A stretch of DNA of 34,279 nt from positions 917,424-951,702 of the forward strand of contig CP070683.1 of the NCBI GenBank assembly GCA_020352645.1, written 5' to 3'. This DNA is from Candidatus Bathyarchaeota archaeon (GTDB taxonomy: Archaea > Thermoproteota > Bathyarchaeia > Bathyarchaeales > SOJC01). Every line of letters starts with the position of its first letter. Positions within the stretch are counted from its first letter, which is position 1. The notes beneath the pieces were generated by a model. That model was not told where the DNA came from, ran no database searches, and saw only the letters and a list, made by a program, of their open reading frames with translations. Both the position numbers and the translations under genes were made by a program. Below are positions 1 to 34,279 of this stretch, piece after piece.

Positions 1-30
1 CTTACAGAATAGCACAAGGTCAATGTCTTG

Positions 31-38
31 TATAAAAG
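31..38 (+). promoter_or_regulatory. Candidate TATA box upstream of the PUA-NAC pair
   Basis: The stretch TATAAAAG fits an archaeal TATA box. It would place a transcription start near position 60, about 70 bases before the first gene. No clear BRE element or Shine-Dalgarno site supports it, so this is tentative. Confidence 0.3.
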
Positions 39-133
39 TAACTCGTGTGGAGACACAATAGTACTCAGTCAAAAGCTTCAAGAATTGCGTTTGCGTAGCA
101 TATCTATTGTAGACGTCGTTAAGTGGCATCGTT

Positions 134-685
134 ATGCTGGTAGACCCTTTGCGGAAAATTCGAGTCATTGCTGATTATCAGTTCGGGCGAGGCGTAGGCA
201 AGAAACTCTTTCCTTCTGATGTTGAAATAGCCTTCTCCAAGCGAACTGGAAGAATAAGACATGTATACTTGGACCGAAAGATGATTGCAACTCTGCGACC
301 TACAAACGGATTCCTCGCCTTGACCATTGAAGGCGGTCGTCGATTGTTGCAGATTAAGCCCATTAGATTATGGGTTCAGGTTGAAGATGAAGCCGCAAAA
401 TTCATAGCAGAAGGCAGAAGCGTTTTCGCTAAACACGTGACTGATTGTGACGAGGGAATTAGGCCTGGAGAAGAAGTTGTTATCTTAAACTGCAAAACCG
501 AAGTCCTAGCTGTTGGCAGATCGGTGTTAGCAGGGAAAGAAATCATGGCGTTTAGACAAGGAGTCGCAGTTCGCATCAGACGTGGCGTTGATGAAGGGCG
601 GAGGGGGAAAGTTAAGAAGGAGAACCTGAAGACTATAGTCAGAGGCGAAAGAGTTGCGCAGAGGGATCAGTCCACGAGAAACTAA
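134..685 (+). CDS. PUA domain RNA-binding protein
   Basis: This 183-residue protein has a basic, beta-rich N-terminal part (about 1-80) followed by a PUA domain at about 84-160. The PUA fold is recognisable from VFAKHVTDCDEGIRPGEEV, then a VLAVGRS strand and a GVAVRIRRG strand. PUA domains bind structured RNA such as tRNA or rRNA and are found on archaeosine transglycosylase, pseudouridine synthase and stand-alone archaeal proteins. No catalytic domain is visible, so it is probably a small RNA-binding factor of the stand-alone type. The ATG has no strong ribosome-binding site. The gene overlaps the NAC start by 32 bases, so the two are probably co-transcribed and translationally coupled; a PUA protein next to NAC is a recurring archaeal arrangement. 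Its exact RNA target cannot be read from the sequence. Confidence 0.85.
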   Translation: MLVDPLRKIRVIADYQFGRGVGKKLFPSDVEIAFSKRTGRIRHVYLDRKMIATLRPTNGFLALTIEGGRRLLQIKPIRLWVQVEDEAAKFIAEGRSVFAKHVTDCDEGIRPGEEVVILNCKTEVLAVGRSVLAGKEIMAFRQGVAVRIRRGVDEGRRGKVKKENLKTIVRGERVAQRDQSTRN

Positions 686-1010
686 GCGGATGATGAAGCG
701 TATGGGACTGAGTATGGATGCGATGCCAGAAGTCGAACAGGTTATTTTCAGAACTAGTGTGAAAGAGATAATCGTAGAAGAGCCAGAGGTTGCTGTGCTG
801 AACCTGAAGGGACAGAAAATGTTCCAGGTAACTGGTGGAAAGATTACTGAGAAAACCTTAGAGGTTGAGAACGCGAAGCTCGCGATTCCTGAAGAAGACG
901 TGCGATTAGTGGCTGATCAAACCGGCAAGAGTGTCGAAGAAGCGAAGCAAGCTCTTGAGGAAAGCGGAGCGGATCTTGCTAAGGCGATCCTTCTTCTTCA
1001 AACAAAATAA
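654..1010 (+). CDS. nac: Nascent polypeptide-associated complex protein (archaeal NAC)
   Basis: Archaeal NAC forms a homodimer that sits at the ribosome exit tunnel and shields emerging chains. This 118-residue protein has the family's basic ribosome-contacting N-terminus (RRGISPRETKRMMKRMG), a NAC beta-barrel core at about 38-70 and a C-terminal UBA helix bundle at about 84-118 (VADQTGKSVEEAKQALEE). The start is TTG at 654, inside the end of the upstream PUA gene; it is preferred over the later internal ATGs because the basic N-terminus it adds is conserved in the family. The stop codon abuts the stop of the convergent pyrI gene with no spacer at all, so transcription of the two must terminate inside each other. 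Confidence 0.92.
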   Translation: MRRGISPRETKRMMKRMGLSMDAMPEVEQVIFRTSVKEIIVEEPEVAVLNLKGQKMFQVTGGKITEKTLEVENAKLAIPEEDVRLVADQTGKSVEEAKQALEESGADLAKAILLLQTK

Positions 1011-1475
1011 CTAGAACTGTTTTAAGATATCTTGCTTTTCCATTATGTATCTGCAATAATGGCATCTTATCATCATGGGTTGCTGAGACCTTACGTAGAA
1101 TTTCGGCTGAACAGGTTCATTACTATTAGATATGCATGCCGGGTTGCCGCATTTCACTATTCCCTTAATAACGTCAGGCAGCTTTACGCGCTTCTTGTCA
1201 ACTATTTTGTAGTCACGTATTATATTGATTGATGCATAAGGAGCTAGGAGAGCGATCTTATCGACTTCTTCAGGTTTTAGTTCCCTACCCTCAATTTTCA
1301 CAATATCCTTTGTATTTAACTGCTCGCTAAAGACATTCAGAGCGATCAGGACTATTCCATCTGTTCGGCCTGTTATCCCAAGGATTTTTACTACGTCAAG
1401 TGCATGTCCACCTGTGATGTGATCGATTACTGTGCCGTCTCTTATCTTTGAAACCCGAAGAGTTTTTTCATCCAT
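1011..1475 (-). CDS. pyrI: Aspartate carbamoyltransferase regulatory subunit
   Basis: PyrI binds nucleotide effectors and links catalytic PyrB trimers into the allosteric holoenzyme of pyrimidine synthesis. The 154-residue protein has the N-terminal allosteric domain (about 1-100, with DGTVIDHITGGHALDVVKIL near the effector site) and a C-terminal zinc domain whose four cysteines are visible at C109, C114, C138 and C141. Length is normal for the family. It is transcribed away from pyrB, with 90 bases between the two start codons, instead of lying downstream of pyrB in one operon. A TATA-like element at 1514-1518 read on the minus strand would give a leader of roughly 14 bases. Confidence 0.96.
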   Translation of the reverse strand: MDEKTLRVSKIRDGTVIDHITGGHALDVVKILGITGRTDGIVLIALNVFSEQLNTKDIVKIEGRELKPEEVDKIALLAPYASINIIRDYKIVDKKRVKLPDVIKGIVKCGNPACISNSNEPVQPKFYVRSQQPMMIRCHYCRYIMEKQDILKQF

Positions 1476-1513
1476 CTAGAACTCGCCTCTTAACCTGATT
1501 CGTGTAGCTAGCC

Positions 1514-1518
1514 TATAT
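1514..1518 (-). promoter_or_regulatory. Candidate TATA element for pyrI
   Basis: Read on the minus strand the site is TTCATATAGG, about 40 bases before the pyrI ATG. At the usual archaeal spacing transcription would begin about 14 bases upstream of the start codon. It lies back to back with the pyrB promoter candidate in the same 90-base spacer. Confidence 0.4.
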
Positions 1519-1520
1519 GA

Positions 1521-2498
<978 letters not shown>

Positions 2499-2623
2499 GT
2501 CAATATAGGTAGCTAACTGACTGTAGGACACAGCTATCCGAAGATGATATATCCAGACTTTTCCAGCTGGATAAAGCCCCGTCTTTGAGAACGTGAACAT
2601 GCGATGAATCCTTCAAGGCAAAG

Positions 2624-2631
2624 TTTATATC
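2624..2631 (+). promoter_or_regulatory. TATA box for the RNA polymerase operon
   Basis: TTTATATC preceded by purine-rich GGCAAAG (BRE-like) is a strong archaeal promoter signature. It predicts a start near 2655 and therefore an untranslated leader of about 160 bases before rpoB, which is long for an archaeal housekeeping operon. Confidence 0.55.
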
Positions 2632-2687
2632 AAGCGAATATGCCACTATGGCTTTAGCTCCAAAACGGACCACATGAAACATAAGGA

Positions 2688-2705
2688 GACCCGTCTTCTC
2701 GGGTC
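2688..2705 (+). repeat. Inverted repeat (hairpin) in the rpoB leader
   Basis: GACCCG and CGGGTC form a perfect 6-bp stem with a 6-base loop. It lies between the predicted transcription start and the rpoB ribosome-binding site, so it could act as a leader structure; it may also be coincidental. Confidence 0.4.
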
Positions 2706-2814
2706 GGATGATCCGGCCCAATTGGAGGAAACCCCTAGTTTGGAAGAAGAAACCAGAGAAAGATTTCCACTTCTACTCAGCACAAGCACAAGTTATTTGG
2801 AGGCAATTTGAGAA

Positions 2815-5800
2815 TTGGTTGAAATCACACAAGAGGAACTTCTACTTCTTCAGAGATCTTTTTTCCGGGAAAAGGGCCTTGTTAGGCAGCATTTGGATTC
2901 TTACAACGAGTTCATCGATAACGGTCTTCAGCAAATAATAGCGGAAACAGGCGAAATCAACGTCGAGATACCTGAGAGCCCCTACAAAATAAAACTGGGA
3001 CAAGCTTGGATAATCGACCCTCAGACCCGTATAAGCGGCGCCTATCTGACTGAAGTAGACGGCACTAAGCATGAAATACTGCCCATGGAGGCACGTTTCC
3101 GCAGCTTGTCATATGTAGCCCCCATCGCCGTAGAAATGACCCCGATAATCGATGGAAGAGAGCAGGATACTGAACTCGTGCTAATTGGCGACATACCTGT
3201 GATGCTTAAGTCGAAATTGTGCATTCTATCGCAGCTACAGACTGAAGAACTTGTTCTATATGGTGAAGACACAAATGATCCTGGTGGGTATTTCATAATA
3301 AACGGATCAGAGCGTGTCATTGTAGCACTGGAAGACTTGGCCCCTAACCGGATACTAGTGGATATTGACACAAGAGGCGCGCACCCCGTTTACCAAGCAA
3401 AAATCTTCTCTACAACTGTCGGCTTCAGAGCAAGGATTGAGCTCCGAGTGAAATCTGATGGGGCGATATACGTAACGATACCAGGTGTTCCATCTGAAAT
3501 CCCATTCATAATAGTGATGAGAGCACTTGGCGTCGAATCCGACAAAGATATTGCTGAACTGGTTTCGCCAAGTGAATCAATACAAAACATGCTTGAGCTC
3601 TCCTTTGAGAAAACGGTTGGAGTAGAGACCATCAAAGAGGCTCTTGAATACATAGGAAACAGGGTAGCTCATGGACAAGTATTGGAGTATCGCTTACAAA
3701 GAGCAGAGAGCATTCTAGATAAGAATTTCTTGCCGCATCTAGGCCGGACACCTGAAAAACGTGAAGAAAAAGCAGTCTTTCTAGGCGAGATGGCCTCACG
3801 AGCGATGGAGCTCAAACTTCGAAGACGCATGACAGATGACAAAGATCATTTTAAAAATAAGAGGTTGAAGCTAGCTGGCCCTCTTCTTGCTGATCTTTTC
3901 AGAGTCGCTTTCAGAAATCTATGCAGAGACATCAAGTATCAACTTGAGAGAATGGGGTTCAAACGACAAATGATAACTGTTTCAGCCGCAGTGCGCCCAG
4001 GCATAATCTCAGAGCGACTTCAACATGCATTGGCAACTGGCAACTGGGGCAGAGGGCGAGTCGGCATAACACAGCTTCTTGACAGGACGAATCTTGTATC
4101 AACTCTTAGTCATCTTCGAAGGCTGCAATCACCTCTTAGTCGCAGCCAACCAAACTTTGAAGCACGCGATCTGCATCCAACACATTGGGGTCGCTTGTGT
4201 CCAAACGAAACTCCGGAAGGATCGAACTGTGGTCTGGTGAAGAATCTCGCGCTATCCGCTTGCATATCAGTTGCTATAAGCGCTGAGAAAGTGCGACAAG
4301 TAGCCCACGGCCTAGGCGTCATATCTGTGCAAGACGCGAATCGCGAGCTTCGTCTTTCTGGTGCTAAAATCTTCATCAACGGTTCCCTAATAGGATACTA
4401 CCAAGATCCGTCAGATCTTGCCTACAGCTTGCGAAGCAGACGCCGGATTGGCGAGATTTCCTCAGAAATCAACGTTGCCCATCTCAGGACAAGTGGCGGA
4501 AGAGAGGAACTCTACATCAACTGTGACGAAGGACGCGTTCGAAGACCGTTAATAATGGTTGAAAATGGCATCTCAAACCTCCAGCCCGAGCACATTGACA
4601 AGATTAGATCGGGCGAATGGCTATGGGAGGATCTTGTCAAGAACATGCTGATAGAATATATTGACGCAGAAGAAGAAGAAAACGTATACGCAGCATTGAG
4701 TCTAGGCGAGATTACCTCAAAACACACACATCTTGAGCTTTCAACATACACAATCCTTGGCATATGTGCTTCTATAATCCCATATCCTGAACACAATCAG
4801 TCACCGCGTAACTCCTATGAAGCAGCTATGGCTAAGCAAGCTCTAGGTGTTTATTCAACCAACTTCATCTATCGAGTGGACTCCCGCTCTCATATCTTGC
4901 ACTACCCTCAAATCCCCCTTGTCAAGACAAAACCTATGGAAATTCTGGGCTACAGTGAAAGGCCATCCGGACAGAACTGCTTGGTTGCAGTGATGTCATT
5001 CGAGGGCTACAATATGGAAGACGCCCTGATCTTTAACAAAGCATCAATCGAACGGGGACTAGGTCGCTCCACGTTCAATCGGATATACGAGGCTGAATGC
5101 CGCCAATACTTGGGAGGATTGAAAGATCGATTCTTGATTCCTGAAGCAGGTATGAGAGGCTTCAGAGGCGAGCAATATTATCGTCTACTCGAACCTGACG
5201 GTGTTGTAAGTCTTGAAGCAAACGCTGCTGGGGGAGATGTCCTGATCGGAAGAACAAGCCCGCCAAGATTCCTCGAAGAATACAAGGAATTCGAGGTGAA
5301 GGGGCCCTCAATGCGAGATACATCCATAGACGTGAGACAATCTGAGGAAGGAATCGTTGACGCTGTTTTTGTAACGGAATCCAGAGAAGGAAACAAACTC
5401 GTCAAAGTTCGAGTGCGTGATGAGCGCATCCCGGAACTAGGGGATAAGTTTGCCTCACGCCATGGCCAGAAGGGCGTTATAGGCATGATCATACCGCAAG
5501 AGGATATGCCATTTTCAGAACTGGGCACAGTACCCGACATAGTAATAAACCCTCACGCTATGCCTTCACGAATGACAATAGGTCAATTCTTGGAGTCAAT
5601 GGCTGGGAAAATGGCTGCTGCTAGGGGAAGACCTGCTGACGGAACACCCTTCACAAATGAAGAATCCGGCGAAATAAAGCAAACACTAATGAAATGTGGC
5701 TTCAGTAACACTGGAAGAGAGGTCTTCTATAGCGGCATAACTGGTGAGAAATTTGCCGCTGACATTTTCGTGGGAAACGTCTACTATCAGAAGCTGCATC

Positions 5801-6177
5801 ACATGGTTTCCGATAAGATTCATGCTAGAGCGAGAGGACAGGTGCAAATGCTAACTAGACAGCCCACAGAAGGAAGAGCAAGAGGAGGCGGACTAAGATT
5901 CGGAGAAATGGAGCGGGATTGTTTGATCGGCCATGGTGCGGCAATGCTTCTGAGAGATCGTCTACTTGAAGAGTCAGACAAATATCTTCTTTATGTTTGT
6001 GAGAACTGTGGATACATAGCTTACTACGACATAAAGCGGAGAGAATACATTTGCCGCATATGTGAAGATGACGCTCACATCTCACCTGTTGCGATTTCAT
6101 ATGCGTTCAAGCTGCTCTTGCAGGAATTGATGAGCCTATGTGTTGCACCTCGTTTGAAGCTTACGGAGCGTGCTTAG
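2815..6177 (+). CDS. rpoB: DNA-directed RNA polymerase subunit B (unsplit)
   Basis: RpoB is the second-largest catalytic subunit of RNA polymerase. The 1120-residue chain is full length and collinear with crenarchaeal RpoB: N-terminal REKGLVRQHLDSYNEF, GEDTNDPGGYFIINGSERV, the fork/lobe HALATGNWGRGRVGITQLLDRTN region, NFEARDLHPTHWGRLCPNETPEG, IIPYPEHNQSPRN, VMSFEGYNMEDA, GDKFASRHGQKGVIG, RARGQVQMLTRQPTEGRARG, GGLRFGEMERDCLI and a C-terminal zinc motif (CENCGY, CRIC). It is not divided into B' and B'' as in many euryarchaea. The start is TTG at 2815 with GGAGG eleven bases upstream; an in-frame TGA at 2809 excludes a longer product. rpoA begins two bases after the stop. Confidence 0.98.
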   Translation: MVEITQEELLLLQRSFFREKGLVRQHLDSYNEFIDNGLQQIIAETGEINVEIPESPYKIKLGQAWIIDPQTRISGAYLTEVDGTKHEILPMEARFRSLSYVAPIAVEMTPIIDGREQDTELVLIGDIPVMLKSKLCILSQLQTEELVLYGEDTNDPGGYFIINGSERVIVALEDLAPNRILVDIDTRGAHPVYQAKIFSTTVGFRARIELRVKSDGAIYVTIPGVPSEIPFIIVMRALGVESDKDIAELVSPSESIQNMLELSFEKTVGVETIKEALEYIGNRVAHGQVLEYRLQRAESILDKNFLPHLGRTPEKREEKAVFLGEMASRAMELKLRRRMTDDKDHFKNKRLKLAGPLLADLFRVAFRNLCRDIKYQLERMGFKRQMITVSAAVRPGIISERLQHALATGNWGRGRVGITQLLDRTNLVSTLSHLRRLQSPLSRSQPNFEARDLHPTHWGRLCPNETPEGSNCGLVKNLALSACISVAISAEKVRQVAHGLGVISVQDANRELRLSGAKIFINGSLIGYYQDPSDLAYSLRSRRRIGEISSEINVAHLRTSGGREELYINCDEGRVRRPLIMVENGISNLQPEHIDKIRSGEWLWEDLVKNMLIEYIDAEEEENVYAALSLGEITSKHTHLELSTYTILGICASIIPYPEHNQSPRNSYEAAMAKQALGVYSTNFIYRVDSRSHILHYPQIPLVKTKPMEILGYSERPSGQNCLVAVMSFEGYNMEDALIFNKASIERGLGRSTFNRIYEAECRQYLGGLKDRFLIPEAGMRGFRGEQYYRLLEPDGVVSLEANAAGGDVLIGRTSPPRFLEEYKEFEVKGPSMRDTSIDVRQSEEGIVDAVFVTESREGNKLVKVRVRDERIPELGDKFASRHGQKGVIGMIIPQEDMPFSELGTVPDIVINPHAMPSRMTIGQFLESMAGKMAAARGRPADGTPFTNEESGEIKQTLMKCGFSNTGREVFYSGITGEKFAADIFVGNVYYQKLHHMVSDKIHARARGQVQMLTRQPTEGRARGGGLRFGEMERDCLIGHGAAMLLRDRLLEESDKYLLYVCENCGYIAYYDIKRREYICRICEDDAHISPVAISYAFKLLLQELMSLCVAPRLKLTERA

Positions 6178-6178
6178 A

Positions 6179-9100
6179 ATGGCATTTGAGGAAGTGGCTC
6201 ACAAGATAATAGACCAACTCAGATTCGGGCTTTTTTCGCCTCAGAAAATGAGAAGACTTTCAGTCGCGGAAATCCAAACCGCTGATACCTATGACGAAGA
6301 TGGCGCCCCAATCACCTCAGGCCTGATGGATGGGAGACTTGGCACCCTTGAGCCGAGACAAAGGTGCAAAACGTGTGGCAACACCGCCATCCGATGTCCA
6401 GGGCACTTCGGACACGTTGAACTTGCCGTTCCAATAATCCACATAGAATTCACGAAGGTTATACATAACCTGCTAAGCGCTACATGCAGAAACTGCGGAC
6501 GCATAACACTGCCGGAAGAGCGATTGAATAGAATCAGAGATCGCATCAAAGAAATCCGCAAACTCCTCGGGGAAGTTCCAACTACAGTCTACAAAAAGGT
6601 GTTGAAAGATGCGAAAACAAAGGAATGCCCTTACTGTGGAACACCCCAGTACAAAATAGTTTTCGAAAAGCCAACTCGATACCGAGAAGAAGTACCAGAA
6701 GGCGGTTCTCCACAGTTAACCCCAAGTATTGTTCGCGAACGACTTGAGCGAATACCGAATGAGGATTTGGAGCTTTTTGGCTTTCACCCCCAAACAGCAA
6801 GACCGGAATGGATGGTTCTACAGGTTCTCCTCGTTCCTCCCGTGTATGTTAGGCCATCTATAACTTTGGAGTCTGGAATCCGCTCAGAAGACGATCTAAC
6901 TCACAAATTAGTTGACATCATAAGGATTAACCAGCGACTAAAGGAGAATATGGAGGCTGGAGCTCCAACACTTATCATACAAGACTTGTCAGAATTGCTT
7001 CAATATCATGTGACAACCTATTTCAATAATGAAGCGTCAGGAATTCCACCTGCTAGACATCGATCTGGACGAGCGTTGAAAACTCTCTGCCAACGCCTTA
7101 AAGGAAAGGAAGGTCGTTTTCGAAGCAATCTCTCGGGAAAAAGAGTGGACTTCTCTGCAAGAACTGTCATTTCTCCTGATCCTAATATTGACATCAGTGA
7201 AGTCGGAGTGCCGCTTGCTGTAGCTATGAAACTCTCTATTCCTGACAAAGTGACCGATTGGAACCTTGAGGAAATGCAGACTTTCGTTAAGAATGGACCG
7301 GGCAGGTATCCAGGCGCACTCTATGTGGTTAGACCAGACGGGAAACGAATCCGTCTTGAATTTGTGGTTGATCGCCAGAAGGTTGCCGAGGCGATAGAAC
7401 CTGGTTTTGTTGTAGAAAGACATCTCAAGAATGGAGACGTAGCCATTTTTAATCGTCAACCTTCACTTCATCGAATGTCAATCATGGCTCATTACGTGAA
7501 AGTTCTGCCATACAAGACATTTCGTCTTCACCTGTGTGTGTGTCCCCCGTACAACGCTGACTTTGATGGAGATGAGATGAACCTGCACATACCTCAAAGT
7601 GAAGAGGCCCAAACAGAGGCTCTTATACTGATGCAGGTTCAGGATCAGATACTATCTCCAAGATTTGGCGGGCCTATAATCGGAGCAATTCGAGATTTTA
7701 TCACTTCTGCTTATATATTGACGAAGAAGTCAACATTGCTTTCCAAGGAGGAAGTAACGAGACTGTTGAGTGCAGCAGGATATGAGGGGTTACTACCAAA
7801 ACCTGTAGTAAGAGCACCGAAGCCGAAATGGACTGGGAAACAGATTTTCGGGCTATTCCTTCCGAAGGATTTCAACTATTCGCTGAAAGCTACTATTTGT
7901 CATAGTTGTGTTAAATGCGAAAAAGAGAAGTGTCCTCATGACGCCTTTGTTGTCATTAAGAATGGCAAGCTGAAATCAGGCGTTATCGACAGAAGATCAA
8001 TAGGTGCAGAGCAATCTGAAAGCATTCTTCATCGTATAATAAAAGATTACGGTGCACAAAGAGGGCGACAGTTTCTAAACAATATCTGTCAAATGCTCAA
8101 GCTTTTCATGTCTACACGTGGATTCACCTACTCTTTCGATGAATTGGAGCTTTCACCGAGGGCACAAAACAGAATCGGCAGAACGCTAGCGAAATATGAA
8201 AGAAATGTACAGAAGCTCATTGATGCTTATAGAAAAGGAACACTTCAAAGACTTCCTGGTCAATCTCTACATGACTCATTTGAAATATACGTTATGAATG
8301 AGCTTGCAAAAGCTAGAGATGATGCGGGGAAAATCGCTGATGAAGACTTCACCATCGAGAATGCAGGCATAATAATGACGCGCACAGGAGCGCGAGGCTC
8401 AAATTTGAACATAGGACAGATGACGGCCTCGGTAGGACAGCAGTCTGTACGGGGAAAACGCATTATGCGAGGCTATGTTCAACGAGCTTTACCCCACTTT
8501 GAGCCTGGCGATCCATCCCCTAAAGCGAGAGGTTTCGTTTACTCATCTTATCAATCAGGTCTGGATCCGGTGGAATTCTTTTTCCATGCCATGGGAGGAC
8601 GCGAAGGCTTAGTAGACACAGCTGTGAGAACTCAGCAAAGTGGCTATATGCAAAGACGATTGATTAATGCTCTTGAGCATCTAAGAATAGAGTATGATGG
8701 AACGGTGCGCAATTCCATAGGTGACGTTGTGCAGTTCCGATATGGAGAGGACGGAGTTGATCCCGCAAAAAGCGATCATGGGAAAGCTGTAAACGTTAGC
8801 AGACTCATTGACCAAGCCAGCATCATGATGGGGGGAGGTCGCCCTTCATCAGAGAAGTACATTGAAAAAAGACTAAAGGACTCACAGAATAGACTCACGC
8901 CAAAGTTGATAGATGAATTGGAAACTAACTTGAAAAAGGCGAAGCTGAACAGGAAAGGAGTGGATCGCATCACAGAGCTAACAATGAAACACTACAAGAG
9001 AGCCCTGGTCGAACCTGGTGAAGCTGTTGGCATCGTAGCAGCTCAATCTATAGGTGAACCAGGTACGCAGATGACTCTGCGGACCTTTCACTATGCTGGT

Positions 9101-10003
9101 GTCAGGGAACAGAACGTCACTCTAGGTCTACCTAGACTAATAGAAATCGTGGATGCAAGAAGAATCCCTTCAACGCCTGTCATGGCGATATACCTCGACA
9201 AGATTCATCGCAAAAGCAGAGAAGAAGCCACCAAAATAGCCAGAAGAATCGTCTATACAGCTGTGGAGGACATTGCGAAGGCGGTTTATGATGATCCTAA
9301 GAACGAAGAAATCGTAGTTGAACTTGACAAAACTGTGATGGAAAGTAGAAGTGTCTCAATCGAAGAGACGAGAGATGCGATACAGATCAGCGGATGTACA
9401 ACAAGAAGCCGAGGAAGAAGAATCTATGTGAAACCTAAGAAGATTGAAGACCGTAAGAAGCTCTTAGAAAAGATAATCGCTCACCACGTAAAAGGAGTTC
9501 CAGGTGTCAAGCGTGTTCTGGTTGCTGAAGAAAAGGGCGAATGGGTAATCAGAACAGATGGTTCTAATCTGCCGAAAGTTCTTGAAATCGAGGGAGTAGA
9601 TCCAACGAGATCCACCACTAATCATGTTCACGAAATTGCTAAGATGCTCGGCATAGAAGCAGCCCGTAACTCACTTATCAGGGAGGCATTGGGCGTGTTG
9701 GAAGAGCAAGGCTTGGATGTTGATGTTAGACACATAATGCTGGTTGCAGATATCATGACTGCTACGGGCGAAGTGAGACAGATCGGTCGCCACGGAATCA
9801 GTGGAGCGAAATCCAGCGTGCTGGCTCGAGCAGCCTTTGAAATTACGGTTCCAAACATTGTTGAAGCTGCGATTATGGGTAAATCAGATCCACTGTGCGG
9901 TGTGACCGAAAACGTTATAGTGGGGCAATCTATACCCATTGGCACCGGCCTTGTGAATCTATACATGTCTACTCTGGCTGACAAACAGGAGAAAACCGGA
10001 TGA
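6179..10003 (+). CDS. rpoA: DNA-directed RNA polymerase subunit A, A' and A'' fused
   Basis: This is the largest, catalytic RNA polymerase subunit. Most archaea split it into rpoA1 and rpoA2; here one 1274-residue frame spans both. The N-terminal zinc motifs (CKTCGNTAIRCPGHFGH, CRNCG, CPYCG) are followed by the catalytic loop NADFDGDEMN at about 459-468 with metal-binding D461, D463 and D465. The A'' hallmark EPGEAVGIVAAQSIGEPG follows at about 944, and the chain ends with the usual A'' tail. The zone where other archaea are split falls within the lysine-rich stretch before it, and no stop codon or internal restart is visible. A cysteine cluster CHSCVKCEKEKCPHDAF sits in the A' part. ATG at 6179 is preferred to the GTG at 6170, which would overlap rpoB. 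The last four bases overlap the rpl30e start (ATGA). Confidence 0.97.
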   Translation: MAFEEVAHKIIDQLRFGLFSPQKMRRLSVAEIQTADTYDEDGAPITSGLMDGRLGTLEPRQRCKTCGNTAIRCPGHFGHVELAVPIIHIEFTKVIHNLLSATCRNCGRITLPEERLNRIRDRIKEIRKLLGEVPTTVYKKVLKDAKTKECPYCGTPQYKIVFEKPTRYREEVPEGGSPQLTPSIVRERLERIPNEDLELFGFHPQTARPEWMVLQVLLVPPVYVRPSITLESGIRSEDDLTHKLVDIIRINQRLKENMEAGAPTLIIQDLSELLQYHVTTYFNNEASGIPPARHRSGRALKTLCQRLKGKEGRFRSNLSGKRVDFSARTVISPDPNIDISEVGVPLAVAMKLSIPDKVTDWNLEEMQTFVKNGPGRYPGALYVVRPDGKRIRLEFVVDRQKVAEAIEPGFVVERHLKNGDVAIFNRQPSLHRMSIMAHYVKVLPYKTFRLHLCVCPPYNADFDGDEMNLHIPQSEEAQTEALILMQVQDQILSPRFGGPIIGAIRDFITSAYILTKKSTLLSKEEVTRLLSAAGYEGLLPKPVVRAPKPKWTGKQIFGLFLPKDFNYSLKATICHSCVKCEKEKCPHDAFVVIKNGKLKSGVIDRRSIGAEQSESILHRIIKDYGAQRGRQFLNNICQMLKLFMSTRGFTYSFDELELSPRAQNRIGRTLAKYERNVQKLIDAYRKGTLQRLPGQSLHDSFEIYVMNELAKARDDAGKIADEDFTIENAGIIMTRTGARGSNLNIGQMTASVGQQSVRGKRIMRGYVQRALPHFEPGDPSPKARGFVYSSYQSGLDPVEFFFHAMGGREGLVDTAVRTQQSGYMQRRLINALEHLRIEYDGTVRNSIGDVVQFRYGEDGVDPAKSDHGKAVNVSRLIDQASIMMGGGRPSSEKYIEKRLKDSQNRLTPKLIDELETNLKKAKLNRKGVDRITELTMKHYKRALVEPGEAVGIVAAQSIGEPGTQMTLRTFHYAGVREQNVTLGLPRLIEIVDARRIPSTPVMAIYLDKIHRKSREEATKIARRIVYTAVEDIAKAVYDDPKNEEIVVELDKTVMESRSVSIEETRDAIQISGCTTRSRGRRIYVKPKKIEDRKKLLEKIIAHHVKGVPGVKRVLVAEEKGEWVIRTDGSNLPKVLEIEGVDPTRSTTNHVHEIAKMLGIEAARNSLIREALGVLEEQGLDVDVRHIMLVADIMTATGEVRQIGRHGISGAKSSVLARAAFEITVPNIVEAAIMGKSDPLCGVTENVIVGQSIPIGTGLVNLYMSTLADKQEKTG

Positions 10004-10347
10004 TTGACGTGGATAAAGCCATTGCTACTGCTGTCAAAACGGGTAAGGTAATCTTTGGAACCTGTCAAGCAGTAAGAAATGCGAGGACTGGTAAAGCTCG
10101 GCTGATTATTCTTGCTTCGAACGCTTTGCAGAAAGTTCGGGATGATCTAGAATACTATGGAAAATTATCACAGATCCCTATTTATACTCATAAAGGTACC
10201 AGCATAGATTTGGGAGTGATCTGTGGAAGGCCTTTCGCCATCTCAGCGCTAACAGTGAAAGAACCAGGCGACTCAGACGTTTTAGGACTAGGTGAAAAGG
10301 CAGAACCAATCCAGGATGTAACTGATGAGAAGACTGAGGAGTCTTAG
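10000..10347 (+). CDS. rpl30e: 50S ribosomal protein L30e
   Basis: L30e is an RNA-binding protein of the large ribosomal subunit belonging to the L7Ae/L30e kink-turn superfamily. The 115-residue chain shows the fold's signature strands and helix (KTGKVIFGTCQAVRNARTGK, LIILASNA, IPIYTHKGTSIDLG, GRPFAISAL). Residues after about 95 form an acidic extension that is not part of the core. It starts at an ATGA overlap with the rpoA stop, which implies translational coupling, and nusA begins one base after its stop. The position between rpoA and nusA is the standard archaeal gene order. Confidence 0.93.
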   Translation: MIDVDKAIATAVKTGKVIFGTCQAVRNARTGKARLIILASNALQKVRDDLEYYGKLSQIPIYTHKGTSIDLGVICGRPFAISALTVKEPGDSDVLGLGEKAEPIQDVTDEKTEES

Positions 10348-10348
10348 A

Positions 10349-10786
10349 ATGGCCAGCGGGATAAAACTGACAAGCAAGGAAATGCGTTACATAGCTCTTT
10401 TTGAAAGCATAACTGGTGCAGCGGTGAAAGATTGCATTCTTGACGACGATACTAACCGCGCCATCTTCATCGTTAAGGAAGGCGACATCGGAATGGCAAT
10501 AGGAAAAGGGGGCAAGAACATCCACCTCCTAGAACGCATGACTAGCAAGAAACATGAGATCATAGAGTTCTCTGATAAACCTGCTCAATTCATCAAGAAC
10601 GCATTGAAACCTGCCCATGTAAGAGAAATCAGGATAACAGAGAAGCCTGATGGAAAGTCCATTGCAGTTGTCGCTGTTGATCCAAGAGACAAAGGTGTCG
10701 CTATCGGGAGAAACGGAAGAAACGCTGATCGAATACGCTTTCTCGCAAAAAGATACTTTCAGATCCAAAGTGTTTCAATAACGTGA
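10349..10786 (+). CDS. nusA: Archaeal NusA-like transcription factor (two KH domains)
   Basis: Archaeal NusA is a short RNA-binding protein made only of KH domains, without the polymerase-binding part of bacterial NusA. This 145-residue protein shows one GXXG loop in GMAIGKGGKNIHLLE and a second in GVAIGRNGRNADRIRF. ATG at 10349 with GAGGAG at 10336-10341 is chosen over an upstream in-frame ATG at 10325, which lies inside rpl30e and adds residues not seen in the family. It is the last gene of the polymerase operon here; in most archaea rps12 and rps7 follow. Confidence 0.93.
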   Translation: MASGIKLTSKEMRYIALFESITGAAVKDCILDDDTNRAIFIVKEGDIGMAIGKGGKNIHLLERMTSKKHEIIEFSDKPAQFIKNALKPAHVREIRITEKPDGKSIAVVAVDPRDKGVAIGRNGRNADRIRFLAKRYFQIQSVSIT

Positions 10787-10815
10787 TTCAAGGGCTCTAC
10801 AGTAAGCGGATTATG

Positions 10816-10850
10816 TGCCCGCACAACTCTTGGAGAAACTGAAGCGGGCA
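10816..10850 (+). terminator. Inverted repeat after nusA, possible terminator
   Basis: TGCCCGC at 10816-10822 and GCGGGCA at 10844-10850 form a perfect 7-bp stem around a 21-base loop, 29 bases after the nusA stop. There is no T-tract directly behind it, so it may instead be a 3'-end stabilising structure. The rest of the spacer up to 10942 holds nothing I recognise. Confidence 0.35.
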
Positions 10851-10942
10851 ATACTAGATCAGAACTCTAAGCAGTCTTAATAGTTCTCTCTAATAGCTTG
10901 GCAATCTGATTGTTTCATACTGCTTGGACTCTTAGTTTCTTT

Positions 10943-11248
10943 CTAGCTTTCAATCCTCTCCAACTTAAAAATGACTGGTTTCTTTCCATCAGTGCAGGCT
11001 AGGTAGTAGGATTTTCGATCTTTCAGATTCTCTTCGCTCAAATAAAGACGTACAAGATGTTTCTGGAAGTCTGCGTAAGCCCAGTTGCTGAAGCCTTCAG
11101 GACAATCGGTGCCATCCATTATGAATTCTTGTCCCACTTTTTGTCTTGAGCAGGGTCCTGGATATCCTCCGAAATATTGCGGTATATTTCCGCCAAATAC
11201 TTCTCTTGTAGTGAATTCTTTCACTACAGTGATTTTCAGTTTAGTCAT
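10943..11248 (-). CDS. TIGR04076 family protein
   Basis: This 101-residue protein matches the conserved plan of the TIGR04076 family: a start like MTKLKITVVKEF, a VGQEFIMDG segment, a CPEGFSNWAYADF segment and the terminal CTDGKKPVIFKLERIE. The family is small, occurs in bacteria and archaea, often with anaerobic metabolism, and has no established function. Cysteines at about 33, 49 and 84 are conserved-looking. It stands alone on the minus strand, convergent with nusA and downstream of hdrA in the same direction with a gap of 186 bases, so it may have its own promoter. I do not assign a function. Confidence 0.75.
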   Translation of the reverse strand: MTKLKITVVKEFTTREVFGGNIPQYFGGYPGPCSRQKVGQEFIMDGTDCPEGFSNWAYADFQKHLVRLYLSEENLKDRKSYYLACTDGKKPVIFKLERIES

Positions 11249-11392
11249 ATTATCGCTTTCAAATGTCAGCTGGGGGGTCAGATTAGACCATTTTAGCTAA
11301 GACTTTACTTCGCACGTTTTGAATTGAGTCTGCGTTTGGAAAGGAATTTCTGGAGTATGCATGTGCTGTGTCTGAGGATGTGTTGTTTCGCC

Positions 11393-11406
11393 TGATGACT
11401 TCATCA
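11393..11406. repeat. Short palindrome downstream of hdrA
   Basis: TGATGA and TCATCA flank a 2-base centre, giving a perfect 14-base palindrome 29 bases beyond the hdrA stop and about 145 bases upstream of the TIGR04076 start. It could be a transcription factor site for the latter gene or chance. Confidence 0.25.
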
Positions 11407-11434
11407 TTGGGGAGGGGAAGGTAACGAGAGAAGA

Positions 11435-13876
11435 TTAGCTGCCTGTTGATTTCTTCTTGGCCATCATCCTATCCAGGATCGGCTTAATCTTTGCGTTTTC
11501 TGCGCTGATCTTCTCCGGACCTAGTTCCTTCAATTGCCCACCCATCTCTTTCATGAGTTCTGCGAACTTCAGCCCTTCTGCGGCTGAAACATACTCAACT
11601 CTGAAGCGTTGAGGACTCAAACCAAGTTTCTCCAGCATCGGCGCTAAGGCATCCATTCGAGCCTTCATCTTCCAGTTTCCGCTGATATAGTGACAATCGT
11701 AAGGTAGATGGCATGCACCAATTAACACCATGCCTGCTCCAAGTCGGAAGGCTTCTAAGACAAAATCCCTATCTACGCGTCCAGAGCACATTAATCTGAT
11801 AGGCCTGATAAGAGGTGGATACTCGAATCGGCTTGTGCCTGCCAAGTCGGCGCCTGCGTAACAACACCAATTACACAGGAATCCTAGGATTTTGTTTTCA
11901 GGATTCTCATCCAAAGCCGCGCTTATTTGAGCGAAGATTTGCTCGTCTGTGAAGTGATTCTGTGTAATGGCGTCGGCAGGGCATTCTGCAACGCACGTAC
12001 CGCAGCCGTGACACATAGCTGTTAAGACCTCTGCGGGCTTACCTTCAAGCGCTTCTATTGCTCCATAAGGGCACCGTTCCGCGCATATGCCGCACTTGAC
12101 TTTTGTGTTCCTGCATTTCTCAGGGTCAACATTTGCAACGATAGGCTCTATTTTCCATTTCTCTTTTGAGAGGATTGTTGCAGCTCGGGCTGCAGCTCCA
12201 CTTCCTTGAGACACACTATATGGAATATCTTTTGGAGCTTGGCAAGCTCCAGCAAGAAATATCCCATCAGCTGGCGTATCCATCGGCTTCAGTTTTGGGT
12301 GGCTTTCCATGAAGAAGCCATCAGTTCCTCTTGAGATGTTAAGAGCTCTAGCCATGTCGGCTGCATCTGATTTGGGTACAGCTGCCGTACATAAGACAAC
12401 CATTTCGGCAGGTAACTCAATTGGCTGGTTTAGGGTCATGTCTTCTGCCCTAATAGTTAAGTTCTTGGTTTCCGCGTCTTCGAGGATGTGGCTTGTGCGT
12501 CCTCTAATGAAGTTTACGCCTAGGTTTCGTGCTCGTCTGTAGAACTCCTCGTAGCCTTTGAAGTGAGCCCGTATGTCCATGTAAATGATGTAGACCTCCA
12601 CTTCGTCTTTGTACTTCTCTTTTAGAAGGATTGCATTTTTCAAAGCATACATACAGCAGAACCCTGAGCAATACTCGTATTTCTTGAGGTTACGAGAGCC
12701 AACACACTGTATAAAAGCGACTGTGTGAGGTTTCTTGCCATCCGAAAAACGAATAACTTTGCCACCTGTCGGTCCAGCTGCCAAAATGAGTCTTTCAAAT
12801 TCCAAAGCAGTGATCACGTTGTCATATTTTCCATATCCATATAGTGGATCTTCAACGGGTAGATATACGTCGAAACCCGTGGCTACTACTATAGCACCTA
12901 CATCCAGCTCCACTTCTTCCGGGCTTTGCTCAAAGTTTATTGCTCGTCTTGCTCCGCAAGCGTCAACGCATTTGAAGCATTCGATGCAATGATCCATGTT
13001 CACAGTGTACACTAACGGAACAGCTTGCTCAAAAGGAATGGATATTGCTTTTCTGACGCCCATATTAATGTCCCATTCGTTTGGGTACTCGATGGGACAA
13101 GCTTCTCTGCATTCACCGCATCCAGTGCAGTTGTCTTTGATTACATATCTCGGGTTTTTGCGGATCTTAACCTTGAAGTTTCCAACGTAACCGGAGACGC
13201 TAACCAAATCCGCATAAGATATGATTTCGATGTTAGAGTGTCGACCTACGTCTACCATCTTAGGGCCTTCAATGCATATGCTGCAGTCGAGCGTGGGAAA
13301 TGTCTTGTCAAGCTGAGCCATATGGCCGCCGATGCTTTCAGTCTTTTCTAACAAGAATACTTTGTATCCCATTTCCGCGAGATCAAGAGCTGAGTTGATG
13401 CCTGCTATCCCACCGCCTATGACAAGTGCTCTGTCTGTCACGGGCACTTCGATTTCTTTCAGAGGCTGAAGCAGCCTAGCTTTCGCAACTGCCATTCGCA
13501 CGATTTCCTTGGCCTTTTCTGTTGCCTCCTTTGGAGTGCTAGGATGGCACCATGATGAGAATTCCCGTATGTTTGCCATTTCGAAGAAAAAGGGGTTCAG
13601 ATTTGCTTCAGCACAGGTTTTGCGGAATGTCGGCTCATGCATGCGTGGAGAACATGCTGCAACTACTACTCGGTTGAGCTTAAGCTCCTTTATTGCTTTC
13701 CTGATTTCTTCTTGTCCTGGATCAGCACATGTGTATCTATTGTCTTTTGTATAGACAACACCAGGCAACGTCTTTGCATATTCGATGACAGCTTTTACAT
13801 CGATTACTCCAGCTATGTTGAGGCCGCAATGACAGACAAATACGCCAATTCTCGGCTCTTCTTTTTTCAGGTTCAC
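11435..13876 (-). CDS. hdrA: Heterodisulfide reductase subunit A fused to MvhD
   Basis: HdrA is the FAD-containing, electron-bifurcating core of the soluble heterodisulfide reductase complex. The 813-residue chain has an N-terminal HdrA cluster domain (CHCGLNIAGVID at 15-26, AACSPRMHEPTF at about 74), the FAD dinucleotide loop IGGGIAGINS at about 153-162, a ferredoxin pair (C250-C260 and C297-C307 motifs), a second pair (C595-C602 and C622-C632), and then an MvhD/FrhD domain at about 662-775 with C668, C671, C672, C697, C722 and C728. MvhD normally links HdrA to a hydrogenase or formate dehydrogenase. HdrA-MvhD fusions are known in other archaea and sulfate reducers. The start is GTG directly after the hdrB stop, with GGGAG just upstream. 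No hydrogenase gene is in the window, so the electron donor is unknown. Confidence 0.93.
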   Translation of the reverse strand: MNLKKEEPRIGVFVCHCGLNIAGVIDVKAVIEYAKTLPGVVYTKDNRYTCADPGQEEIRKAIKELKLNRVVVAACSPRMHEPTFRKTCAEANLNPFFFEMANIREFSSWCHPSTPKEATEKAKEIVRMAVAKARLLQPLKEIEVPVTDRALVIGGGIAGINSALDLAEMGYKVFLLEKTESIGGHMAQLDKTFPTLDCSICIEGPKMVDVGRHSNIEIISYADLVSVSGYVGNFKVKIRKNPRYVIKDNCTGCGECREACPIEYPNEWDINMGVRKAISIPFEQAVPLVYTVNMDHCIECFKCVDACGARRAINFEQSPEEVELDVGAIVVATGFDVYLPVEDPLYGYGKYDNVITALEFERLILAAGPTGGKVIRFSDGKKPHTVAFIQCVGSRNLKKYEYCSGFCCMYALKNAILLKEKYKDEVEVYIIYMDIRAHFKGYEEFYRRARNLGVNFIRGRTSHILEDAETKNLTIRAEDMTLNQPIELPAEMVVLCTAAVPKSDAADMARALNISRGTDGFFMESHPKLKPMDTPADGIFLAGACQAPKDIPYSVSQGSGAAARAATILSKEKWKIEPIVANVDPEKCRNTKVKCGICAERCPYGAIEALEGKPAEVLTAMCHGCGTCVAECPADAITQNHFTDEQIFAQISAALDENPENKILGFLCNWCCYAGADLAGTSRFEYPPLIRPIRLMCSGRVDRDFVLEAFRLGAGMVLIGACHLPYDCHYISGNWKMKARMDALAPMLEKLGLSPQRFRVEYVSAAEGLKFAELMKEMGGQLKELGPEKISAENAKIKPILDRMMAKKKSTGS

Positions 13877-14785
13877 CTAGCTCCCTTCCATTGCGTACGG
13901 TGAGATTATGCCGCTTGGGTCTACTCGCAAGTCCCTCAAAGCCAAGTCACTGGAAGAAAAGCCCAACGCCAGACCTAAGAGCTGAGGATAATGCAGAACG
14001 GGAATCTTGAAAGTCTCGGTGAACATTCTTTCTATTCGCAGCTGGTTGGTGTCAAACATCATATGGCAGAATGGACATACAGTGACCAGGATTTGGGCGC
14101 CAGCGTTTCTCATGCTGGAGAGCTTTTCCCGAGCGAGTTGGAGGGGAATCTTGTCGTTTACACCAGCAATTGGAGCGCCGCAGCATGACAGTTTGTCCTT
14201 GTAGTCCACATGTTTGGCGCCTGTTGCTTCAATCAAATTCTTGAGAACCTCTGGATCTTCAGAGTTGTCGAAGCTAACTTGCTTGGATGGACGTGAAACA
14301 TGGCAGCCCGCATGATCAGCTACCTGCAGTTTTGTCAAAGGTTTCGTTACTGCATCTCTAATCTTCTCTAGACCCACGTCCTCTACTAATAGTTGCAGCA
14401 AATGCTTAGCTTCTACAGTACCATGAAACTCCATATTGATTTCTTTGAGGTAACCGTTGACTTTCTCCCTGAGCTCTTTGCTCTCCTTAAGTTTCTTGTT
14501 GACTTTCCGCAAAGTTCCAGCACACCCTGGGCATAGGGCAACAATGTCAAGTTTTTTCTGTTCAGCAACGCAGAGATTTCTAGCTGCTAAAGAAAGCATC
14601 ATCTCGTGATTAACAGGATCTATTGGAAGCCCGCAGCAGTTATAATCAGGCATTTCCACCAGTTTAACTCCAAGCTTTGCGAGAACCTTGCGTGTGGAGA
14701 TCTCGTAGCTTGAAACCCGATAAGGGATGGCGCAGCCTAAGAAGAGCAGAAATTCCTTGTTTGCAGACTGCCCTGATTTGATCAT
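13877..14785 (-). CDS. hdrB: Heterodisulfide reductase subunit B
   Basis: HdrB carries the active site that reduces a disulfide, using two unusual noncubane [4Fe-4S] clusters. Both CCG repeats are complete in the 302 residues: C18, C50-C51, C85 and C88, then C161, C201-C202, C237 and C240. The last 40 residues after the second CCG domain are typical of the family. It starts at an ATGA overlap with the hdrC stop and is followed immediately by the hdrA GTG, so hdrC, hdrB and hdrA are translationally coupled. In non-methanogens the physiological disulfide is often not CoM-S-S-CoB; nothing here tells which substrate is used. Confidence 0.94.
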   Translation of the reverse strand: MIKSGQSANKEFLLFLGCAIPYRVSSYEISTRKVLAKLGVKLVEMPDYNCCGLPIDPVNHEMMLSLAARNLCVAEQKKLDIVALCPGCAGTLRKVNKKLKESKELREKVNGYLKEINMEFHGTVEAKHLLQLLVEDVGLEKIRDAVTKPLTKLQVADHAGCHVSRPSKQVSFDNSEDPEVLKNLIEATGAKHVDYKDKLSCCGAPIAGVNDKIPLQLAREKLSSMRNAGAQILVTVCPFCHMMFDTNQLRIERMFTETFKIPVLHYPQLLGLALGFSSSDLALRDLRVDPSGIISPYAMEGS

Positions 14786-15360
14786 TTTCGTTCAGTTTCC
14801 TTCAGCGTCTTTGAAAATCCAGTTGCATTAGCTAATTTCAACATGTCATTGAGGTCGCTCTTGGGCAAGGGTGGTAATCCAACGATTTCTCTCTTCTTAA
14901 GTCGCAATTCGGGGATTTCGTAAGCAACGCCAATTCTCAGAATATTGGACCCCAATTCTCTGAAAATCAATGGCATGAATCCCTCTCTCACCGCGAAATT
15001 CCTCAGAATTCGAATCACGCTTGCCACCTCAACATCCTGCGGGCAACGATCTGTGCATGTGAAACAAGCTGCACACAGCCAAAGGGTGTCGCTAGAGAGC
15101 ACTCTGTCTCTCAAGCCAAGCTGAGCCATGCGTATTATCATCCGAGGCCTATAGGTGTCGCTAAACCTAGCGATAGGGCAGTCGGAGGTGCATGTGCCAC
15201 ATTGAAAACATTGTTTGAGCTTCTCTCCATCATGCATCGCACTGATCTCATACTTGAAGCCAAGATTGAGTTCATGAGCTCTTATAGGTGCATTAATGCC
15301 GATCCGGGCTGCTTTTCCAGCATCCTCATCTCTTCCTGGTTTTGCCGCGGCATCTGACAT
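14782..15360 (-). CDS. hdrC: Heterodisulfide reductase subunit C
   Basis: HdrC passes electrons from HdrA to HdrB through two [4Fe-4S] clusters. The 192-residue protein shows both motifs: C51, C54, C57, C61 and C96, C99, C102, C106. The first 45 residues are a longer and more charged N-terminal part than the minimal subunit; the rest is typical. No membrane segment is present, so this is the soluble HdrABC type and not membrane-bound HdrDE. The ATG begins one base after the stop of the polyferredoxin gene and the stop overlaps the hdrB start. Confidence 0.93.
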   Translation of the reverse strand: MSDAAAKPGRDEDAGKAARIGINAPIRAHELNLGFKYEISAMHDGEKLKQCFQCGTCTSDCPIARFSDTYRPRMIIRMAQLGLRDRVLSSDTLWLCAACFTCTDRCPQDVEVASVIRILRNFAVREGFMPLIFRELGSNILRIGVAYEIPELRLKKREIVGLPPLPKSDLNDMLKLANATGFSKTLKETERK

Positions 15361-15361
15361 T

Positions 15362-16252
15362 CTATTTTTTCCTCTCCATCATACGTCTTTTCACAGCTTC
15401 CATAGTTCTCTTTCTTCCTTTTCCACGAAGTTCTTTAGTCATTTCAGTTGTGGAGGTCAACTTTTCCAGAGCCTTGTTCCATGCCCCTGAGCGAACAGGA
15501 GTGTGGTAGATTGTTGCACGAGAAAGCTCTAGCGCCCCTTCTTCTGGGCAAGCGATCCTGCATGCGCCACAGTATGTGCAGAATTGCTCGTTAACATATA
15601 TTTTCCCGTCTTTATCAGAGAGATAGAGAGCGTTAGGTATTGGGCAGACATCTAAACAATCTTGGCAGCTGCTGGGGCACTTTTCTCTGTTGATCTTCAG
15701 TTTTCCAGTGAATATATTGCGGATGTGAATAGCATCTTCGGGGCATTTTGCTTCGCAGATATGACAAGCAGGGCATTTCTCTTCTTGAGCGTCTACTATG
15801 ACCGACTTAGTCTTAGGGTTCGATTTGACAGAGATTATTTCCAGTGGGCAAGCCTTCTCGCATTCAACGCAGTCTGGTGGGCATTTCTCTGTGTCCACAG
15901 AGATTTCATGTATAAGCTGGGGAAAACTCTCCTTTTCCACAACGACTTCGACATCTCTTCCATCTATGTTGACTTGTGCTGCACCAAAAGGGCAAATGGC
16001 GCTACATATACCGCAATAATCGCACTTTGTCTCTTCTACATCAACTGTTGGACAAGCAGCCTTCTGGCCTCGTTGTTTCAGTTGCCTTTTTGTTTCAAGG
16101 GCTTCTCTGGGGCAAACTAGGCTGCACAACTCGCATCCTACACACAATTTTCGGTCGATGACCAGCCTGTACTTTTTCGCATGTTGCGTTCTTTCTATTA
16201 TAAGGCAGTTGCCCGCTTCAGACTTTCGAATTCTCATCGGCATGCCTGTCAC
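15362..16252 (-). CDS. Polyferredoxin with six [4Fe-4S] motifs (FwdF-like)
   Basis: The 296-residue protein holds six four-cysteine cluster motifs: C37-C47, C77-C87, C124-C135, C160-C170, C192-C203 and C225-C235. The third and fifth have the expanded spacing CxxxCxxC (CPPDC and CPSSC). Tandem ferredoxins of this kind act as electron wires, as FwdF does between heterodisulfide reductase and formylmethanofuran dehydrogenase, or MvhB next to hydrogenases. The last 50 residues are a basic tail without clusters. It is the first gene of the hdr operon, one base before hdrC. The outermost start is GTG at 16252; ATG at 16243 with GGTGA five bases upstream is an equally good choice and shortens the protein by three residues. 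The physiological partner is not encoded here. Confidence 0.85.
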   Translation of the reverse strand: MTGMPMRIRKSEAGNCLIIERTQHAKKYRLVIDRKLCVGCELCSLVCPREALETKRQLKQRGQKAACPTVDVEETKCDYCGICSAICPFGAAQVNIDGRDVEVVVEKESFPQLIHEISVDTEKCPPDCVECEKACPLEIISVKSNPKTKSVIVDAQEEKCPACHICEAKCPEDAIHIRNIFTGKLKINREKCPSSCQDCLDVCPIPNALYLSDKDGKIYVNEQFCTYCGACRIACPEEGALELSRATIYHTPVRSGAWNKALEKLTSTTEMTKELRGKGRKRTMEAVKRRMMERKK

Positions 16253-16322
16253 CCGATATAGAGCATAAACATCGCATGTAACAACGCAATTGTCTGCTTA
16301 AGACCTTGACATAAGTAAAGGT

Positions 16323-16330
16323 CTATATAT
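16323..16330 (-). promoter_or_regulatory. Candidate TATA box for the polyferredoxin-hdrCBA operon
   Basis: TATATATA read on the minus strand lies about 75 bases before the first start codon and would give a leader of about 50 bases. The spacer 16253-16494 separates this operon from a divergent plus-strand gene. Confidence 0.4.
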
Positions 16331-16422
16331 AGTTTCCATGTTTGCCACGGCAACTCGGTGTTAGCATGCTCAAAGGAAAGCTGCCCAGTTTTGCTCATAT
16401 CATGAGTGTATATCCATAGCGA

Positions 16423-16450
16423 GTTTTCTCTTGATGATCGAGAAGAAAAC
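16423..16450. repeat. Imperfect hairpin between divergent operons
   Basis: GTTTTCT and AGAAAAC flank an inner CTTG/CGAG stem with one bulged A and a 5-base loop. It lies between the hdr-operon promoter and the TATA box of the plus-strand gene, where an operator or an early transcript structure would be plausible. Confidence 0.3.
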
Positions 16451-16466
16451 CTACTTGCAGTAGAGG

Positions 16467-16475
16467 TTAAATATT
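16467..16475 (+). promoter_or_regulatory. Candidate TATA box for the DUF2095-like gene
   Basis: TTAAATATT would set a transcription start near 16497. This is close to the upstream GTG (16495) and about 25 bases before the ATG at 16522, so the transcript is leaderless or has a short leader. Confidence 0.45.
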
Positions 16476-16521
16476 CGTTCTTGAATAGAAAAAAGTGAAG
16501 GGTCTGACACGGCGAGTCGAG

Positions 16522-16872
16522 ATGGAGATTAGCAAGGATGATTTCCGAAGGATGTTCCCTAAGTTGGCGAAGGAAATGAGAAAAGATAGGCTCAAGGTCA
16601 CGATGAATTCTATCCGTTCAAGCAAAAGAACCGCTGAGAAGAAGACAGCAGCTCAAAGAAACTTCTCGAACTATAACCCTGACATAATCGATTTCCTGCG
16701 AAGATGTGATAACAAGGCGCAAGCAGAAGAAATAATAACCTACATGGAAAACCGTGGCGAGATAACGCTGAACTACGCAAGAAAATTGCGTCAACAGCTT
16801 CGGAATAATGGTGTGCGTAGCTTTGGTTCGAAGAAAGAAGAAGGCTACTATTTCGAAATGAGCGAAGGCTAG
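16522..16872 (+). CDS. DUF2095 family protein
   Basis: This basic protein of 116 residues (125 if the GTG at 16495 is used) matches my recollection of the archaeal DUF2095 family: a start like MEISKDDFRRMFPKLAKEM, a central YNPDIIDFLRRCDNKAQAEE, and the ending LRKQL-type helix followed by NNGVRSFGSKKEEGYY. The C-terminal half reads like a small helical domain in which a GEIT turn separates helices, reminiscent of a winged helix, but no function is established. ATG at 16522 is preferred because the family pattern starts there. It is divergent from the hdr operon and followed by a strong hairpin at 16898-16920, so it is probably a single-gene transcript. Confidence 0.7.
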   Translation: MEISKDDFRRMFPKLAKEMRKDRLKVTMNSIRSSKRTAEKKTAAQRNFSNYNPDIIDFLRRCDNKAQAEEIITYMENRGEITLNYARKLRQQLRNNGVRSFGSKKEEGYYFEMSEG

Positions 16873-16897
16873 TCTGTCCGACATTGACCTCTGAGGG

Positions 16898-16920
16898 CGA
16901 GGGTGGAGTTTCCACACTCG
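16898..16920 (+). terminator. Hairpin terminator candidate after the DUF2095-like gene
   Basis: The arms CGAGGGTGGA and TCCACACTCG form a 10-bp stem with one mismatch and a 3-base loop, 25 bases after the stop codon, followed by a pyrimidine-rich stretch. It is the most stable-looking hairpin of the non-coding part of the window. Confidence 0.5.
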
Positions 16921-17160
16921 TAATCCATTCTTTCCGCATATGACTAATACTGAACTTAGTCTACATTTCTTGATGGAGCTAGAATCTTCATCGTCATAGC
17001 GTTACAGTAGCGCAGGAAACATCTAGGAAGGCTGGAAACTCGTGAAATCTGTCTAAGCTCTATGCGACTTCGGGAGAAAAGTTTCAGGCTGGCGAAATGA
17101 CACCTTTACTCACTTGATTTCCCTTGTTCAAAGGAAAGTAAATAAGGATAACCTGTAATA

Positions 17161-17180
17161 CTTAGGAAGACCGGCCTAAG
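17161..17180 (+). promoter_or_regulatory. Hairpin overlapping the ribosome-binding site of the membrane protein gene
   Basis: CTTAGG and CCTAAG form a perfect 6-bp stem with an 8-base loop. The 3' arm runs into the GAGG (17180-17183) that serves the ATG at 17191, so the fold could limit ribosome access or be a protein site. Confidence 0.4.
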
Positions 17181-17190
17181 AGGCATGAAA

Positions 17191-18945
17191 ATGAGAAAGA
17201 TAATGTTATTCTTTGTGTTACTAGCGTTCTCGCTAACACTAATTCCAGCATTGGTCCCAAACGATGCTTACGGAGCTACCTCGACGCTCATTCAGGTGGA
17301 CAGGATAGATCGCATTGTTACACCTCTTTATGGGGGTCTTCTTCTCGTCAACGACACTGTAAGAATATCCCCCACTGCTGTGAACGCTGTAATCAGGGAT
17401 TTTTCTCTGGGATTTCCTCTGAGCTATAGATCAAACCTTCAACTTGCTATCGCGTATGGCGAAGATCCAGATACGCTACTGGATGTGTTTCTTGACACAG
17501 GGATAGGAGTGATCGGTTACTATGGGATAACAGTAGCTTTTCCTGAAGAAACTCAGAATGCGCTTTATGAGGGGCAACCACATGTGTTCACAGTTGTGTG
17601 GCTATTTCAGGACTTGATTGAATCATCTACGAAGGCCGTGAATGAAACCACAGAGTATGTATTCACATTTGATTTTCCCGTACTTCCCTCTCTAGCTCAA
17701 GAAGCTTCAATCTGCAACACAACTGTTGTCCTACCTGAGAGAACGACATTGAACCAGAGTGGGTTTGCTTTTGAAGTAATTCAACAGGACGACGTACATT
17801 ATTTAGGATACGTAAGAAGCCCGCTTCCAGCTTTTTCTCACACATCCGCAGAGATCAGCTTCAGTTCTGGAGACAAAGATCTTTTTGCATGCTTTTCCGT
17901 TGAAAAGCTGGAAAGGGAAGTGGGTGTCGATACTAGTGGTCGAATCTCGTTCTCGGATCGATTTCTACTGGAGAGCAAGACTGCTTTCGCGATCAGCAAA
18001 ATCCGACTGCAGCTACCTGACGACGCGAGTGGAATCTCTGCATTTGATGAACAAGGAGCAAAGCTGCTTACCAACGTCGCAGTAAACACTTCAAGTGTCT
18101 ATGAAATTTCCCTTGATTTGCTCGTGGGTCAATCGAGAAGTTTCAACCTGGTGTACGACTTGTCTGTTGATGACTCTCTTAATCAGCAAGACTCACAAGC
18201 CTACAGATTCGATCTACGTATCCCTGAGGAGCTGCAGCTAATGCTGATCGATTTCAGACTGAGGATAGTGTTTCCCGAAGGTGCGATTATTGAAGCTTTC
18301 CCAGATGGGAGATTCAGTATTCACAAGGATGTTTTTCAGGAAACTCTTCTTCTGTCGCAACCAAATGTAACATGGTTTGAAAAGGAAGTGTGGGATTTCT
18401 CATTTAGCTACTCTCCTTTCTGGGCATCCTTTAGACCTACCCTGTGGACAACGGCTTTTGTTGTAATCGGGTCGATCATAGCTTTTGCTTGGAAGAGACC
18501 GAAAGCTCCCGCGTCTGTTTCAGTAATTCTTGTGCCGAGGGAAACCTTGAATGAATTTATAGAGACGTATGAAGAAAAGAACAGAACCCTTTCTGATATG
18601 GAGCACCTCAAACAAAGGGCTGTGAAGGGAAGAATTTCAAGGCGCCGATATAAAGTTAGAAAGACTACACTGGAGAACCAAGTCTCTGGGTTATCCAAGA
18701 GACTGGCTGACCTTCGGAAGAAGATTGTAAGCAGCGGGGCGAAATATGTCGCTGTCATGAGACAGCTTGAGGTCGCAGAAACTCAGCTTGACAACATTGA
18801 GGCAGACATTAGGCGGATTGAGATACGATTCAAGCGAGGAGAGTTTTCCGCTCAAACCTATCGACAACTGCTTGAGAACGATCTGCGACGAAAAGAGAGA
18901 GCAAGAACAACCATTGAGGGCGTTCTTCTTAGGCTTAGAGAGTAG
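17191..18945 (+). CDS. Secreted/membrane-anchored protein with C-terminal coiled coil
   Basis: I do not recognise a named family. The 584-residue protein begins with a signal peptide (a basic start, then LFFVLLAFSLTLIPALV and a possible cleavage site near AYGA). About 390 residues of predicted extracellular, beta-rich sequence follow. A single membrane segment (TTAFVVIGSIIAFAW) lies at about 418-433. The cytoplasmic part from about 450 to the end is highly charged and helical, with heptad-like coiled coil (for example EVAETQLDNIEADIRRIEI). Topology is thus outside-in. ATG at 17191 is chosen because GAGG at 17180-17183 is correctly spaced for it; the ATG at 17185 lies one base after that motif. 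It stands alone between its own promoter and the ferredoxin gene. It could be an envelope sensor or anchor, but this is only inferred from topology. Confidence 0.8.
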   Translation: MRKIMLFFVLLAFSLTLIPALVPNDAYGATSTLIQVDRIDRIVTPLYGGLLLVNDTVRISPTAVNAVIRDFSLGFPLSYRSNLQLAIAYGEDPDTLLDVFLDTGIGVIGYYGITVAFPEETQNALYEGQPHVFTVVWLFQDLIESSTKAVNETTEYVFTFDFPVLPSLAQEASICNTTVVLPERTTLNQSGFAFEVIQQDDVHYLGYVRSPLPAFSHTSAEISFSSGDKDLFACFSVEKLEREVGVDTSGRISFSDRFLLESKTAFAISKIRLQLPDDASGISAFDEQGAKLLTNVAVNTSSVYEISLDLLVGQSRSFNLVYDLSVDDSLNQQDSQAYRFDLRIPEELQLMLIDFRLRIVFPEGAIIEAFPDGRFSIHKDVFQETLLLSQPNVTWFEKEVWDFSFSYSPFWASFRPTLWTTAFVVIGSIIAFAWKRPKAPASVSVILVPRETLNEFIETYEEKNRTLSDMEHLKQRAVKGRISRRRYKVRKTTLENQVSGLSKRLADLRKKIVSSGAKYVAVMRQLEVAETQLDNIEADIRRIEIRFKRGEFSAQTYRQLLENDLRRKERARTTIEGVLLRLRE

Positions 18946-18972
18946 AGATGCGGATTGAAGCCGTCCTGAATG

Positions 18973-18980
18973 TTTTTATT
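18973..18980 (+). promoter_or_regulatory. Candidate TATA box for the ferredoxin gene
   Basis: TTTTTATT lies about 43 bases before the ATG and is followed by the small palindrome GAGAT-C-ATCTC at 18984-18994, between the TATA box and the expected transcription start near 19003. Confidence 0.4.
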
Positions 18981-19019
18981 CTTGAGATCATCTCATCTTG
19001 TTTCTGCTAAGGTGGAAGA

Positions 19020-19202
19020 ATGGTAGAAATTCAAGTGAGTACAGAGAAATGCGATGCCTGCAACACTTGTATCGATACATGCCCTGTGGAAGTGTACGAG
19101 ATTAAGGATGGAAAATCTGTACCTGCTAGACAGGGGGAATGCCTAGCATGCAAAGCCTGCGAAGCGCAGTGTCCAAACGGAGCAATACAGGTGACTGAGT
19201 AA
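19020..19202 (+). CDS. 2[4Fe-4S] ferredoxin
   Basis: This 60-residue protein has the two cluster motifs of a bacterial-type ferredoxin: CDACNTCIDTCP and CLACKACEAQCP. It is a soluble low-potential electron carrier, the kind that exchanges electrons with 2-oxoacid oxidoreductases or the Hdr complex. The start is supported by GGTGGA about eight bases upstream. It is the only gene on its transcript and converges with the HDAC-family gene with two bases between the stop codons. Being 2.7 kb from the hdr operon, it may or may not feed it. Confidence 0.93.
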   Translation: MVEIQVSTEKCDACNTCIDTCPVEVYEIKDGKSVPARQGECLACKACEAQCPNGAIQVTE

Positions 19203-19204
19203 GG

Positions 19205-20278
19205 TCAAAGCTCCAGACTCCAGAAAGCCGATTGCATACGCTTTGCTTCTTTAATTACTTTCTCCGCTCTCTTGTCAGCTCTGGGACTCCTGGGCAGATT
19301 CATCTCTTCCATTGTCTCATAATGAAATCCGGCCATTTCAGAAATCGCGGATAATGCGAGCCAGCCAAGACAGCCAAGATCATAACCACCTTCTAGCAGA
19401 GCGACGAATCGAGACTCACTGAATTCCGCTGCAACGTTTATCATTCTCCTAAAAGCCATGATATAGGCCGTTGCGGAAAGATTGAGTCTTGCGACTGGGT
19501 CACCGTAGTAGCCATCAAAGCCTGCGGACATTAATACGAATTCCGGCCTGTATTGCTTTGCAACTGGCACCACAACCTCGGCAATGGCTTTCAAATATGG
19601 CTTGTCACCTGTGTATAACGGAAAAGGAACATTGACAGTATATCCCAATCCATCGCACTTCCCGATCTCGTCAATAAACCCAGTCCCTGGAAAATCTGAA
19701 GGATCTTCATGCAGGCTCATGTACAGGACTCTACTAGTATCGTAGAAAATCTCTTGAGTCCCGTTTCCATGATGAGCGTCTATGTCCAAGATTAGAATTC
19801 GCTTCAGGTGGTGTCTTCTAATCAGATGAGATGCTGCCACAGCTATGTTGTTGAATACGCAGAAACCAGAAGCGTAGTATGGTCCTGCGTGGTGTCCGGG
19901 CGGCCTAACCAAGGCGAACGCGTTTCTAAACTGTTTTTTCGCCACCAAGTCCACTGCTTTCAATGCGCCTCCAACAGCGTAGCGGGCAACCTCAAAGGTT
20001 CTCTCAGAGGCCACAGTATCCCCCAGGTCAAGTAGTCCCCCTCCAGTTTCACAGACGTGCTTCACCAATCTGATGTGTTCAGGTGCGTGTGTGAGCTCAA
20101 GGTCCTTCAGCGTCGCCAGGCGTGGTTTGACTAGTCTACACCCAACCCCAGTCGAGGATAGATCAAGCTTGTTTACCTCTTTGACTATTACTCTAAGCCG
20201 CTTTGCTGTTTCCGGATGTCCCAAGCCAGTGTAGTGCTCGTAGTATTTTGGTGTAAAAACTATCGCTGTTCTAGGCAT
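19205..20278 (-). CDS. Histone deacetylase family zinc amidohydrolase
   Basis: Members of this family hydrolyse acetyl-lysine or acetylated polyamines with a zinc ion. The 357-residue protein has all catalytic parts: RPPGHHAG with H129-H130, SGFCVFNNIA, LDIDAHHGNGTQ with zinc ligands D167 and H169, SAGFDGYYGDP with D255, and EGGYD with Y299. It therefore looks active. The archaeal substrate could be the chromatin protein Alba, another protein, a polyamine or a small molecule; the sequence does not decide. The ATG lies 19 bases inside the end of the upstream asparagine-synthetase-like gene, so the two are coupled. The last 35 residues are charged and helical, beyond the catalytic core. Confidence 0.92.
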   Translation of the reverse strand: MPRTAIVFTPKYYEHYTGLGHPETAKRLRVIVKEVNKLDLSSTGVGCRLVKPRLATLKDLELTHAPEHIRLVKHVCETGGGLLDLGDTVASERTFEVARYAVGGALKAVDLVAKKQFRNAFALVRPPGHHAGPYYASGFCVFNNIAVAASHLIRRHHLKRILILDIDAHHGNGTQEIFYDTSRVLYMSLHEDPSDFPGTGFIDEIGKCDGLGYTVNVPFPLYTGDKPYLKAIAEVVVPVAKQYRPEFVLMSAGFDGYYGDPVARLNLSATAYIMAFRRMINVAAEFSESRFVALLEGGYDLGCLGWLALSAISEMAGFHYETMEEMNLPRSPRADKRAEKVIKEAKRMQSAFWSLEL

Positions 20279-21732
20279 TCCCCTTTCGTCCTACTATAGA
20301 CTTCTCCGAGAATCCCATGGAGATATCGTCGCAAAGTCAACCGTCTCTTTTTCGCAAGCTTCTTCAAGGCTTTGTTCACGCCAGTTGTGTATTGTATAGC
20401 CCTTTTCTTCTTTTCAGCTATGAACCTTGGCACTCCGATTTCTCTGGCCAACCGTCTGAGAATTCTCTTTCGTAAAGGGTCAACTGTGGATCTAATCTTT
20501 AGTTTTGTGGGAAGACTCAGAGCTAGGTGGATTGTTTCCCAATCGACAAATGGCATTCTTAGTTCGATTTTGTTAAAGGCGCACACTTTGTTGTCTCTCT
20601 GCATGTTTCTCTCGTGGGAAGAGATCAGATCTGTGAAAATCTTCTTCTGTAGACCGTCATGGCCATGCTTCGCGTATTCCTTGAGGTAGATATGATATCC
20701 TCCGAAGAGCTCATCAGCTCCCTGCCCAGTCATCAATACGTGAAACCCAAGTTTGGCGGTCTGCTCAGCAGCCCAGAAGAGAGGTGCTGCAATACTAGCT
20801 TGCAGAGGACTAGAATCTTCAATTAACCATAAAACCTTTGGCAAGTCTATTTCCAAGTCTTCAATGGAATACTCTGCAAAGCTTAAGGGCAACCTCAGGG
20901 CGTTGGCAGCACGCTTGACAAAGGCAGTTTCTTCCTGGTTCTCCATTGATACATAGATTAGATGCGGGTCACTATCTGATTGCATTGCGAGATAAGCAAT
21001 TATACTGCTGTCAATCCCACCGGAAAACGCTATTGCAGTATTTTCTACATCCGAAACACGTTCCATTGTTGAGTGATACAGGGTGCTCTTGAGCTTCTCA
21101 ACCGCTGTTTTCATTGTAATCTTTTGGAGGCAAGGTTGTTTGATTGCTTTTGCATTCTTGAAGTGAAATCCCTTTTGAGTTATGGTCGCGGATTTTCCGG
21201 GTGGGAATGGATATGTCTGTGTAATGCCTATTCTCCAAAGGGCTTTTCGTTCTGAAGCTACGGCGGAAAAACTCTTGTTCTCTCCGAAGTATAGTGGACA
21301 TGATCCAATCGGATCTCGCCCTACAACGACTCCGTTCTTTTCATTGATCGCAAAAACATAGTCACCACTAAGCTCTCTTATTAGATGAGTCGACTTGTCC
21401 CTATTGTGTTCTAGATCTTGAATGATAGATTCCAGTTCACTTCTAGAAATTGTTGGAAAAAGCCGGCCTTCTAGAGCGAAAGAAAAATTATTCTCAAGGA
21501 TCAGTTGGGCTTCATCTGTGGGCAAAATGTCATAGGAATTTTGCCCAATTAGAGCCGAAGCTTCAATGCTTTCTTGCTTAAGCTGTTGCAGATTTTCTTT
21601 CATTGTGATCTGATCTGGCATGGCAACTGCGCAAGCACTAACGCCCCTATGCTCGAGAGTCTGAAGCATAAGGATGAGAACATCAGAGATATTCGTGCAC
21701 CTTTTGCCTACAACCGCGGCCAGAGCACCCAT
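20260..21732 (-). CDS. Asparagine synthetase-like protein lacking the glutaminase cysteine
   Basis: Asparagine synthetase B hydrolyses glutamine in an N-terminal domain and adenylates aspartate in a C-terminal domain. In this 490-residue protein the synthetase part is intact: PP-loop FSGGIDSSII with SGGIDSS at 237-243, GQGADELFGGY at about 345 and ELRMPFVDWE. The N-terminal domain keeps its fold (LEHRG, LSGDYVFAI, RDPIGSCPLYF) but residue 2 is glycine where the family has the catalytic cysteine, the HRGPD motif reads HRGVS, and the NGEIYN motif is replaced by LEGRL. The start is secure: GAGGAGGAT lies six bases before the ATG. It should not use glutamine; ammonia or another amine would be needed. 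The C-terminus is strongly basic. Downstream coupling to the HDAC-family gene suggests a shared pathway. It may not make asparagine at all. Confidence 0.85.
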   Translation of the reverse strand: MGALAAVVGKRCTNISDVLILMLQTLEHRGVSACAVAMPDQITMKENLQQLKQESIEASALIGQNSYDILPTDEAQLILENNFSFALEGRLFPTISRSELESIIQDLEHNRDKSTHLIRELSGDYVFAINEKNGVVVGRDPIGSCPLYFGENKSFSAVASERKALWRIGITQTYPFPPGKSATITQKGFHFKNAKAIKQPCLQKITMKTAVEKLKSTLYHSTMERVSDVENTAIAFSGGIDSSIIAYLAMQSDSDPHLIYVSMENQEETAFVKRAANALRLPLSFAEYSIEDLEIDLPKVLWLIEDSSPLQASIAAPLFWAAEQTAKLGFHVLMTGQGADELFGGYHIYLKEYAKHGHDGLQKKIFTDLISSHERNMQRDNKVCAFNKIELRMPFVDWETIHLALSLPTKLKIRSTVDPLRKRILRRLAREIGVPRFIAEKKKRAIQYTTGVNKALKKLAKKRRLTLRRYLHGILGEVYSRTKGECLEQR

Positions 21733-21824
21733 CTGGTATCCTCCTCAGACGATAGAATAAGCGAAAACGCTAAAAAGCTAATCCTTAAAGCAGCATAATG
21801 CAAACTTGCTTTGGGGGAACTTGG

Positions 21825-23186
21825 ATGACGATTCTTCCCATTGATACAGGACGTTACGGAACAAGAGAAATGAAGCTGGTTTTCGATGAAAAGAACAAGC
21901 TTCAGAGGATGCTAGATGTTGAAGCTGCCCTCGCGTGGGCTCACGCTGAAGTAGGAGAGATCCCTCGAAAAGACGCTGATTACATTGCGAGCAAAGCCTC
22001 AACAAGATACGTTAAACTTAAACGTGTCAAAGAAATCGAACAAGAAATCAGGCACGAGACCGCGTCAGTTGTAAGAGCTCTATCGGAACAATGCAGCTCC
22101 AGCAGCGCTTACGTTCATCTTGGTGCCACAAGCTATGACATAATTGACACTGCAAACGCGCTTCTGCTGAAAGAGGCTATCACCCTCATATGCGAAAAGC
22201 AGGTTGCCTTGCAGAAGGTTCTCATTAAGAAGGCTGATAGATACAAGAAGACCATAATAATAGGCAGGACGCATGGGCAACATGCTTTGCCGACCACGCT
22301 TGGCTTTAAATTTGCGGTGTGGATGCGTGAGAATGCTAGAAACATCGAAAGGCTAGAACAATGTGCTGAACGCTTGCTGGTTGGAAAAATGACTGGTGCT
22401 GTGGGCACTCAAGCTGGACTAGGGCAACATGGCACAAGAATTCAAGAACTTGTCATGAAACGACTCGGAATAGGCTATGCCGACATTTCCACACAGATCT
22501 TACAGAGAGATCGCCACGCAGAACTTGTTTGCTTACTAGCCATCATTGCATCCTCTCTAGATAACATAGCTTCAGAGATTCGGGAGTTGCAGCGTCCAGA
22601 AATCGCAGAAGCATTTGAAGCCTTTGAGTACAAAAAGCAAGTAGGCAGTTCTTCAATGTCTCAGAAACGAAACCCAGAGATCAGTGAACGAATATGCGGG
22701 CTGGCAAAGATTTTGAGGGGCTTAGTTGTTCCCTCACTCGAAAACGTTACAACTTGGCATGAAAGAGACCTTACTCAATCCTCATCTGAGCGTTTCACAA
22801 TCCCGGAAGCTTGCGTTCTAATCGACTACATTCTATTCCTCGCCATAAACGTCCTTAAGAGCCTGCGAGTTGACGAGAAACAGATGCAGCGAAATCTGAT
22901 GATTACCCAGGGAAGAACAATGGCTGAAGCAATCATGACAATCCTTGTTAAGAAAGGCATGAACCGCCAAGTGGCGCTTGAACTTCTCAGACAACTTACT
23001 GTTGAGAGCGAACTGAAAGGAAGGAATTTCGAAAAGGTTCTTGCCAAAGATGGAAGAGTCCGAGATTTCTTGAATGAGAGAGAAATCCGTGAAGCTTTGA
23101 ACCCTCAGAACTACTTAGGTACAGCTGTTGAACAAGTGAAACTCATGATAGAGAAGACGAAAGAGGAAATTGCAGGAAGACCTTGA
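21825..23186 (+). CDS. purB: Adenylosuccinate lyase
   Basis: PurB catalyses two fumarate eliminations, one in IMP synthesis (SAICAR to AICAR) and one from adenylosuccinate to AMP. The 453-residue protein has the N-terminal PIDTGRYGTREMKLVFDE, the HLGATSYDIIDTA motif, the GRTHGQHALPTT motif and the superfamily signature GSSSMSQKRNPE with its catalytic serine loop. ATG at 21825 is chosen because the family begins just before PIDxGRYG and GGGGGA lies upstream; the ATG at 21798 would add nine unrelated residues. It is divergent from the AsnB-like gene (spacer of 92 bases) and converges with the polyprenyl synthase gene with nine bases between them. Confidence 0.95.
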   Translation: MTILPIDTGRYGTREMKLVFDEKNKLQRMLDVEAALAWAHAEVGEIPRKDADYIASKASTRYVKLKRVKEIEQEIRHETASVVRALSEQCSSSSAYVHLGATSYDIIDTANALLLKEAITLICEKQVALQKVLIKKADRYKKTIIIGRTHGQHALPTTLGFKFAVWMRENARNIERLEQCAERLLVGKMTGAVGTQAGLGQHGTRIQELVMKRLGIGYADISTQILQRDRHAELVCLLAIIASSLDNIASEIRELQRPEIAEAFEAFEYKKQVGSSSMSQKRNPEISERICGLAKILRGLVVPSLENVTTWHERDLTQSSSERFTIPEACVLIDYILFLAINVLKSLRVDEKQMQRNLMITQGRTMAEAIMTILVKKGMNRQVALELLRQLTVESELKGRNFEKVLAKDGRVRDFLNEREIREALNPQNYLGTAVEQVKLMIEKTKEEIAGRP

Positions 23187-23195
23187 GTCCTATTC

Positions 23196-23978
23196 TTAGG
23201 CACCAAACCTGCGTTTGCGTTGCTGATAGGTTCTAATCGCCCGTAGCAAGTCTATTCGCCTAAAATCGGGCCAAAACACATCCAGGAAACACAGCTCACT
23301 GTAGGCACTCTGCCAGAGCAGGAATCCACTCAGTCGTTCTTCTCCACTTGTTCTTATTATCAAGTCAGGATCAGGCTTTGGCATATAGGCCGTGTACAAG
23401 AACTTCTCAAATGTGTCTTCAGTTATCTTCTCGATAGGCAACTCACCAAACTTCACTTTCTCAGCAATCTTCTTAGCGGCATCAACTATCTCCGCTCTTC
23501 CTCCATAGGCCAAGGCCACCGTCAAGAACTGGTTGCTATGCTTCTGCGTAGATTCCTCGACCTTGCGGATTAACTCCTGCAGCTTTTTAGGCAAGAGTTC
23601 GATTCTTCCGATAACTTTCACTCGAACTTTGGCCTTCTGAATTCTTTCATCCACCAAAACATCCTGCAGTTTCTTTTCTGCGATTCGCAGAATCTCTTGA
23701 ACCTCGCTTGGAGCACGATTAAAATTCTCAGTGGAGAAAGAATACAATGTGACACAATGCACACCCAAGTCCAAACACCAGTCAAGTAGCTGACTAACCC
23801 TGTCAGCTCCATATAGGTGGCCAATCTTGGAATCGAGAAGTCTGCTCGCTGCCCAACGCCTGTTTCCATCCAGAATGATTGCTATATGCTCAGGCATTTT
23901 GCCTCCTTTTACTTGGTGCCACAGCCATCCTTCATAAATTCTATAAGCACCAATAGCTGAGAGCAATCCTTTAAGCAT
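23196..23978 (-). CDS. uppS: Polyprenyl diphosphate synthase, cis type (UppS family)
   Basis: Cis-prenyltransferases build the long polyprenyl diphosphate that carries glycans across the membrane; archaea use geranylgeranyl diphosphate as primer. The 260-residue protein has ILDGNRRWA with catalytic D37, LYSFSTENFNR, LTVALAYGGRAEIVDA and the PDLIIRTSGEERLSGFLLWQ region followed by SELCF and FWPDFR. A 28-residue N-terminal extension (LLSAIGAYRIYEGWLWHQV) is hydrophobic to amphipathic and may touch the membrane, which is usual in archaeal members. It is the last gene of a minus-strand trio, 12 bases after the methylthioadenosine phosphorylase stop. Confidence 0.94.
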   Translation of the reverse strand: MLKGLLSAIGAYRIYEGWLWHQVKGGKMPEHIAIILDGNRRWAASRLLDSKIGHLYGADRVSQLLDWCLDLGVHCVTLYSFSTENFNRAPSEVQEILRIAEKKLQDVLVDERIQKAKVRVKVIGRIELLPKKLQELIRKVEESTQKHSNQFLTVALAYGGRAEIVDAAKKIAEKVKFGELPIEKITEDTFEKFLYTAYMPKPDPDLIIRTSGEERLSGFLLWQSAYSELCFLDVFWPDFRRIDLLRAIRTYQQRKRRFGA

Positions 23979-23990
23979 GAATTTGAAACC

Positions 23991-24812
23991 TCAAAGCCGT
24001 GCATTTTCTAGTGCATGGGCACAAACGCAATTGCGTGTCTTCGGTAATGACATTATGGCTCCTATTAAGACTTCTCTAATAGTAGGCTTCATCCGGTTCG
24101 CTATAGAGGCGAGCTCACTTGTTATCTGTCGATTCTGCAGACCAACAGCCATGTTAGACACATAACAAAGGGAAGCATAACACATCTGCATCTCTCGGGC
24201 CAATGCAGCCTCCGGAACTCCAGTCATACCTACAATGTCGCATCCAAGAGATTGAAGCATCCTGACTTCAGCAGGTGTCTCGTATCGAGGCCCTTCGGTG
24301 CAAGCAAGAACTGCCTCTCCCCAAATCTTCTGTCCCACACGCTCACCTGCCCTCATCAAAACACTGCGAATCTCAGGACAATAGGGATAAGACATATCGA
24401 CGTGTGCAACACGCCCTTCATCATAGAAGGTGCCTTCTCTCAACTTAGTGAAGTCCATGAAGTCCTTTGGAACGACTAAGCTTCCTGGCTTGAGGTTTTG
24501 CGTTAAGGCCCCTACAGCATTCGTGGCAAGAACGCGTTCTACGCCAACTTGGTGTAAGCCGAGAATGTTAGCGCGATAGTTTATGCGATGAGGCGGCACT
24601 GTGTGGCCAGTTTTGTGACGCGGGAGAAAGGCAACTTTCTCTGTTTTGAGTTTGCCAATCGACATTGAAGGTACAAGTCCAAAAGGAGTGCCAACTTGAA
24701 TATGATTGGCTTCATCAAGCAAATCCTCCAGGCCGCTGCCTCCAATGATCCCCACGCTAACTTTGGTCGAACTCTTCAATCTTCTCTTTCCTCTTCTTGA
24801 AGAAGCTGCCAT
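23991..24812 (-). CDS. mtnP: S-methyl-5'-thioadenosine phosphorylase
   Basis: This enzyme cleaves methylthioadenosine, the by-product of polyamine synthesis, into adenine and methylthioribose phosphate. The 273-residue chain shows the purine phosphorylase family 2 pattern: GIIGGSGLEDL, LPRHKTGHTVPPHRINYRAN, ATNAVGAL, TEGPRYETPAEVRM and DIVGMTGVPEAALARE. Archaeal relatives with inosine specificity (MTIP) look similar, so substrate is less certain than family. The ATG at 24812 overlaps the upstream gene by 56 bases and has no ribosome-binding site. The TTG at 24779, preceded by GAGG, is a good alternative and would remove eleven residues. It lies between DUF373 and uppS on one transcript. Confidence 0.92.
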   Translation of the reverse strand: MAASSRRGKRRLKSSTKVSVGIIGGSGLEDLLDEANHIQVGTPFGLVPSMSIGKLKTEKVAFLPRHKTGHTVPPHRINYRANILGLHQVGVERVLATNAVGALTQNLKPGSLVVPKDFMDFTKLREGTFYDEGRVAHVDMSYPYCPEIRSVLMRAGERVGQKIWGEAVLACTEGPRYETPAEVRMLQSLGCDIVGMTGVPEAALAREMQMCYASLCYVSNMAVGLQNRQITSELASIANRMKPTIREVLIGAIMSLPKTRNCVCAHALENARL

Positions 24813-25935
24813 ATTTTATGTTAATTAGAAAGGCTACGAGAGTCATAGCTATAGCCAACATGATGCCGATGAATATTGTGAAGACCAGCTCGGCTCCTGT
24901 TCTTGTTGGATCGATGAATATGCTTGAGACTTGACCGAACAATTGGGAGGACCAAGCGATCACAACAATGAAAACCAGCGTTCGAAGCAGTCGAATGTCC
25001 CGTTCGAAATACCAGCGGACAGCTCTGCCCGATAGCACGACGCAGATTCCGATTACAATTAGATATATACCATGTCTTATGAACTCCCCAACAAATGTGG
25101 GCAGTAGCTGTACCCAGTCCCCGACTGTGGTAGGGGGACTAATGATAGCTGATGCTGCTTCATTCAGCCCAAGAAATACTCCGACACCAGCTGCAATTAT
25201 CCCAGCTGCTACAGCAAAACCTGCAATCTGAACAGGAAGAGGAGGCGGTTCATACTCCCTTATCCACCGAACCAAGCCCATAGCTGTCCTGTCAAGACCG
25301 AACCCTCTCACGAAGAAAATTGCTCCAAGGACTATCAGAAAGGCAATCCAAGTGTAATACAACCAACCTCCCAGATACATAATTGCCAATATTATCAGCA
25401 ATAATCCTGGAACCCCTAGCGCGATCCTAGAGTATCGTGGGTTCTCTGTAATCATTTTGAGATACTTGCCGAAAAGCGCTGCAGTTTCCTCAATTGATTC
25501 GCTGTGCTTGACGATTATTCTCCTAATCGAGGTCACAGGCACTCTTGACTCAACTAGCGGTAACACTGCTTCATCAGAGTAGCCATCCGTCACCAAGATC
25601 ACACTGCTTGCGGGGAATTCTTCTAGAACTTGGTTTAGTTCTCGAACGATCTTTCTATCCGCTTCAACACCAAGCAGTTTAGATCCTGAAACTGTGGCAA
25701 CTTGGAACTTCTCGTGGGGCTGTCCACCTATCTTCAGTTGGTCGTATATGCGAACAGCTTCAAACATAGCGTTGGCGTCTGGCTCTTCGGGATCCTTGAG
25801 CGCAAGAGAGACGGCTGCATCCAAGTTTCTTTTTCGACCTAGTATCGGCGTGCGGTCTTCTGTTATGATGTTTATATCACCGTCTCTATCGACGCAAAGA
25901 ACGATTAGCCATTCTTCCTTTTGTTTTTTCGCCAT
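24757..25935 (-). CDS. DUF373 family archaeal membrane protein
   Basis: DUF373 proteins are conserved in archaea and have no assigned function. In this 392-residue protein a soluble N-terminal domain (about 1-165) begins with LIVLCVDRDGDI and includes EPDANAMFEAVRIYDQL, KIVRELNQVLEEF and SVILVTDGYSDEAVLPLVESRVPV, all typical of the family. About six membrane segments follow, near 171-190, 193-210, 236-257, 286-303, 318-337 and 348-371. The chain ends in a charged cytoplasmic tail. It is the first gene of the minus-strand trio, and its end overlaps the phosphorylase start, so the three are probably one transcript. The N-terminal aspartates (VDRDGD) resemble an acidic nucleotide or metal site, but no activity is known. 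Confidence 0.88.
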   Translation of the reverse strand: MAKKQKEEWLIVLCVDRDGDINIITEDRTPILGRKRNLDAAVSLALKDPEEPDANAMFEAVRIYDQLKIGGQPHEKFQVATVSGSKLLGVEADRKIVRELNQVLEEFPASSVILVTDGYSDEAVLPLVESRVPVTSIRRIIVKHSESIEETAALFGKYLKMITENPRYSRIALGVPGLLLIILAIMYLGGWLYYTWIAFLIVLGAIFFVRGFGLDRTAMGLVRWIREYEPPPLPVQIAGFAVAAGIIAAGVGVFLGLNEAASAIISPPTTVGDWVQLLPTFVGEFIRHGIYLIVIGICVVLSGRAVRWYFERDIRLLRTLVFIVVIAWSSQLFGQVSSIFIDPTRTGAELVFTIFIGIMLAIAMTLVAFLINIKYGSFFKKRKEKIEEFDQS

Positions 25936-26020
25936 CTGCAGCTTCCACTTTTCAGTGCCAGTTTACCAGGGCTTTAACTCTGTACTGGTCTAATATGAAA
26001 CTTCGCGTGTGGTTTAACAT

Positions 26021-26884
26021 TTACTGGATATCTTCTTCACCTAGAAGTTTCAACTCTTCAATAGTCAACTTCTCTCCTTGCTTCAACTTTCTCAACGTTT
26101 CTGCCCTCAGCTTCTTCAATGTCTCGTCATGCCTCAACACCTTCTCCGTTTCCTTGCTCTCTCTGACTTGTCTCTTCAAAGCTTGAAGTTCTGATCTGAT
26201 TTTCAGAGAGAACTGGTGTATCTCATTGGATTTCCGTTTCATCTGTAGGACGCTCCGATGGTATCTGTCAGCTTCTTTCTGTAGAGACCTTGCCTTTTTT
26301 AGAAACTCTTGCATTTTGCTGTGCGAATTCTGGCTTTTGCTGGCTAGTTTCAGCAGTTCCGTGTGAGAACGATTGGCTTCTTCCTCTATTGCATCTATTT
26401 CTTTTCGCAATCTTCCGATTTCGTTTCGTGTGGTTTCTATCTTTCTTAGGATGTCCAGTTGGGTTTCAAGGGAGTCTGCCTCTTTCACAAGTGGTTTTTC
26501 TTCTTCAAGTGTCAAGGAGGATGTTTGGATTTTCCATTCGATTTTTTCCTTCCTTTTCATTATGTCGCTGGCAGTTTCCTTTGGCTTCTTCTTTGATAGT
26601 GTAGGCAGCTTTCCCTTCAACTTATTGATTTTCTGGAGTTTCTCGGTTATCAGAAGCCTTCTTCCGTCTCTATACGTCTTTAGCGCGTTTACCTCCGCGT
26701 TTATCTCATCTCTTTTTGCCCTTAGTTTGAGGGCTTCATCTCTCAAGTCATTAATTTGCTTGTGAATTGAATCTCTTTTATCCACCCATCGATTCATTTC
26801 TTCGTTGAAGCTGTGACGTTGTTGTACGATGGGTTTGAGCTTTTCTTCAAGTTGCTTGATCTTTCTAGCTGTGTTATCAGGCAT
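26021..26884 (-). CDS. Archaeal coiled-coil protein (COG1340-like)
   Basis: The 287-residue protein is almost entirely charged heptad repeats from residue 5 to about 250, with no membrane segment or catalytic motif. The ending LRAETLRKLKQGEKLTIEEL is the conserved C-terminal hairpin I associate with the archaeal COG1340 coiled-coil family, whose role is unknown. The ATG has a well-placed GGAGG about ten bases upstream. It runs in the same direction as acdB, 159 bases downstream of it, and as the DUF373 gene that follows after 85 bases; spacing suggests separate promoters. Confidence 0.8.
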   Translation of the reverse strand: MPDNTARKIKQLEEKLKPIVQQRHSFNEEMNRWVDKRDSIHKQINDLRDEALKLRAKRDEINAEVNALKTYRDGRRLLITEKLQKINKLKGKLPTLSKKKPKETASDIMKRKEKIEWKIQTSSLTLEEEKPLVKEADSLETQLDILRKIETTRNEIGRLRKEIDAIEEEANRSHTELLKLASKSQNSHSKMQEFLKKARSLQKEADRYHRSVLQMKRKSNEIHQFSLKIRSELQALKRQVRESKETEKVLRHDETLKKLRAETLRKLKQGEKLTIEELKLLGEEDIQ

Positions 26885-27041
26885 CAGGTTGGCCTCCTCA
26901 ACTTGTGCATTTCTTGGTCTGCAATTGGTCAGTGATACGAGGCGAAGAGTAGTTCCTCCTCTGGTTTGATTGGGAAGATGGTGTTCAAATGTGAAGAGCT
27001 ATTCTCATCCAAGACTTCGCTCTGGCCTAGGTTAAGAACAT

Positions 27042-27059
27042 GATTATTCAAGAATAATC
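27042..27059. repeat. Perfect inverted repeat over the acdB stop codon
   Basis: GATTATTC and GAATAATC flank two bases, an 18-base near-perfect palindrome that includes the last codons and the TAA of acdB. It could act as a 3'-end hairpin or terminator on the minus strand, or be a byproduct of the Ile-Ile-Leu-Glu coding sequence. Confidence 0.35.
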
Positions 27060-27739
27060 CTTGCATCGACCGTCTGTGCTCCCCTCTCATAGATTAGTAC
27101 AGGATTCAAATCCAGTTCCTTTACTAGTGGGTGACTCATTATGAGTTTCGAAGTGTTTACTATGATGTCAGCCACGATTTCTGTATCCAAGGTTGGGTGA
27201 TTTCTATATCCTTTCAGGACAGGGTACGCCTTTATTTCAGTGATCATCAAATCGGCTTCGTGCTTCGAGACAGGCGCAATGCGAAAGGCTACATCATTGA
27301 GGACTTCCGCGAAGATTCCTCCTAGACCAAACATCACTGTTGGGCCGAATTGAGTGTCTCTTATGGCTCCTATTATGACTTCAGTTGAAGGTGGCGCCAT
27401 CTCCTGCACTAGGACTCCTACAATCTTTGCTCCTGGGCAGTGCTTGTGTGTGTTCTCTAAGATCTTTCTGTAACCTTCTATCACTTCGCTCGATGTGTTC
27501 AGGCCAATGATTACTCCCCCAATATCTGATTTGTGGATTATGTCAGGCGAAAGGATCTTGAGTACAACAGGAAAGCTAAGTTGTTCAGCAAGCTTCACAG
27601 CTTCATCTTGCTCTCGGGCTATATTGAACTTGGTAACAGGGATTCCATAAGCTTGGCATGCAGTTTTGGCTTCAGACTCCAGTAAGTTCTTTCGACCATC
27701 TCTTTGGGCACCGGCAAGGATTTCTGAAACTATTTCCAT
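27044..27739 (-). CDS. acdB: Acetyl-CoA synthetase (ADP-forming) beta subunit
   Basis: ADP-forming acetyl-CoA synthetase converts acyl-CoA, ADP and phosphate to acid, CoA and ATP, the main energy-conserving step of archaeal peptide and sugar fermentation. The 231-residue length matches the separate beta subunit of Pyrococcus. The ATP-grasp features are present: FPVVLKILSPDIIHKSDIGG with the phospho-relay histidine in HKSD, VQEMAPPSTEVIIGA, FGPTVMFGLGGIFAEVL, and the closing ELDLNPVLIYERG. AAGGAG precedes the ATG. The alpha subunit, which carries the other phosphohistidine and CoA site, is not in the window, so it must be encoded elsewhere. Which acyl-CoA is used cannot be told from the beta subunit. 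Confidence 0.93.
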   Translation of the reverse strand: MEIVSEILAGAQRDGRKNLLESEAKTACQAYGIPVTKFNIAREQDEAVKLAEQLSFPVVLKILSPDIIHKSDIGGVIIGLNTSSEVIEGYRKILENTHKHCPGAKIVGVLVQEMAPPSTEVIIGAIRDTQFGPTVMFGLGGIFAEVLNDVAFRIAPVSKHEADLMITEIKAYPVLKGYRNHPTLDTEIVADIIVNTSKLIMSHPLVKELDLNPVLIYERGAQTVDARIILE

Positions 27740-27878
27740 GGCTCACTCCTTTGTGTATTTAGCTAGGAAAACAGCCTCAAATATTTTGGCTTATCCCCCA
27801 TATGAAATGTGTGGCCATGTCAGAGTTTCTTGGCAAAGCAGTTATGTTGCCGTGAACTAGTGTGACTGTGGAAATCTC

Positions 27879-27887
27879 TAAATAAAT
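27879..27887 (+). promoter_or_regulatory. TATA box for the large coiled-coil gene
   Basis: TAAATAAAT lies about 39 bases before the ATG at 27922, so the predicted leader is only about 12 bases. The remaining spacer to acdB contains the acdB promoter region (AAATATTTT near 27779-27787) on the other strand. Confidence 0.45.
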
Positions 27888-27921
27888 TCTTAACATACTT
27901 TGTAGATAGACCATAAGAATC

Positions 27922-29175
27922 ATGGAAGTGCCACTCGTATCCGAATCTATCGAAATACGCGCTGAGGGATTGAAGGCTTGGCTTGAGAGAGAAGCAGCCA
28001 AATCCTTGCTGCCTCTCAACAAGCAAGGAGCGAGAATTACTGAGAAGATCGAGGCGCGATTAAGCGATGTTAGAAGAGCCTGCGAAAAGCTAGCAGAAGA
28101 AGCGAAGAAAGAAACCGAAAAAGGAAGGGCAGCAAGAAAATCGAAAGCCACTGAGAAACTTTCTAGATACTTCCTCAAACAGATCGATGCAATCGGTTTC
28201 CCGGATGATATGACTTTCAGTGAGCTGAACAAGGCGCATAGAGACTCAAAAAAAATGCTCTCTCTAGTTTCTCGCGAAAGAGCGGTGTGGTTTCCTAGAA
28301 TCTCACCGCTATTCATCCTTGCGAGAAGACGCGTCGATTTCGCGTTTGTTAGGTTGACGAATGAAATCTCGACTCTTGGAAAATTCCTGAGCGATGATTA
28401 TGTCAGAGCTAGGGACATAGAGAAGCTTCTTTCAGAAAGTGATGAAATTGCAAGATTGCAGGATGCCTTGAATCGAGTAGATAGACGAAAGAGCGTAGTC
28501 GCAAACAGGCTGCAGACTGTTCAGAGTGAGATTGAGGAAAGCCAACGAGGAATTGAAGATGCTGAGAACATAGAACAGCTTGGTGAATTGACAGAGATAA
28601 ATCAGACTATTCAAATGCTGGCTAGTAAGGTAAAACATGAGATTAGACATTTGGAGAAGCCCTTTATCAAGTTCTTGAATCTAAGAAGCGCAGCGTATCC
28701 ACTTGGTTCTGGGGAGGTGGAAAGATTAAACATGTACTTGAAAGATCCTTTTACTGCGCTTGCAATGGAGGAAGATGGCTATCCGATTCTCAAGAGCATA
28801 CTCCTTAAGATAGAGCATGCAATTAACGAAAGCAAGCTCAAGCTAAAGAGGAGCCGATTAAGAAAGGCTCTAGAGGAGATAGATGCTATTTTGAGAAATC
28901 ACAAACTGGAGGCTCTGCAGAAAGATTGTTCCAAAGCATTTTCTCTGAGAAAGCGCCTGATTTCGACGGATGAGACCGCTGCTGCTAAACGTGCATTGAA
29001 GGAGCTTCATGGAAAACTTGCTGAACTGCAAAGACGAAAGAAGTCTATCGAGGCTCGATTCAGCAGAGTGGAAAATCAGCGATTTGAGTTAATAGGAAAG
29101 TTGGGAGAACAAAAGAAAATCATTGAAGATTTGGTGTGTGAAGTCCTCGAAAAGAAGATAAATCTGCGATTCTAA
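27922..29175 (+). CDS. Large coiled-coil protein of unknown function
   Basis: I do not recognise a family. The 417-residue protein is very rich in Lys, Arg and Glu. It has helical, coiled-coil-like segments at about 20-95, 150-245 and 300-405. Between them are less charged parts, one at about 95-145 (WFPRISPLFILARRRVDFAF) and one near 245-290 (PFIKFLNLRSAAYPLGSGEVER), that could form a small folded unit. There is no signal peptide, clear membrane segment, Walker motif or other catalytic signature, so it is not an SMC or Rad50 ATPase, though the composition is similar to their arms. It is divergent from acdB. A palindrome AAGAAC-T-GTTCTT overlaps its stop codon. Confidence 0.72.
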   Translation: MEVPLVSESIEIRAEGLKAWLEREAAKSLLPLNKQGARITEKIEARLSDVRRACEKLAEEAKKETEKGRAARKSKATEKLSRYFLKQIDAIGFPDDMTFSELNKAHRDSKKMLSLVSRERAVWFPRISPLFILARRRVDFAFVRLTNEISTLGKFLSDDYVRARDIEKLLSESDEIARLQDALNRVDRRKSVVANRLQTVQSEIEESQRGIEDAENIEQLGELTEINQTIQMLASKVKHEIRHLEKPFIKFLNLRSAAYPLGSGEVERLNMYLKDPFTALAMEEDGYPILKSILLKIEHAINESKLKLKRSRLRKALEEIDAILRNHKLEALQKDCSKAFSLRKRLISTDETAAAKRALKELHGKLAELQRRKKSIEARFSRVENQRFELIGKLGEQKKIIEDLVCEVLEKKINLRF

Positions 29176-29186
29176 GAACTGTTCTT
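29174..29186. repeat. Palindrome at the stop of the large coiled-coil gene
   Basis: AAGAAC and GTTCTT flank a single T. It overlaps the last two bases of the stop codon and is followed by a T/G-rich stretch, which may assist termination between this gene and the convergent tRNA. Confidence 0.25.
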
Positions 29187-29276
29187 GTGTACGATAGGAT
29201 GCAGGTTGCGCCTTTTGATTTGTCGCCGTCGTAACATTGGTCGGGCGGGCGGGATTTGAACCTGCGACACTCCGGT

Positions 29277-29337
29277 TACTGCCTAGGCTGCATGTATGCT
29301 CGGTAGGCTGAGCGAGGCCTACCATGTTGGCAGGCGT
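29277..29337 (-). other. tRNA-Tyr intron 2 (canonical position 37/38)
   Basis: This 61-base intron follows G37. Exon bases CTGT can pair with intron bases GCAG to form the 4-bp central helix, with 3-base bulges AG|A and TA|A at the two cut sites, as splicing endonuclease requires. The helix on the intron side is not obvious, so the motif is of the relaxed type. Inside, GGTAGGC can pair with either GCCTGCC or GCCTACC. Confidence 0.75.
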
Positions 29338-29344
29338 CTACAGC

Positions 29345-29375
29345 GTCTCCGTTTGTCAGCTATAACTGACAAACT
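29345..29375 (-). other. tRNA-Tyr intron 1 (noncanonical, anticodon stem 30/31)
   Basis: This 31-base intron shows a textbook bulge-helix-bulge. Exon CTTC pairs with intron GGAG in a 4-bp central helix. The bulges are CG|A and AC|G, and the intron closes with a perfect 9-bp stem GTTTGTCAG/CTGACAAAC and a 6-base loop. The exon junction has no sequence ambiguity, so the splice sites are fixed to the base. Confidence 0.85.
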
Positions 29376-29440
29376 CGGAAGCTCTACCAAGCTGAGCTAC
29401 CGCCCGATCGGATCTCGCCATTGGTAAAAAAAGGGAGTGG

Positions 29441-29449
29441 ATAATTTAT
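29441..29449 (-). promoter_or_regulatory. TATA box for tRNA-Tyr
   Basis: ATAAATTAT on the minus strand is centred about 39 bases before the first base of the tRNA, which fits a transcription start roughly 10-15 bases upstream of the mature 5' end. Confidence 0.5.
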
Positions 29450-29497
29450 GGGTTTCGTTAGCTCATGAGCGCCTCGAATCTCGATCGAAATCGCTGC

Positions 29498-31042
29498 CTA
29501 ATAACCATATACCCATGAATATTTCTCATCGAGGTACTCAAGATATGGCTTGACGTTTATTGGTTCACCAGCTACTTTCCTGAGGAGTTCCTGCGGATCA
29601 TAGAGGTTTCCCCGCAAATAGATGTTTTGGGTTAGCCATTGTTTGGCTGCCTTGAAGTTACCACTTTCTAGCTCGCTCTTCCAATGGGGAAGATCACTTT
29701 CCATTTTGCTGAGGATTTGTCCACTGTATATGTTTCCTAAAGCATATGTTGGAAAGTAGCCAAAATATCCGCTAGCCCAGTGTGTGTCCTGCATTACACC
29801 CTCCGAGTCGTTTTCTATCTTTACGCCAAGATAATCCCTGTATTTTTCGTTCCAGATGTCAGGGAGTTCTGCGACACTGATGTTTCCAGGAATCAAGTCA
29901 CGCTCAATCTCAAAGCGTATTATCACATGTAGGCAGTAGGTGACTTCATCTGCTTCTACGCGGATCTTCGAAGGCTTCACTTGGTTGATAGATCTGACGA
30001 AATCATCTAGAGTGACAGCAGAGAATACTTCACCTGTGCGCTCCTTCAGCTTGGGATAGAAGTACTGCCAGAATTCTCGCGATCTCCCCACTATGTTTTC
30101 GAGGAAGCGTGATTGGGATTCATGAAATCCCAATGAGCATGAATCGCCAATTGGCTGGAACATCCATTCAGATCTCAGGCTTTGATCGTAGATTGCGTGG
30201 CCACCCTCATGGAGGATGGAAAATAACGAGGATGCTAGATTGTCTTCATAGTAGTGAGTTGTGATACGCACGTCGTCGTAGTAGCCCGTAGTGAAAGGGT
30301 GTTCAGTTTCATCGATTCTACCTCCTGCAGTTGGCGAATCTACATCATACTCCATAAATCTGGCGAGTTCCTTTGAGATCAGCCGTTGAATGTCAAATGG
30401 AATCTTACGATCCAGAATTCCCGCCTTAGGCTGCTTAGATGCGCTTTGGCATTTTCTAAGGATGCTAATCAATCCCTTCCTTAGCTCTGAGAAGACCTCT
30501 GAAATGGTCTCTGAAGTCATTTTAGGCTCGAAAATGTCTATTAGTGCATCATACGATGTCTTTGTGCCCTTGACTTCCTTTAAGATGTCGCCAGCTTGCT
30601 TCCTCAATTCTAAGATTTTCTCAAGCTCTGGCTTAAACATGGAGAAGTCTTTAGCTGCTTTCGCCTTCTTCCATATATCGACCGCTATGGCCTGTTGTTT
30701 TGCTGTTTCGACCACCAGCTTCTCAGGAAGCTTGGTTTGTTCATCGTAGGTCTTCCGAACGAGATATACATTTCTTTTCTGCTGCTCACTCAAATGCTCA
30801 TAACCAGTGTGTTTCCTGATATCTGAAAGAAGCGTTTCAATCTCAGGATCAGTGATCATTCGGTGTAGAATCTGGCTGAGCTTAGCTAGCTGTTGGCTTC
30901 GTAGCTTAATGCCTTTTGGTGGCATTTTTGTCTCCATGTCCCAGCTAATGATTGATTGAACTGTTCCAATTGTAACTGCATCCTTGCTTTTGTCCATGAG
31001 CTTATCATAGTTCGACTTTAACGTATCCGCTAACTGTGCCAT
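29498..31042 (-). CDS. Carboxypeptidase M32 (thermostable carboxypeptidase Taq family)
   Basis: M32 enzymes are cytoplasmic metal carboxypeptidases that remove C-terminal residues from peptides, with broad specificity. The 514-residue chain has the usual family length and the zinc site HEGGH at 278-282 followed by HESQSRFLEN at 307-316, where E308 is the expected third ligand. Also present are the N-terminal SIISWDMETKMPP pattern, GRIDETEHPFTTGY, VKPSKIRVEADEVTYCLH and GYFPTYALGNIYSGQ. It is mostly helical without a signal peptide. It follows the tRNA on the same strand and is preceded by a 258-base spacer. A role in peptide catabolism would fit the nearby ACD subunit, but the genes are not in one operon. 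Confidence 0.95.
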   Translation of the reverse strand: MAQLADTLKSNYDKLMDKSKDAVTIGTVQSIISWDMETKMPPKGIKLRSQQLAKLSQILHRMITDPEIETLLSDIRKHTGYEHLSEQQKRNVYLVRKTYDEQTKLPEKLVVETAKQQAIAVDIWKKAKAAKDFSMFKPELEKILELRKQAGDILKEVKGTKTSYDALIDIFEPKMTSETISEVFSELRKGLISILRKCQSASKQPKAGILDRKIPFDIQRLISKELARFMEYDVDSPTAGGRIDETEHPFTTGYYDDVRITTHYYEDNLASSLFSILHEGGHAIYDQSLRSEWMFQPIGDSCSLGFHESQSRFLENIVGRSREFWQYFYPKLKERTGEVFSAVTLDDFVRSINQVKPSKIRVEADEVTYCLHVIIRFEIERDLIPGNISVAELPDIWNEKYRDYLGVKIENDSEGVMQDTHWASGYFGYFPTYALGNIYSGQILSKMESDLPHWKSELESGNFKAAKQWLTQNIYLRGNLYDPQELLRKVAGEPINVKPYLEYLDEKYSWVYGY

Positions 31043-31168
31043 GATTCATCGCCACGCATCGATAACAATCTTCAGCATATTTGAGCTTTTGCGCTCGAAT
31101 CTAGCGTTCCCAGACCTTCCAGAAGCTTCTTACCCCGATCCAAATATTATAATGTGCATACTATCAGA

Positions 31169-31288
31169 ATGTTCGAAGTGAATAAAGCAGGAATCGTATG
31201 TGATTATGGTTTTGTGGCGCCCTGGCCTAGTTCCACACTCGGATTCACACTCGGAAAAATACACTGTACATGTTTCATATATGCTTAG
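31169..31288 (+). CDS. Possible 39-residue small protein
   Basis: An open frame begins at ATG 31169, right where transcription from the TATA-like AAATATTATA (31142-31151) would start, and ends at TAG 31288. The product contains a short tandem STLGFTLG encoded by a 10-base direct repeat and three cysteines near the end. I know no homologue, and the frame could be chance; the position within a 258-base spacer and the promoter spacing are the only support. Confidence 0.2.
   Translation: MFEVNKAGIVCDYGFVAPWPSSTLGFTLGKIHCTCFIYA
31234..31255. repeat. Tandem direct repeat CACACTCGGA
   Basis: Two identical copies of CACACTCGGA occur with a 12-base period in the spacer between the FTR1 gene and the carboxypeptidase gene. 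They are about 190 bases upstream of the carboxypeptidase start and just beyond the FTR1 stop; a regulator site is possible. Confidence 0.45.
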
Positions 31289-31300
31289 AAAAATGGAAGA

Positions 31301-32203
31301 TTAAGTGATGTCTCCCTTGTGGGGCGGGTTCTGTCTTTTCCACTTTGATGATGTTTCTTCAGTTCTACTGCGCGGTATTTCCTTTCTGTAGACCCAAACC
31401 ACCAGAGGAAGCGCGATTGTCAAATATGCAATGTGGACTATCACTCTAATCCATTCAGCTTTTACTGTGTACCCGAACATCACTGCAAATACTGAGCCGA
31501 TTATGCCTTTATGATGAAACGGATTCTCTGATGGTATTTCTAGGTCATACGCGTACTCACTTAGCCAGCCTTGTTCAAACCCCATCTCCTCAGAATACTC
31601 CACCAGTTCATGAACTCCATAACCAGCTAACCCTCCGGCCAAGAGTACAAGTAATATGCTCGTGAAATAGAAGAATTTTCGAATGTTGATCTTCATACCG
31701 ACAACGAAAATTGCGTAAGCGAGAACCAGCGACGCCATTACCCCGAGAGATGCTCCAATGATTGTACCGGTAGCATCATCCACTAAGAAGGGAGTCAAGA
31801 AAAGCACCGTTTCAAGCCCCTCCCGGAACACAACGATGAACGAAAAGGAGATGAGAGCAAGAGTCGCTCCTCGAGTAACAATATCCTTTACCCTCCTCTC
31901 CACTTCTTTTCGTAGCTCCTTGCCTTTGCGAGCCATCCAATAAATCATGGAAGATAGAACAACAACCGCGAAAAGAGTTGCAACTCCCTCAAACAGTGCC
32001 TTGGCAGGTCCGGAGAGGTCGCCATAAACAAGCCATATGGCGACTCCGAGAGCAAAACTGGCAGCTACTGCAATGTATACACCAAACCACGCATAACGAA
32101 CCAATGGTTTTCTCCCAGTCCTTACCAAGTATGCCAGAATCATGGCCGTTATCAGCGCTGCTTCTAGGGCTTCCCTGAAAGCTAGTAAAAATTGACCAAA
32201 CAA
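31301..32203 (-). CDS. FTR1 family iron permease
   Basis: FTR1/EfeU permeases carry ferric iron across the membrane. The 300-residue protein has two copies of the REXXE iron-binding motif in membrane helices, REALE at 10-14 and REGLE at 127-131, and about seven hydrophobic segments. A charged loop holds HELVEYSEEMGFEQG, and the C-terminal tail is basic. The start is TTG at 32203, supported by GAGAGGA with eight bases spacing; no in-frame ATG exists upstream. The partner oxidases or periplasmic proteins seen in other systems (Fet3, EfeO, EfeB) are absent. It follows the TRASH-type protein after 27 bases, so both belong to the metal cluster. Confidence 0.93.
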   Translation of the reverse strand: MFGQFLLAFREALEAALITAMILAYLVRTGRKPLVRYAWFGVYIAVAASFALGVAIWLVYGDLSGPAKALFEGVATLFAVVVLSSMIYWMARKGKELRKEVERRVKDIVTRGATLALISFSFIVVFREGLETVLFLTPFLVDDATGTIIGASLGVMASLVLAYAIFVVGMKINIRKFFYFTSILLVLLAGGLAGYGVHELVEYSEEMGFEQGWLSEYAYDLEIPSENPFHHKGIIGSVFAVMFGYTVKAEWIRVIVHIAYLTIALPLVVWVYRKEIPRSRTEETSSKWKRQNPPHKGDIT

Positions 32204-32230
32204 GAATGCTGTCCTCTCATTCTACTGTGC

Positions 32231-32482
32231 CTAGTTCTCTCTTGCGTGTGCTAGGCTTTCCTTCTGGTCTTGTATACGCTCTTTTTCGACGTCCTCAGTA
32301 ATTTCAAGATACGATGATCGGCATTTCTCACAACAAAAATAGTGGATCTTGCCTGAGTTCGTTCCGTGGATGTACCGAGGTTTAGAGTCGTCTATTAACA
32401 TTCCACAGAGTTTGCAGGATTTCTTGGTTAAAGCGTCACTTCTAACCGGTTTCCCACAGATGGGACACATTTTTTCCTTCAT
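32231..32482 (-). CDS. TRASH-type metal-binding small protein
   Basis: This 83-residue protein has an N-terminal zinc-ribbon-like part (CPIC at 6-9, CKLC at 23-26). The TRASH pattern is C26-x22-C49-x3-C53, seen around CGM and YFCCEKC. TRASH domains bind metals and occur in metal sensors, chaperones and transporters. The C-terminal 25 residues are charged and probably helical. The start has GGTGGAG about ten bases upstream. It sits between the YHS protein and FTR1 in the same direction, suggesting iron or copper handling or sensing. There is no DNA-binding helix-turn-helix, so a regulator role is less likely than a chaperone role. Confidence 0.82.
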   Translation of the reverse strand: MKEKMCPICGKPVRSDALTKKSCKLCGMLIDDSKPRYIHGTNSGKIHYFCCEKCRSSYLEITEDVEKERIQDQKESLAHAREN

Positions 32483-32548
32483 GTATTATTTCACTCCACC
32501 TTTTTTTACGAACTAACTATATCACCCAAAAGGAGAAAATTCGCATTA

Positions 32549-32695
32549 CTACTTCTCCAAGTACTTTTGAGGATTTGCTTCAAAGGCTTTCAGGCATCCG
32601 GGTGCACAGAAGTAGTATGTCTTTCCTTTGTACGTTGTCTTGTGACTTGCTGCTTTCTCGTCAACATCCATGCCACAGACAGGATCTTTTGCCAT
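32549..32695 (-). CDS. YHS domain protein, 48 residues
   Basis: This very short gene was found by translating the gap downstream of the ATPase. It reads MAKDPVCGMDVDEKAASHKT followed by TYKGKTYYFCAPGCLKAFEA and ends NPQKYLEK, a complete YHS domain with C7, C30 and C34. An ideal ribosome-binding site GGAGGTGA lies six bases before the ATG. YHS domains are found as stand-alone proteins or as parts of copper and heavy-metal P-type ATPases, where they are thought to bind the metal. It begins 33 bases after the ATPase stop, so it is very probably co-transcribed. Its C-x22-C-x3-C pattern is the same as in the TRASH protein next door. Confidence 0.93.
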   Translation of the reverse strand: MAKDPVCGMDVDEKAASHKTTYKGKTYYFCAPGCLKAFEANPQKYLEK

Positions 32696-32728
32696 ACACC
32701 TTCACCTCCTACTGTGTTGAATCATTTT

Positions 32729-34279
32729 TCAGTTGGTCGTCTGCATTTTTGGTTTAAACCTCTTCAGGAGGGAGGCGTTGGTAACAACAGATACTGAACT
32801 GGTTGCCATTGCCGCAGCTGCGAAGACGGGGTCCAACAATATCGATGCTATTGGGTACAAGATGCCAGCGGCTACAGGGATTAGAGCTGTGTTATAGGCG
32901 AATGCCCAGAATAGACCTTGTTTAATCTTTGTCATCGTTGCTCTGCTCAATTGGATACTGGTGACGACATCTCTCAGATCATCTTTGACTAACACGATGT
33001 CCCCGGTCTCCATCGCGACATCAGTTCCGCTGCCTAGGGCTATCCCGATGTCTGCCTGCGCTAGCGCTGGCGCGTCATTTATGCCATCACCAACCATCGC
33101 CACTATTTTGCCTTCCTCCTGCAAGTTCTTTATCTCGTTAGCCTTGTCTCCAGGAAGTACATCTGCTAGCACACGGTTCATGTTCACCTGTCTCGCAATA
33201 GCTTTCGCCGTCCGTTCGTTGTCGCCTGTGATCATAATCACCTCTAAACCCATCTTCTGAAGGGTCTTCACAGCCTCAGCAGAGTACTCCATTAAAGTGT
33301 CAGCTACAGCAATTATGCCAGCAGCCTTCTTGTCTACACCTATAAGCATCGCAGTCTTTCCATCCTCCTCCAAGGACTTCATCTTCTCCTCGAGAAACTC
33401 GACGTTGACCTTGTTTTTCTTCATCAGCTTCCGGTTGCCCAGCAGTATCTCCATACCATTGTACTTCGCTTCCACACCGTGTCCAGGCAAGGCGTTGAAG
33501 AATTCTGGATCTGTGACTTTGATTTCCTTCTCCATCGCTCTCTTCACGATGGCCTCGCCGAGTGGGTGTTCAGAGTTCTTCTCTGCGACTGCTGCAAGCT
33601 GCAGCAGCTGCTCCTCACTGAATTCCCAATCCTCTTGCTCTGGTGACGGGTTGTTCATTGAGGTTGTGAGTGTAACGATATCGGTGACTTCTGGTTCCCC
33701 CTTTGTGAGTGTTCCGGTCTTGTCGAAGACAATTGCTTGCAGTTTGTGAACGGTTTCTAGGGCTTCTCCACTTTTAATTAAGATCCCATTTTCTGCTCCT
33801 TTTCCAACGCCTACCATGATTGCTGTTGGTGTGGCGAGTCCCATCGCGCATGGGCATGCAATTATCAGCACTGCGATAAATACGGTGAGGGCGAAGACGA
33901 ATCCCATTCCTACGAAATACCATACGAGGAACGACAGTGTTGCTACTATCATGACGGCGGGTACAAAACGTGCTGCTACAGCATCCACGAGCGTTTGGAT
34001 AGGCGCTTTTGAGCCCAAAGCATCTTCGACCAGCTTGATGATTTGGGCTAGTACTGTATCAGCTCCCACTTTTGTGGCTTTGAACTTCAGCATTCCTGTC
34101 TTGTTCATGGTAGCTCCAACCACCTCATCACCCGCCTTTTTCTCGACGGGTATACTTTCACCAGTAATCACTTTTTCATCCACTCCCGAATATCCATCCA
34201 CTACAGTCCCGTCCACAGGTATCTTCTCTCCAGGTCTAACAACCACGATGTCTCCCACTTGAACATCTTCTGTTGGGAT
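32729..34279 (-). CDS. copA: Cu+-type P1B ATPase, N-terminus beyond the window
   Basis: P1B ATPases export copper ions at the expense of ATP. The visible 516 residues cover the actuator domain ([12 protein letters not shown]), the membrane metal site [10 protein letters not shown], the phosphorylation site [11 protein letters not shown], the nucleotide domain with SEHPLGEAI, then [33 protein letters not shown] and the two last membrane segments. AFAYN and [11 protein letters not shown] in these last segments are the pattern of the Cu+ subgroup (P1B-1). The frame stays open to the right edge, so the gene's start, any heavy-metal-associated domains and the first membrane helices lie outside. 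Downstream, the YHS, TRASH and FTR1 genes follow in the same direction. Silver transport is also possible for this group. Confidence 0.95.

Follow-up and report, generated by a model that had tools for sequence, protein, structure and literature searches.

In eukaryotic tRNA-Tyr, the formation of pseudouridine 35 by Pus7, a protein-only enzyme, depends on the intron, and we know of no element antisense to the D-loop in that intron. Why archaeal tRNA-Tyr retains its intron is largely unexplained. In archaea, pseudouridine 35 of tRNA-Tyr is made either by aPus7 or with an H/ACA guide (PMC6313347; PMC7991803), the latter in Sulfolobus and Aeropyrum (Muller 2009, as far as it is related in PMC7991803 and PMC6313347), and archaeal H/ACA RNAs are defined by a K-turn or K-loop (PMC7991803). 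A tRNA intron that contains a guide has been described for tRNA-Trp, whose 37/38 intron in Haloferax and others carries a box C/D guide, called a unique example in a review (PMC4090602; also PMC11408192). Moreover, multi-intron pre-tRNAs with noncanonical bulge-helix-bulge (BHB) motifs have been reported from the Thermoproteales and other archaea (Sugahara 2007/2008, as presented in PMC4090602), and both 30/31, a noncanonical site, and 37/38 are already listed as tRNA intron sites (PMC4090602).

The window, which is the whole stretch of 34,279 nucleotides that was analysed, contains a tRNA-Tyr gene with introns at these two sites. We regard it as an even call whether this tRNA, spliced by an enzyme that is probably of the (alpha-beta)2 type, uses its 37/38 intron as a cis-acting H/ACA-like guide for pseudouridine 35, with the precursor refolding before intron 2 leaves. 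The gene is built as follows.

29238-29406, minus strand: tRNA-Tyr(GUA) with two introns, CCA encoded at 29240-29238, recognized by ARAGORN in the spliced form
29376-29406, minus strand: exon 1, tRNA positions 1-30, with the same boundary in the L130, L162 and L202 alleles that are without the 30/31 intron
29345-29375, minus strand: intron 1, 31 nt, site 30/31, placed by its BHB and by conservation in relatives
29338-29344, minus strand: exon 2, positions 31-37, GCTGTAG, anticodon GTA
29277-29337, minus strand: intron 2, 61 nt, site 37/38, placed by its BHB
29241-29276, minus strand: exon 3, positions 38-73, with one A51.C63 mismatch in the T-stem

ARAGORN and gathering-level Rfam detected no such gene in the window, and a permissive Rfam scan matched RF00005 (37.2 bits, 29406-29241), the anticodon arm containing a long insert. 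With both introns removed, ARAGORN reads a tRNA-Tyr(gta) of 77 nt with CCA, and the joined exons make a standard tRNA-Tyr with C1-G72, A73 and the single mismatch noted above. The same two introns are present in six other genomes of the family, and alleles without the 30/31 intron, such as L130, confirm the ends of intron 1. The initial annotation, which had placed a twice-interrupted tRNA-Tyr at 29238-29406 with its second intron at 37/38, is thus upheld by the spliced form and by the relatives. In addition, a second, intron-free tRNA-Tyr gene, which it had named as a possible refutation, was sought and none was found; this gene is the sole tRNA-Tyr copy found in searches of the 1.68-Mb one-contig genome.

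Several minor observations concern the gene and its surroundings. ARAGORN miscalls the unspliced or half-spliced sequence as tRNA-SeC or tRNA-Asn, which can mislead automatic annotation. The A51.C63 mismatch (GCAGG/CCCGC) recurs in several lineages (L146-L151, L167, L168, L130, L133 and L136), while others have CCTGC, and could be explained by C-to-U editing or by a tolerated A.C pair. The flanking M32 peptidase has its closest named relatives in Candidatus Bathyarchaeota, and no tRNA-Tyr was found beside its homologues in named Bathyarchaeota.

Both introns lie in a BHB with a 4-bp central helix and 3-nt bulges, which places the gene among the multi-intron BHB pre-tRNAs. For intron 1, the complete BHB of the initial annotation was recovered, with a central helix CTTC (29381-29378, tRNA C25-C28)/GGAG (29350-29347), bulges CG|A and AC|G of 3 nt each, and a 9-bp intron stem GUUUGUCAG/CUGACAAAC. 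In true 30/31 introns, the central helix has 4/4 pairs in all 47 distinct sequences and is exactly CTTC/GGAG in 45 of them. To follow the introns across relatives, 81 tRNA-Tyr genes of this class were collected by their 5' exon alone, with a plain sequence match blind to the intron; the 30/31 intron is present in 68 of these and absent from 13. For intron 2, the central helix of 4 bp is CTGT (29343-29340, tRNA 32-35)/GCAG (29282-29279), the bulges are AG|A and TA|A, and the exon stem 27-31/39-43 is intact. The motif of this intron is less relaxed than had been proposed: all four central pairs are kept in 84 of 87 genes, and the one element lacking in the window's gene is the helix on the intron side of the bulge. 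Further introns occur in relatives, namely a third one in the T-arm of L190 and L194 (at 53/54) and also of L209 and L210, and one in the D-arm near 23/24 in the tRNA-Tyr of L233 and L264.

The genome encodes exactly two PF01974 proteins. The first retains the catalytic Tyr/His/Lys and aligns nearly end to end with the catalytic subunits of Aeropyrum and Sulfolobus, including the GKPLGIPKPK stretch/GYYGKPLGIPKPK loop, and the second resembles the Methanocaldococcus enzyme with the catalytic His missing. Because a catalytic and a His-less paralogue are both present, the splicing endonuclease fits the (alpha-beta)2 type, known for broad specificity (PMC12397907), as far as an oligomer can be read from its subunits, and the broad specificity suggested at first sight is supported to that extent. 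The 30/31 plus 37/38 layout is of a known kind, shared with Thermoproteales-type pre-tRNAs along with the probable (alpha-beta)2 endonuclease. However, the Thermoproteales-type setting evoked in the initial annotation gives way here to a Bathyarchaeia host, with 30/31 an already listed site, and the 37/38 intron, unlike in those pre-tRNAs, is long and structured.

The main feature of the locus, which the initial annotation had missed, is a module in intron 2 that pairs with the D-loop and with positions 30-34 of the same tRNA. From 5' to 3' it consists of a hairpin, a short and mostly unpaired spacer, CAGCC, an 8-mer, 2 bases and ACA.

29317-29335, minus strand: intron-2 hairpin GCCTGCCA-ACA-TGGTAGGC, candidate upper stem, 7-9 bp predicted in most relatives
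29306-29310, minus strand: CAGCC, complement of exon 30-34 (GGCUG), directly before U35 (helix 2 of the pair count)
29298-29305, minus strand: TACCGAGC, complement of the gene's own D-loop GCTTGGTA with 8/8 pairs, one of them G-U, and with covariation
29293-29295, minus strand: ACA, a box-like trinucleotide at a distance of 15 nt from the start of CAGCC, kept in relatives
29385-29392, minus strand: D-loop segment GCTTGGTA (15-21), the partner of intron 2

The strict module pattern is matched by 77 of the 81 genes in the 5'-exon set; in the four remaining genes, which are variants, the anti-D segment and ACA are retained, so that ACA is present in 81/81. Of 257 Bathyarchaeia genomes, 149 contain the pattern, whereas a reversed-pattern control gives close to zero matches per genome, and many further families in the phylum have it as well. 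A large part of the genes from outside the 5'-exon set was gathered with a pattern that itself contains parts of the module. In L209 and L210, the anti-D segment and ACA are retained and CAGCC is lost. No description of such a conserved self-complementary module was found in the literature searched, and as far as that search goes it is undescribed. Its closest counterpart is the tRNA-Trp C/D intron, likewise a canonical 37/38 intron with a conserved element directed at its own tRNA. In contrast to that system, the tRNA here is tRNA-Tyr, the C box RUGAUGA and D box CUGA are absent from the 61-nt intron by reading, the pairing is with the D-loop and 30-34, an ACA is present, and the target proposed is a pseudouridine.

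Evidence for the pairing comes from complementarity and covariation. The complement of the D-loop matches at every position (8/8) in 81 of the 94 distinct genes. In a pair count on 60 distinct rows of 48 columns, 98.5% of cells are paired overall and 98.7% in the CAGCC helix; sliding the partner lowers pairing to 11-47%, and 33 cells have changed on both sides, giving C-G/U-A at one pair and U-A/C-G/A-U at another. The covariation score is 0.214 vs 0.159 in shuffles, with none of 500 shuffles reaching 0.214, tests of this kind being inflated by the relatedness of the genes. On the same 60 rows, counts of pairs or of pair types are no higher than in the shuffles, since most columns are nearly invariant. 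Compensatory switches are also seen within families, in f1 (L127 vs the rest of f1) and in f8 (L201 vs L202), and L296/L297, whose D-arm is the divergent GCTC-AATGGTA, carry CATTGAGC, the complement of GCTCAATG. In five other inserted tRNAs of the genome that were tested, such complementarity does not exceed 6 bp. Covariation thus establishes, at the level of sequence, the pairing of CAGCC-UACCGAGC with exon 30-34 and the D-loop as a conserved predicted alternative fold of the unspliced precursor.

These data bear on the plainest explanation, in which the gene is an ordinary tRNA-Tyr with two BHB introns and the similarity among intron-2 sequences is due only to common descent and the BHB strand. 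Both sites are known for introns (PMC4090602), and in short introns the ACA coincides with the BHB strand (ACAG), which would account for it there. However, this explanation is already disfavoured by the compensatory changes that link D-loop and intron in several families and by the matched divergent D-arm of L296/L297, and in genes with the BHB strand elsewhere ACA is still invariant while its flanks vary. Splicing alone is therefore insufficient to account for ACA, and we consider the ordinary explanation very improbable. What stands firmly in this picture is the pairing together with the ACA, from which we infer a role in pseudouridine formation.

The proposed self-guide would work as follows. 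In the unspliced precursor, CAGCC-UACCGAGC of intron 2 would pair backwards onto exon 30-34 and the D-loop, with the D-loop/intron helix as the lower stem and the intron hairpin as the upper stem. The D-loop strand would replace the 5' lower-stem strand of a guide's own, and the tether would replace a 5' guide. G34 is the last base in the CAGCC duplex, so that U35 follows at once and would stand unpaired directly beside the duplex, with ACA at the H/ACA distance, allowing Cbf5, which is encoded in the genome, to make pseudouridine 35. In H/ACA RNAs, ACA lies 14-16 nt from the pocket; here, the distance from the start of CAGC, the point facing U35, to ACA is 13-16 nt in all genes and 15 in most. 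The proposed target uridine, the ACA and the spacing are those of the Sulfolobus and Aeropyrum guide. That guide RNA acts on pre-tRNA-Tyr, whereas here the proposed lower stem is shared with the D-loop and there is neither a 5' guide nor a K-turn. The hairpin follows G37 almost directly, which leaves CAGCC as a 3' guide only, and a conventional trans-acting H/ACA guide was judged unlikely for an intron without a 5' guide. No K-turn or K-loop is evident in the hairpins, which are mostly simple with 7-9 bp and have GA on both halves in only 7 of 92. Because of the missing K-turn and 5' guide, the presence of aPus7 and the loss of CAGCC in L209/L210, the module is not classed as an H/ACA sRNA, although it may work like an H/ACA guide.

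A TruD/aPus7 gene is present in the host genome and in 39 of 41 genomes searched, and the idea that absence of aPus7 forces the use of an RNA guide was accordingly rejected. Judged by gene content, aPus7 alone could make pseudouridine 35. It is conceivable that the intron fold presents U33-G37 (UGUAG, a Pus7-type site) to stand-alone aPus7 without Cbf5, and the position of U35 in a short unpaired stretch between two helices would suit this as well as the wide occurrence of the gene does. But such a mode of action predicts neither the ACA nor its spacing of 13-16 nt, and two genomes without detected TruD (G030 and G256) retain the module, so we rate it as improbable, if less so than the ordinary explanation.

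Folding predictions bear on when the proposed self-guide could act. The full precursor of the window folds better than 200/200 shuffles (z = -5.2), and its predicted minimum-energy structure combines the D-loop/intron helix, an arm of intron 1 and the CAGC/hairpin arm, the intron-1 arm being one base off the BHB register. For precursors without intron 1, the predicted stability of the self-pairing fold exceeds that of cloverleaf plus second BHB in 70 of 87 genes, the mean difference being 2.8 kcal/mol. The first BHB requires positions 25-28, the second requires the stem 27-31/39-43 and 32-35, and the guide fold requires 15-21 and 30/31-34. Because 25-28 overlaps the stem 27-31, the two BHBs are mutually exclusive; they cannot form together, which makes a fixed order of splicing plausible. 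Such an order had been guessed in the initial annotation, and the modelled guide fold supplies a concrete reason for it, short of proof. Intron 1, at the junction of the guide fold, could form a separate arm within the intact fold and could leave from it, while intron 2 could not. After the loss of intron 1, the precursor would refold to give the cloverleaf and the second BHB, and intron 2 would then be excised, making the likely order intron 1, pseudouridine 35, intron 2.

The same alternative fold, backed by covariation and competing with the cloverleaf, might be a folding switch only, in which the D-arm and anticodon arm are held apart so that the first BHB can form, or premature folding and processing are blocked, with no role in modification. 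The first BHB does need 25-28 free of both the D-stem and the anticodon stem. However, the module is kept without the 30/31 intron in 13 of the 81 genes, in L130 and in most genes outside Bathyarchaeia, so it is not there for intron 1, and a module serving intron 1 only was rejected for this reason. A switch also leaves the invariant ACA at a fixed distance unexplained. We hold a pure switch to be unlikely, yet the most credible of the three alternatives.

Extended to the phylum, the self-guide would define an old class of tRNA-Tyr introns whose precursors act as their own H/ACA-type guides, with the D-loop as one strand of the lower stem, a generalization to which we give slightly less than an even chance. 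The covarying helix and the invariant ACA offer a testable reason for the retention of the archaeal tRNA-Tyr intron. If the self-guide is real, the intron serves both modification and the order of processing, and its loss would cost the modification of U35, which would be tied to the unspliced precursor. After the tRNA-Trp C/D intron, it would also be the second case of a tRNA intron that guides a modification; to our knowledge, neither a tRNA-intron guide for pseudouridine nor a guide that shares a strand with its own substrate has been known. As in the eukaryotic Pus7 system, a tRNA-Tyr intron is here proposed to be tied to U35 modification, and the comparison is relevant to the retention, in eukaryotic tRNA-Tyr, of an intron on which pseudouridine 35 depends.

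Three minor observations remain. The cbf5 gene of the same genome is itself split, after the first letter of its catalytic Asp codon, by a 33-nt BHB intron (L318:1700-1732; C1 near 1475315-1475455) with helices GGGA/UCCC and CCUU/AAGG and bulges AG|A and AA|A. In a 2009 survey, the cbf5 intron was reportedly listed in Crenarchaeota and absent in Cenarchaeum, Nitrosopumilus and Korarchaeum. In the window, two long ORFs are without a Pfam match, at 17185-18945 on the plus strand (586 aa) and at 27922-29175 on the plus strand (417 aa), the latter stopping just short of the oppositely oriented tRNA gene. RNA polymerase subunits A' and A'' are separate in most archaea, and an ORF at 6170-10003 on the plus strand (1277 aa) contains all five Rpb1 domains and represents a fused A' + A''.
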